Source of the DNA: a virus
Length of the DNA stretch: 44,792 nucleotides
IMG/VR virus record: IMGVR_UViG_3300021425_000060
Span: 1 to 44,792 of that record
Strand: one strand, 5' to 3'
Position numbers and translations under genes: made by a program. The notes beneath the pieces are model-generated. The model ran no database searches. It saw nothing but the letters and a program-made list of their open reading frames with translations, and was not told where the DNA came from. Of the stretch, positions 1 through 44,792 are shown piece after piece (within the stretch, counting starts at the first letter, position 1; each line of letters opens with the position of its first letter).

Positions 1-154
1 CTTTTTTCCTTTTAAAAAGCTCGCGCCATAGATCGCTAAACTTTTCACCGCCGGCCCATAAGTAAAAGAGTATGGGGGCGATTAGAACGTCGATAACGAC
101 CAGGACGCAGAGTAGAATTACAAAAGACACGATGCCCCAGAATAACAGAGACAT
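1..154 (-). CDS. Small membrane protein, 3' end outside window
   Basis: Reading leftward from the ATG at 154 gives 51 open codons with no stop before the window edge, so the gene is incomplete. The N-terminal half is strongly hydrophobic (WGIVSFVILLCVLVVIDVLI, about residues 6-25, continuing to about 33), and the visible C-terminal part is basic and aromatic (ELFKRKK). This is a single- or double-pass inner membrane protein with a charged tail. It is the last visible member of the minus-strand small-gene cluster and starts 2 bases after the stop of the gene at 157-396. I do not recognise a family. Confidence 0.6.
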   Translation of the reverse strand, partial: MSLLFWGIVSFVILLCVLVVIDVLIAPILFYLWAGGEKFSDLWRELFKRKK

Positions 155-156
155 GG

Positions 157-396
157 TTACTCGTTAAAAATTGGCTCGTCGCCGCCGATGTCATAAAGCT
201 CGGCTTTCTCGGGCTCCGGCTCATCTTTCCAAACGACGCCAATGACATAATCCGAATTAAGGACGATTTTTGCCTCGTCGTCTTCAAGATGGATTGTGAT
301 ATTATTTTCGTTCCAGCTCCAGTTGACTACATCGTAATAGACAAGGGGAGATAAATATCCCGCACCAGGGTGCATATTTATTGTTAAAGCTTTCAT
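157..396 (-). CDS. Hypothetical acidic protein, 79 aa
   Basis: A 79-residue acidic soluble protein that I do not recognise. It has no signal peptide or membrane segment; the C-terminal third is rich in Asp and Glu (EPEPEKAELYDIGGDEP). The start at 396 is supported by a perfect GGAGG about 8 bases upstream. A near-consensus promoter lies directly upstream (429-458), so this is probably the first gene of a transcript that continues into the membrane protein at 1-154. The pattern of alternating polar and hydrophobic residues in the first half suggests a small beta-rich fold. Function unknown. Confidence 0.65.
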   Translation of the reverse strand: MKALTINMHPGAGYLSPLVYYDVVNWSWNENNITIHLEDDEAKIVLNSDYVIGVVWKDEPEPEKAELYDIGGDEPIFNE

Positions 397-428
397 AAGA
401 AACGCCTCCGTAGTTATTATTTTACCGG

Positions 429-458
429 ATACTATGCGAGACTATGCGATGTTGTCAA
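429..458 (-). promoter_or_regulatory. Sigma70-like promoter with operator in the spacer
   Basis: On the minus strand a perfect -35 box TTGACA (453-458) is followed by an 18-base spacer and TAGTAT (429-434) as -10. The spacer holds two direct copies of TATGCGA (433-439 and 443-449) spaced exactly 10 bases, so a bound protein would occlude RNA polymerase. The same motif recurs at 1218-1245 and 2409-2435. The promoter should drive the gene at 157-396 and those beyond it. The boxes and repeats are seen directly; repression is inferred. Confidence 0.7.
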
Positions 459-462
459 GAGA

Positions 463-753
463 TCAGTGAAATTTCTTACTTGGGGATATTTCAAAGACCG
501 TCGGTTCGGCCTTTATCGCCGCATTCGATAAACACATGGAAAGAAGACCCATAGCAGTCTGAGTGTCAGGCGAATTTATAATAAGGTGTGTGAGCATTTG
601 AGTTAGGGCACCGCCCAATGCAGGAGCTTCCCTCAAGCCCACTGAGTTAAACTCTTCTAGTAACTCCTGGACACACTCCGCCGCCGTGAAAAAGTCCTCC
701 TCGTCTTTTTCATCAGCCACAGAGAATGCGTTGCCATGCTTTTTGAAGCTCAT
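463..753 (-). CDS. Hypothetical protein, 96 aa
   Basis: A 96-residue, mostly helical protein (for example FFTAAECVQELLEEF and LTQMLTHLIINSP) with no signal peptide or obvious catalytic motif. The start at 753 has GAAGG a few bases upstream. The gene begins 41 bases inside the end of the gene at 713-889, so the two are probably translationally linked. It belongs to the left-arm cluster of tiny genes, which in tailed phages is often where early host-takeover proteins are encoded. That role is an inference from position; the sequence itself gives no function. Confidence 0.6.
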   Translation of the reverse strand: MSFKKHGNAFSVADEKDEEDFFTAAECVQELLEEFNSVGLREAPALGGALTQMLTHLIINSPDTQTAMGLLSMCLSNAAIKAEPTVFEISPSKKFH

Positions 754-889
754 AAACCTTCAACTCTCTTGTTTCAGGTGACAACGTATCATCGTTTTCT
801 AATAATGTCATTTGTTGGTTTATGGCCTGGTCAATTTTACTGACCGCCCAGCTCCAATCAATTTCGCTTACTCTTTTTTCGGCTTCCAT
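713..889 (-). CDS. Hypothetical helical protein, 58 aa
   Basis: A 58-residue charged helical protein. The frame stays open upstream, but the ATG at 889 is chosen because AGAGGT lies about 7 bases ahead of it, and a longer start would run deep into the preceding gene. The tail (ETRELKVYELQKAWQRIL) reads as an amphipathic helix. It overlaps the end of the gene at 868-1092 by 22 bases and the start of the gene at 463-753 by 41 bases. I do not recognise a family. Such nested overlaps are typical of compact phage early regions. Confidence 0.55.
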   Translation of the reverse strand: MEAEKRVSEIDWSWAVSKIDQAINQQMTLLENDDTLSPETRELKVYELQKAWQRILCG

Positions 890-1092
890 GTATCTACCTC
901 TGCATACCATTTGCCATTGCGGCTCTCGCACACTTGGATGTTGATCCACTCATTTGTTTGGCCCGTGAGCCACGTTACAAGCTCATCGCGGTTTACGCTT
1001 AGGTTACATTTAATCCAATCAGGAGCCGTGGGCCGTGGTTTCTTGGCAACGAGTCCAGTTACAAAAATTTTTGGATTTCGTGCCTCGTTCAT
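868..1092 (-). CDS. Conserved marine-phage hypothetical protein, 74 aa
   Basis: A 74-residue protein. The ATG at 1092 is preferred over an upstream TTG in frame because GGGAG sits 6 bases before it. The C-terminal half (WINIQVCESRNGKWYAEVDT) reads as a beta hairpin with conserved Trp and Tyr, and the pattern resembles small proteins I associate with pelagic phages, without a known function. A 7-base-pair hairpin (1111-1128) lies in its leader. It is separated from the methylase gene upstream by a terminator, so it may be expressed independently. Confidence 0.6.
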   Translation of the reverse strand: MNEARNPKIFVTGLVAKKPRPTAPDWIKCNLSVNRDELVTWLTGQTNEWINIQVCESRNGKWYAEVDTWKPKKE

Positions 1093-1110
1093 ACCAACTC
1101 CCAATAAAGG

Positions 1111-1128
1111 TGCCCCCAGTCGGGGGCA
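1111..1128 (-). promoter_or_regulatory. Leader hairpin before 868-1092
   Basis: A perfect 7-base-pair hairpin with a 4-base loop (TGCCCCC / GGGGGCA). On the minus strand it lies about 20 bases ahead of the ATG at 1092 and is followed by CCTTTATT. It could be a weak terminator or a translational or stability element. No long T run follows, so I do not call it a terminator. Confidence 0.4.
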
Positions 1129-1160
1129 ACCGAACTAGGGGCGAGTCTCTTCTACGGAGG

Positions 1161-1187
1161 AAAAAAGCAGCCCTTGATCAAAGCTGC
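1161..1187 (-). terminator. Rho-independent terminator after the methylase gene
   Basis: On the minus strand GCAGC pairs with GCTGC around a short self-complementary centre (TTGATCAA) and is followed at once by six T residues. This is the form of an intrinsic terminator. It would end transcripts from the left-arm operon after the methylase gene (1250-1750), isolating the genes at 463-1092. A promoter-like sequence lies only about 16 bases upstream of it (see 1203-1245). Confidence 0.6.
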
Positions 1188-1202
1188 GAAGAGAACAACA
1201 GC

Positions 1203-1245
1203 AATATATGCTCAATGTATGCGATACGCAATACTAAATCGCATA
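1203..1245 (-). promoter_or_regulatory. Promoter-like element with inverted TATGCGA operator
   Basis: On the minus strand TTGCGT (1226-1231), a 17-base spacer and TATATT (1203-1208) form a plausible promoter. It overlaps a perfect 8-base inverted repeat, TATGCGAT at 1218-1225 and ATCGCATA at 1238-1245. This is the same core motif as in the promoters at 429-458 and 2409-2435. The inverted form, with centres about 21 bases apart, places both halves on one helix face. The element abuts the stop codon of the methylase gene. Confidence 0.5.
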
Positions 1246-1249
1246 TATT

Positions 1250-1750
1250 TTAGTTATTTACCCAAAAAACCTGATTTGGGGGCAAAAAACCATGAATAAA
1301 CCACGCAACTCCGAAGGTTGGCGACCCTTTGCCGGTAAAATCGACCCTTCGGTTGTAAATTAGGGCCGACATGCCGTGGTCCATGAACATTTGACCGCGT
1401 TTCTGGCCTTGGAAGGCCGCAACGGGCAATAACAAGGCGAAGGGTTTGCCCAGGGCAAAGCAGTGCGAGAGAAACTTATCTTTCTTACTGTAGGGCGGAT
1501 TAGTTATCACGCCGTCAAACACATCTTCGGGAGTGCAGCTAAAAAAGTCTTTGCCCTCGCTTCCCTTCATGGAATACCCTGCCTGATTAAACCCTTCTAT
1601 TAGTTTAGAGGATTTACCGGAGGTCGCTTCATAATATGTTTTGTCTTTGTCTAAGTAAGCTAAGAGCGGCCCTACTTCACTGGAGGGAGTGTAGCATTCA
1701 TCCGACTCTTCATTATTACCGAGTCGCCTAACGAAATCGGTATAACTCAC
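1250..1750 (-). CDS. Adenine-specific DNA methyltransferase-like protein
   Basis: A 166-residue protein with the amino-methyltransferase motif IV NPPY at residues 84-87 and a motif I-like YEATSGKSS (about residues 40-48) in place of the usual FxGxG. ECYTP near residue 18 is typical of small phage N6-adenine or cytosine-N4 methylases. It would transfer a methyl group from SAM to DNA bases, most likely protecting phage DNA from host restriction. There is no separate target-recognition domain and no partner nuclease, so it is an orphan methylase. It starts with GTG at 1750, just after the stop of the small membrane gene; the ribosome-binding site is weak. A terminator follows. Confidence 0.75.
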   Translation of the reverse strand: MSYTDFVRRLGNNEESDECYTPSSEVGPLLAYLDKDKTYYEATSGKSSKLIEGFNQAGYSMKGSEGKDFFSCTPEDVFDGVITNPPYSKKDKFLSHCFALGKPFALLLPVAAFQGQKRGQMFMDHGMSALIYNRRVDFTGKGSPTFGVAWFIHGFLPPNQVFWVNN

Positions 1751-1751
1751 G

Positions 1752-1889
1752 TTAGGTCAGCAACCCTAATAAAAAGAAGAAGATAAAGACGCCAGCAAGG
1801 CTTAGGTAAAATATGCGGTCGCTTGTCTTTCGGACAATCATGTATCCGCCAACGCCTAAAAAGGCGAGCAAGGAAATAAGGTCAAACAC
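1752..1889 (-). CDS. Small two-TM membrane protein, 45 aa
   Basis: A 45-residue reading frame found in the gap between the methylase and the secreted protein. It starts with GTG at 1889 and overlaps the end of the gene at 1882-2082 by 8 bases. Two hydrophobic stretches (LISLLAFLGVGGYMIV and LAGVFIFFFLLGLL) flank a short basic loop (RKTSDR), predicting a helical hairpin in the inner membrane. The sequence ends in LLT. Such mini membrane proteins in early regions can be lysis inhibitors, superinfection exclusion factors or stress elicitors. Nothing in the sequence decides between these. Confidence 0.6.
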   Translation of the reverse strand: MFDLISLLAFLGVGGYMIVRKTSDRIFYLSLAGVFIFFFLLGLLT

Positions 1890-2082
1890 GTCGTCTTCTC
1901 TCTTCTAAACAGACAAAGCCCCAGTTCTTAGGCTCGTCTTCCTCGCCTAGCCCTGGTCCCAAGTCATAATAATCAACGAAGCTTTGGCAGCTCGCCTCGT
2001 TTGGATGCCAGCTCAACGTCGCCGTTCTCACTTCCCCGCTTGAGGCTAACACCACCAAAACTAAGAGGAAGACCGATTCCAT
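1882..2082 (-). CDS. Secreted small protein, 66 aa
   Basis: Residues 1-17 (FLLVLVVLASSGEV) form a signal-peptide-like hydrophobic segment without a lipobox. The mature part is short and acidic with two cysteines (ASCQSF and FVCLE) that could form a disulfide in the periplasm, and it ends in a run of arginines. The ATG overlaps the preceding stop as TAATG. A secreted phage protein in the early region may act on the host envelope, for example in exclusion of other phages, but this is inference from the signal peptide and position only. Confidence 0.55.
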   Translation of the reverse strand: MESVFLLVLVVLASSGEVRTATLSWHPNEASCQSFVDYYDLGPGLGEEDEPKNWGFVCLEERRRRV

Positions 2083-2240
2083 TATTCTAAGCTTCCCGCC
2101 TTATTGATCTGGTCTATCCAAATCTTATCGCAATAGTCGCAGACACTTTCTTTTGGATCTTTTCTTTTACACTTGCAAAAAGGGCACAGTCCGGCGTCTA
2201 CAAGCTCTTGAAGGCTACCATCCCCTTCTTCAATCGGCAT
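2082..2240 (-). CDS. Zinc-ribbon protein, 52 aa
   Basis: A 52-residue protein with two CxxC knuckles, CPFC (about residues 19-22) and CDYC (about 34-37), spaced like a small zinc ribbon. The ATG at 2240 is chosen because AGGA lies just upstream and because it overlaps the end of the ribbon-helix-helix gene by 11 bases, giving a coupled pair. The longer open frame would run through that gene. Zinc ribbons of this size usually bind nucleic acid or a protein partner. Its location directly behind a DNA-binding regulator suggests a role in transcription or as a co-factor of that regulator, which is inference. Confidence 0.6.
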   Translation of the reverse strand: MPIEEGDGSLQELVDAGLCPFCKCKRKDPKESVCDYCDKIWIDQINKAGSLE

Positions 2241-2382
2241 TTCCTGCACTCTTCTCTTTATACCACTCGAAAACAACGCGTAGCTGACCACCAAGGGTGC
2301 GGCCTTCAGTTTTCGACATTTCTTTTATTTCCTCATACACTTCACGGGGCACGAGAATGCTTTTCCAGCGGGTCGTATCCAT
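2230..2382 (-). CDS. Ribbon-helix-helix (Arc/CopG-type) DNA-binding protein, 50 aa
   Basis: A 50-residue frame starting at ATG 2382. An N-terminal beta strand (RWKSILVPREV) is followed by helix A (EVYEEIKEMSKTEG) and helix B (GGQLRVVFEWYKEK), the fold of the Arc/MetJ/CopG repressors. The strand residues Arg, Lys and Ser would contact the DNA major groove, and the protein should act as a dimer. It is first in a minus-strand unit (regulator, zinc ribbon, secreted protein, membrane protein, methylase). Three 10-base tandem repeats at 2409-2435 lie 27 bases upstream over a TATAAT box, so autoregulation is likely. Assignment is from the pattern; the operator link is inference. Confidence 0.65.
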   Translation of the reverse strand: MDTTRWKSILVPREVYEEIKEMSKTEGRTLGGQLRVVFEWYKEKSAGNAD

Positions 2383-2408
2383 TAAATTCTCCAGAATACA
2401 CGGTTATG

Positions 2409-2435
2409 TGTGCGATATTATACGAGAATATACGA
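2409..2435 (-). promoter_or_regulatory. Triple tandem operator over a TATAAT promoter
   Basis: Three direct copies of a 7-base core (TGTGCGA at 2409, TATACGA at 2419, TATACGA at 2429) repeat with exact 10-base spacing, one helical turn. On the minus strand a perfect TATAAT box (2417-2422) lies inside the array, ahead of the ribbon-helix-helix gene at 2382. A good -35 box is missing (nearest is TCCTTG or TTGCTT). Phased tandem half-sites are the usual target of ribbon-helix-helix proteins. Confidence 0.6.
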
Positions 2436-2472
2436 AAAGCAAGGAAAAACCGAGTCGTTGGACCGTGAACCG

Positions 2473-2501
2473 TGGACAGACTGTCGCAGTCGGTGTATAT
2501 A
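2473..2501 (+). promoter_or_regulatory. Plus-strand promoter for the nuclease gene
   Basis: TGGACA (2473-2478), a 17-base spacer and TATATA (2496-2501) form a sigma70-like promoter reading rightward into the PD-(D/E)XK gene. A perfect small palindrome GACTG-TCG-CAGTC lies in the spacer and may be a second operator. Transcription would start near 2508, which rules out the longer upstream starts for the nuclease. Confidence 0.5.
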
Positions 2502-2536
2502 CTCAAACCCAGGTGGGATCTACGGAACGCTTTCAA

Positions 2537-2845
2537 GTGATACGGACCCATACGGACGGAAAACTTTGTGAATTGATCCTCGAAGAATGGCTTTTCGAGC
2601 GGGGTTATTGGGTGATGAAACCAACGGCGGAGCCGTGCCCTGCTGATTTCGTTGCCATATCTCCGTCAGGGGATATTTTTTTGCTTGATAGTAAGAAAGA
2701 CAACCGGCGCGTCCTAAAAGGACGAAACCAACCTACCCGTATTTATCGCAAGCTTAACGATATACAAAAGAGGTTGGGCGTAAGGATGGCTTACGTTGAC
2801 TTGGAGACAAGAGAAGTTAACATTGTTCCCAAGATTCCCGACTAA
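2537..2845 (+). CDS. PD-(D/E)XK family nuclease, small
   Basis: The frame is open further upstream, but a promoter at 2473-2501 and a GGAA ahead of the GTG at 2537 favour a 102-residue product. It shows a conserved nuclease core: Glu12 in the first helix (GKLCELILEEW), Asp37 in PADFVAI, and Asp51-Ser-Lys53 in FLLDSKK, followed by a basic segment (RRVLKGRNQPTRIYRK). This fits the PD-(D/E)XK fold used by junction resolvases, VRR-NUC proteins and some restriction enzymes. A role in resolving replication intermediates or degrading host DNA is plausible. It is divergent from the regulator gene and overlaps the DNA polymerase stop by 4 bases, converging. Confidence 0.65.
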   Translation: MIRTHTDGKLCELILEEWLFERGYWVMKPTAEPCPADFVAISPSGDIFLLDSKKDNRRVLKGRNQPTRIYRKLNDIQKRLGVRMAYVDLETREVNIVPKIPD

Positions 2846-4737
2846 ACAGCCTCACCCCACGACGGGCCGATCTCTACATCACACTTGCTTGGAACCTCTA
2901 AAGGAACAGCGTCGGTCATAATCTGAGCAATTTCGTTAGCTTCGTCTTTGTCTTTGACAGACATGGCTATCTCATCGTGGATCTGGATCATTGGAACGCG
3001 CCCAGTCTTATAGATGTCTACCATTGCTTTCTTTGTCATATCGGCAGCCGATGCCTGGATCAAACGGTTGAGGGCTTTGTAAGTGTATGCGCGCTTCAAA
3101 CGTGTGGTGGCGCCGTAAGTGTTTACCGCCTCAGTGTAAGGCAAAGCTTTGTTCATGGCGAACGTATCGGGCTCCCATAAATCAAATCGACATTTGCGAC
3201 CGAGCAACGAGCGCAGAGTGCCTCCAGAAGACTTGTGGTTCAATCGGTTAGTTACACCGTTCATCAATCCCTTCACGAACGGAACCCGCTCATGGTATTG
3301 CTTGATTATACCTTTGGCCTCATCAACCGAAATGTCTAGCTGCTCGGAAAGCTTGTTCACTCCCATGCCATACATCATGCCCAGGTTGATCGTCTTGGCC
3401 TGCTTACGCGGTATGTTTGCCATTTCAGCTACCATCGTATGAAAGTCAGTGTCCGGGTCTTCGTTATATGCAGATACAAACTCAGCCGCTCCTTCCAGGG
3501 GCAAGTTGCGGGTCTGACCATAAACATGAGCGTAATGGGTCAAGATCCGTGGTTCCTGCTGCGAGAAGTCAATCGCCGCCCATTGCTCACCCTCTTCAGG
3601 TAAAAACAACGACCGGATCATGGGACCTAACTCTGGATCGCGGGCCGGGATCTGTTGGAGGTTGGGGTTAGACATTGAGAAGCGGCCAGAGATTGTGCCA
3701 CCATCGTCCGACCGGATCTGATTGATATGAGCGTGTATTCTGCCGTCACTGTGGCAGTGCTTCATAATGCTATTGATAAAGGTGCCCGATGTTTTGTTCA
3801 GGTTCCGCGCCTCGACTACTAGCTTGGCTAGAGGATGGTCATGCTCTTGTAGGAATAGTTTCGTGAACGACGGGGCGCCCTTTTCAGTCTTTGGGTAAGC
3901 TACCCCGACTTCATCAAAAGCTTTGGCTAAAGATTGCGCCGCCCATATCTCTACGTCGGCTCCAGCGACATGCTTAATCTGCTTTAGAACTTCTTTCTCG
4001 CGCTTGAGCAAACTGTCCCTGGTGCGCTCTACCCTATTAGTGTCTACCCGGACGCCTCTCATTGTCATGTCTACCAGACAAGGCAACAGGTCTAACTCTA
4101 GGTTTGCGATAGGCCACAACTCTTCTTTGCCCACCTGAACAGAGAAATAGTTCCAAAGCTCTAGCGTAAGTTCGGCGTCGGCCTCTGCATAGGGGCCAAC
4201 GTGCATGGCTGGCATTTTCCACATCTCGCCTTTGGGGTCGATCCCAAACTCTCTAGCGGCTTCGACCAAAGCTTTCTCTGACTTAGTTTTGTTGAGCAGA
4301 TCATACGACAAGGCGTTCAGGCTGTAGCTAAACCGGTTTTCATCAAGCAAAGACGCAATCACCATCGTGTCGATAATCCGGCCATTTACCTGGAAGCCCG
4401 AAGCTCTGATCCATCCCAGGTCATACTGAGCGTTATGCATGATCTTGTCGGCAGGGCACTCAAAGACTTTCTTGAGCCAGCGGTTGACGATCTTCTCGTC
4501 TAGGTTCCCACCTCCGAAATGTTTGACCGGCAGATAGCCTGACCAATCATCTACCGCGATGGCATACCCTACGATGTATCCATCTTTAGTGGGCCAGCCG
4601 GGACCGTTCTGTTTTAAGTTTGAGTCTTTGGTCTCTACGTCGATTGCAATTTTCTTAGCCGAAGTAAGGTCCGGTAACTCGATGGGCGGAACCCACTCAC
4701 TCTTTGGCGCAAACATCGCCATTTGTAGGTTAGCCAT
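2842..4737 (-). CDS. polA: Family A DNA polymerase with 3'-5' exonuclease
   Basis: A replicative DNA polymerase of 631 residues from the ATG at 4737 (the frame stays open to 4818 into the preceding gene). The exonuclease domain has Asp33/Glu35 (DVE), Asp106 (NAQYD) and Tyr183/Asp187 (YAEAD), so proofreading is intact. The polymerase domain has motif A (DFSQQEPRI, Asp390), motif B (RKQAKTINLGMMYG, residues 444-457) and motif C (HDE, 587-589). There is no 5'-3' exonuclease domain, as is usual for phage enzymes. Motif B carries Leu452 at the place of E. coli Phe762. It lies at the end of the minus-strand replication operon, right after the DUF6378-like gene. Confidence 0.97.
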   Translation of the reverse strand: MANLQMAMFAPKSEWVPPIELPDLTSAKKIAIDVETKDSNLKQNGPGWPTKDGYIVGYAIAVDDWSGYLPVKHFGGGNLDEKIVNRWLKKVFECPADKIMHNAQYDLGWIRASGFQVNGRIIDTMVIASLLDENRFSYSLNALSYDLLNKTKSEKALVEAAREFGIDPKGEMWKMPAMHVGPYAEADAELTLELWNYFSVQVGKEELWPIANLELDLLPCLVDMTMRGVRVDTNRVERTRDSLLKREKEVLKQIKHVAGADVEIWAAQSLAKAFDEVGVAYPKTEKGAPSFTKLFLQEHDHPLAKLVVEARNLNKTSGTFINSIMKHCHSDGRIHAHINQIRSDDGGTISGRFSMSNPNLQQIPARDPELGPMIRSLFLPEEGEQWAAIDFSQQEPRILTHYAHVYGQTRNLPLEGAAEFVSAYNEDPDTDFHTMVAEMANIPRKQAKTINLGMMYGMGVNKLSEQLDISVDEAKGIIKQYHERVPFVKGLMNGVTNRLNHKSSGGTLRSLLGRKCRFDLWEPDTFAMNKALPYTEAVNTYGATTRLKRAYTYKALNRLIQASAADMTKKAMVDIYKTGRVPMIQIHDEIAMSVKDKDEANEIAQIMTDAVPLEVPSKCDVEIGPSWGEAV

Positions 4738-4738
4738 A

Positions 4739-5041
4739 CTAATCTTTCTCTTCTGTTTCCCGATAGACAAACTCTCCACCGAGCGCAGAGTAGCCGACCT
4801 TATCGACCCAAGAATCATACTTATCTATCGAGGTAAGCAGCCTGCTTGTTTTCACCCAGTCCATCATAAGTGCTACGTGAGCCGAGGTCAGTTTGCCGTG
4901 TGTCTTGATAGCTTCTCTAACGATAACGTTCCAACCTTCAGATATTCGAACGTGGTTATCCAGCGCATCTCCATAATCTGCGGCTCGATCCCCGTTGATA
5001 AGATCCTTAGCCGTTTCGATAATATCATTGCGCTTGCTCAT
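4739..5041 (-). CDS. DUF6378-like conserved phage protein
   Basis: A 100-residue helical protein. The segment DLINGDRAADYGDALDNHVRI (residues 13-33 or so) has the signature GDRxxDYG of a phage family that I recall as DUF6378, with a later KTSRLL segment typical of the same family. No enzymatic function is established to my knowledge; members are commonly found in phage replication regions. The ATG overlaps the helicase stop by 4 bases (ATGA), and the stop is 2 bases from the polymerase start, so it is cotranscribed and coupled with both. The family name is from memory. Confidence 0.7.
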   Translation of the reverse strand: MSKRNDIIETAKDLINGDRAADYGDALDNHVRISEGWNVIVREAIKTHGKLTSAHVALMMDWVKTSRLLTSIDKYDSWVDKVGYSALGGEFVYRETEEKD

Positions 5042-6555
5042 AAGTCATAACTCCTTGAGGTGTCTTCTGCATCTACGATGTATAGGTTTTGTTTGGCTCT
5101 CGTTACGCCAACGTAGAACACACGATGCATGTCATCTGGGTTGATCCGCATTTCTTCGTCTGCGGCTGGACTGAGGTCCGTGAACAGCACGACGTTATCC
5201 GCCTCGCCTCCTTTTGATCCGTGGATCGTGGACGCTGTAATGCGAGGGATGCCGTTGAACTTCTCGCCGCGCCGCAGCAAGGCGGTGATGTATGCCCGGT
5301 CTGTCTCAGGTAGTTTGTCTAGGGCTTCTGACCAAATCATATCAGGATTGGCTAATAGGCCGTGGTTGTCGGCCAGCTCTTGCATGTTAACCATGTCTTG
5401 ATCTTCGACGCCGGGTAGTTTCTTAAAGCCTCGTTTGAGGCGATTGCCAATGGACATAAAACCGTAAATCTTACGGGCCGTGTCACCGGAGATTTCTTTT
5501 CCTTTTCGCAACTGTTCCCAGCCATTTACTGCCTCTGATATTTTCTCACTTATGGATCTATGGCCTCGGTATGTGAAAAGATAACCGTTTGATTTCAAGT
5601 CGTTAGCTACCGGTTGGAGCTGGTAGCCGGCCTGCGATAGGATGAGCCAAGAGCCGTGGGTCATGTCCACTGCATTGATTGTCGTGATCCTTGATACTCT
5701 GCCGGGCTCTTTGCGGGGCTCATACTTCTTTGGGAACCTTCGAGCTATGCGACGGACAACTCCTTCGGCAATCCGGTGGACCTCACTTGGGACGCGATAC
5801 GACTGCGAGAGTGTTTCGCTACCGCCAGGTAAGTTAATGAAGTGGTCAACATTTGCACCGGCCCAGCGATAAATCGCCTGGTCATCGTCCCCAGCGCAAT
5901 ACATACGCTTGGAGTGCCGGTCTAAAAGATGAGCAATGTCCCACTGTAGATTACTTAAGTCCTGCGCCTCATCGAGGAAGCACAGGTCAAACTCAGGGCA
6001 AAACCTATCGCCCTGATCGACAAACACTTGGAGCATATCAGTAAAGTCGTAGAGCCCCATGTTTTGTTTGTAGTCGCGCAAACATTTATCAACGTAGTGA
6101 ACAGTGTTCCAGTCTTGGTCTATGTTGCTAAGGTTGTATTGATCCCGCAAGGATACCTTACGCAGCCGAGCTAGGTTAATCAGGCCAAGGATCGGATCGC
6201 TTGACGATACCATTGAGGGAACGTCTTCGTCAAAGCTTGTGTTTTTTGCGCCACCCAGGGCCACGCCAATCGCCTGACTTAGCTCCTTATAGTTCTGCTC
6301 CTGCATAACCTGTTCTGTCCGGATGTCTGTCGTCGTAAGAGCCAAGGAGTGTAGAGTGCGGAAGAACATAAGATCGTTCCGTGGGTCCAGTCTAAACCTT
6401 TCAGCGGCGCGCTCTTTTGCTTCCGTTGCAGCCTTTCGAGTAAAGGCCAAGAAAGCAATCCGCTGCGGGGGAACGCCCTGTTCCAAGGCATTGTCTACCA
6501 TGTTCAACAGGGTTGTTGTCTTACCCGTGCCAGGAGGGCCGAATATGCGAAACAT
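5038..6555 (-). CDS. UvrD/Rep-type superfamily 1 DNA helicase
   Basis: A 505-residue ATP-driven 3'-5' helicase with all core motifs: Walker A GPPGTGKT (residues 6-13), Ia FLAFTRKAATEA, Walker B LDEAQD, motif III AGDDDQAIYRWAG, motif IV SQSYRVPSEV, motif V TIHGSKGGEADNV and motif VI VFYVGVTRA. The protein is shorter than UvrD (about 720) because the 1B and 2B regions are reduced. It is likely the replicative or repair helicase acting with the family A polymerase two genes downstream. It starts at ATG 6555, sharing one base with the stop of the small helix-turn-helix gene (TAATG). Confidence 0.95.
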   Translation of the reverse strand: MFRIFGPPGTGKTTTLLNMVDNALEQGVPPQRIAFLAFTRKAATEAKERAAERFRLDPRNDLMFFRTLHSLALTTTDIRTEQVMQEQNYKELSQAIGVALGGAKNTSFDEDVPSMVSSSDPILGLINLARLRKVSLRDQYNLSNIDQDWNTVHYVDKCLRDYKQNMGLYDFTDMLQVFVDQGDRFCPEFDLCFLDEAQDLSNLQWDIAHLLDRHSKRMYCAGDDDQAIYRWAGANVDHFINLPGGSETLSQSYRVPSEVHRIAEGVVRRIARRFPKKYEPRKEPGRVSRITTINAVDMTHGSWLILSQAGYQLQPVANDLKSNGYLFTYRGHRSISEKISEAVNGWEQLRKGKEISGDTARKIYGFMSIGNRLKRGFKKLPGVEDQDMVNMQELADNHGLLANPDMIWSEALDKLPETDRAYITALLRRGEKFNGIPRITASTIHGSKGGEADNVVLFTDLSPAADEEMRINPDDMHRVFYVGVTRAKQNLYIVDAEDTSRSYDL

Positions 6556-6701
6556 TATTCAGCCTCAAGCTTACGAACTATTTGACGGATACGCTCTCTG
6601 CTCAAACCCATGCGCTTACCGATGGCAGTCATGGTCATGCGCTTGACCTTATACATATGGAAGATCTGAAGGTTGCGCGTTGTGTATTCTGCCTTGGTCA
6701 A
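6555..6701 (-). CDS. Sigma-70 region 4-like helix-turn-helix protein, 48 aa
   Basis: A 48-residue frame hidden between primase and helicase genes. The second half (AIGKRMGLSRERIRQIVRKL) matches the helix-turn-helix of sigma-70 region 4, including the SRERIRQI recognition helix that reads -35 boxes. The start is a TTG at 6701 with a perfect GGAGG 7 bases ahead. It overlaps the primase stop by 4 bases (TTGA) and the helicase ATG by 1 base. No region 2 is present, so it cannot be a complete sigma factor. It may instead bind DNA, or bind host RNA polymerase in the way region 4-mimicking regulators do. Fold is well supported; the role is inference. Confidence 0.65.
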   Translation of the reverse strand: MTKAEYTTRNLQIFHMYKVKRMTMTAIGKRMGLSRERIRQIVRKLEAE

Positions 6702-8233
6702 AACGGTGCCTCCTCTGCTCCAAACTTAGGCGGTCTGATGTCCATGTCCGCTACGTCAAACGCTGGTATTTTCCAAACACGAACTGCACGTCCTTTGATT
6801 TTTAACACCACACTCTCACCGCTTATATCACGAAGGCGCTGAGCAATTTTATGAGATTTGTATTCAAAGAATTTGTTCTTACGCAAAAATGCCTCGAAGT
6901 CTTTCAGGCGGAAATATGTCCACCCCTCGTCTTCGTCGGTCCAAGGGCGGCGGAGTAAGATTTCTTCTTTGTCCTGCGCTTGCTGTAGGTGACGGCAGAA
7001 CTCTTCAAGATAGTCATAGAACTGGCCACTGATACTAGCGTCTTGTGCCACCTCAATGATTGCACTCTCATTGTCACGCATTTCAGTAAGCAAGGTCCCT
7101 ATCCGGCTCTCCCACTGGTTCTTTGCTACCGAACGGGGCATAAAGTTTAGCTGCTCCATGCACGAGCGTTGAAAAGTCATTTGGTTCATTAGCGCTTCGG
7201 TGTCTAACTCCAGGGGCTCCCCGTTGACGTCCATGAACCATACCGGAGGTGTAGAGTTATACTTACGCAAGTTTGCGATAGTAGCGCCGGCAACGGCAGC
7301 TCCGATACCAAACTTTCTTGTCCGGCATAGTTCCTTATTGCAGTGCGAGTTGATTGGAGAGTCGCTACACTTGTAGGCGTAGTCCTTACGCTGCAACTGT
7401 TTGGCTACGATGTTTACCTCGGGAAGGGGCAGGGGAGGGGACAAGTATTCCATGTTATACTTTAGGATCTCCGACTCCCAGCTATCCGGAAAAGCTTTGC
7501 GTAAGTAGACACCAATATTGAATAGGCCGTTATTTCGACCGCCTTCGCTAATCAAGTTCTTACATAGGATCTGCAAGCAGGGCGGCGCGTCTTTCAAAAG
7601 CTCTGTCTCGCCGTTACCGACTACTTGTAGTTTGACCACCTCTTCGGGGGTCTGAGCATGTTTATCGTATAGCTCAAAAAATTCTTCTAGTGTTGCGGAC
7701 GTTCCATCATCGAGGAACGCATAGCGCAGACCGTTCTCGTGGTCATAATAAGGCATGTTCAAGAAGTTGCCTACGTCACCACGGTCTAGGTGTAACTTCA
7801 CCTGTTTGGGGAATATCTCACTCTCGCCATAGCCGAGGGCCGCAGACATATGTTGAAGAGCCTTCTGCATGTCTCGCGCTTCAACCCAGTCTTTCGAGAA
7901 TAGAAAGCAGTGTGCGCCTCCACTCTTGGATCGACACACAACCAGGGGCAGTTTCATGCGCCGGATCTTTTCAATCAGGAGTTTGTGGTCCAGCGGGTAT
8001 TGGTCGATGTCGACACAACCCCACTTACACATGCTGTCTTCGTTAATCGGTATTATACCGAGTCCCGTGCCATTGCCTGCTAAATGGTTTTCCCAAAGTT
8101 TCGCGGTCCGTGGTTCGCGCACGATCCCCGCCTTACCCTTGGCTTTGCCATTGGCTCCGGTCTTTTCTATCTTAAAGTAGCCATAAGCTTCTTTGAGACC
8201 ATCAAATATAGATGCAAATTTTTCTAATGACAT
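6698..8233 (-). CDS. Archaeo-eukaryotic-type primase
   Basis: A 511-residue primase. The N-terminal catalytic part has the metal-binding VDID (residues 74-77), the nucleotide-binding SKSGGAH (102-108) and GNFLNMPYY (155-163), the pattern of archaeo-eukaryotic primases of the TOTE-linked type. A middle part (GGRNNGLFNIGVYLRK) resembles the primase C-terminal helical domain and is followed by a cysteine cluster (KCSDSPINSHCNKELC) that may bind zinc. The last 90 residues look like a winged helix. It would lay primers for the family A polymerase. The start at 8233 has a G-rich ribosome-binding site, and a terminator-like hairpin lies just upstream. Confidence 0.85.
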   Translation of the reverse strand: MSLEKFASIFDGLKEAYGYFKIEKTGANGKAKGKAGIVREPRTAKLWENHLAGNGTGLGIIPINEDSMCKWGCVDIDQYPLDHKLLIEKIRRMKLPLVVCRSKSGGAHCFLFSKDWVEARDMQKALQHMSAALGYGESEIFPKQVKLHLDRGDVGNFLNMPYYDHENGLRYAFLDDGTSATLEEFFELYDKHAQTPEEVVKLQVVGNGETELLKDAPPCLQILCKNLISEGGRNNGLFNIGVYLRKAFPDSWESEILKYNMEYLSPPLPLPEVNIVAKQLQRKDYAYKCSDSPINSHCNKELCRTRKFGIGAAVAGATIANLRKYNSTPPVWFMDVNGEPLELDTEALMNQMTFQRSCMEQLNFMPRSVAKNQWESRIGTLLTEMRDNESAIIEVAQDASISGQFYDYLEEFCRHLQQAQDKEEILLRRPWTDEDEGWTYFRLKDFEAFLRKNKFFEYKSHKIAQRLRDISGESVVLKIKGRAVRVWKIPAFDVADMDIRPPKFGAEEAPF

Positions 8234-8249
8234 TGTTGCCCCCCTACGG

Positions 8250-8283
8250 AAAGAAACGCCGGGACTGAAATTAGCCCCGGCGT
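8250..8283 (-). terminator. Terminator-like hairpin between SSB-like and primase genes
   Basis: On the minus strand ACGCCGGG pairs perfectly with CCCGGCGT around a 12-base loop and is followed by TTCTTT. It sits in the 57-base gap after the single-strand binding protein candidate and before the primase. As a partial terminator it would lower primase and helicase transcription relative to the abundant binding protein. The stem is clear; the T tract is imperfect. Confidence 0.6.
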
Positions 8284-8290
8284 AAGACGA

Positions 8291-9070
8291 TTAAAACGGC
8301 ACGTCGCCGCTTGTTGGTGCATCGTCATCCGTATGTTTAACAACAACGTCACCGGCAGTGATACTGTCGGCAAATTGCTTCGCACGGCTGTACAAAGCTG
8401 CGTCGCTGATTGGGCCCTCAAGGCCCATCTCCCATCCATGCCACGAGCCTTTAGAGTTTTCCTCTTGGATCGTTTTCAGGTGATAGATGTGTGAGAAGCG
8501 GGGCGGTGTAAACGGCCCGTTCTTCCCTTGCATTTGACGGGACGCCATCATGCTGTTCCATTTCCGCGACTTCTTAAGCTGCGTAGACTTCATTGCAATC
8601 AGAGCTGTCTCTGCCGAGCCGTCCTCGTTGAGGACAACTACAAAATGCTGGTGCGTCTCTTCGATGTAGTCGCCATCGCCGCCAACAACGTATTCTTTGT
8701 TGTCGTCGGGAGAGCGCTCCGTCTTAGGACGCTGATCTTGTGGTTCGTATATTGCCACGGGCGCACCGCTTCCGCTGCCACGCGGAGCCCACTGGATAAA
8801 CCGACGTTGGTAAGCACAAGGAACGACGCGAACGCCAGACTTACCTTTGATGACGGCACCAGTTACGGTGTTGTAAATATCGCCCTTACGAGCCACTTCG
8901 TTTTCATCCAATACAGGATCATTACCTGACAGAACTTTTAGGAAGGGAAGAGCCATGTCCTCCTGTCCCATGTTCTCCATGCCACGGCCTGCATCGGCTT
9001 CAAACATTGACGGATCAAACGCCGCCACTTCGGCGTTCTTCTTTGTTGCTACTTCTTTGCTATCGGCCAT
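8291..9070 (-). CDS. Candidate single-stranded DNA-binding protein
   Basis: A 259-residue protein ending in an acidic tail with a hydrophobic tip (DDDAPTSGDVPF), which closely resembles the C-terminal peptide of bacterial SSB that recruits replication proteins. The centre is rich in aromatic and basic residues (RRFIQWAPRG, KKSRKWNSMM), as expected of a DNA-binding beta domain. It is not a recognisable classic OB-fold by eye, and I know similar proteins mainly as uncharacterised phage replication-region proteins. Position at the head of the replication operon, followed by a terminator-like hairpin, fits a protein needed in high amounts. A recombination mediator is the main alternative. Confidence 0.55.
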   Translation of the reverse strand: MADSKEVATKKNAEVAAFDPSMFEADAGRGMENMGQEDMALPFLKVLSGNDPVLDENEVARKGDIYNTVTGAVIKGKSGVRVVPCAYQRRFIQWAPRGSGSGAPVAIYEPQDQRPKTERSPDDNKEYVVGGDGDYIEETHQHFVVVLNEDGSAETALIAMKSTQLKKSRKWNSMMASRQMQGKNGPFTPPRFSHIYHLKTIQEENSKGSWHGWEMGLEGPISDAALYSRAKQFADSITAGDVVVKHTDDDAPTSGDVPF

Positions 9071-9654
9071 TATTTTTTTCCTTTCTTAATAACTGCACGT
9101 TGCCCAACCCACGCTCCAAAAAGCTCCATAGGAAACTCGTCGCCTTCCTCGACGCGCTCTTTGACAAAGGCACGTAAGGTCTGCGGGTGAATTTCTGTCT
9201 TTTGCTCTGGACCGTAACCCTGTTGCTGCGCAAAGGCAGCGAAGGAACTAGCTTGATCGTCTTCGCCACGACCAAACTGACACAAGACAGTATTCTTGAT
9301 AATGTCATCGTATCCGTGGTCACGAAGCCAATCATAAGCTTGTGGTCGGTTTTGTACGAGGATAGACGCCCCATACGTTTGCTTGACCTCGATCTGGGAA
9401 CCATCATCAAGGCTAAAGGAAGATATGCCCATCTCCGCAAGCATTGCAGGCATATCCTCATCCGTGAGCTTTAGAAGCGCCTTCTTCTCAGCTTTGAGTT
9501 CGTCCTCTAAACTAGAAATGTGGTTTTCCTTGTCTCGGATTTGGCGAGCCAGCCCGGCTACCGAAGTAAGCCCCTGCTGGTCAATTTTTTCGACCGATGT
9601 TGCAAGGGTCTCTTCAAAGTCTTGCTCCATCAACTGTGCGAGGTTATCGCTCAT
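9070..9654 (-). CDS. Conserved phage replication-region protein (DUF7173-like)
   Basis: A 194-residue protein with an N-terminal coiled coil (about residues 35-65, DKENHISSLEDELKAEKKAL) and a conserved C-terminal part with HPQTLRAFVKERVEEG and FGRGEDDQA. This arrangement is widespread in tailed phages next to single-strand binding and polymerase genes; I recall it as DUF7173 but am not certain of the number. Function is unknown; a role as a recombination or replication accessory is suggested by its neighbours. It is the first gene of the minus-strand replication operon, and its stop shares one base with the ATG of the SSB-like gene. Confidence 0.65.
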   Translation of the reverse strand: MSDNLAQLMEQDFEETLATSVEKIDQQGLTSVAGLARQIRDKENHISSLEDELKAEKKALLKLTDEDMPAMLAEMGISSFSLDDGSQIEVKQTYGASILVQNRPQAYDWLRDHGYDDIIKNTVLCQFGRGEDDQASSFAAFAQQQGYGPEQKTEIHPQTLRAFVKERVEEGDEFPMELFGAWVGQRAVIKKGKK

Positions 9655-9693
9655 CGTGTTTCTCCTATCGTTGTTAAAGGCACCGGTTGGGCC

Positions 9694-9733
9694 TTGACAA
9701 ATGCAGATAATATCTCATACCCCAGATAGTCAA
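9694..9733. promoter_or_regulatory. Face-to-face divergent promoter region
   Basis: A perfect TTGACA (9694-9699) points right toward the SNF2 gene, with CATACC or ATACCC at -10 distance (9716-9722). TTGACT on the minus strand (9728-9733) points left toward the replication operon, with TATTAT (9707-9712, short spacer) or TTATCT (9705-9710, 17-base spacer). The two units overlap, so binding at one should exclude the other. The -35 boxes are clear, the -10 boxes weak. A shared phage-encoded activator is possible. Confidence 0.5.
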
Positions 9734-9756
9734 GTAAAAATTTCAACGGAGAAAAA

Positions 9757-11205
9757 ATGCAAGGATTCGAGTTCAAAACAACGCCTTACGAGCATCAACG
9801 TAAGGCTCTGTCTGATTCGTGGGCCGCGGAATATTATGCGTTATTTATGGAAATGGGAACGGGCAAGTCCAAAGTTACCGTCGATAATATAGCCATCCTT
9901 TATGAGCAGGGCAAAATAAATGCGGCACTCATTATTGCACCAAAAGGCGTCTATGACAACTGGGTTAAGGGTGAGATACCCGTTCATCTGCCGGATCGAA
10001 TCGAAAGACAAGTGTTGCGCTGGCAACCCACTAAGACAAAGAAATACGAAACAGAGCTGATTGATTTCATCACTAGCGAAGAAAAGCACCTGAAGGTTTT
10101 TGTCGTAAACGTAGAGGCTTTCTCAACGCCTAGGGGCTATCAGGCAGCTCAAGCTTTCTTGCATCAGAACCCCGCCAATATGGTGGTTGTTGACGAAAGC
10201 ACGACTATCAAGAACCGTAAAGCTCAGCGGACAAAGAACATCATAAAGCTCAGAGACATGGCTAAGTATCGCCGCATACTTACCGGCTCGCCCATAACAA
10301 AAAGTCCTATGGATCTTTTCTCTCAGTGTGACCTTCTCAGAGAAAAGTGCCTCGGCTTCAACAGTTACTTTGCTTACCAGAGCCGCTACGCCAACGTACA
10401 AAAACGTACAATGGGACATCGGAGTTTCCAACAGATTGTCGGATACCGGCGGCTGGACGAGCTGTCAGAAAAGCTAGATTTGTTCAGCAATAGAGTTCTC
10501 AAGAAAGACTGCTTAGATTTGCCCGAGAAGGTTTATATTCGACGCAACGTTGAGCTGACCCCAGAGCAGTACACCTTATATATACAGATGAAAAAATTGG
10601 CGCTGGCCAAGATGGATAGTGGCGAATTAGCAACAACCGCCAGTGTTCTAACGCAAATCATGCGCCTGCAACAAATATGCTGCGGGCACCTGCAACCCGA
10701 CGAAGGTGAGGTTCAAACAATTAAGTCAAACCGATTGCCGGCGCTCATGGACGTGGTTGAAGAGGCACAAGGCAAAGTTATCATTTGGGCTACCTACACG
10801 CACGATATTCTGGCGATCCGTGAGGCGTTGGACGCGGAGTATGGGGAAGACAGCGTGGCTTGTTACTATGGAGCAACACCTCAAGACGAGCGACAACAAA
10901 TTGTTAACCGGTTCCAAGACCCAGACGATCCGTTGCGCTTCTTCGTCGGTCAGCCAAAGACCGGCGGCTACGGAATTACTTTAACTGCTGCGAATACCAC
11001 CATTTACTATTCCAATAGTTACGACTTAGAGATACGGTTGCAGTCGGAGGATCGGGCGCACCGCATCGGTCAAACAAACAAAGTAACATACATTGATTTA
11101 GTATCCCCGGACACTGTTGACGAGAAAATACGCGAAGCGCTGAGAAGCAAGATTGATATTGCCGGACAAGTGTTGGGAGAAGAAGTTAAGGACTGGTTAA
11201 GCTAA
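9757..11205 (+). CDS. SNF2-like superfamily 2 ATPase/helicase
   Basis: A 482-residue SNF2-type DNA translocase. Motif I is MEMGTGKSK (31-39), motif Ia IIAPKGVYDNW, motif II VVDESTT (144-150, DEST instead of DEAH), motif III LTGSPITKSP, and motif VI QSEDRAHRIGQ near the C-terminus with the SNF2 hallmark HRIGQ. The second RecA domain is complete, including GGYGITLTAA. Such proteins in phages are thought to remodel or clear proteins from DNA during replication or recombination. The ATG at 9757 has GGAG upstream. It is the first of three plus-strand genes that interrupt two long minus-strand blocks and share the promoter region at 9694-9733. Confidence 0.93.
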   Translation: MQGFEFKTTPYEHQRKALSDSWAAEYYALFMEMGTGKSKVTVDNIAILYEQGKINAALIIAPKGVYDNWVKGEIPVHLPDRIERQVLRWQPTKTKKYETELIDFITSEEKHLKVFVVNVEAFSTPRGYQAAQAFLHQNPANMVVVDESTTIKNRKAQRTKNIIKLRDMAKYRRILTGSPITKSPMDLFSQCDLLREKCLGFNSYFAYQSRYANVQKRTMGHRSFQQIVGYRRLDELSEKLDLFSNRVLKKDCLDLPEKVYIRRNVELTPEQYTLYIQMKKLALAKMDSGELATTASVLTQIMRLQQICCGHLQPDEGEVQTIKSNRLPALMDVVEEAQGKVIIWATYTHDILAIREALDAEYGEDSVACYYGATPQDERQQIVNRFQDPDDPLRFFVGQPKTGGYGITLTAANTTIYYSNSYDLEIRLQSEDRAHRIGQTNKVTYIDLVSPDTVDEKIREALRSKIDIAGQVLGEEVKDWLS

Positions 11206-11206
11206 G

Positions 11207-11719
11207 ATGGATTTTGCAGAATTTAAAAACAGGCTTGAAGTTTACTGTCACCATTTGGACACAACGCCTGAGATCGTGTTTAGCGAGTCTCGAACTCGTG
11301 CTGCTGCTCGCCCGCGACAAGTCCTTATGTACTTAGCTCACAAAGAAGCTGGGGCATCTTATTCCGAATTAGGAAGATACTTTGGGGGCCGGGACCATAC
11401 TACCGTTATGCACGCTTGCCGAAATGTTCCTAAAAATCTTTGGGATCTTTATCAGCACCTTTTGCTTGCTCATAAGAAAGCAGAGGCTCGAACAAAAACT
11501 CAAAAGCTTCTGAACGACTGGAAACAGAAAAGAAATCGTGTTCTGGCTAATAGCCCGCACATCAAGCTAAAGACCGTGCATAAACCAATTAAGTTGCCAC
11601 GAGGGAACCGGTCGTACCAATACACCTGGCATTCTCCAAAAGAACAAGCTCAGCGTATGATGGCGGAAGGAATCTTAAGCCGGCAAACTATCCAAAGACT
11701 AACAGGAGTTCGAATCTAA
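11207..11719 (+). CDS. Free-standing DnaA domain IV (Bac_DnaA_C) protein
   Basis: Residues about 27-75 match the C-terminal DNA-binding domain of the initiator DnaA: SRTRAAARPRQVLMYLAHKE, then YSELGRYFGGRDHTTVMHA. The GGRDHTTVMHA signature, which contacts the DnaA box, is intact. The AAA+ ATPase domain and domain I of DnaA are absent. About 100 basic residues follow (KTQKLLNDWKQKRNR), an unusual extension. The protein probably binds DnaA-box-like DNA, either at a phage origin or to compete with host DnaA. It starts 1 base after the SNF2 stop codon and is 2 bases from the dioxygenase gene, so the three form an operon. Confidence 0.85.
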   Translation: MDFAEFKNRLEVYCHHLDTTPEIVFSESRTRAAARPRQVLMYLAHKEAGASYSELGRYFGGRDHTTVMHACRNVPKNLWDLYQHLLLAHKKAEARTKTQKLLNDWKQKRNRVLANSPHIKLKTVHKPIKLPRGNRSYQYTWHSPKEQAQRMMAEGILSRQTIQRLTGVRI

Positions 11720-11721
11720 CC

Positions 11722-12234
11722 ATGACTGTTCAAGTTATCGACAATTTTTTAAAAGAAGAAGAAATTCAGACCATCGTGGATAAAACAATTTACGACTGGA
11801 ATTTTCCTCTTTATTACAATGATGTAAAAGTAAATCCAAAGAAAAGCTCGGCGGGCGATCACGATTATCAATTCACTCATCTTTTTTACATGAATGAGTC
11901 TGCCAGTAGTCAATATATAGAAGTAATCCAGCCGGTGTTGGATCGCCTTAATTTTGGATCGCTCGTTAAAATTAAGTTGAATCTACAACTAAAATACACC
12001 TCTATCGAAGAATTTGACCTCCATAACGATTTGGGCGAAGATTATGGTCATGCCAAAAGTGCCGTTTTTTACCTAAACGATAACAACGGATACACTAGGT
12101 TTGAAAACGGCGAGAGGATTATCTCTAAGCGAAATAGAATGGTTATTTTTGACCAGAGCCTTAAGCATACCGGTTCTACGTGTACGGATGCTAAGTTCAG
12201 AGCTGTTCTTAACATCAACTTTTACGAAAAATAA
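11722..12234 (+). CDS. 2-oxoglutarate/Fe(II)-dependent dioxygenase
   Basis: A 170-residue enzyme of the 2OG-Fe(II) fold with the complete metal triad: His101-x-Asp103 (DLHNDLG) and His149 (LKHTG), plus Arg160 (FRAVLN) for binding 2-oxoglutarate. GRYRF-like strands (YTRFENGERII) precede the second histidine, as in prolyl-hydroxylase-type members common in marine phages. The substrate cannot be read; hydroxylation of protein or modified DNA bases are both known for relatives. It is the last gene of the plus-strand cassette, and its stop codon directly abuts the stop of the convergent giant gene at 12235 with no spacer or terminator. Confidence 0.85.
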   Translation: MTVQVIDNFLKEEEIQTIVDKTIYDWNFPLYYNDVKVNPKKSSAGDHDYQFTHLFYMNESASSQYIEVIQPVLDRLNFGSLVKIKLNLQLKYTSIEEFDLHNDLGEDYGHAKSAVFYLNDNNGYTRFENGERIISKRNRMVIFDQSLKHTGSTCTDAKFRAVLNINFYEK

Positions 12235-15200
12235 TTACCCGGTCCTCAAACTTCCGATACCTTGGATTAACTCGCGGTCCTCTGGAAATAGTGCCGCAAA
12301 CCTAGCCCGATCCACTGGCCCCGAGGACTGAATAGCTGGCCGCTGCGCGACCGCGGAACCCAAAGGGACCGGACTAGGTACGGCTCCACCGCCCTGAGTG
12401 GGAAGTTGAGCGGGAGGAACTACCAAGCTTTGCTGATTAAGCAGAGCCTCATTTTCAGCTTCCATTCTTTCACGAAGCTGCTGTATTGTTCTGGCTTCGT
12501 CTTCTGGAAGACCTGGGAGATCTTGATCCTCTGCAACTGTACGAGTAATCGTGGGCTGTCCTGTAAGGCCGACACCCAAGAATCTCTCTTGAACCAGTCC
12601 GATAATTCTATCGTAAAGTCTTTCAGTTGCTTGAGGAGTAGCACTTTTTGGCCGACGCATTAACGCTGCGGTCAAAGCTGGGTCCGTGAACACCATGTCG
12701 ATAGCTTCTAACCTTTTTGCAGCGGGCAGCTTTAAAAGAATTTCTCTAAGCTGTCTGGAACCAGCACCCGAAGCGGCAATAACACCGGGGCCCGTTCCGC
12801 CCATTGCGCCAAAAGCTCTTGAGCCGGCTGCCGAACCTAAGACGCCTACATAAAAATCCAAAATCGGACCAGCCTCCGCCGCGAAGTCTGGGTCATTCAA
12901 ACGCCCGGCTGCATCGGCAGCTTGTACTCTGGACATTTGCTCAGACATAAAACGAAGGCGATTTCTTGTTTCATTTGAAACAACGCCGTAATTGTCTGCA
13001 ATATCCATCAAAGATGTTCTGGGGTTATTTGGAAGCGGCTCAAACAACGTTTTGTAGAACACTTGAGGATTAAACGCGCCTTCCCCGCCTGCTTTTAGAT
13101 AAGCAAACTCCAGCATCGCGGTTTGTAGAGCGTCGTTAACTTCACTTTCGGTCAGCTCACTACCTAAGATTTTAGACTCTCTATTAGCCCGCATACGACG
13201 CAAACGAAGCGTGTCGGCACCCATGCGTCGTAGAGCAAACAAGTTGTTAAATGCGCGAACAGGATTTTCTGCATTAAACGCCTCGGTAACAGCCACGGTT
13301 GGAGATGTTCCCCCAATAAGTTGTGACAGATAGCGCTGCCCCCGATTGATTTTATTGGCGGTAGCTTCTGTGGCCTTGAATACATCAAGTGTTCTTTGCG
13401 CCGAAGCTGCATCCGCTAGATCTATTTTTAGTTGAGGGAATAGCTCTAAAAGCTCCGCGTTATCCCGCTTGTAATCATCTAACGCTTGCGCATTGATAAC
13501 CGTTCTGGTTTCTCCAGTGCGGGGGTCAAAGACCTCTCTTGAGGCTACCTTACGAAGGTTGCGCAAATAACTATCCACAAGATTATTCACAGTTGAGAAG
13601 ACAGGCTCGCCTCCGGCTGCAAGCTCATCACTATAGGTGCTTAAGCCCTGTGAGTCTGCCCACTCCGCGGCATCTTGCAACTGTCTAACCCGAGATAAGG
13701 TTACCCCTGGGTTACTCTTAACATAAGTTTGGAAAAGAACTTCTGGAGGCAGGCGGCGACCACCTGCTCTAGTAGTTGCAGCGCTTGGTCCTACGATGGT
13801 TCGGCCAAAGGTGTCGTTATATGCTCGCGTGTATGCTCTCGCTACATCATACGCCTCGCCAAAGCCATCTACATCTAAATCATCTAAGATAGACTCAGCA
13901 AGCATACCAATGCGGCGACCAAAATCTCTTGTTTCTGGATTTGCAGCAAACCCTCGTGCAACGTCTAGCATACGGCTTCTTGCTTCTGTCAATCTTTGGG
14001 AGTCGATAGCCGTGAGTGACTCTGTAGCCTCGGCTCCGCGGGCCGCGGCTCGTGTTTCGGCAGTTGACTTAACACTAGCCAAGTCCGCCATAGAATCCAG
14101 GGCGGAAGAAATACGGCCTCTGTCGCGTCTTGAAATAATGTCGCCAGCCTGGCCAGACTCTTGAAGAACTTTTTGGCTCTGCGAACGGAAAAACGCTGCT
14201 TGTTCTCCAAGCGGCAACGCTTGCGCCTCATCTGAAATTCTATTTAAAAGGCTTTGTCCTTCTGGAGCGCCATCGAGTTTAATCAGAGCATTTTCAACCT
14301 GACCCTGGTATCTGGCAATGTTGGCAAGCTCCGCTTCAGAAAACTGAGGTAACGGGTTTACCCCAAGATCTCTACGAGCAGTGTTTACGAAATCTGTTAT
14401 CTGTGGAACAGCCCGCTCAAATTCACGTTGAAGCGCAGGGTCTTTCAAACTTATTTCGTTCCACATTTTGAGGAACGCAGGTAATTGATCGTCGGTAGCG
14501 TTCGGCCCTAGCGGTTGAATAATTGGAACATTTTCAACCTCACCCCACAGTTTTCTTGACTTGGCACTAGAAGCAGCAATAACCTCTTCAAGGATGTTGT
14601 CTAGTTTTACGGAAAGCTGCTCGGGGCTTTGAAAGCCGGGCTGTCCTGGCAAAGCCTTAAGTCGTTCATTCGCTTCTATAACATCGTTAACTCTGCGTTG
14701 AAGATTTGTTTGCAAGGAATCCGTAAACACACTTTGACGCAAGGCTGCCGCTTGTTGTAAAGAGTTCGGATCGCCTTGTGAGATCAAGCCTTGAATGTAG
14801 TTGTTTATAAACTCATAAGATTGACGTTCTGCTCTTTGGCGAGCAGCGTCTAAGCCACGGGATCCACCTGTTTTCGCAGCTTCGACTGCCATGAGAAGCG
14901 GATCTCCACTTCTTTGAGCCGCTGTAAACTCAACTCCTGGGAAAGCTTCTTCGAGCTGTCTTGTCATTTCAGGGCTAGTTAGTCTTTTAATTAGCTCATC
15001 ATATTGTTCGGGAGACCCAAAATCCTCATACAATTCATTGATATTATTGAATAAATTTCGCTGCTGACGCGTAACAAGCGCGTCCCCAGCTCGGGCAGCG
15101 TCTAAAGAGGCTTGCTCTGACACAATCCGTGGAAGTAGTCGCATGACTGTTGCCGCTAATGTGTTTGCACCAACAAGCTCTGCTCCAACACGAGGAAGCA

Positions 15201-16095
15201 CCTGACCGGGATAACTTCTTTCCGCAGAATATGCGCCTAACGTAGCACCGCCGGCAGCTACCGCTTCGGCTGCCGCCGTTAGTCTGGGTGCTGCGCGGGC
15301 CGTGGCCCCTCCAGTGCCAACAAAGGTTCCCAAAGCTCCGGAAATTTTGTCCCCTAAAGTGGGGTTAGGTAAATTATTTGCCCACTGTCGGGTTCCTAGT
15401 GTTGCTGACGCCGTTGGAGAGAGCATCCAAGGCGCAAAAATACCTCCTGAAAAGGCTCCTAGCGTTCGATACGCTTCGTAAACTGCCCGCTGGCTAGGAG
15501 TTACAACTGGATCGGGGCCAAGTATTTGCTCTTCAATTTCGTCTCCCGCCATATAAACGCCGGCAGCGGCAGCTAAACCGGCAGCGCCAGAAGCCAATGC
15601 CGAACCTATCACTGCGGGTCCTGCCAGTGGACGCGGAAGTGCGCGAGCAGAAGGAATGAGACGCTTACCTGTCTCTCCGGTAGCTTTCATAAACGCGTAT
15701 GTAGCGGCAGCGCTCTTTCCGGCTTCGCCTAAAAACGGACGCATAAAAGGTGCGTCCCCCGCGTTTGTAAATAAACGAATAATTTCCTCGTTACTTAGAG
15801 CTTTCTCCCGAGGATCTGTGACACCTTGCCTAGAAGGCAGCAAATCTAAAAAGGGAGACCTTCCAGAAGTAAGTGCGTCATAGTTAAAGTTGTCTATATA
15901 AGAGTAGTCACTGGCTCCTAACGTGGCAACAATATCCCTAGCTAGTGCTTCGCTAGGGTTATCAAAAGTTTTTCTAAAGGTGTCTACGACATCTTCTGTT
16001 AAAACAATGGGGTTGATCTTTAGGTAATCCGGAACGGACGTAGTTTCGGTAACTTCTCCGCCGTCCTGCATGTAGCGAATCTTATTTTTCTTCAT
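12235..16095 (-). CDS. Giant putative internal virion/ejection protein, 1286 aa
   Basis: A 1286-residue protein, last in the virion operon. The N-terminus (KNKIRYMQDGGEVTETT) carries the GG-x-V signature seen in several neighbouring virion proteins. Around residues 150-190 an Ala/Gly-rich hydrophobic stretch (AGPAVIGSALASGAAGLAAA) could insert into a membrane. The rest is mostly long helices (for example TLDVFKATEATANKINRGQR), and the last 90 residues are disordered and Pro/Gln-rich. Size, composition and position at the tail end fit the large internal proteins that short-tailed phages eject into the cell to build a DNA channel. No lytic transglycosylase motif was seen. GGAGG at 16100-16104 overlaps the previous stop. 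Confidence 0.7.
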   Translation of the reverse strand: MKKNKIRYMQDGGEVTETTSVPDYLKINPIVLTEDVVDTFRKTFDNPSEALARDIVATLGASDYSYIDNFNYDALTSGRSPFLDLLPSRQGVTDPREKALSNEEIIRLFTNAGDAPFMRPFLGEAGKSAAATYAFMKATGETGKRLIPSARALPRPLAGPAVIGSALASGAAGLAAAAGVYMAGDEIEEQILGPDPVVTPSQRAVYEAYRTLGAFSGGIFAPWMLSPTASATLGTRQWANNLPNPTLGDKISGALGTFVGTGGATARAAPRLTAAAEAVAAGGATLGAYSAERSYPGQVLPRVGAELVGANTLAATVMRLLPRIVSEQASLDAARAGDALVTRQQRNLFNNINELYEDFGSPEQYDELIKRLTSPEMTRQLEEAFPGVEFTAAQRSGDPLLMAVEAAKTGGSRGLDAARQRAERQSYEFINNYIQGLISQGDPNSLQQAAALRQSVFTDSLQTNLQRRVNDVIEANERLKALPGQPGFQSPEQLSVKLDNILEEVIAASSAKSRKLWGEVENVPIIQPLGPNATDDQLPAFLKMWNEISLKDPALQREFERAVPQITDFVNTARRDLGVNPLPQFSEAELANIARYQGQVENALIKLDGAPEGQSLLNRISDEAQALPLGEQAAFFRSQSQKVLQESGQAGDIISRRDRGRISSALDSMADLASVKSTAETRAAARGAEATESLTAIDSQRLTEARSRMLDVARGFAANPETRDFGRRIGMLAESILDDLDVDGFGEAYDVARAYTRAYNDTFGRTIVGPSAATTRAGGRRLPPEVLFQTYVKSNPGVTLSRVRQLQDAAEWADSQGLSTYSDELAAGGEPVFSTVNNLVDSYLRNLRKVASREVFDPRTGETRTVINAQALDDYKRDNAELLELFPQLKIDLADAASAQRTLDVFKATEATANKINRGQRYLSQLIGGTSPTVAVTEAFNAENPVRAFNNLFALRRMGADTLRLRRMRANRESKILGSELTESEVNDALQTAMLEFAYLKAGGEGAFNPQVFYKTLFEPLPNNPRTSLMDIADNYGVVSNETRNRLRFMSEQMSRVQAADAAGRLNDPDFAAEAGPILDFYVGVLGSAAGSRAFGAMGGTGPGVIAASGAGSRQLREILLKLPAAKRLEAIDMVFTDPALTAALMRRPKSATPQATERLYDRIIGLVQERFLGVGLTGQPTITRTVAEDQDLPGLPEDEARTIQQLRERMEAENEALLNQQSLVVPPAQLPTQGGGAVPSPVPLGSAVAQRPAIQSSGPVDRARFAALFPEDRELIQGIGSLRTG

Positions 16096-16097
16096 AT

Positions 16098-19000
16098 TTA
16101 CCTCCTAAACAACCCAGGTATTCCGCTAGTATCTCCTTGGATGGCTTGCAACCGAAGTTGTTGAGTTGAAGGGAAACTTTGGTTTGAACCTTGGTTCATT
16201 TGATAAGGACGAAATTGAGGGAACAAGTTAGAGGGAAGCTCAAATTCTTCGATGGTTTGAGGTTCTGTAGTCACATCTTCCGGTTCTTTTGTTACTACCC
16301 CTTCTTCAACTTCCTCTGGTTCAACCGGGTTCAATCTTTGTAGAGTAGAAGTCAAGGGAACACCTGAAGTCAATATCGCCTGGTCAGATTCAACATTTCT
16401 GATAACCGTATCGCTGTCGAGAAACTTATCATATATTGCAACGGCTGCCGTAGTCTCTGCAATAAGTTTAGTTAAGTCTGATTTCAAGGACCGTGCTTCG
16501 GTAACTTGTTCTTGCGTATATCCTGTAGGATCGCCCAACACAGTTTCAACTTTTTCTAAAGAAGATGCAAGAGCGTTACGTGTAGTTACAATGGCGTCTC
16601 TCGCACCACGGTCTGTTTTTAAAGGTCCGGGGCGGAAACCGTCTACTTCGGCACCCAACAACTCAGCATCTAATGCAAAAATTCTGCCCTCTGTTCCAGA
16701 ACGAATTACTCGCATAATTTCGTTAGCAAGACGTTCTAGTTGAGTGTCAGTTTTTGACGTTATCTCGCCCTCTTCTCCACCATAATCTCCTGTCAACTGA
16801 CCGGCTAATTGGTTGAAGAAACGATTGACGCCAGATTGCCAATCCTGAGACTTGGTGAGATCTTCACCTTGTATAATAAAAGTCGGTTGACCTTCAAATT
16901 CAGAAAAGTCGATTTTTCCGCTCTCGTCAAACCTGACGCGGGGACTTGTTACCCCTGTTTCAATCGTAACGGTTGCCGGCGGTCTACGGACTGTAAACCC
17001 TTCATCTGGATCTTCTCCAACCCTCGACGGAGTTGGAGGCAGGGTTTGATCTGGGGAAACTCCAGGAACCGCCAAGCCCAAAGACTGTCGTTGAGAAATA
17101 GCTTCTAAGACATCTGGACCTAACTGTTGCCCCGGCACCGTTACAAACCTACCGTCTGCCTGACTCCATGCCGTTGTAGGTTGGGTTAAGCTAGATATTA
17201 GGTTGGTGAGTAACAAAGCTTCGTTAGGATCTCTTTGATCAAGCGCACCGGAGGCGTAATCCTTTAATCTATCCGCGTCGGAAAGATACGTCATTGTTAG
17301 GCCTTTGAAGCTTCCACCTAAAATTTCTTCGGCTTCGGCAACATCACCTTCGGTAAGCTTTGAAAGTTGTTCTAAGCTGGGGTTGGATACAGGAATAAAC
17401 TCAGCTCCAAGAGCGGCGCGCTCTTCTCTCCCCTCTTCAGTAGACAAATCTATTACTTTTAGCTCTGCGGGATCTGTCGTGCTTGCGAAAACTTGAAGAT
17501 CAACTTTTGGCGGCTCTTTTGACTTCGTAGCCTCCATCCAAGCAGAGGTAGTAAATTGAACATAGCCTTCGCTAGTAAGCTCTGCCGCTCTAGCACGACC
17601 GGCATCTGTTGAAAGATCTATACTTTCATAAGTATCAATGTCGTTCGGGCTGGCAAACAACGCATAGTTAGGTGCTTCCTGACTTTCTGCGGTCGCCGCC
17701 CCGCCAATAGCCAAGTTAGAATCTTGAACGGCTGCTTCGTACTCAGGAGTTCCAGGGATGTATGATTCCATACGACGCGTGGTATAGTTGTAAAAGTTAA
17801 CAGCCGCTTTTGGCTCATCGCCTAACCCGGTAAGTTTCACGTAATCAGCCATAGTGCCTGGCATCACGCCAGCAGGCAACGCAGCAAGTTTCTCAGCGGC
17901 ATCTGGAGCAGACAAATCAATACGAGTAATCGTTTCTTGCGGGTTAGCCGGATCAAAGAACACTTTGATATTAGGGGCGTCTGGATCATCTCCCAGACCC
18001 GTAAGGTCGATGTATTGTTCCAAAGTGCCCGGGAGTACATTGGGGGCAAGGTTAGCTAATTTTTGCCGGCCCTCTGGAGTAGAGGTGTCAATGCTTATAA
18101 GAGTCTCAGTCGGGTTCTGTGGATCAAAGAAAATCTCAATACTAGGCGCGCCTGGGGTTATAAGGCGTTGGTGCTGATCTGGAGTAAATTCACCATACCC
18201 TTGAGCCGCAAGAGCCTCTGCTTCCAAGAGCTGAGCTGGATTGGAAAGATTTAAAATTTTGTAGGTAGTTGGGTCCTCTAGGTCTGCAAATACTTTAAAG
18301 TTAGGCGCGGCATCTGCACGAGCTTCGCTAACCGTAAAGTTACCCACCCCAAAGGTGTCTTGTAACGCCCTAAAGTTACCTACAGTCAGGGGCGCTTGGT
18401 ATGTTCTTGTGAGGGGGTTTCCATCGTCATCAAAGAGAGGCTGACCTGACTCACCTAACTCGGGGATAGTTATGTCATATATTTTACCTAGAGCTGCCCC
18501 GGCTGCGGCGGCTTCGGCTGCGGCGGCGTCTCTCTCGGCCTGTGCTTCGGCTGCGGCAAGTGCCGCTGCCCGCTCTTGCTCTGTTTGATACAAGCTCTCT
18601 GCCCGCTGTAATGCGGTCAAATCAAGCTGTCTTTGTTGATCACGCTGCGATTGCTTAAATTGGCCGAACTCACCAGCACGAGCGCCGATGTTACCCAAAA
18701 CAGGCGTAAAGGCTTGTGCCAAACGTGAGGCAGGGCTCATGGTCCGTTCGCCGGGAGTGGCAAACATTAAACCACCTTGCGCAATATCAAACAAAATTTG
18801 CGCCTGCGTTAGCTTGCGTTGCTCTGCTAAATCCGCTGCTTGCTGGTCCGTTCCGAAGATCTGACCATATAGAGCCCGTTGTTGGTCAAAAAGCTCTTGT
18901 TGCCGTGGAGTAGGCATGGCGACGCCGCCCGATTGCATATGCTGAACCGCGCCGCCTTGACTAAAATTTACGGGAGCTGGACCTCCTTGATCCGCCATGT

Positions 19001-20129
19001 TTACCGTGGACATTATCCCGCCGGCCATGTTTCCTTCTACCGGGGTGTCCATCATGCCAGGGACCATACTTCCAATTCCTTGATCTACCGCTGCAAGCTG
19101 CATAACAGGTTGCACGAGAGTTAAGACGGAATCAGGAGTTTGGGCCGCGTCTTCCGGCCCTACCACCCCGGCTAGTTCTTGTCGTCGCCCTTCTATGGGG
19201 ACCTGATCCCCACGTATTGAGTTCATCACTTGAGCATAATCACCAGTTTCTAATGCTTGGTCTAAGCTACCAAAAGAACCGGCTGCTTCTTGAATCATTG
19301 ATTCTAAAAGCATTGGATCAATCGCACCCTGTGCTGCGCCGGGAGCCGCGGGCATTGCTGCGGGATCCATTGGCATAGCAGGTGCAGCTTGTGCTGCCAT
19401 TTGCGCGGCTATCGGCTCACCGCCCATCTGCATTCCTACCGGACGAGGCGCCGGAATACCTCGGTCAAAGGGTCCTGGTGTGGGGGGCACACGAACCATA
19501 CTTGGCTCTTCGGCGTCCAAGTACCTTAGTTCTTGTGTTGTTCCGGGGAACGGTCCGGGAGGTCCTACGCGAGGAATACCGTTTATCATCTCGACGCCGC
19601 TCATTGCGGATGTCGGCGGGGTTGCTGATCCTGCGGATGTACCGCCCGGAGCAGGCAAGGATTCAATGCCTCCGGCAGGGGCCATAGGAAACGGAAACTC
19701 TACCCGTTCGCCAGTCATCGGGTCAAGCTGCCGGGTCCTCTCTAAGTCTCGCAAAGTAGACTCAGGGCTAGGACTGCTACGCTGCATCCTAACAAATTCG
19801 GCACTTTGGTCTCGAAGATTATTTATTTTCTGAGTAACTTGAGCAAGTTTTCTTCTCGCAAGGGCCTCTTCATATTTATTGTTTGACGCTAATGCTGCGT
19901 TCAAAAGGTCCGTGTAAGCGTTTGCTTCAGCCTGAAGATCTTCAAACCGCATTCTGAAATAATTTTCGTCCGGAACAAAACTGGCAACTCCGCCATCTTC
20001 CATTGGAATGACCCCACGGCCCATAAGAATATCCTTTTTGGTTACTTTGCCGTCACCACTTAAGTCCGGAAAGCCGACTGAGCCGCCCTTTTTAAACATT
20101 TGACGATCCATTACACTTCTGTTCATCAT
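16098..20129 (-). CDS. Giant virion protein with EF-hand motif and 55-aa repeats, 1343 aa
   Basis: A 1343-residue protein, the largest in the window. Residues 22-35 (DLSGDGKVTKKDIL) form a dockerin-like calcium loop, flanked by FKKGGSV and MEDGGVASF. Residues about 150-410 are Pro/Met/Ala-rich and disordered, with further GG-x-V motifs (SQGGAVQ, QSGGVAM). A helical Ala-rich coil follows (510-550). Five or six diverged repeats of about 55 residues occupy 608-925, each with a core like VFFDPxNPxE...IDLSTxEGR. The C-terminal 400 residues are Glu/Pro-rich. It is probably an internal or tail-associated virion protein; the start shares a base with the upstream stop (TAATG). No enzyme motif was found. 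Confidence 0.7.
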   Translation of the reverse strand: MMNRSVMDRQMFKKGGSVGFPDLSGDGKVTKKDILMGRGVIPMEDGGVASFVPDENYFRMRFEDLQAEANAYTDLLNAALASNNKYEEALARRKLAQVTQKINNLRDQSAEFVRMQRSSPSPESTLRDLERTRQLDPMTGERVEFPFPMAPAGGIESLPAPGGTSAGSATPPTSAMSGVEMINGIPRVGPPGPFPGTTQELRYLDAEEPSMVRVPPTPGPFDRGIPAPRPVGMQMGGEPIAAQMAAQAAPAMPMDPAAMPAAPGAAQGAIDPMLLESMIQEAAGSFGSLDQALETGDYAQVMNSIRGDQVPIEGRRQELAGVVGPEDAAQTPDSVLTLVQPVMQLAAVDQGIGSMVPGMMDTPVEGNMAGGIMSTVNMADQGGPAPVNFSQGGAVQHMQSGGVAMPTPRQQELFDQQRALYGQIFGTDQQAADLAEQRKLTQAQILFDIAQGGLMFATPGERTMSPASRLAQAFTPVLGNIGARAGEFGQFKQSQRDQQRQLDLTALQRAESLYQTEQERAAALAAAEAQAERDAAAAEAAAAGAALGKIYDITIPELGESGQPLFDDDGNPLTRTYQAPLTVGNFRALQDTFGVGNFTVSEARADAAPNFKVFADLEDPTTYKILNLSNPAQLLEAEALAAQGYGEFTPDQHQRLITPGAPSIEIFFDPQNPTETLISIDTSTPEGRQKLANLAPNVLPGTLEQYIDLTGLGDDPDAPNIKVFFDPANPQETITRIDLSAPDAAEKLAALPAGVMPGTMADYVKLTGLGDEPKAAVNFYNYTTRRMESYIPGTPEYEAAVQDSNLAIGGAATAESQEAPNYALFASPNDIDTYESIDLSTDAGRARAAELTSEGYVQFTTSAWMEATKSKEPPKVDLQVFASTTDPAELKVIDLSTEEGREERAALGAEFIPVSNPSLEQLSKLTEGDVAEAEEILGGSFKGLTMTYLSDADRLKDYASGALDQRDPNEALLLTNLISSLTQPTTAWSQADGRFVTVPGQQLGPDVLEAISQRQSLGLAVPGVSPDQTLPPTPSRVGEDPDEGFTVRRPPATVTIETGVTSPRVRFDESGKIDFSEFEGQPTFIIQGEDLTKSQDWQSGVNRFFNQLAGQLTGDYGGEEGEITSKTDTQLERLANEIMRVIRSGTEGRIFALDAELLGAEVDGFRPGPLKTDRGARDAIVTTRNALASSLEKVETVLGDPTGYTQEQVTEARSLKSDLTKLIAETTAAVAIYDKFLDSDTVIRNVESDQAILTSGVPLTSTLQRLNPVEPEEVEEGVVTKEPEDVTTEPQTIEEFELPSNLFPQFRPYQMNQGSNQSFPSTQQLRLQAIQGDTSGIPGLFRR
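17355..18308 (-). repeat. Protein-level tandem repeat array (about 55 aa units)
   Basis: Within the 1343-residue protein, units starting near residues 608, 661, 718, 819 and 874 share the pattern P-N-x-x-V-F-x-D-P-x-x-P-x-E-x-x-x-I-D-L-S, then a helix starting EGR or DAA, then LAALPxGVMPGTxxxYxxLTGLGD in the best preserved copies. Copies 2 and 3 are closest to each other; a degenerate unit lies at about 774-818. The DNA has diverged, so this is an old duplication. Confidence 0.7.
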
Positions 20130-21697
20130 TAGAATAACCCTGCTTGTTTCGCCCCAGCAACGGCTGAGAGACCAGATATACCCAGACCCAAGATTTGTTG
20201 AGCCGGGGAGACTTGTGGCGCAGTAGACGCCGTGATTGCTTGTTGAGTAGTTGGCGCGCCTTGATAAATATCAGACAAGAAGCCTAACCGCTGGTATGGC
20301 TCGTAAAGTTGAGTTTGTTGAGTTTGGCGATCAGCTTCAAGAACAGCTTGGCGCTGTGCTTGCTCTTGCTTACCAAGATCAAATAAGAACCCAGTTTCGC
20401 GCTGACCTAACTGCTGACCAAGCTCACCCAGACCCGCTTGACGTATGCCAAGCTCACCTAAAGCCTGACCTTGAGAGAGCCCGAGCTGACCATATTGAGC
20501 GCCCAATGCGCCAATACCCTGACCAAGCTGACCCATCATCTCCTGACCTTGAAGACCAAGAGCGCCAGATTGCCCTGCTAATTGACCGGCAAGTTGAGCT
20601 GCGCTTAATCCAGTAGAAGAAGACAACTGCTCAATGTTCATTCCGGTAGAAGCCAACGCTTGAGCGTTTGCTGCTGCAAGTTGTTCACCAGATAAACCAA
20701 GCTGACCTGCAACTTGTGCGGCTTGAATACCTTGCTGACCTAATTGCGCTGCACCCGACTGCGCTAGTTGCTCTGCGGACATACCTAATTGAGCGCCCGC
20801 TTGAGCGGCTTGCTGCGCACGAGCTTGCTGCGCCTCGAAAGATTGCTGCGCACGTTGTGCTGCACTTTCAAAACCGGCGGCCCGCATTTGAGCCGCGGTC
20901 CGCGCTTGTTGTTCTAAGATATTTCGACCAAGTTCCGCCTCTGCAACCGCTTGACGAGACCCGCCAAACGCCCCGGCGCCCACGGCTTGCGCTCCAATTT
21001 GCTGCTGCTGAATATCCCCAGCACGAGCAACATCGGCCAGTGCTTGCTGAACAGCGGCATCTTCATATGCGCTCATAAACGCGCCAATTCCGCTAGGTTG
21101 GAAGGCTTGCGTTGTACCTGTAAAAGCTTCTTGACCAAGCTGTGCTTGTCTTCGAGCCTGTTCAGAGGCTTCTAATAAACCCGCCTGAGCTTGCTGCTGA
21201 GCCTCTAAAGCACCCGCACCCATAGCTCCATAAGTCCGCGCACCTTGCGTAACGTCACCTAATTGCGCGCCGAGTGTTTGACCAACACCGGCACCGCCTA
21301 ATCTAGCGAGGTCAGCCACGGCCTGACCGCGGCCCGCGGCAGCTCCTAAAGAGCTTTGTACGTCGTAAACTTGTTGTGGAATGCCGGCAGCTCCAGCGCG
21401 CATAAGTGCGGCAGCTTCTTGTTGAAACGGTGCTGCGCCGGCCATAGCTCCAGTAAGGGCTTGTTGTGCTTCCCCTAAGGAATACCCCGCCTGATCTAAA
21501 TAAGGTTGGTATCCTCCAATTCCAGCTCTGGCCAAATCTATTGCCGAAACTTGCAGATCCGACATTTCTGCCACTAATTGTGGCGGAATTGTTATTCCTT
21601 GGTCTGCTAAAGCTTTTGCTGAATCAAGAAGCCCGAGTTTACGGGCTTCTATTTCGGGAGCTTCGCGCTGAATTACCTCTGTACGTTCAGTAGCCAT
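20129..21697 (-). CDS. Gln/Ala/Gly-rich virion protein, 522 aa
   Basis: A 522-residue protein dominated by Gln, Ala, Gly and Leu. From about residue 250 to 440 it has irregular repeats such as QAGAQLGMSAEQLAQSG, AGQLGLSGEQLAAAN and GQLGQGIGALGAQYGQ, which predict long amphipathic helices. A small glycine-rich hydrophobic end (LGLGISGLSAVAGAKQAGLF) could associate with membrane. I recognise the type from marine phage genomes, where it stands next to giant internal proteins, without a proven role; an ejected protein is likely. The low-complexity region is prone to unequal recombination. Start and stop both overlap neighbours by one base. Confidence 0.65.
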   Translation of the reverse strand: MATERTEVIQREAPEIEARKLGLLDSAKALADQGITIPPQLVAEMSDLQVSAIDLARAGIGGYQPYLDQAGYSLGEAQQALTGAMAGAAPFQQEAAALMRAGAAGIPQQVYDVQSSLGAAAGRGQAVADLARLGGAGVGQTLGAQLGDVTQGARTYGAMGAGALEAQQQAQAGLLEASEQARRQAQLGQEAFTGTTQAFQPSGIGAFMSAYEDAAVQQALADVARAGDIQQQQIGAQAVGAGAFGGSRQAVAEAELGRNILEQQARTAAQMRAAGFESAAQRAQQSFEAQQARAQQAAQAGAQLGMSAEQLAQSGAAQLGQQGIQAAQVAGQLGLSGEQLAAANAQALASTGMNIEQLSSSTGLSAAQLAGQLAGQSGALGLQGQEMMGQLGQGIGALGAQYGQLGLSQGQALGELGIRQAGLGELGQQLGQRETGFLFDLGKQEQAQRQAVLEADRQTQQTQLYEPYQRLGFLSDIYQGAPTTQQAITASTAPQVSPAQQILGLGISGLSAVAGAKQAGLF

Positions 21698-23304
21698 TAT
21701 GCCATCGCCCTTCCACGGCTTTCAAGGTTTCGCATCACCGAATACATGTTCTTAATGCCGTCATTTAGATCACCGTTACCTAAACCACGAACCGCGTCTG
21801 TAGTCATTACAAATTCTCCAGGCATTAGCATGGCTCGAACACTGTCCTGACCGGGAATACCTTCATCCGGCATAATTCCGCCGTTGCGACGTGGGAAGAT
21901 AGCACCTCCGTCTGCGGCAAAAAGAGGACGTGAGTAATATCCGGTATTAAACGGAGAAGTTGGAGCTGAAACATATTGCCCGGTAGTTGGATCTAAAACT
22001 TGACCCCCGATGTCAGATACAAGATATTTTGAAGGATCTAATTTAATAAGATCTTCTCCAGTGGTTTCGTCTACAAGGCCCGCAGAACCAACTTCAGGCG
22101 TTTCAAACATGCCCGTTGCGCCCATAATACCCAGTCCTCCGGCTACATAAGGCACCGCTTTTTGGAACATGTTAGGTGTTGCAGCGGAGGTCACTGCTTG
22201 AGAAACCCGTGAAGTTATTTCTGCCGGTGTAAAAGGAGCGGGTAGATTAAGAGCGGGATTTGCTGCATTCATCTGCTCAATGAGTTGAGTTTGTGCTTGA
22301 ATGTTAGCCAACTCTCTTTGACCTGCTGCCAACCCTCTGGCCGCACTGGGCTGCGGGTTGAAGACATCCGAGATACCTCTGCCCATCTTCCTAAGAAGAC
22401 CTTCAGAGGGTTCTGGTGTTAGTGTTAAGTCTTCTACCGTTGCTTGAGCTACCTGTGTTTCTGTCGGAGTTAAAGCTTCAGTTGCAGAATCGCGGTAAGC
22501 TACTAGCTCTCTTTGAGATTGTGGAACAAAAGGTGTTCTGTCGAATAAACCGCGTTGACCTGCGTTTGCTGCACGAGCTTGCGCGCCGCCAAAAATGTTT
22601 CCTGCGGTAGTTCTTGTCGCTGATCCGAGAGCCGCGAACCGCTGTCCAGGATTTGCTAGTCCGGCTTGAATGTTCTTCATAAAGCCGCCCTGGTTTCCAG
22701 TAAAACCTTGGTAAACCGCGCCGGTTAAACCTGCGGTAAATCCCGACTTCAACGCATCTTGAACAGAGCCGCCTTGAAGTAACGTGGCAATACCAGAACC
22801 TAGCGCAGAGCCGTAAATAGGGCCTAATATTGGCGTAAAAACAAAAGATAAGACTGGAGCGGCTACCTTTTTAAGTACGCCAGCTAACTTATCCCGTATG
22901 CCTCGTATTCCTTTAGCTATTCTATCTAAAAAGAACTCAGCAATTCCAGTAGCGGGGTTAATACTGTTTGCATCAGATCCCGCAACATAACGGTTGGGGT
23001 CTTCTACGCCCATGTCGCGTAGTCTTTGAAAAATACCTTCTTTTAAAGCTTCATCTTTTTCGAGAAGCGCGACTGGGATAACCATCTCGCCGCTTTCAAG
23101 GTGAGCGATAATATTATCGCCATAGCGTCCCATTGCCGCCATTTTTTGAGCAGCTTCAGGGAGTTGAATAATACCGCCTTCAGAATCAGATAATTTGGCG
23201 CCGCCCCCGTAAACCGCTTCAATTTCGTCGTCTTCCATAATGAAAGCGCCGATACCACTACCGGGGACGTTTAATTCTTCTAGTTTTTCCATTTCTTGTG
23301 CCAT
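21697..23304 (-). CDS. Virion structural protein with GE-V motifs, 535 aa
   Basis: A 535-residue protein. Near residue 67 it has DNIIAHLESGEMVIPVALL, and near the C-terminus GQDSVRAMLMPGEFVMTTDAVRG. Both contain the LxxGE(M/F)V(I/M) element found in tail-associated proteins of many phages. Residues about 125-200 are Gly/Ala-rich and hydrophobic (APVLSFVFTPILGPIYGSAL), suggesting membrane insertion. The C-terminus also has the GG-x-I motifs (AADGGAIF and RRNGGIM). I infer a tail or internal virion protein; the two GE motifs could be ends of a conserved unit split by the insertion. Start shares one base with the previous stop. Confidence 0.6.
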   Translation of the reverse strand: MAQEMEKLEELNVPGSGIGAFIMEDDEIEAVYGGGAKLSDSEGGIIQLPEAAQKMAAMGRYGDNIIAHLESGEMVIPVALLEKDEALKEGIFQRLRDMGVEDPNRYVAGSDANSINPATGIAEFFLDRIAKGIRGIRDKLAGVLKKVAAPVLSFVFTPILGPIYGSALGSGIATLLQGGSVQDALKSGFTAGLTGAVYQGFTGNQGGFMKNIQAGLANPGQRFAALGSATRTTAGNIFGGAQARAANAGQRGLFDRTPFVPQSQRELVAYRDSATEALTPTETQVAQATVEDLTLTPEPSEGLLRKMGRGISDVFNPQPSAARGLAAGQRELANIQAQTQLIEQMNAANPALNLPAPFTPAEITSRVSQAVTSAATPNMFQKAVPYVAGGLGIMGATGMFETPEVGSAGLVDETTGEDLIKLDPSKYLVSDIGGQVLDPTTGQYVSAPTSPFNTGYYSRPLFAADGGAIFPRRNGGIMPDEGIPGQDSVRAMLMPGEFVMTTDAVRGLGNGDLNDGIKNMYSVMRNLESRGRAMA

Positions 23305-23537
23305 TATCCCGCTCCACCAGTGATTCCTTGAGGCGTTGTTACCTGTATGGTTGTACTTCTTTTTTCAGCTCCCGTCCATGAAGAACCGCACTCTGGGCAA
23401 TTTCCATCCGGATAAGATGCAATTTCTTCTGGAGTATCTACTACATTACCGCAGTTAGCACAATGCACAGTGTCCGAACTTGTAGATGGCAGAAATTGAC
23501 TGCCATTTTGCATTGTAATGATTGTTTTATCGCTCAT
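23304..23537 (-). CDS. Zinc-ribbon protein, 77 aa
   Basis: A 77-residue protein with two CxxC knuckles: CANC (about residues 26-29) and CPEC (about 48-51), with a short spacer (GNVVDTPEEIASYPDGN) typical of a rubredoxin-like zinc ribbon. The N-terminal half and the tail (TTIQVTTPQGITGG) are flexible. It stands between genes for tail proteins and overlaps the upstream gene by 4 bases (ATGA). Whether it is in the virion or an assembly factor cannot be told. Zinc-ribbon folds in phage tails sometimes stabilise small interface proteins; that is only an analogy. Confidence 0.6.
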   Translation of the reverse strand: MSDKTIITMQNGSQFLPSTSSDTVHCANCGNVVDTPEEIASYPDGNCPECGSSWTGAEKRSTTIQVTTPQGITGGAG

Positions 23538-23830
23538 GTTATAGTCACCGTAACTGAACCAACCGATGTTGTCGAAGAATTACCACGAACATTTGGTTGA
23601 TCTAACAAAGAAATTTTTAGGATACCGTCTTGTTGAAAGACTGCCCCAGGCTCTAACCCGACGTCATCTGTTTGCAGGTTGGTAAAAACCATTCCTGTGT
23701 TTCGGCCTTCGCCGGGGTTTTGCATTTGACTTAAGTGATTAGAAAAAGCTCTAATTATCTCTGCAAAGTAAGGCTGTTGATACTCCCCGGGGGGAATAGG
23801 AAAGTATGGACGAACAAGATTACGAGACAT
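23534..23830 (-). CDS. Conserved marine-phage structural protein, 98 aa
   Basis: A 98-residue protein starting with RPYFPIPPGEYQQPYFAEI and containing NLQTDDVGLEPGAVFQQDG. I recognise this as a family that regularly precedes or follows the tail-hub gene in marine short-tailed phages, without an assigned function. The C-terminal 30 residues are beta-rich (LKISLLDQPN, GSVTVTIT). It probably is a tail component. Its ATG overlaps the stop of the 696-residue tail protein (TAATG), and the zinc-ribbon ATG overlaps its own stop. Confidence 0.6.
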   Translation of the reverse strand: MSRNLVRPYFPIPPGEYQQPYFAEIIRAFSNHLSQMQNPGEGRNTGMVFTNLQTDDVGLEPGAVFQQDGILKISLLDQPNVRGNSSTTSVGSVTVTIT

Positions 23831-25920
23831 TAACGCCTACCATCAGGTCGTATGTCATAACGAAGTGTGCCTAATCGCCACCCCACGCCCGTTTCATCAG
23901 ACGTTACTTTAACACTAAACTGACGACCCCTAAGACGTAAATTTACCTGCTCAGTGCTTGAGCCTATCTCGCTAGTCACCGTTCTAGTGTAAGTACCGTC
24001 TACATAATTACGAACATTCGTCGTAATGTCCGCTATGGGCGCTGGCGCACTTGAATTACGAAAATCAATATCCGGTATCAACCGACTTAAGAAAGTAAAT
24101 TGCTGACCGTCTCCCATATCAACAGGACTAGATTCTACATAAGCGGTTATCGCAGTCGCAGGAGACGCACTTCCGTCGTCAAACCCAAACTCCTGGTTAT
24201 ATAAGAAGTTGTCTGGGGAGGCGGCTACCGGGTTTTTTTCAATTCCACGATCTACCCAGCATGTGCGCGCCAAATTACCGTAATACCAGGTTTGCTCTTG
24301 ATAATTATATATCACATACCGGTCATTTTCTGAGCTAGACTCAGAAGGGTAGAACCACCAGATTTCGGTGTTTTCGGCGTTTAAGCCGGCTGTAATCTTT
24401 TCAAGCTGGTTGATATTTAAGTCGTCAAAAACATAATCTCGAACGGCACAAGGCAACCGTTGAACCGATCCGTTGTACACGTAAAACTCGGTACGGCCCA
24501 TCCAGTAAACCTGGTCATCCACTGCAATAGAAGCAAGTGGGCTCGCAATAGTAGTGTTTTCAGAAATGAGCTGAATACCGAAAGTAAAGGGAGGGCCCAA
24601 ATATTGCATTGCATAAAGAGCGGTGTCCGTAAAAACGACTATCTGCTGACGAGTTTCTGCGGCAGTAACAATTTCAGACCCCGAGCCTAACCTTAAATCA
24701 CCCGCCGTTGTTAAGGGCGTTGCTTCCCATTCCGTCAAGCTTTCTTGATCCGAAAATCTAATCAACAGGGGATCTTGAACCCCTGGGTTATCTTGAGAGT
24801 CGCAACCAAAAGCGATGACGTGTCGATCTCGGTCAGAAACTAAGACTTGTTTAGCTACCGTAGGCGCATAATTAGACCCCGCCAAAGAAGACAAAGCAAC
24901 GCCCCTGGTGTTTAATCCCGTAGACTTGTCCCAGTAAAAAATGTCTCCATCTCGAACGTTGTATAGAAGATCTTCGCCAAAGTTGTCATGGCTCCAAATG
25001 CGCAGTTTAGAACCCTGCACAGCAAGACTAGCGGCGGAACCCCACGTCCCTCGTCCCCAGCTTCCCGCACCCCATCCAGTACCCGTTACAGTGGTGTCCA
25101 ATCCCACGTTTACTTGATAAGCCCCTACAACAGACGCGCCTCCGTTACCGCTGTCGCTAGAGGTAGCAAAAACTGGAGTTTCGTCTAATCCGCCCGAAAC
25201 CGTAATTGTAGCAATATCCGAAACCGTTCGTGCCGTAATGTAGTAAGTGTTCCCATCTTCTACGTGAACTATCTGGTATTCTTGATTAAGAATATTGGAG
25301 GTAATCGCACCCCCTAACGAAACTGCGCCGGAGAAGGTTACAAAATCGTTTTCAATCGCTCCGTGGTTAACATCTGTCACAGTGATCGTTGCACAAGTAA
25401 CCGTGTCTCCGGAAGTATGTGCTGCGGCTGTTGTGCTAAACTGACCTCGAACACATCCGGTTAACTGGCTTCCTGAGATAGCGGCATATAAAATTATCTC
25501 AGAGTTTATCTTAATAAACCCGGTACTCGGAAAGCCGGATACACTGGTAAGAGTAATTTCGGTTGCAGAGATTGCGACGTCTGCGCCAAGGGTATTAGCT
25601 GCCGCAGAAAAAGTTACTGCACCGGCAGCGGTGGTCTCTCTAATAGGCGTAATGTCAAAAAATCCGCCCCCTTCGCTAACATAATACTTTAAGTTCGTAC
25701 CCGTGCCAATATACCGTTCCCCTTCAAGAGAAACCCACGGGTGTAAAGCGCGACAAGTTCCTAAAAATGTTGAGCTAGAAAGTTTTTGCCACCCACCAAT
25801 TTTTTCTGGAAATCCAAAACGAAAACGCACCTTATCACAGTCAAACCAGCCGCCTTCGTTGGTGTACTCTGTTACCTCTCGGTTAATACCGGGTCTAAAC
25901 TGTAATTTGGTAAGAGGCAT
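23830..25920 (-). CDS. Tail-hub/stabilisation protein (P22 gp10-like), 696 aa
   Basis: A 696-residue beta-rich virion protein. The N-terminus (KLQFRPGINREVTEYTNEGG, WFDCDKVRFRFGFPEKIGGW) matches the start of the tail-hub or DNA stabilisation protein of P22-like and marine short-tailed phages. A Thr/Ser-rich insert around residues 90-260 looks Ig- or fibronectin-like. Near residue 280 a GWGAGSWGRGTWG segment resembles two in the 383-residue repeat protein. The C-terminal 300 residues contain beta-propeller-like strands (DQVYWMGRTEFYVYNG). In such phages this protein forms the nozzle below the adaptor ring. Function assigned by pattern and position. Confidence 0.75.
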   Translation of the reverse strand: MPLTKLQFRPGINREVTEYTNEGGWFDCDKVRFRFGFPEKIGGWQKLSSSTFLGTCRALHPWVSLEGERYIGTGTNLKYYVSEGGGFFDITPIRETTAAGAVTFSAAANTLGADVAISATEITLTSVSGFPSTGFIKINSEIILYAAISGSQLTGCVRGQFSTTAAAHTSGDTVTCATITVTDVNHGAIENDFVTFSGAVSLGGAITSNILNQEYQIVHVEDGNTYYITARTVSDIATITVSGGLDETPVFATSSDSGNGGASVVGAYQVNVGLDTTVTGTGWGAGSWGRGTWGSAASLAVQGSKLRIWSHDNFGEDLLYNVRDGDIFYWDKSTGLNTRGVALSSLAGSNYAPTVAKQVLVSDRDRHVIAFGCDSQDNPGVQDPLLIRFSDQESLTEWEATPLTTAGDLRLGSGSEIVTAAETRQQIVVFTDTALYAMQYLGPPFTFGIQLISENTTIASPLASIAVDDQVYWMGRTEFYVYNGSVQRLPCAVRDYVFDDLNINQLEKITAGLNAENTEIWWFYPSESSSENDRYVIYNYQEQTWYYGNLARTCWVDRGIEKNPVAASPDNFLYNQEFGFDDGSASPATAITAYVESSPVDMGDGQQFTFLSRLIPDIDFRNSSAPAPIADITTNVRNYVDGTYTRTVTSEIGSSTEQVNLRLRGRQFSVKVTSDETGVGWRLGTLRYDIRPDGRR

Positions 25921-25940
25921 GTCATCGTCCCATCGTCAGT

Positions 25941-26357
25941 TTACTTTAAAATCCAACCTTGAGTTTTAGGGTTTGCGGTATCGGCCTGATAACCTGCTTC
26001 ATACCAATCGCCATGTGAATACGAGGGGTCTGGTCGTGGGATAGGAGGCTCCCATGTGTAGCTATTCGTATCTAATGTCCACGAGGGATAGGGTTGTACA
26101 TCGTAGAAAACCGTGCCATTGTAGTGGCCCCCTATTGAAGCATAGTTTTTACGCTCTCGCGCTTCATCTCCGGTGATAACGGACTGATCCGCTTCGGGTT
26201 CCCCTGTTTCTGAATTATAGTAAACACCGCCCTTCATGTTATAGCTAGTTTTTACCCATTCGCCGGGCTCACCGTCGTCGTAAGAATCTATAAAAGCCTG
26301 ATCTGCTTTAATTATGTCTACAACCCTACCGTCTTGAACTTTTGCGAAATGTCCCAT
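25941..26357 (-). CDS. Tail-fibre-associated protein, 138 aa
   Basis: A 138-residue aromatic-rich protein with WVKTSYNMKGGVYYNSETGE, RKNYASIGGHYN and PYPSWTLDTNSYTWEPP. This pattern is common in marine phages (including large cyanophages) in genes beside tail fibres and baseplates. Many Trp/Tyr residues and no hydrophobic helix suggest a small beta protein, possibly a fibre tip or attachment piece. Function has not been established to my knowledge. It lies between the tail hub and the glycine-rich protein, with about 20-base gaps on both sides. Confidence 0.6.
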   Translation of the reverse strand: MGHFAKVQDGRVVDIIKADQAFIDSYDDGEPGEWVKTSYNMKGGVYYNSETGEPEADQSVITGDEARERKNYASIGGHYNGTVFYDVQPYPSWTLDTNSYTWEPPIPRPDPSYSHGDWYEAGYQADTANPKTQGWILK

Positions 26358-26380
26358 TTTAATACCTTACCCACATAACG

Positions 26381-27268
26381 TTACGGAGTTAAATACGCGA
26401 CAACAACGCGGCCACTTCCACCTTGTTTTTGATCCTGACCGCCCGCGCCGCCGCCTGTTCCACTGGACCCGTTTTGATTCACGTTGCCGCCACCGCCGCC
26501 ACCGCCCGAGCCGTTAGGTGCGCCGTTGCCTATTCCAGCGCCGCCACCGGCGTATTTGGCTCCATTTATAGACCATGTGCGACCGTCGCCGCCGGGGCCT
26601 CCGCCGTCGTGGCCAACAGGGCCAGAGCCCGACTCATCAGCTCCGCCTCCACCGCCAGCGCCAGAATCAGTACTTCCTGGAGTGGCTCCACCTGGGTTTC
26701 CTTGCCCTGAAATACCACTCCCGGCGTTCTTCACGGAAGGAGGGGAAAAGTCCCCAGGCCAGGTGCCGCCTCCACCTGAACCCCCTGGTTGTGCGTTTGA
26801 AAACTGCTGGGCACCTTTGCCTCCGCCCGTACTGCTGGGAAGGCCCGTGAAGGAAGAGGTGCCACCGCGAGCGCGAAACCCTCCGCCTCCAACTGTTACC
26901 GTATAGTCTCCAGTGGTAAGGGTTGTCTGGTGAGTAAGCATTCCTCCGCCACCTGCGCCGCCTCCGCCGTGTCCTCCGCCACCTCCGGCGATTACAAGAA
27001 CCTCGGCTGCAATAGATCCGCTAAGAGTAAACGTTCCCGAAGACGTAAAGGTGTGAAGCGTATAAGAACCTGAAGTAGATATACTTCCACCACTAGCCGA
27101 GAAACTAGAAGCGCCATAGTAATCACTAAAAGAAGCTTGCGCTTCAGAGGACTTGCCGATCATATCTCGTATGTCGGCATCGTTTATAGTAACCTCTGTT
27201 CCAGAAGACCCGCCGGCCTCCACATGCATTTCGTTTAGAGTTATCTGACCACTACTGGGAAGAGGCAT
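26381..27268 (-). CDS. Glycine-rich tail adhesin candidate, 295 aa
   Basis: A 295-residue protein. Residues 1-55 (PLPSSGQITLNEMHVEAGG, DIRDMIGK, FSDYYGAS) form a conserved head seen in marine phage fibre proteins. From about residue 90 the chain is dominated by glycine, with GG runs separated by variable loops (GGGGHGGGGAGGGGM, then FRARGGTSSFTG, then PGDFSPPSVKN). Such runs are compatible with a polyglycine type II helix bundle, as in some distal adhesins of T-even phages. The variable loops would be the receptor-binding parts. It overlaps the end of the S74 fibre gene by 17 bases, so the two are probably made together. Confidence 0.65.
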   Translation of the reverse strand: MPLPSSGQITLNEMHVEAGGSSGTEVTINDADIRDMIGKSSEAQASFSDYYGASSFSASGGSISTSGSYTLHTFTSSGTFTLSGSIAAEVLVIAGGGGGHGGGGAGGGGMLTHQTTLTTGDYTVTVGGGGFRARGGTSSFTGLPSSTGGGKGAQQFSNAQPGGSGGGGTWPGDFSPPSVKNAGSGISGQGNPGGATPGSTDSGAGGGGGADESGSGPVGHDGGGPGGDGRTWSINGAKYAGGGAGIGNGAPNGSGGGGGGGNVNQNGSSGTGGGAGGQDQKQGGSGRVVVAYLTP

Positions 27269-28823
27269 TCTTTATCTCCTCGATTTGAGATTTCAGCTCC
27301 TTAATTGCTTCGATCAGCAATCCGTGAAGCTGGTCATATTGAACGGTTTTATACTCAACGCCATCGTCTACTTTAAGCGGTAAAACACTTTCAACGATTG
27401 CGCTAGGCAACACTTCTTCGACTTCCTGTGCGATTACACCTGCGGATTTCTTACCATCTGCAATGTATGTAAACGTGTAGCCGTTTAGCTGGCTTACTTT
27501 GTCGAGAGCATCTGTAATGGGCTGAACGTCTTCTTTGAGCCGGGCATCTGATATTGTTGTAGAGTATGCTACTACGTTACCATCCGCATGGAAGTCTCCG
27601 TCAGATTCGAAACGGAACTCGTTGTTTCCGTTTATATACACATCCATCTGAGTGTTATTAGTAAACGTGATATAATCGGTGCTGTCTAATCCAATGTTAG
27701 CAGAGGCATAGACGTTTCCGGTAACATCTACATCACCAGAAGATACAAAGCTTGTTCCTGTGATTGTTGTTCCTGTGATTGCAGCGGTGCTTGCAGCTCC
27801 GATAGTAGTGCCGTCAATCGCGCCGCCACCAATGTCTACTGAGTTAGAAACAAGCGAGGTAATAGTTACAGCACCCGTGCTGTTTGCAATCGAGCCTGCC
27901 GCTGTACCGTCGTTCGCTTTAAGGTTAGTAACCTCAAGATTGGTTGCTTTTACGCCATCATCTTTTAATAGAACGCTATCAATGGTCACACCGCTACCCG
28001 CAGTGGTTTCGTTGACCGTATTTGTCGTAATTGCCTGACCGTTATCTATAATTAAGTTGTTTGACCCAGAAGTGTTTCCGTTGCCAAGGACCTCGGATAA
28101 AGTGTCTGAAGTTGCCACCTGCGAATCTACATATGCTTTAATAGACTGCTGCGTAGCTAATTTACTGGCACTGTTCGAAGCCATGTTGTCTTCGTCGAGA
28201 ACACCGTCCACCGTGGTAGAACTTGCAACATTCAGGCTAGTGCTGGCTGTCAAAGTAGTGAAAGCACCTGTTGAAGCACTCGCCGCACCCACCGTTGCAC
28301 CATCCAAGCTACCGCCGTTAATGTCGGCAGTGGTTGCTACTAAAGAAGGTGTGGTAATTGCCGTAGCTTGAAGCTTGGTAAAGACATCAGTTGTTGTAGC
28401 CGTGGCGCCGCCACCACTGAACTTTACAACCATATCTACGCCCGCAGGGATCTCTAAGTCCCGTCCAGCGTCATACGTGCCTTGAAAAATAAGTATTGAA
28501 CGGCTGCCAGATAGGCTGTTCCGAATAAAGACAATCTTTTCCGCGTCATTAGGGGTTAGCTGCACATAGGCTGTGCCACCTAAATCACCGCCATCGTTAA
28601 ACTCGATGAACTTATTGCGACCGTCAGAAACCGTTCCATCACTAATTGCTAGTGTGTTGGGAGAGCCGGAGCTTCCCGTGGCTGCCAGAGTTACGGTAAC
28701 TGCACCGTTGATCGCCTGGTCAATAATATCAAAGTTTGTATTTGTGGTATTGCCCCAGGTTCCCGATTGTTCGCCGGTCGCTGGTTTTTCAATACCAAGG
28801 TTTACTGTATAGGTACTGGCCAT
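27252..28823 (-). CDS. Tail fibre with C-terminal S74 intramolecular chaperone
   Basis: A 523-residue tail fibre. The N-terminus (NLGIEKPATGEQSGTWGNTTN) is a typical fibre base for virion attachment. The middle consists of beta-rich repeats with Thr/Ser/Ala/Gly. The last 110 residues are a peptidase S74 chaperone: SDARLKEDVQPI (catalytic serine in SDxRLK), then YTFTYIADGKKSAGVIAQEV and a C-terminal coiled coil. This domain trimerises the fibre and then cuts itself off at the serine, so the mature fibre probably ends near residue 410. The fibre likely binds the host cell surface together with the glycine-rich protein encoded downstream. Confidence 0.88.
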   Translation of the reverse strand: MASTYTVNLGIEKPATGEQSGTWGNTTNTNFDIIDQAINGAVTVTLAATGSSGSPNTLAISDGTVSDGRNKFIEFNDGGDLGGTAYVQLTPNDAEKIVFIRNSLSGSRSILIFQGTYDAGRDLEIPAGVDMVVKFSGGGATATTTDVFTKLQATAITTPSLVATTADINGGSLDGATVGAASASTGAFTTLTASTSLNVASSTTVDGVLDEDNMASNSASKLATQQSIKAYVDSQVATSDTLSEVLGNGNTSGSNNLIIDNGQAITTNTVNETTAGSGVTIDSVLLKDDGVKATNLEVTNLKANDGTAAGSIANSTGAVTITSLVSNSVDIGGGAIDGTTIGAASTAAITGTTITGTSFVSSGDVDVTGNVYASANIGLDSTDYITFTNNTQMDVYINGNNEFRFESDGDFHADGNVVAYSTTISDARLKEDVQPITDALDKVSQLNGYTFTYIADGKKSAGVIAQEVEEVLPSAIVESVLPLKVDDGVEYKTVQYDQLHGLLIEAIKELKSQIEEIKNASSQ

Positions 28824-28835
28824 TTCTAAAATTCC

Positions 28836-29987
28836 TTATGCGGCTACCCGCATCCAACTCGCATCTTGTGACGGAACTTCTCCCGACCAAGAAGGCGTTT
28901 GACTTGGGTTCGTGTTGTTATAGCTTGGATTTTGATTTGGAACAAGTCTGCCGTACACCTGCGCACGACCAACTTCTCCTGTTGCACTAACTCCGGTGAC
29001 ATTAACGGTGGCGCCACTGATAAAGACAATGCTTCCGACTTGCCCTGCTCCGGCAACGCCGCCGACATCCGCGACAACCCCCTGTTTCACGGCGGCGGAA
29101 CCTACTCCACCCGTGGCAGCAAGCCCCGTGACGGGGAAGGCCACTTCCTCGTTAATATCAACTTGACCGATTTGCCCCGTAGCAGACACTCCGGTAGCTG
29201 TTGTCTGTGCCTTGCCCGAAATGCTTACAGATCCGACGGCACCTGTTCCAGCAATTCCCGTTACAGAAACATCTATAGAGGGCTCACCTGTAGCTGATCC
29301 GACGGCACCTGTTCCAGCAATTCCCGTTACAGAAACATTAGCTTTGCCGGTAGCATCTAATTGTCCTACCTGACCCGTGGCCGCAACCCCCGTAGTATCA
29401 GCACCTACCACAACAGAAATGGTAGCTGATCCCACGTTTCCGTTGGCGGCAATCCCGGTTGTAGGGGTGCTTGCCGCACCTTCTACCGTGGTTGAGCCCA
29501 CCTGACCCGTTGCAGAAACGCCGGTAACAGCAAAACTAGCCGCACCTGTTACTGAAACAGAGCCTACGTTTCCTGTAGCAGAAGCCCCCGTGACGGAGAC
29601 ATTGATCCGAAGATCGGCAGTAGCCGAGCCAACTTCACCCTCTGCGAATACACCTGATATACCCGAAGACCACGCGCCTTGCCCCCACGTACCTCTACCC
29701 CAGCCTGTTTCAGAAACGGGGGAGGCCGTAGCTGGGATGCTAAGGCTAACGGATCCAACTTGCGCAGTCGCAGGTACGCCCGTTGGAGAAACAGCCGCAG
29801 TTGCCGCCGCCGTCACGCTCCCCACGCCCCCAGAGGCTTGAAGCCCGGTTGCTGGCGTGTTTGCTTCGGCGGTAGCGGTTACTGACCCAACAGAGCCCGT
29901 AGCACTTGGAAGAGCGGTCTGAGACCACGATCCTTCGCCCCAACCTAAGCGACCCCAGCCGCTTATTGGAACGGTGACGTCGGACAT
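28836..29987 (-). CDS. 22-residue repeat virion protein, 383 aa
   Basis: A 383-residue protein made almost wholly of a 22-residue repeat with consensus T-G-V-x-A-T-G-x-V-G-S-V-x-V and a variable tail. Units start at residues 111, 133, 155 and so on to 331 without a gap, and at 47 and 69 before a 20-residue insert. The two GW segments (residues 10-22 and 95-108) interrupt this pattern. A solenoid or repeated beta hairpin is likely. The C-terminus (PSYNNTNPSQTPSW) is a flexible stalk. It lies between a structural gene and the S74 fibre, so it may be an accessory fibre or fibre-attachment protein. The start shares one base with the upstream stop. Confidence 0.7.
   Translation of the reverse strand: MSDVTVPISGWGRLGWGEGSWSQTALPSATGSVGSVTATAEANTPATGLQASGGVGSVTAAATAAVSPTGVPATAQVGSVSLSIPATASPVSETGWGRGTWGQGAWSSGISGVFAEGEVGSATADLRINVSVTGASATGNVGSVSVTGAASFAVTGVSATGQVGSTTVEGAASTPTTGIAANGNVGSATISVVVGADTTGVAATGQVGQLDATGKANVSVTGIAGTGAVGSATGEPSIDVSVTGIAGTGAVGSVSISGKAQTTATGVSATGQIGQVDINEEVAFPVTGLAATGGVGSAAVKQGVVADVGGVAGAGQVGSIVFISGATVNVTGVSATGEVGRAQVYGRLVPNQNPSYNNTNPSQTPSWSGEVPSQDASWMRVAA
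28950..29915 (-). repeat. Coding tandem repeat, 66-base period
   Basis: The 22-residue protein repeats give a 66-base period over about 14 units with one 20-residue interruption. Two neighbouring units share an exact 43-base direct repeat (29230-29272 and 29296-29338), so at least one duplication is recent or has been kept the same by gene conversion. The other units are diverged at DNA level. Confidence 0.75.
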
Positions 29988-30439
29988 TACGCTATGCGAA
30001 TAATCGCGTTACTTGAGTCGGCTGTTGGGAACACGACGGTAAAGTCACCTGCCGTAGCAGTTTTGTCTTCACCAAAGTCCAATACTACTACTGTTGGATT
30101 TGTAACAGAAGTCGAAGTAGTGTTCGGAGTAGTGTTGTAGATCAACGCGCCACGAGCAGTGATTGTCACCGTTGAGAACACTTCATCTGCAAAATCAGTA
30201 AAGGCCGTGGTTCCAGAAGTAGTTGGATTTACGCTTGTAAGCGCTTGACCTCCAGCACTGTAACCTGTCCCCGACACTTCGTTAGTGGCAGTATAGGCGG
30301 TTGTTGCCGCCGTAAAAGACGCCGAGTTTGTGTAAAGGGCAATGTTAAAAGTATCACCAGTAGAGGAGTCAAAATCGTGTACGCCATAAAGAAGCTCGTT
30401 CTTAAAGGACGTACACATGAAGTTTCCGCTAAAAGCCAT
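29987..30439 (-). CDS. Beta-rich structural protein, 150 aa
   Basis: A 150-residue Thr/Ser-rich beta protein (SFKNELLYGVHDFD, FNIALYTNSAS, TVVVLDFGEDKTATAGDFTV). The opening motif with FKxELLxGxH and the closing DFTVVFP are familiar from marine phage genomes, where the protein is annotated as structural or tail-associated. I do not know an established function. It has no signal peptide. It begins 1 base downstream of the stop of the helical gene at 30441-30740, and its stop overlaps the ATG of the repeat protein gene. Confidence 0.6.
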   Translation of the reverse strand: MAFSGNFMCTSFKNELLYGVHDFDSSTGDTFNIALYTNSASFTAATTAYTATNEVSGTGYSAGGQALTSVNPTTSGTTAFTDFADEVFSTVTITARGALIYNTTPNTTSTSVTNPTVVVLDFGEDKTATAGDFTVVFPTADSSNAIIRIA

Positions 30440-30440
30440 G

Positions 30441-30740
30441 TTATAGTTTCCTTATCAGTTCAGCAAGCTCCTTGTGGCCTGCATCAGTTAGTGCATTGTA
30501 CACGGTTGTTCTATCACCTTTTATTGCTTCGCGCATGTAATTTTCTAAAACTTTTACAAGCTGTCCACGAAAGGCATGGGCTTGAGCCCGAATTGCAGGG
30601 TTTGCGTCATCGCTAATTGATATTATTTTATCAACTGCTCTGTGCGCAATTTCCTCTGGGGTAAACCCACGTCCTTGGGTGGTGTGTACGTCCACTTTAA
30701 ACGCTGGGTTTACGTTCATATCAAGTGCTGGAAAACTCAT
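30441..30740 (-). CDS. Helical protein between tail adaptor and tail genes, 99 aa
   Basis: A 99-residue helical protein. The N-terminal segment (KVDVHTTQGRGFTPEEIAHR) and an Arg/Ala/Gln-rich helix (AQAHAFRGQLVKVLENYMREAI) with a final amphipathic helix (LTDAGHKELAELIRKL) suggest an adaptor or chaperone-like protein. I recognise the type as common in marine short-tailed phage genomes without known function. Its start overlaps the tail-adaptor stop by 4 bases (ATGA), and a close gap to the next gene indicates co-expression. Confidence 0.6.
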   Translation of the reverse strand: MSFPALDMNVNPAFKVDVHTTQGRGFTPEEIAHRAVDKIISISDDANPAIRAQAHAFRGQLVKVLENYMREAIKGDRTTVYNALTDAGHKELAELIRKL

Positions 30741-31387
30741 TGTTTAGGCCTTATCACCATTCCAGTTCGATACTCATCGGTTACTTCTTTCGATTCGCCA
30801 AGCATTTTCAGCCCAGTTATCGCTTCCACAAACCGTTTTTCATATTGCTGCATTATATCTGGCTCACCTTTCATATAGATGTATGCCTCAATTAAGCTGC
30901 CATATAAAAGCGCTAATTGAGCGTTTTCGCTCAACCATGTTGTTCCACTGCCGCCAGATAAAGTCAAACTTAGCGGACGATAGAAGTAATGTAACTCAAC
31001 CGCAGAGTTTGCGTTTGGAGTCGGTCCAATAATGAAGTTATCTACGTCAAAAACGGCATAATAACGAGGGTTTCCCGTCGTAGCGGGGTTTGGATTAAAG
31101 CTTTGAACAAAATCCGCGTCTTTAAAGTCTAAAAACACCTGATTTGAGCTGCTATCTGTAAAAGATAGCGAAAAAGGTGCTAAAAAGTCACTTGGGCACG
31201 CTAAATACTTGTTAGAAGCGGTCATTGTGCCGCTCACGTTCTTACGAAACAGGCTTAATTGAACGTTTTTTAGTATTCTTTCTTCTGCCTGAACGATAAA
31301 CACGGGTATATTGTTCGTAAAAGACGTTTCATCATACTCGGTGTAGTCTTTTATGGCTTGAGTTAATTGATCGTATGTAAAACTCAT
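30737..31387 (-). CDS. Head-tail adaptor-like protein, 216 aa
   Basis: A 216-residue protein. The start (TYDQLTQAIKDYTEYDETSF, then FIVQAEERILKN) and a final helix (EKRFVEAITGLKMLG) around a beta core (VELHYFYRPLSL) match the short-tailed phage adaptor-type family (T7 gp11 or P22 gp4 role), common in marine phages. In this role it would form a ring below the portal. A second adaptor-like protein is encoded at 31687-32355. Overlaps with neighbours on both sides by 4 bases indicate tight translational coupling. Confidence 0.65.
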   Translation of the reverse strand: MSFTYDQLTQAIKDYTEYDETSFTNNIPVFIVQAEERILKNVQLSLFRKNVSGTMTASNKYLACPSDFLAPFSLSFTDSSSNQVFLDFKDADFVQSFNPNPATTGNPRYYAVFDVDNFIIGPTPNANSAVELHYFYRPLSLTLSGGSGTTWLSENAQLALLYGSLIEAYIYMKGEPDIMQQYEKRFVEAITGLKMLGESKEVTDEYRTGMVIRPKQ

Positions 31388-31686
31388 GTCGTCACCGTCA
31401 CTTGACCAACCTTACCGAACGATTGTACCGGTCCAAGGCTGGGACTTTCTATCAAAGGGACCCCCACAAACACATCCAGAGGCTCGATTCGGTCGGGTCT
31501 TGCGTTTTTCAGAGCTTCCGGGTCTACAACCTTGCGAAATGGCCCTAGTTGAGGGTGTTTTGGCTCGTATTGGTCTGGACCAACAAGCAATCCGTTCCAT
31601 TCACGCTTCATTACCCGATAAGGGTAACGAAAACCTGATCGGTCACAAATTGCATACGAGTCTTTTCCGGAAGCAAACTTAGACAT
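31384..31686 (-). CDS. Conserved small virion-region protein, 100 aa
   Basis: A 100-residue protein with CDRSGFRYPYRVMKREW near the start and PQLGPFRKVVDPEALKNARP in the middle. This pattern regularly occurs between the two adaptor genes in marine short-tailed phages. The single Cys followed by an aromatic motif is not a zinc site by itself. It could be a connector or a folding helper. No functional evidence can be seen. It overlaps the next gene by 4 bases and abuts the preceding one. Confidence 0.55.
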   Translation of the reverse strand: MSKFASGKDSYAICDRSGFRYPYRVMKREWNGLLVGPDQYEPKHPQLGPFRKVVDPEALKNARPDRIEPLDVFVGVPLIESPSLGPVQSFGKVGQVTVTT

Positions 31687-32355
31687 CTATCCGGCCCTGT
31701 AATACTCATAGCTCGGGACAACATTAAACGAAGAACGGTCCCGATCTTCTGTTGCGGCGCGGTCAAACTCTTCTTCGTAAACGGCTTTTAGCAGTTGAAC
31801 GCGGTTTGGCGCTCTTTTCAGAGCAATGTAGTACGCTAATCCTGCTGCTAAACACGGATAGAACCGAAAAGGCATATCCATAGTGTTTGTGTATATGTCC
31901 GCATCGTCCATACGGGTTAACGCATCATATATGATGGTATCCGTAGTGTTCTCTGGGACAGGCCAAATCTTTAAATTTGGTGTAGTTTGCCGATCCAAGA
32001 AAAATTGATTGGGGCGCCCCTGAGTTGTCTTATTGGGGATGTTTAAAAACTCGTCCCGACTTAGGCGATCTAAGGAGTAATCTGTTCCATCCCTTCGACA
32101 AATAACCGACAAAACGTCAATAACATCTGCCCCTAAATCATATTCTCCATCGGCAACCACCAAAGTAACGGTGCGCTGCTTTATGGTCCACTGATTTAAG
32201 CCGCGATTTGCCCAGTCCGCCAACAAGAGATTGAGCGAACGTTTAGCGGTTTTGAGGTCATACCCAGTACGAACCTCAAGTCCACATCGCTCAAACGCTT
32301 CTTCAACGTAATCAGCAACGTCCAGCTCAAAATCTTTGCTGCCTGAAGTGGCCAT
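31687..32355 (-). CDS. Head-tail adaptor protein (gp4-like), 222 aa
   Basis: A 222-residue protein with an N-terminal helical part (DYVEEAFERCGLEVRTGYDL, LNLLLADWANRGLNQW) and a beta domain with DGEYDLGADVIDVLSV. It is a well-recognised type in short-tailed phage structural modules; I compare it with P22 gp4-type adaptors that join the portal to the tail. The C-terminal helix (AVYEEEFDRAATEDRDRSSF) has the arrangement typical of the family. It follows the basic repeat mini-gene. Call rests on pattern and position. Confidence 0.7.
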   Translation of the reverse strand: MATSGSKDFELDVADYVEEAFERCGLEVRTGYDLKTAKRSLNLLLADWANRGLNQWTIKQRTVTLVVADGEYDLGADVIDVLSVICRRDGTDYSLDRLSRDEFLNIPNKTTQGRPNQFFLDRQTTPNLKIWPVPENTTDTIIYDALTRMDDADIYTNTMDMPFRFYPCLAAGLAYYIALKRAPNRVQLLKAVYEEEFDRAATEDRDRSSFNVVPSYEYYRAG

Positions 32356-32364
32356 TTTTTATTC

Positions 32365-32520
32365 CTAAGCGTTACGAACAGCGGGTTTGTTTTTACCCAC
32401 CATACCACCGCGCCGCATTTTCTTAACCATGCCGCCACCGCGCATTTTCTTAACCATACCGCCGCCACGCATCTTCTTGACCATGCCGCCGCCACGCATT
32501 TTTTTAGGTTTCATCGCCAT
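32365..32520 (-). CDS. Tiny basic repeat protein, 51 aa
   Basis: A 51-residue highly basic protein. Four copies of a 9-residue unit (KKMRGGGMV) fill residues 6-41, the last one altered to KKMRRGGMV. The ATG at 32520 has AGGAAA about 6 bases ahead and overlaps the end of the upstream gene by 17 bases; a second ATG two codons in (32514) is possible. The Lys/Arg/Gly/Met composition suggests an unfolded nucleic acid-binding or virion-packed peptide. The frame is open upstream, but without a ribosome-binding site. Reported separately as a repeat. Confidence 0.6.
   Translation of the reverse strand: MAMKPKKMRGGGMVKKMRGGGMVKKMRGGGMVKKMRRGGMVGKNKPAVRNA
32398..32505 (-). repeat. Four tandem 27-base repeats
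   Basis: The DNA coding for the KKMRGGGMV units repeats with a 27-base period, four copies, nearly identical to each other, so the duplication is recent or constrained. The last unit has an Arg in place of the first glycine. Confidence 0.8.
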
Positions 32521-33076
32521 TTTTAAGTTTCCTATATAGTTTTTCCCGCTTATCATAAATTTCACGGGCGTTATACTGACTATTATATATATCATAATAG
32601 CCTTTTTTATCCAGCTTGTCTGCGGCTCCTTGCAACTTAGACAACCTCTGAACAAAAATCATTGCATATTCAGCATCTATGTGAGGCTCAAAGTCCACAT
32701 CCTGCACGAAATCACTCTCTTCGTCGTGCGGGTGAAAACCCATTACCCATATATCTTTATCTATAAACATCCCATCAGAGATTACGTCATTTAATTCATC
32801 TAAATAGGTGTGGAACACCTCGGGATCTTCTTCAAACTTAAAATCAACAATAATGGCCAGCTCAAAATTGTCGTCAAAGTGCGATATAGTGTTGTATAGA
32901 CCTTGCTTGTTACTCTCATGCTTAAACAAGACAGCTACGTTGCCTTCCACCCACGCTTGACGAGCGTAAGGACAAGGTGGCAAACCCTTAAAGTGCGGGC
33001 TCGGCTTTGCCAAAATACTAGAAGACCAGTCTACTAGCTCTCGATAAACCGCTCTTTCTATTTCTGCCGAAACCAT
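32504..33076 (-). CDS. DUF1415-like protein, 190 aa
   Basis: A 190-residue soluble protein with LPPCPYARQAWVEGNVAVLF (residues about 32-51), a middle acidic segment, MGFHPHDEESDF and a final helical region with RLSKLQGAADKL. The order GLxxCPYAR, then GFHP, then VQRLSxLxxA resembles the bacterial DUF1415 family, whose function is unknown. Similar proteins are frequent in marine phage genomes. The conserved Cys and His could coordinate metal. It stands in the structural block, but it need not be a virion protein. The likeness is by eye. Confidence 0.55.
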   Translation of the reverse strand: MVSAEIERAVYRELVDWSSSILAKPSPHFKGLPPCPYARQAWVEGNVAVLFKHESNKQGLYNTISHFDDNFELAIIVDFKFEEDPEVFHTYLDELNDVISDGMFIDKDIWVMGFHPHDEESDFVQDVDFEPHIDAEYAMIFVQRLSKLQGAADKLDKKGYYDIYNSQYNAREIYDKREKLYRKLKNGDET

Positions 33077-33456
33077 TACCGAGAAACCGATCCTTTGGTG
33101 TGCTTACGACGGTTATTAAGTACAATTCCACAACCACGAGAAACAGCGGTTCCTTCGGGTTGGCTGCCTCGATACGGGCGTTTTGCTTTTGTTTGAGGAA
33201 CAGCGCCGCCTGCTGCCATTTTTCTTACTTTTGCGCGCTCAGTATTAGAAACAACCTGTTTACCTTTAGCGCCCTCTCGTTTTTTCTTACGGGCCGTAGC
33301 TGCGCGCTCTGATTTACTCAAACTTTGCGCCTTACTACGAGGAAGGCACCGGTCTGGATTTTTCTTGTTTTTAGACGTGCCACATTTGCCAGCAATATTT
33401 CCGCTGCTGTCAATTCTAACCCAGTCCTGGTCAACCCAGTCTTGCAGCTCTCCCAT
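33076..33456 (-). CDS. Basic Cys-containing protein, 126 aa
   Basis: A 126-residue strongly basic protein with DWVRIDSSGNIAGKCGTSK, KKNPDRCLPRSKAQSLSKSE and a long Lys/Arg stretch, then KMAAGGAV and a final RGCGIVLNNRRKH. The arrangement W(V/I)...CG...K.P.CLP..KA...(S/T)K.E is a pattern I know from marine phages and larger algal viruses, sometimes annotated with a DUF label, without a proven function. A nucleic acid- or virion-packed role fits the charge. The stop is at 33076 and shares one base with the ATG of the gene at 32504-33076. Confidence 0.55.
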   Translation of the reverse strand: MGELQDWVDQDWVRIDSSGNIAGKCGTSKNKKNPDRCLPRSKAQSLSKSERAATARKKKREGAKGKQVVSNTERAKVRKMAAGGAVPQTKAKRPYRGSQPEGTAVSRGCGIVLNNRRKHTKGSVSR

Positions 33457-33458
33457 AA

Positions 33459-33650
33459 TCAGCCCTTTTTCTTGCCGCGTTTAGCACCTTTTGCATAATT
33501 CGGATCTTTACAATATTTCGACGCCGCCATGTTTGCATACGCGCTGGGATACGTGTCAAAAGTTCTTTCTGCCCAGGCTTTGCCCGCCGGACAAATCTTA
33601 CTGCCCTTGCTCTTTGAGGAAGCCCCTTTTCCTTTACGAGAGTACGCCAT
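33459..33650 (-). CDS. Basic Cys-containing protein, 63 aa
   Basis: A 63-residue basic protein. The centre (KICPAGKAWAERTFDTYPSA, then YANMAASKYCKDPNY) contains a motif ending in F-x-x-Y-P-S-A-Y-A-N that I know from small proteins of marine phages. It is flanked by Lys/Gly-rich tails. Two cysteines about 28 residues apart could form a metal site or disulfide. It is preceded and followed by other basic proteins with Cys motifs (33076-33456 and 33654-33938), suggesting one functional set. Confidence 0.6.
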   Translation of the reverse strand: MAYSRKGKGASSKSKGSKICPAGKAWAERTFDTYPSAYANMAASKYCKDPNYAKGAKRGKKKG

Positions 33651-33653
33651 AAT

Positions 33654-33938
33654 TTACCAAGCCTTACAGGACCAATACCGTGCGCTAAACTTATCTTTTG
33701 CGGTGTCACAGGAATGACGCGCTCTGAAGTTTTTTCTGCGACCTGGTTGGTCTTTTTTGATAGACATGTTTGGATCCCCAAACCTGACAAGTTTAATTTC
33801 GCTGCCTTTTTTAGCTAAAACAGCGCTTTTCTTTGATTTACCGGGTGTTCTTTTTGGCTTGTTATAGCCTGCAAAAGTTTCGCCCCGATAGCTGATCCTC
33901 CCAGAGGGAAGTCTTTTGGCGTCTTTTGTGGTAGCCAT
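33654..33938 (-). CDS. Basic Cys-containing protein, 94 aa
   Basis: A 94-residue basic protein. The first half is Lys/Arg/Gly-rich (KRLPSGRISYRGETFAGYNK, PKRTPGKSKKSAVLAKKG); the end has RARHSCDTAKDKFSARYWSC followed by KAW. The closing pattern C-x(14)-W-S-C-x-x-W is a conserved feature of small proteins that I recall in marine phages. It starts at ATG 33938, one base shared with the stop of the 263-residue structural gene. A virion-associated, DNA-binding protein is plausible; nothing direct is seen. Confidence 0.6.
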   Translation of the reverse strand: MATTKDAKRLPSGRISYRGETFAGYNKPKRTPGKSKKSAVLAKKGSEIKLVRFGDPNMSIKKDQPGRRKNFRARHSCDTAKDKFSARYWSCKAW

Positions 33939-34729
33939 TATAAAACATCTCCGTTTTTAATGTAAATAATGTCCATTCCAGCGCCAATCGCTATGTCAGC
34001 GCCAGAGCTATCTCCGATACATCTTATTTCAAGGTCTGTTTTTTCTTCGAATTTAAGAGGAATTTTATACTCCTGATTATGTCCGCTTTCCGACTTAACA
34101 AACTTATCCTTTACCTGGAAAACTTCTCCAAACGGACGCGCCACAAAATGTATTGTAGCGTACTTGTTGTTTTGAGTAGTAGCTACCGTTATATCTGTTT
34201 GATACATATATGCCGTGTAGCCTGCGGGAACTGTCCATAACGCCATAAGCGTTTGACCGTCTCCTGCCGCTATTGTTGCGTATTTATTTGCGGGAACACC
34301 GCTAGTCACGGTTCCCGTTCCTGCATAAATTACACCCGCGTTTGTTCCGCCAGAACCGGCAGATCGAACAACCATGCGATATATACGTAAAAAAGAATTT
34401 GTGGTGTTGACGGCTGTTTGCCCGTCCAACGTCACTGTTTCTTCTATTTCGTTATAGTCAGCATCTAATCCGAACAGTTGAACCGTTCTAGCCCCCGTGC
34501 CGGCAGAATCATCCGCGGTAGAAGAACTAGAAACTTTCAACACAGTTGCCGCCGAAAGATAGCTGTAAAGGCCACCTTCCGCCCAAACTGTCTCTAAGCT
34601 ATCGTCTACGTCTGGATTAAATCCAAACTTAAAAACAGATTCATGGTAAGCAACCTGACCACGAGCAACTTGAAGCTCAAACGGCTCGCTAGTTCCGACT
34701 CGGGATATAGAGCTTACTTCACGAGACAT
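33938..34729 (-). CDS. Beta-rich virion protein, 263 aa
   Basis: A 263-residue Thr/Gly-rich beta protein (SREVSSISRVGTSEPFELQV at the start; YAGTGTVTSGVPANKY in the middle; FVARPFGEVFQVKDKFVKSE near the end). The C-terminal pattern AIGAGMDIIYIKNG is common in marine podovirus structural proteins. Probably a decoration or tail component of the virion. No catalytic motif and no membrane segment. It is separated from the next gene upstream by 9 bases. Confidence 0.6.
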   Translation of the reverse strand: MSREVSSISRVGTSEPFELQVARGQVAYHESVFKFGFNPDVDDSLETVWAEGGLYSYLSAATVLKVSSSSTADDSAGTGARTVQLFGLDADYNEIEETVTLDGQTAVNTTNSFLRIYRMVVRSAGSGGTNAGVIYAGTGTVTSGVPANKYATIAAGDGQTLMALWTVPAGYTAYMYQTDITVATTQNNKYATIHFVARPFGEVFQVKDKFVKSESGHNQEYKIPLKFEEKTDLEIRCIGDSSGADIAIGAGMDIIYIKNGDVL

Positions 34730-34738
34730 GCTTTACTC

Positions 34739-35014
34739 CTAGCTATAGAATATGGTCATCGCCGTAACGTTTGTTGCGACGCTCACATATAGGTCATCCG
34801 TGAACAAGACGCCCTCATCAGGTATGTTTACGGAATGTGAATCTGAGGCCAAGAAATCAATATCTAAAACCGTAGACCCGCCGTTTCCATCTGTCAGCGT
34901 TAACCGACCTGCACCGGCCCCCGTCAAAACTTGTATTTGACGAAGACGAGAGCGGCCAATACTAGCCGCTCCGGTCCCGGTCAGACGCTTTGTTTTTACG
35001 TCTGAGTTTGCCAT
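34739..35014 (-). CDS. Small beta protein of the virion block, 91 aa
   Basis: A 91-residue protein rich in beta strands (RQIQVLTGAGAGRLTLTDGN, then TVLDIDFLASDSHSVNI) with no cysteine. The final part (FTDDLYVSVATNVTAMTIFY) is hydrophobic and aromatic as in capsid or tail interface proteins. I have seen similar small genes in this position in marine phages, without known role. Its ATG overlaps the stop of the 50-codon gene upstream by TAATG. Confidence 0.55.
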   Translation of the reverse strand: MANSDVKTKRLTGTGAASIGRSRLRQIQVLTGAGAGRLTLTDGNGGSTVLDIDFLASDSHSVNIPDEGVLFTDDLYVSVATNVTAMTIFYS

Positions 35015-35166
35015 TATTCACTCTTCGCTTTCTTAGCTTTCTTAACAGGAACCTCCTCCCACGCCTCGTTTACGTCAGGCGTAGAAGGATCATCCGCTTT
35101 TAGCGTTCCATCTTTGTTACGGGCGCGAACCTTCTTCCGAGGGTTCATCATGTGTAGTTTACCCAT
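35014..35166 (-). CDS. Tiny basic-acidic protein, 50 aa
   Basis: A 50-residue frame found in the gap between 35014 and 35174. It starts at ATG 35166 and ends in TAATG overlapping the next ATG. The N-terminal half is basic (MMNPRKKVRARNKDG), the centre acidic (DDPSTPDVNEAWEEVP), and the end Lys-rich (KKAKKAKSE). This is a disordered peptide with mixed charge. TAGGCTAATC precedes the ATG, so ribosome binding is weak and translation may be coupled to the gene upstream (stop at 35174). Confidence 0.5.
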   Translation of the reverse strand: MGKLHMMNPRKKVRARNKDGTLKADDPSTPDVNEAWEEVPVKKAKKAKSE

Positions 35167-35173
35167 GATTAGC

Positions 35174-35656
35174 CTATGAAACGGCTGCGCTAAATGGAGT
35201 TGCCTCTGTTCCTGTAGCCGCTTGGTTAATCACAACACGAAACACGTTAGACGCAACATCTTGAAGTTCAATCTGACCGCCTAAAATGCCGCCAGTTGTA
35301 GATCCATCAAGCGTAATTGTGTCTGAAGTTGCTGCGGTTTCAAAAATAGATGCCGTAGCGCCTCCATCGTTAGCCACTACTGCAACGCCTGCCATTGTGT
35401 CATCCCCGTTGGCAACCTGAATAATGTAATTATTAGAGGTAACGGTTGTTTGAACGAAAAACCGATACGTGTTTCCCGTTCCTGATGCAGCAGGAAGAGT
35501 TACAGTAGCACCTGAAGCAACATTTAAGTTCATGGTGCGACCTGCGTGAGAAGCTGCGGTCAAAGTGACGTCCCCGGTTACAGATACCAGAGAACCTGAT
35601 CCACTAATAAAACCCGCAGTAGAGGTCACTGGACCTGAAAATGTAGTTGAAGCCAT
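35174..35656 (-). CDS. Beta-rich structural protein, 160 aa
   Basis: A 160-residue Ala/Thr/Val-rich protein (GSLVSVTGDVTLTAASHAG, ATVTLPAASGTGNTYRFFV, NYIIQVANGDDTM). The regular beta-strand pattern and lack of motifs suggest a virion decoration or fibre-like protein. The ATG at 35656 has AAGGG upstream, and a 7-base inverted repeat (35670-35701) sits in the leader. It is the first gene after a 131-base gap behind the 2OG-like gene, so it may have its own promoter, but I could not find clear -35 and -10 boxes. Confidence 0.6.
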   Translation of the reverse strand: MASTTFSGPVTSTAGFISGSGSLVSVTGDVTLTAASHAGRTMNLNVASGATVTLPAASGTGNTYRFFVQTTVTSNNYIIQVANGDDTMAGVAVVANDGGATASIFETAATSDTITLDGSTTGGILGGQIELQDVASNVFRVVINQAATGTEATPFSAAVS

Positions 35657-35669
35657 AATATATTACCCT

Positions 35670-35701
35670 TTGCACAAGGTTTCGCTCCGTAGTCTGTGCA
35701 A
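35670..35701 (-). promoter_or_regulatory. Inverted repeat in a 131-base intergenic gap
   Basis: TTGCACA (35670-35676) and TGTGCAA (35695-35701) form a perfect 7-base inverted repeat with 18 bases between. It lies just ahead of the ribosome-binding site of the gene at 35174-35656. It may be an operator or an mRNA hairpin. The rest of the gap (35702-35787) shows a T-rich tract on the minus strand after the 2OG-like gene but no clear hairpin. Confidence 0.4.
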
Positions 35702-35787
35702 TGTCAGGAGGGCCGTGCCTGTCTACGAAGCTTCTGTTAAGCCCTGAAAAAGCTATAACCCAGGTTTAGAAAAAAAGAAAGAGGGGT

Positions 35788-36318
35788 TTAATCGGTCTTA
35801 CAGGTATAGCTTATTTTAAAACAGACCCAATCTCGATTACTTTTATTTTGAGCTATTTTGTACCTTAAACTGGATCTAAAAATTAAAAGTTTGTTTTCTT
35901 CTGGTTCAAAAGAAAAAGACCCTGCCCCAGAAGCGGATAACGGCGGGGTGTCAAACACATCCGAAGGGTTTTTAAAAACAACGTCTCCGCAACCCTTGCT
36001 TGTTTGAAGGTAATACAGAAGGCTAAAGTCAGAGCCAGAATGGTTGCAATATTCTTGAGATTCTCCTGGCGGCACAACGTTAATTTGAAAATCTTGGCAA
36101 GAAATCTTCTTAAAGGGTACGCCCCAGTTTCTACTAAACGCTATCGTTTTATTTCCCAGTAATTGAATTAGCTGCAAAACTACCGGATCTTTGTCTTGCT
36201 CTGGTCGATAAGGCATTTTAGCATTGTAAGCTTTATCAATCAGACGCTCATTATGCTTCTGAAGATCCACTAAGGTTTCTTCAAAGACCAAAGTTGGAAA
36301 TAATATGTGTACCGACAT
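35788..36318 (-). CDS. Degenerate 2OG-Fe(II) oxygenase-like protein, 176 aa
   Basis: A 176-residue protein with the layout of the putative 2OG-Fe(II) oxygenase family found beside phage structural genes. The segment SQEYCNHSGSDFSLLYYLQ corresponds to the family's metal motif and first strand, but the first histidine is replaced by Cys. LLIFRSSLRYKIAQN corresponds to the strand that normally contains the second conserved histidine, here Arg/Tyr. So two iron ligands seem missing and the protein is likely non-catalytic. It follows the strong terminator after the capsid gene. It differs clearly from the intact oxygenase at 11722-12234. Confidence 0.55.
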   Translation of the reverse strand: MSVHILFPTLVFEETLVDLQKHNERLIDKAYNAKMPYRPEQDKDPVVLQLIQLLGNKTIAFSRNWGVPFKKISCQDFQINVVPPGESQEYCNHSGSDFSLLYYLQTSKGCGDVVFKNPSDVFDTPPLSASGAGSFSFEPEENKLLIFRSSLRYKIAQNKSNRDWVCFKISYTCKTD

Positions 36319-36339
36319 AGCCGCCCCTGCTTACAGAAT

Positions 36340-36370
36340 AAAAAAAGGGGGCCCGAAGGTCCCCTTTTCT
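36340..36370 (-). terminator. Strong terminator after the major capsid gene
   Basis: On the minus strand GGGGACC-TTCG-GGGCCCCC folds into a stem with a stable TTCG tetraloop and one A/G mismatch, flanked by AAAA on one side and seven T residues on the other. It is the clearest terminator in the window. It follows the capsid gene (36427-37335) with 60 bases between. Because it has A and T runs on both sides, it could also work on the plus strand. Confidence 0.8.
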
Positions 36371-36426
36371 TGTTTAATTGAGGAGGAAAGTTATGAAAAA
36401 AACTTACAACCTTCCTATAACACAAT

Positions 36427-37335
36427 TTACGCTGCGCCGGGAGTCCCAAATACGCAACGCCAGTCAGAAACGCCGAAGCTGTAACGCTCACGCGCTTTGA
36501 AGCGCATGTTACCAGTGTCAAAATCCCCTTCCATTGCCGTTTTAATTGGCGAACGGTTGAAGTATTTGAAGCCGTTTGGAGCGTCAGTCTTGATAAAGAA
36601 TGCGTCTGTGTCCGTTAGGAAGTGGTTAACCACTGCACCTTCTGGAAGCATTCCCATAGACTTCATGGCGTTCAGATCGTTGTCTGCTGTTGCAGAACGT
36701 AGGTTAGAGTTGATTACACGCTCTGCAATGAATTGCAGTTCTTTAGGAATAATCAGCTTCATGCCACGAACGGCAATTTTTAGACCACGCTCGTCAGTCA
36801 AACCAGCAATGTCGATTAGCATTTGCTCAAGCGAAGTTTCGTTGAGGTCAGCCGCAGTAGACAGCAAGTTACGCTGATTACCAGACAAAGAAGGGTGTGC
36901 ACTCGAACAAAGCGCTGCACCGTCACCAACAGGTGAACCAGTAGAGAACGCATTGTTTAGAATAGACGCCGCTTTGATTTGCTTAGTCTGAGCCATAGAA
37001 CGTGCCAGCGCTTTCGTGTAACGAGACGCTAGACGGTCATATAGGTTGTCTTCGACTGCTTCTTCAGTGATTGAGAAAGCAAGTGCGATAGTTTCGTGAG
37101 TGTAACGAGCAGTGTATGTTTCTTGTGCCTCGTCAAAAGAGATGGCAGTGCCTTCGCCTTTTGTTGGTGCAGTAGAGAAACCACCGAGCATTACTTCTTC
37201 TTCAAAGGCGCGGTCAGAAGACTCTTCTTCAAAGATTTCAGAATGCTCATTCTCGTAACGGTTATATTCGAGCCCGAACAAGGCGTTAAGGCCGGGTTCC
37301 AGCTCTTTCGCTAATTGTGCGCGAGAGATAGCCAT
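36427..37335 (-). CDS. Major capsid protein, 302 aa
   Basis: A 302-residue protein with the typical pattern of the marine HK97-fold major capsid (Mu gpT-like type): EYNRYENEHSEIFEEESSDR at the N-arm, ETYTARYTHETIALAFSITE in the E-loop region, and QTKQIKAASILNNAF in the long spine helix. The C-terminus (RERYSFGVSDWRCVFGTPG) forms the last strands. Position between a decoration-like protein and a strong terminator fits. Overlap of function with scaffold genes upstream supports this. It should be among the most abundant virion proteins. Confidence 0.8.
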   Translation of the reverse strand: MAISRAQLAKELEPGLNALFGLEYNRYENEHSEIFEEESSDRAFEEEVMLGGFSTAPTKGEGTAISFDEAQETYTARYTHETIALAFSITEEAVEDNLYDRLASRYTKALARSMAQTKQIKAASILNNAFSTGSPVGDGAALCSSAHPSLSGNQRNLLSTAADLNETSLEQMLIDIAGLTDERGLKIAVRGMKLIIPKELQFIAERVINSNLRSATADNDLNAMKSMGMLPEGAVVNHFLTDTDAFFIKTDAPNGFKYFNRSPIKTAMEGDFDTGNMRFKARERYSFGVSDWRCVFGTPGAA

Positions 37336-37349
37336 AGTTTAAGCCCTCC

Positions 37350-38000
37350 TTATAAGCCTGTGGAGTCCGCAGTGGTTTGAGAATCAAACCGACGGGTTCC
37401 AGCGTTAAAGTGTGCGTTCAAACGAACGAGAAGCGGAATACCAGCGGCAGTGTAGTCGCTGTTTGCTTCGTCATCCATAATGCCTACGATACGCAGCGGC
37501 AGAGTTGCCGTTACCGCAACGGAAGCTACGTTCAAAGCAGAATCGGACGAACCCGTATTGGTAGAACCAGTACGAGCTGACGTACCTAACGAAGCGTTTG
37601 CGAACACAGTCGCAAGTGCAGTCGAACGGTCAGTCAGAGACGCGTCAGACGCCACTTTAAACAGTTGGTTAGGATTGTCAGCAACGAACGCCTTTACAGG
37701 GAAATTCGTGTCTACGCTGACAGAACCCGATCCGGGCCAGTAGTTAATGAATACAGGTTTTTTCTGTACCGAGTCTTGGTACTCCACACCCATCAGGACA
37801 CCTAGCGCCTGCGTAGTGCCACCATTGGTAGCACCAGCATAGTCGATAACGCCGTCCGCAGTTGGAACAACGATACCGTACTGGAAGATCGCATTGGTGT
37901 TGTTAGAAGCGATTTCGTACTGGGTTACACCAGTAGAGTTGGCACCGCTACCAACAAGCCCGACAGGACGAAGACCATAGGCAGTGCTTGCGTTTGCCAT
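37350..38000 (-). CDS. Capsid-associated structural protein, 216 aa
   Basis: A 216-residue Thr/Ser/Ala-rich beta protein. The start (ANASTAYGLRPVGLVGSGAN) matches a type that precedes the major capsid gene in many marine short-tailed phages and is thought to be a head decoration protein. It has no transmembrane segment and a mostly beta composition (VFINYWPGSGSVSVDTNFP). The 14-base gap to the capsid ATG and strong co-location support a virion role. Not experimentally known to me. Confidence 0.6.
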   Translation of the reverse strand: MANASTAYGLRPVGLVGSGANSTGVTQYEIASNNTNAIFQYGIVVPTADGVIDYAGATNGGTTQALGVLMGVEYQDSVQKKPVFINYWPGSGSVSVDTNFPVKAFVADNPNQLFKVASDASLTDRSTALATVFANASLGTSARTGSTNTGSSDSALNVASVAVTATLPLRIVGIMDDEANSDYTAAGIPLLVRLNAHFNAGTRRFDSQTTADSTGL

Positions 38001-38027
38001 TTTTAGTTTCTCCTATTTGGGCGGCCC

Positions 38028-38513
38028 TTATGTTTTGGGGCCACCGAAGGTTACACGAGATTGACGATCAGGTTTATTGATCGTCATGGTTGAATGTGCA
38101 TTCTCGCGCATCATGTCTGAGTCGACTGCTTGCATCTGGTCCCGATTACGTTGATTAAAGTAGTCGGTTCTTTCTGTAATAGTCTCCACAGGGATCCGTG
38201 CGAGAAGCAGTCCGCCTACTCCAAACACACCTTCATACTTACCTGATTCCACAACGGGAGCTTCAAAATCGGGGTATTCGTCCGCACGGACAAGTTCCCA
38301 ACCTTCACGAAGCTTAGCACTAACGTTTTTCGTATCATCAAAACCACGCGTTTCCGCACGGATCCAACGATGCTTAAAACCGTCAGGCGCAGGTGGTGCG
38401 TCTAACATTGACGGGGGAGCCCAAGGCTTACGAACAGCTTGTTTCTCCCTAGATTGGTTAGCGCGAGAAGCTCGATTGATGGCTGTTCCATCTTGTTTAA
38501 TTTGGTCTGACAT
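38028..38513 (-). CDS. Conserved capsid-module protein, 161 aa
   Basis: A 161-residue protein with KPWAPPSMLDAPPAPDGFKH, RWIRAETRGFDDTKNVSAKL and REGWELVRADEYPDFEAP. This pattern is familiar from marine short-tailed phages, always beside scaffold and capsid genes, with no assigned function. Pro-rich N-terminal segment and an N-terminal basic region suggest partial disorder. It lies 4 bases after the scaffold stop codon and may be a minor capsid or scaffold-associated protein. Confidence 0.6.
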   Translation of the reverse strand: MSDQIKQDGTAINRASRANQSREKQAVRKPWAPPSMLDAPPAPDGFKHRWIRAETRGFDDTKNVSAKLREGWELVRADEYPDFEAPVVESGKYEGVFGVGGLLLARIPVETITERTDYFNQRNRDQMQAVDSDMMRENAHSTMTINKPDRQSRVTFGGPKT

Positions 38514-38517
38514 CTGC

Positions 38518-39378
38518 TTACTCCTTCACGTATTTCGCATATTCTTCTAGCGGCACACCCAGTTTCTTCGCTATTGCGACTTGGCTCGGGGTGAGTCGAA
38601 CCTTTTTCCCACTGCGCCCAGAACTTGTGTTTCTCGACGCACCAACAACCGTCTGAGCGGCTCGTTTGTTAGCGGTCTTTCCACCGATATTGAATTTATC
38701 AGATATGCGGCGGTCGAGTTCATTATAGTAGTCATCGCTCTGCGGGTCAAACCCTTCTTCTTCGACGAGCTTCTTATGTATGCCAAAAGCAGCATATGTC
38801 ATGGCTTCATCTTGGCCAAACCAAGAATTTTTCAGTGCCCAGTCCTCGGCCTTGGGGTCTGGTCGGGTGGGCTGCTGAGCCGGCATGGGCTGCTGTACTT
38901 GTTGCTGCGCGGCAGCTTCTTGCTGCTGCTGATAACGTTCTTGCTGAACTTTTGCTTGTTGAGCGCGGTCCGCTTGAATGGCTAAATTGGTTAGCTTTCG
39001 CTGAGCTTCAACAGTTTTCTTACTGTCTCCAATCTCAATCGAGCGCGCCAAATCTGCTTCGGCACGTTCAATCTCACCCTGTACCCGGGTCGTGTACTCG
39101 TTGACGTAATTAGCGTCCATAGAGTCTACGCGCTGTTTTAGGCTTTGCGCCTCTGTTTGAACAGCTTGAGCGTAACGAATAGCTTCTTGCTCTCGGCGTT
39201 CAGCCTCGCGCATTTTCTTTGTTAAACGGTCAATACGTTTTTGCGTAGAGGTTTCCGCTTTGCGAAAGTTTTCATCCGAACCATCGTCGTCAGAGGCAGC
39301 AGCCTCTACTTCAATTTCCGTATCGGGTTCTTGCTCGCTTTGTGCTAAGTCGAGCTGATCTTCTTCTTGTTCTAGCAT
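38518..39378 (-). CDS. Capsid scaffolding protein candidate, 286 aa
   Basis: A 286-residue, highly charged helical protein. The N-terminal 40 residues are acidic (EQEEDQLDLAQSEQEPDTEI); residues about 45-170 form a coiled coil with many Gln/Glu/Arg (KMREAERREQEAIRYAQAV, QQEAAAQQQVQQPMP). The end (VRLTPSQVAIAKKLGVPLEE) is the C-terminal signature of phage scaffold proteins that touch the capsid. No protease domain is fused. It should assemble the prohead and be released. Located directly between the GroES-like and capsid genes. Confidence 0.7.
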   Translation of the reverse strand: MLEQEEDQLDLAQSEQEPDTEIEVEAAASDDDGSDENFRKAETSTQKRIDRLTKKMREAERREQEAIRYAQAVQTEAQSLKQRVDSMDANYVNEYTTRVQGEIERAEADLARSIEIGDSKKTVEAQRKLTNLAIQADRAQQAKVQQERYQQQQEAAAQQQVQQPMPAQQPTRPDPKAEDWALKNSWFGQDEAMTYAAFGIHKKLVEEEGFDPQSDDYYNELDRRISDKFNIGGKTANKRAAQTVVGASRNTSSGRSGKKVRLTPSQVAIAKKLGVPLEEYAKYVKE

Positions 39379-39387
39379 GTCTCGCCT

Positions 39388-39870
39388 TTATAAATGGTGA
39401 ATGTCTTCAGGGTTTAAAATGGTGGCCAGTATCTCATCATCATTGAGAATACGGACCTCTCCGCCATCAATCTGGAAACGAGATCCAGCATAACGGGCAA
39501 ACATTACCCATTGCTTTTCCTCGCACCACGGACCGGACGGAAACTTTTCTGGATCCTTGTACGCCAAGGGTCCCACTTTTAAAACATAACCTACCTGTGT
39601 AGAAATCTGGCTCTTCTCTTGGACTTCGCTGGGCAAGAAAATGCCTCCCGCAGTCTTAGCTTTGCCTTGGTAAGGTAGGATTAGAATACGCCAGCCTGTA
39701 GGCTCTGGCATTCTTTCAAGAAGACTCGCACCAATCGCATCTGGATCTAGGCGAGGTTTTTCAACGTAAGCGTCGGCAAGACTTGCTTTTTTCTTGTCGT
39801 CACTTTCTTTTTTTATTGCGGCTGCACCTTCGGCAACCGAGGCCAAATCAATCTTGGCTTCTTTAGTCAT
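39388..39870 (-). CDS. GroES-like co-chaperonin, 160 aa
   Basis: A 160-residue protein. The C-terminal 110 residues match the Cpn10 fold: GWRILILPYQGKAKTAGGIF, LPSEVQEKSQISTQVGYVLK, and VMFARYAGSRFQIDGGEVRI. The mobile loop that contacts GroEL is present (KTAGGIFLP). About 50 extra N-terminal residues (Lys/Ser/Ala-rich) are unusual for GroES. As with T4 gp31, the protein likely replaces host GroES to fold the phage capsid protein, which its place in the capsid operon supports. Its ATG is 8 bases inside the end of the small upstream gene. Confidence 0.8.
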   Translation of the reverse strand: MTKEAKIDLASVAEGAAAIKKESDDKKKASLADAYVEKPRLDPDAIGASLLERMPEPTGWRILILPYQGKAKTAGGIFLPSEVQEKSQISTQVGYVLKVGPLAYKDPEKFPSGPWCEEKQWVMFARYAGSRFQIDGGEVRILNDDEILATILNPEDIHHL

Positions 39871-40060
39871 TGGATCGCTCCTGTTTATCTAGCAGGCCCT
39901 TGAGTTCCTGTTCCACGTGATTAAGGCAATCAAGATTGCCCATAAGCTCACGATAATGCTCTATCGACTTTACATTACCATTCTGCATGTAGTCAACGCA
40001 ACCTTGGCGTCGTTCTCGAATAATTCGAAACACCGCCTCGGCAATGTATATTTCATCCAT
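39863..40060 (-). CDS. Conserved helical mini-protein, 65 aa
   Basis: A 65-residue helical protein (DEIYIAEAVFRIIRERRQGC, HYRELMGNLDCLNHVEQELK). I recognise it as a conserved small protein that marine short-tailed phages carry between lysis and capsid genes, without function. It has two cysteines and no hydrophobic segment. It is the first gene after the structured intergenic region at 40061-40136, so it may be led by a promoter there. GAGGA lies ahead of the ATG. Confidence 0.6.
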   Translation of the reverse strand: MDEIYIAEAVFRIIRERRQGCVDYMQNGNVKSIEHYRELMGNLDCLNHVEQELKGLLDKQERSND

Positions 40061-40093
40061 TCAGTCCTCGCATTTAATCGTCAACACGAGGGC

Positions 40094-40123
40094 CCTAGCA
40101 TAACTTGTATAAGATAAGCTAGG
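40094..40123 (-). promoter_or_regulatory. Near-palindromic hairpin between lysis and capsid modules
   Basis: In the 76-base gap before the capsid module a near-perfect palindrome has 13-base arms with two mismatches and a 4-base loop (outer CCTAGC / GCTAGG). No T run follows on the minus strand, so it is not an obvious terminator. A TTGTCC (minus strand) overlaps its upstream arm, which could belong to a promoter. It may be an RNase processing site, an operator or an attenuator. I saw no clear -10 box. Confidence 0.45.
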
Positions 40124-40136
40124 ACAAAATGTGTTT

Positions 40137-40358
40137 TTATGGGACTTCTGGGTTACATAGACGCTCATACGTGTCGTTATGAGCGGCAAGCTCTGTCAAA
40201 AGTGCCCTGTCATTTTCCAACAGCCAGTCAACGGTGTTGGTGCTGTCAAAATAGTAAGGATTGGCTACATCACAATAGCTATCCGTCATTTTTGTCGTTG
40301 CGCACCCACTTAGAAGCCCTGCTGCGCAGACCATTATCGTCCAATGCTTGCACTTCAT
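40137..40358 (-). CDS. Rz1-like outer-membrane spanin (lipoprotein), 73 aa
   Basis: A 73-residue lipoprotein: MKCKHWTIMVCAAGLLSGC ends in the lipobox LLSGC (Cys19). The mature part is short and lacks further hydrophobic segments. It overlaps the gene at 40279-40530 in another frame by 80 bases; the overlap and order (amidase, Rz, Rz1-like) is the classic spanin arrangement. As the outer-membrane subunit it would help fuse inner and outer membranes in the last lysis step. The mature part is not Pro-rich as lambda Rz1 is, so this is a structural analogy. Confidence 0.65.
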   Translation of the reverse strand: MKCKHWTIMVCAAGLLSGCATTKMTDSYCDVANPYYFDSTNTVDWLLENDRALLTELAAHNDTYERLCNPEVP

Positions 40359-40530
40359 CTTTAATGTCCCGTGAAATTTTTATTTGGTCGAGCCTACGTT
40401 TTGTTTCCTCGGCTTCGGCTCGTTCTAAGGCGGACTTAATGCCCGCATTACGCCAGCCTAAAAGCCCTAAAAGCAAACCTACGGCAAGAATGCCGTAGAT
40501 TTTAAATCGAATAGGGATAAGGCCCAGCAT
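40279..40530 (-). CDS. Rz-like inner-membrane spanin, 83 aa
   Basis: An 83-residue protein with a single N-terminal membrane segment (IYGILAVGLLLGLLGW, about residues 12-27) and a coiled-coil periplasmic part (ALERAEAEETKRRLDQIKIS). This is the topology of an i-spanin. The outer-membrane lipoprotein gene begins inside its 3' end. It abuts the amidase gene directly (stop at 40531). It is shorter than lambda Rz (153), so the coiled coil may be just long enough for a small complex. Confidence 0.65.
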   Translation of the reverse strand: MLGLIPIRFKIYGILAVGLLLGLLGWRNAGIKSALERAEAEETKRRLDQIKISRDIKDEVQALDDNGLRSRASKWVRNDKNDG

Positions 40531-41193
40531 CTATCTTACACCTTCAGCCCATTTAGCAAGACGCTCCCGCATTACCCAAATGCTGAAGAGAACCCCCAGA
40601 CCAACAAATCCGAGAACTATGTACTGTGCTGTGCCGTCTAGCATAGTTAAAGCACTGGCCGCGGCTCCCGCCTTTGTACCAATGTCCATAGCGCTGGCCT
40701 GCATGGTCTTAGACTGAACCGGAGACTTACGCTGTGGCGCAACCGCTGCTGCGGGCTCGCTCTTTAACCAAGAGCTAACCTTAAATCCCGGACAAGCTTT
40801 GGCGTTAGTGAGGTCATTATGACCAACAACGTTAGTAATAGTGGGATGTTCTGCCTTTAAACGACCTATTAACTCTCTGAGTGCAAAGCCCTGCTCTGGA
40901 GTAAAGTTTTTGGAAAAAGGATCAAAGCTTCCGCTTCCGTGTCCCCCCACGAGTGAGATCCCAATACTTCTGGAATTATACCCTTTCGCATGAGCCCCAG
41001 TGGCCTCAACTGGGCGTCCTTCTGCTATCTCACCTTTGCGTGAAATGCAAAAATGATAACCGATGTCTGACCACCCATTACCCTCTACGTGCCACCTCCT
41101 ACACTCTGCGACCTGCTCTTCAAAGCTGTTATTTTCCATCCATTCGGGACGAGTAGCAAAACAATGTACTACGATTGTATCAATTTTACGCAT
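40531..41193 (-). CDS. N-acetylmuramoyl-L-alanine amidase with C-terminal TM
   Basis: A 220-residue endolysin of the T7 lysozyme/amidase_2 family, cutting the bond between muramic acid and L-alanine in peptidoglycan. Metal ligands His10 (TIVVHCF), the later His of VGHNDL and the Cys of KACPGF match T7 lysozyme, as does the catalytic Lys in NAKAC and the Tyr in GYHFCI. After residue 150 a linker leads to a C-terminal transmembrane segment (YIVLGFVGLGVLFSIWV) and a basic end (RERLAKWAEGVR). The ATG at 41193 has TAGGAG ahead. No secretion signal is seen, so export depends on a holin or on the membrane anchor. Confidence 0.9.
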   Translation of the reverse strand: MRKIDTIVVHCFATRPEWMENNSFEEQVAECRRWHVEGNGWSDIGYHFCISRKGEIAEGRPVEATGAHAKGYNSRSIGISLVGGHGSGSFDPFSKNFTPEQGFALRELIGRLKAEHPTITNVVGHNDLTNAKACPGFKVSSWLKSEPAAAVAPQRKSPVQSKTMQASAMDIGTKAGAAASALTMLDGTAQYIVLGFVGLGVLFSIWVMRERLAKWAEGVR

Positions 41194-41203
41194 AGTAAAA
41201 CTC

Positions 41204-41497
41204 CTATCTGTTAATGAGCTTATCCTCAAGATAACGGATTGTGGCATGAGCCTCGGCTAACTGAGCCTTAACTTCAGCCATTTCAATGAGAAGTCGCTCA
41301 ACTTTCTCACGAAGATCTTTATTTTCGTCATGTAGGGTTTCCACTTGATCTTCCAAATTTTCCCTAAATGCTACTCTTTCTGCTTTTTCATTCTTCTTAG
41401 TTTCTGCTGAAAGCTCTGCCCTCATCCGAAACCAGCTCCAAAGACCCGCGGATCCCGCCAGACCAATCAGAGCAACTGCAATAGATGTCCAGTCCAT
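41204..41497 (-). CDS. TM plus coiled-coil membrane protein, 97 aa
   Basis: A 97-residue protein. The ATG at 41497 is preferred over an upstream GTG because AGGTGG lies just ahead. A membrane helix (SIAVALIGLAGSAGLWSWF) is followed by a long coiled coil (RENLEDQVETLHDENKDLRE, ERLLIEMAEVKAQLAEAHAT). This topology could be a second spanin-like protein or a pinholin-associated regulator. It lies between the two-TM protein and the amidase, so lysis is the likely context. Confidence 0.6.
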   Translation of the reverse strand: MDWTSIAVALIGLAGSAGLWSWFRMRAELSAETKKNEKAERVAFRENLEDQVETLHDENKDLREKVERLLIEMAEVKAQLAEAHATIRYLEDKLINR

Positions 41498-41499
41498 AC

Positions 41500-41802
41500 T
41501 TACCACCTAGTCGAGTTCGTGAATCCAAAATAAGCTGCTACAATAGCAGCTATGCTCACATAGTAAATATTAGACATGCTGGCGAGCAAAGTTCCCGCAT
41601 CTTTTAGTCCTAAATACTCCGTGAGAATTACTCCTAAAGGAAAAACCAATATACCCATAAGAGAAAACCACGCCATACGCCGCTGAGAGTCGCGTTTCGA
41701 ATCGGAATCCAACATTTTACGGCGAAGGTCTTCGAGCATAATCTCGCGCTCTTCTGGATCAATTTGCCCATTTCGGTTAAGATCATATTCTTCGGTAGAC
41801 AT
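41500..41802 (-). CDS. Holin-like protein with EF-hand, 100 aa
   Basis: A 100-residue protein with an N-terminal calcium-binding-like loop (DLNRNGQIDPEEREIMLEDL) and two membrane helices (MAWFSLMGILVFPLGVILTEY; MSNIYYVSIAAIVAAYFGF). The order, size and N-terminal charge fit a class II holin, and the same arrangement is common in marine phages. It would permeabilise the inner membrane at a set time so that the amidase can reach the wall. The EF-hand may make timing sensitive to calcium, an inference. It is close to the amidase gene. Confidence 0.6.
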   Translation of the reverse strand: MSTEEYDLNRNGQIDPEEREIMLEDLRRKMLDSDSKRDSQRRMAWFSLMGILVFPLGVILTEYLGLKDAGTLLASMSNIYYVSIAAIVAAYFGFTNSTRW

Positions 41803-41806
41803 TTTA

Positions 41807-42232
41807 TTATCTTAGCGGATTAGTGGATAGCTCGTCAAAAGCTTTCCACAAATCGTTTACCTCTGTGTTTAAAGTATTAAGCTGACCGTCTAAATTATCT
41901 GTAATTGTAGTTGAGCGATCAATCCGGCTGCGCATGTCCAACAGCGTGCCTTGTTGCTCTAAAATCGTGGTCATCTGGGTCTGGATCTGTGTCAAAGAAG
42001 AGGATAAGCCTCGGACATCATTATCCGCGATTGCCTGCTCTAAAGTCTGGATCCGACTGTCTAGCTCAAGCAACGGCTGAACAGACTCTTCCACGTCGTT
42101 AAAACGTGAAATAGCATCATAGCCAAAGTAGATTGCACCGCTGATTGTGCTAAACAGAGGTACAACCGCGGCCAACGCCCAACCTGACAGGTTAAACCCT
42201 GCGATTTTTATTGAAGTGCCGCTGTCAGCCAT
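41807..42232 (-). CDS. TM plus coiled-coil protein, 141 aa
   Basis: A 141-residue protein with an N-terminal hydrophobic segment (SGWALAAVVPLFSTISGAIY) and a long helical coiled part (RIQTLEQAIADNDVRG, LTQIQTQMTTILEQQGTLL, LNTEVNDLWKAF). It is a single-pass membrane protein with the coiled part either in the cytoplasm or periplasm. Similar proteins occur in this place in marine phage genomes, of unknown function. It may work with the two-TM holin candidate. Confidence 0.55.
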   Translation of the reverse strand: MADSGTSIKIAGFNLSGWALAAVVPLFSTISGAIYFGYDAISRFNDVEESVQPLLELDSRIQTLEQAIADNDVRGLSSSLTQIQTQMTTILEQQGTLLDMRSRIDRSTTITDNLDGQLNTLNTEVNDLWKAFDELSTNPLR

Positions 42233-42233
42233 T

Positions 42234-43004
42234 TTATCTTAGATAGGGGTTATGCCCGACGCTGGACCATATATCCATTGGCGTCAAAGTTTCATCGGTG
42301 AAATAGTTGTGGAAACTAATCCAAGTCGAAGACGCATCGAACTCCAACAATAGCTTATCAATATCTTGTGCGTAACTAACCGCGGTGTAGCTGGCCACGG
42401 CCATGTTATTTGCAGCCGCGAAATTATCAATGGTCTCGGTAATATTCGTATTATTGGCTGCCGATAAGAAGGCGCCCGCCTGCTGAGCATAGTCCTCTAC
42501 TGCATCTAACGAATTATTGAAGTTGTCAACATCCGCTTGAGCGATGGTCATATCTGTGGTTTCGAGCGCAGCCTGAGCTTGTAGCTTCTCGTCAGTTGTC
42601 TCTGCGGTGGACGCGATTTCAGCTACCGCGGATACTTCGGCTAAAACGGCAGTGGCTTCTACCAGGTCGTCAATAGCCAAACTCATGTTGTCTAAAGCGG
42701 TTGCAGCCTCATCTTCGAACACGTCCTTAGCTTTGAAATATTCGGCATCCAAAACGGCCTGATACGCCGCGTTGTAATTTTCGACCATAACATCAGTAAT
42801 GTGCGCGGTCGCAACCGTGCCATCCGAAACAATAGAGCCGCCACTGGCCCTAAGACTGATCTCTTGTGCTATACTGTTGGCTAGGGTCAGTTTGTTATTG
42901 ATCTGATTCGCTTGCCACGTCAGGTCTTGCATCGTCGACTCCGCGAAGACTGGTGCGGAAACGCTCACTAATAGGGACGTTGCTAGTAGCTTCTTCGATT
43001 TCAT
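42234..43004 (-). CDS. Secreted helical protein, 256 aa
   Basis: A 256-residue protein. The start (KSKKLLATSLLVSVSAPVFA, residues 2-21) is a clear signal peptide cut at VFA-E. The mature part is almost all helix (LDNMSLAIDDLVEATAVLAE, TTDEKLQAQAALETTDMTIA) with a more polar end (WISFHNYFTDETLTPMDIWS). It is exported to the periplasm and may be virion- or envelope-associated. The ATG at 43004 has AGGAG nearby. Its first 110 bases overlap the end of the previous gene. Confidence 0.6.
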   Translation of the reverse strand: MKSKKLLATSLLVSVSAPVFAESTMQDLTWQANQINNKLTLANSIAQEISLRASGGSIVSDGTVATAHITDVMVENYNAAYQAVLDAEYFKAKDVFEDEAATALDNMSLAIDDLVEATAVLAEVSAVAEIASTAETTDEKLQAQAALETTDMTIAQADVDNFNNSLDAVEDYAQQAGAFLSAANNTNITETIDNFAAANNMAVASYTAVSYAQDIDKLLLEFDASSTWISFHNYFTDETLTPMDIWSSVGHNPYLR

Positions 43005-43590
43005 CTAGGTCATCTCCTATTTGCAAGAATGCGTTCCAAAACGCCTGATCTGCATAATAACCTACCACAAAAACCCCCGGATTTCCACGCATCATTTCAA
43101 AAGCGGGCCTTCCAGTTAATAACTCATTTTTATTTACATCAAAAATAGGACAGGGCGTTGACGCCAATGCCATCGCTTTAAACACCTGTGGTGACGAACA
43201 CATCACAGAAATGCCTGAAATCTGTAAACCCAAGCCCCCTACTTGTTGTGGGGCTCCCAAAAGCCGCGCATTTTTACGCCTATTGCACTCGTCGTCCTGG
43301 GTAGCGCTACCTTCGGCAATGCCAAATAAGCTAACCTGCATTCCACTGCTGTTAGGAATTAGACACGAATCGTTTCCCCCGCCTCCCATAACAGTTGGAG
43401 CCATAGCCGTAGGGACGGGATTTGATAGCGCGCCAGGAGCCCCGGAATTGTAGTTATTCGTCGTCGAGTCGGTATTATTGTTGGAGTTAGACGTGCTATC
43501 ATCACCGATATTGGTGACGTTATTTAAATCGCCGGTTACGTCTTGTGCAAAAGCTCCAGACGCAAATAATATCAGTACCAGGCGCCACAT
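42895..43590 (-). CDS. Secreted protein with Asn/Ser/Thr-rich N-part, 231 aa
   Basis: A 231-residue protein with a signal peptide (WRLVLILFASGAFA-QD), a low-complexity Asn/Ser/Thr segment (TNIGDDSTSNSNNNTDSTTN), and a Cys-containing core (GGGGNDSCLIPNSSGM, DDECNRRKNARLLG, ISVMCSSPQVFKAM, ASTPCPIFD). The core type is common in marine phages, next to a lipoprotein gene. It should be in the periplasm with disulfides. The end is acidic and overlaps the next gene by 110 bases. Function is unknown. Confidence 0.6.
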   Translation of the reverse strand: MWRLVLILFASGAFAQDVTGDLNNVTNIGDDSTSNSNNNTDSTTNNYNSGAPGALSNPVPTAMAPTVMGGGGNDSCLIPNSSGMQVSLFGIAEGSATQDDECNRRKNARLLGAPQQVGGLGLQISGISVMCSSPQVFKAMALASTPCPIFDVNKNELLTGRPAFEMMRGNPGVFVVGYYADQAFWNAFLQIGDDLDEIEEATSNVPISERFRTSLRGVDDARPDVASESDQ

Positions 43591-43811
43591 GTGTCAATAA
43601 GTGGTCTAAGTGAAGGGTCCATGCACATCAACTTAGTTGCCGCCTCGTCGTCGCCAATATACCGCAACGTCTGAGCATCAAGGTTACGTTGACATCTATT
43701 GTTACCCTGCGGGCAAGCCGAAGGATACGAAATAAAATCCGGCATGTGAAATTGCGTAGACTCACACCCGGCAACCAATAGTGCCAGGGCTCCCACCAAC
43801 CCTGCGCGCAT
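43572..43811 (-). CDS. Lipoprotein, 79 aa
   Basis: A 79-residue lipoprotein: RAGLVGALALLVAGCESTQF carries the lipobox LVAGC (Cys16). The mature part has the motif SACPQGNNRCQRNLDAQTLR and a later CMDPSLRPL, i.e. paired cysteines, and ends in GAWY. The pattern is common beside the secreted gene downstream in marine phage genomes. Being anchored in the outer or inner membrane, it may act with that protein on the envelope. Its stop lies 19 bases inside the start of the secreted gene. Confidence 0.6.
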   Translation of the reverse strand: MRAGLVGALALLVAGCESTQFHMPDFISYPSACPQGNNRCQRNLDAQTLRYIGDDEAATKLMCMDPSLRPLIDTCGAWY

Positions 43812-43814
43812 AAC

Positions 43815-44015
43815 TTAGTAGCCTACGTGCATTGTGCCTTTAATAGCAGCACCCGTTCCACGAGTTTTTACCTTACGTGGCTTGTCACCCGCCATAGGAG
43901 CAGGAGCAGTCTTTCCGTAAGGAACGCGGCCTTGTCCTTTGACATCCGCATATTCAACAGCTTTAGGAGCTTTACCTGGCGCTGCGCCGTTCACTTTTAC
44001 TGTACGGTTTTTCAT
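43815..44015 (-). CDS. Small basic protein, 66 aa
   Basis: A 66-residue basic, Gly/Ala/Lys-rich protein (MKNRTVKVNGAAPGKAPKA, then RKVKTRGTGAAIKGTMHVG). The closing TRGTGAAIKGT is similar to the C-terminal pattern of small proteins between portal and lysis genes in marine phages. No cysteine or hydrophobic segment. It may be a minor capsid or packaging-associated protein. It lies between portal and lipoprotein genes. Confidence 0.55.
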   Translation of the reverse strand: MKNRTVKVNGAAPGKAPKAVEYADVKGQGRVPYGKTAPAPMAGDKPRKVKTRGTGAAIKGTMHVGY

Positions 44016-44020
44016 GGTTT

Positions 44021-44792
44021 CTAGTTTCCTTGTTGTTTTAATAATTCGCGCTGCATTGCGGCGTCGATACGTGACGCCGTTTGACGCTCTTGAGAAGCCA
44101 AACGTTGCTGGAATTGCTGTGAGCGCATTTGCTGGTTTTGCGCATCCAACTGTATTTTGGCCTGGTCGATCTGCTGATCGGCCTGTGCCTCTTGAGCCTT
44201 CTGTTGCAACTCGGCTTCCTTGAGCTGAACAAGAGGATCCGGGGCCCCCGCGCCAGAAAGCTGCTGCGATAGCTGGCGAACTTGCTGCAAGCCCTCCGCA
44301 ACAAACTGTGCAGTAGCCTGCTCCATCTGCATGACAGACTGAGGTGTTTCTGGTTGACCCGCCATCTGCTGAGCCGCTTGTTCGCGGGCCGCGATCTGTA
44401 CATGCTCCATAATGTGCTTTTGTAAGTTCATCGCAATCATAGGCATCTGAGACACCATCGGAGATACACCAAAGACTAAGTGAGCCGTAATGTGAGCCAT
44501 GTGGTTCTGACCTTCGAACGCGGTCATCGGCAACTGGTCCAAAGCGTTTATGTTCTCTTGTGCCGGATCTAACGGCTCTGGGATCTCCATTGGAGTCGCT
44601 TTCATCAAGCGATCTGCATCCGTTACGCCCAATGCCTCATACATATCACGGAATACCTCGTGCATATTATGAAGCTCTGGTGCTTGGGCCGCGAGCTGTA
44701 ATTTAGTTTGCGCGAGCATAATACGCTGTGACTGGCTAAATACGTTAGGATTACTAACCGGAACAACATCTACACGGTCGTCAAAGTCTTCA
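44021..44792 (-). CDS. Portal protein, C-terminal part (5' end outside window)
   Basis: The frame continues past the ATG at 44719 to the right edge of the window, giving residues such as DVVPVSNPNVFSQSQR before it, so this is the C-terminal 256 codons of a longer gene. The visible part contains ALGVTDADRLMKATPMEIPE, a helical region, and a Gln/Ala-rich tail (LKEAELQQKAQEAQADQQID). This matches the C-terminal end of portal proteins of P22-like and marine short-tailed phages; the portal is a dodecameric ring at one capsid vertex through which DNA is packaged. Terminase is expected further right. Confidence 0.75.
   Translation of the reverse strand, partial: EDFDDRVDVVPVSNPNVFSQSQRIMLAQTKLQLAAQAPELHNMHEVFRDMYEALGVTDADRLMKATPMEIPEPLDPAQENINALDQLPMTAFEGQNHMAHITAHLVFGVSPMVSQMPMIAMNLQKHIMEHVQIAAREQAAQQMAGQPETPQSVMQMEQATAQFVAEGLQQVRQLSQQLSGAGAPDPLVQLKEAELQQKAQEAQADQQIDQAKIQLDAQNQQMRSQQFQQRLASQERQTASRIDAAMQRELLKQQGN

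Follow-up and report, generated by a model that had tools for sequence, protein, structure and literature searches.

A Putative Ribbon-Helix-Helix Repressor and Its Helically Phased Operators in a Phage Group Related to Pelagiphages

We infer from sequence comparison that a 50-aa ribbon-helix-helix (RHH) protein, encoded in a 44.8-kb virus record (the whole stretch analyzed, here called the window), is probably an autoregulated repressor that binds at several promoters on three units phased by one helical turn. Its own promoter would be shut off and, probably, several others with it, including the promoter of the terminase (DNA-packaging) gene. An earlier note on this DNA had described the operator of the RHH gene only. 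The presence of similar phased sites at other promoters suggests a regulon in addition to autoregulation.

Results and Discussion

The RHH Protein and Its Partner Gene

The features of the window and the classes of phased sites are collected in Table 1. The RHH gene begins at an ATG that a GGAG-type ribosome site precedes. The Pfam profile RHH_5 matched 21 of 21 aligned members of the family with a best E-value of 1.4e-4. The window protein itself gave an E-value of 9e-4 and 19.4 bits, which is under the 26-bit Pfam cut-off. The Arc family profile (PF03869) matched one of the 21 members weakly (E 0.076) and does not support membership in that family. The AF2 model of the 50-aa protein (mean pLDDT 85.5) showed a strand-helix-helix order with elements E3-6, E9-12, H13-26 and H30-48. 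In a Foldseek search against the PDB, the top matches were CdbA, Arc, CopG and AmrZ, and the list consisted mostly of RHH proteins. The TM-scores were about 0.5-0.65, the E-values 0.2-0.6 and the probabilities 0.7-0.97; none of these matches is statistically strong, because the chain is so short. A phmmer search against the PDB returned Arc entries only, weakly, which makes Arc the best PDB sequence match. The turn ahead of helix B reads EGRT or EGRS (Gly plus a Ser/Thr/Asn-type residue, an RHH feature), and G27 and R28 are invariant across the main and divergent homolog sets. Taken together, the profile, the predicted structure, the Foldseek matches and the Arc match convincingly assign the protein to the RHH (MetJ/Arc) superfamily. 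The description of the gene as Arc/CopG-type in the earlier note is thus borne out.

The RHH gene is overlapped at its 3′ end by an ORF with a CxxC-N-CxxC pattern, probably its operon partner. Among 46 distinct downstream sequences of the main clade, 30 have such an ORF behind the gene. Two small overlapping genes with the RHH gene first, together with the many antitoxins that are RHH proteins, would fit a toxin-antitoxin pair that is autoregulated as such. We consider this almost certainly wrong: the partner is found in only 3 of 57 divergent downstream sequences, where the RHH gene and operator stay, it showed no resemblance to toxins in the searches run, and sites at several unrelated promoters would not be expected of an antitoxin.

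On the opposite strand, an ORF at 2537-2845 (+) lies between polA and the RHH gene and is divergent from the RHH promoter. By eye it resembles a small PD-(D/E)XK nuclease; its PHROG matches are weak and of unknown function. In HTVC023P, an annotated endonuclease gene adjoins polA.

Table 1. Candidate regulatory features of the window and classes of phased sites
Feature	Position	Strand	Description
RHH regulator gene	2230..2382	-	50 aa, MDTTRWKSILVPREVYEEIKEMSKTEGRTLGGQLRVVFEWYKEKSAGNAD
Overlapping downstream gene	2082..2240	-	small CxxC...CxxC zinc-ribbon-like protein; ORF overlap
Putative operator, three 10-bp-phased units	2408..2435	-	unit-matrix score 27.6; conserved in relatives
Operator units	2435-2428; 2425-2418; 2415-2408	-	TCGTATAT; TCGTATAA; TCGCACAC
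RHH-gene promoter (predicted)	2415..2442	-	TTGCTT 2442-2437, 16 bp, TAATAT 2420-2415; operator covers it
Second putative operator	422..449	-	TCGCATAG, TCGCATAG, TCCGGTAA, 10-bp phased; score 21.6
Promoter overlapped by second operator (predicted)	429..458	-	TTGACA, 18 bp, TAGTAT (or 16 bp, CATAGT)
Target ORF	157..396	-	79 aa, MKALTINMHPGAGYLS...; 26 nt 3′ of second operator
Class A site			before RHH gene
Class B site			early operon beside likely terminase small subunit; TTGAT lead
Class C site			TTGACAACA-TCGCATA..., 23-34 nt before AlpA-like HTH gene (Phage_AlpA/HTH_17)
Class D site			about 50 nt before 396/397-aa gene; units on strand opposite to transcription
Class E site			TTAACTG-TCTTATAT-tt-GCGGTTAA-aa-TCGCATAT; 67-89 nt before terminase large subunit

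Operator and Promoter of the RHH Gene

On the + strand, the three units are TGTGCGA (2409-2415), TATACGA (2419-2425) and TATACGA (2429-2435), at steps of exactly 10 bp, as the earlier note had reported. In the direction of transcription they read TCGTATA, TCGTATA and TCGCACA, within an upstream sequence TTGCTT-TT-CGTATATTC-TCGTATAATA-TCGCACACAT... that leaves 25 nt between the operator end and the ATG. The pattern TATACGA-N3-TATACGA occurs once in the window without mismatches. With up to 3 mismatches it occurs 7 times against 2.2 expected, and none of 100 shuffles reached 7.

The TATAAT box noted under the repeats was confirmed; it lies within unit 2 (- strand, 2422-2417) and overlaps TAATAT. 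The only -35-like element, TTGCTT, stands 14 bp from TATAAT and 16 bp from TAATAT, and from this distance TAATAT is the likelier -10. An Rfam scan of the window gave no match.

Conservation of the Gene with Its Operator

Relatives of the RHH protein were found in 246 viral stretches. The best 80 of these (76-91% identity, 31 distinct upstream sequences) formed the close set, and a phased site lies near the ATG in 80 of 80, while the DNA farther upstream is largely unrelated. The 31 distinct upstream sequences share invariant T/C and A/T columns every 10 bp, together with near-invariant TTGC and TATAWTAT. Divergent homologs, 53-71% identical, were gathered via sister phages and gave 45 distinct upstream sequences. 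In these, the best phased site had a median score of 14.3, controls drawn from the same loci one of -6.0, and 28 of the 45 exceeded the 99th percentile of the controls, which themselves include true sites. In the low-scoring ones (matrix 2-8), phased TCNTATA-like units are visible by eye. The gene-operator pair that the earlier note proposed to look for in related phages was therefore recovered, and relatives that keep the gene and lose the repeats were not seen among the 80 close homologs and 45 divergent upstream sequences, down to about 53% identity; these upstream sequences come from related phages and are not independent samples.

More remote RHH-like ORFs were detected by profile in HTVC023P (gp13), HTVC027P (gp21) and 023Pt_psg01; HTVC023P and HTVC027P showed no clear sites by this matrix. 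A tblastn search with the RHH protein found no homologs in cultured phages, and 84,980 cellular genomes held no RHH homolog at this identity save one weak partial match. At the sequence level, the coupling of gene and site is thus demonstrated for a part of the phage lineage.

Phased Sites at Other Promoters

A 39-column matrix of the autoregulatory site found the RHH promoter only, and the reading of a single site was abandoned when a phased matrix revealed more. This matrix has an 8-column unit in three copies at a 10-bp pitch and was used at a threshold of at least 14 bits. It detected 42 sites in ten long records versus 1 in the reversed sequences at the same threshold. Twelve further records were scanned with it, and a relative genome holds roughly 3-9 sites. 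Most lie 23-89 nt ahead of a gene start, where starts are simple ORF choices in possibly incomplete records. The sites fall into classes A to E (Table 1). The middle unit of class E, GCGGTTAA, is degenerate, and some sites of the regulon match weakly; those of classes D and E are weaker and may be bound in a different mode. Class E was read from relatives, because the family's terminase large gene was not found in the window.

The phasing was also seen without the matrix. In 19 phage records that carry a homolog, same-strand distances between TC[GCT][CT]ATA words were 10 (42 cases), 20 (12) and 30 (4); no other distance was seen more than once, and the reversed sequences gave none at 10. This bears on the idea that the repeats are just a host-polymerase promoter consensus, made of repeated -10-like TATA elements, with no regulator involved. 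The units are indeed A+T rich and -10-like, but a promoter consensus would account neither for the strict 10/20/30 bp spacing nor for the information outside the hexamers, which lies in the TC of every unit, nor for a third unit downstream of the -10. Reversed units at one promoter class and co-occurrence with one protein family also argue against it, and we regard it as very improbable.

In an IMG/VR scan of 2.9 million viral contigs, TCGCATA-NNA-TCGCATAG was found in 63 stretches, about three quarters of which belong to this phage group, as judged by an identical site context or by homology to its RHH, polA, AlpA-like or terminase sequences. Several candidates were rejected. A matrix match inside polA of two records (G002 and G006) lies in coding sequence and is probably due to chance, and contigs with TCGCATAG..CATCGCATAGCGATA (L107, L113, L114 and others) have no third unit and no homology to the RHH phages.

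Two other observations concern single records. A strong triple site, TCGCATAC-TCGCATAC-TCGCATAG, lies at 9164-9191 of a 36-kb virus record (L116/G024), in which no homolog of the RHH protein was found, nor any match to the terminase, polymerase or AlpA-like protein of the family. In G003, a promoter with its site, built of TTCTATAT units, recurs in four nearly identical copies (4019, 5711, 6275 and 6999); they stand before different small genes and are followed by a hairpin-like sequence of the AGCAGCGGGCAATTGCTGCT type.

The Second Site of the Window

In relatives, the type of site represented by the second operator precedes an AlpA-like operon. The target ORF at 157-396 resembles by eye the G001 ORF 17069-17302 (MKALTVNMHSASGQ...), which belongs to an AlpA-led operon behind a class C site. 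The AlpA-like gene was not found in the window or in sister clades, where the RHH gene and the sites persist. It is absent from G010, G013, G015, G016, G022 and G028, all six of which have the RHH gene; matrix-scoring sites are kept in the first five and not in G028. The window thus appears to have retained the operator and the operon and lost the first gene.

These losses matter for the question of which protein reads the sites. The RHH protein could regulate its own gene only, the other phased sites being read by the AlpA-like regulator or by a host protein. The sites at the RHH promoter do form a subtype, with a TTTCTTGC lead and a TCYTATA middle unit, several other sites favor TCGCATA, and most main-clade records encode an AlpA-like HTH protein with a site at its own promoter. 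But all sites share a common unit, the 10-bp pitch and the three-copy layout, and the persistence of sites where the AlpA-like gene is gone argues against the AlpA-like protein as their reader. A division of this kind is rather unlikely in our judgment, and the RHH protein is preferred as the reader of the whole set.

Proposed Mechanism

According to the proposed mechanism, the RHH protein would dimerize and bind a short unit of consensus TC-N-Y-A-T-A. Three units at a 10-bp pitch would let three adjacent dimers occupy a single DNA face in the stretch that separates the -35 element from the start site, where they would cover the -10 and exclude the host RNA polymerase. Cooperative binding to multiple sites is known for RHH dimers (PMC5569661); those of RelB occupy one DNA face and cooperate in a spacing-dependent manner (PMC2812701). 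At its own promoter the protein would exert negative feedback. Its further fixed targets would be the AlpA-like/small-gene operon, the early operon, the 396-aa gene and the terminase gene. As the level of the protein shifts in infection, promoters with operators of differing quality might switch at different times. This scheme predicts binding, the stoichiometry of the dimers and their cooperativity, and it likewise predicts autoregulation, timing and an effect that represses and does not activate.

Repression by occlusion is favored by the position of the units on host-type promoters, where they overlie the spacer, the -10 and the region of the start, and viral RHH regulators that repress by promoter coverage are already known (PMC5569661). 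The phased units might instead recruit or position the host RNA polymerase at middle or late promoters, with the RHH protein as an activator. Poor -35 elements at several promoters (TTGC..., TTAACT) would suit such a role, and the viral RHH protein AvtR stimulates or represses depending on its concentration (PMC5569661). Activation nevertheless seems quite unlikely, since units over the -10 and start region normally occlude the polymerase and some sites belong to near-consensus promoters, e.g., TTGACA-18-TAGTAT in the window.

Comparison with Known Regulators

Arc of phage P22 is also a tailed-phage RHH repressor of similar length, and it is among the best fold matches. It acts at one promoter pair through a palindromic operator, which differs from the multi-promoter layout proposed here. 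CopG of pLS1 is a 45-aa autoregulator whose dimers line one DNA face over its own promoter in a similar way, but it serves plasmid copy control at one target with a pseudo-symmetric element.

By analogy, the mode of action would most resemble that of F55 (PMC5569661) and Reg of p576 (PMC8708921). F55 of SSV1 is a 6.3-kDa viral RHH repressor that acts on tandem direct repeats at its own and several viral promoters (PMC5569661). Both traits, tandem sites at the own promoter and sites at others, have counterparts here. F55 differs in being a lysogeny regulator of an archaeal virus with two repeats of ATAGATAG, whereas the RHH phages have three 10-bp units at bacterial promoters, that of the terminase included, with no integrase found in nine long records. 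Reg, of the clade II pLS20-family plasmids, is an RHH repressor of its own and several early promoters with repeated operators; it belongs to a Bacillus conjugative plasmid, and its operators flank the promoter instead of crossing it as triple phased units (PMC8708921). SvtR of SIRV1 and AvtR of AFV6, both RHH proteins of viruses, repress their own genes and bind other viral sites, in the case of SvtR including a structural-gene promoter. Unlike the proteins described here, they bind imperfect inverted repeats; SvtR occupies a distal position and is proposed to oligomerize toward the promoter, and AvtR is a two-domain monomer (PMC5569661). RelB differs as an antitoxin with a co-repressor toxin and four 6-bp repeats (PMC2812701).

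The Phage Group

The window encodes PolA, a UvrD-type helicase, an archaeo-eukaryotic-type primase, an SNF2 helicase and a DnaA-C protein. The nearest cultured relatives, at 48-63% identity, are the Pelagibacter phages HTVC027P and HTVC023P, phage 023Pt_psg01 and phage DSL-LC04; the polymerase and, from a sister contig, the terminase were compared. By this sequence comparison the group, a widespread one of uncultured aquatic phages, is related to HTVC023P-type pelagiphages. We found no report of this regulator in pelagiphages in the open-access literature.

The earlier note had proposed a self-regulating phage switch. Self-regulation agrees with the conserved site at the own promoter, but a switch in the lysis-lysogeny sense is not supported: the Phage_integrase family had no match in nine long, possibly incomplete records, and the 84,980 cellular genomes gave only the one weak partial match to the RHH protein. 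ParB_N, the ParB family, also had no member in the nine long records.

In many relatives an exact bacterial parS centromere, TGTTTCACGTGAAACA, occurs once in the genome and precedes the terminase large gene by no more than about 200 nt (G001:11371, G004:7172, G005:5193, G008:1772, G012:51520, G013:55546, G014:6391, G015:48031, G017:30229, G018:11713 and G028:8629, as well as L165 and others). It is exact in 35 of 73 terminase upstream sequences, and the phages may recruit the host ParB. Directly before the terminase large ATG, most relatives have a short G/C palindrome, AGGGGCCCC or a close variant (G001, G004, G012, G013, G015, G016, G017 and G018), possibly a packaging or cleavage site. A conserved intergenic dyad with perfect arms, CCTAGC-N18-GCTAGG around ATAACTTGTATAAGATAA, is found at 40094-40123 of the window, G001:2873 and G012:45752. 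It folds strongly (z -4), has TCGCATA words close by in relatives, and is a candidate recombination (Xer/dif-like) site or terminator. Another intergenic element of the window, at 1220-1253, is an inverted repeat TATGCGAT...ATCGCATA that contains TCGCATAT and resembles part of the class E site.

Significance

In the cultured HTVC027P, whose early genes all lack a known function, transcription is temporal and dependent on the host RNA polymerase (PMC12753301). A broader reading, which we hold tentatively at somewhat less than even chances, is that a regulator of about 50-70 aa, among the smallest viral masters, runs the temporal program of a large aquatic phage group from triple operators, phased by one turn, at about five conserved promoters that range from its own to that of the terminase, with the host RNA polymerase only, and that the HTVC023P-type pelagiphages belong to this widely distributed group or are adjacent to it. 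A regulator that is conserved and has readable operators would offer a testable handle on gene timing in such phages, and its target operons would become readable from metagenomic contigs. In so compact an RHH/operator pair, the rules of spacing and unit sequence could be measured over dozens of natural variants.
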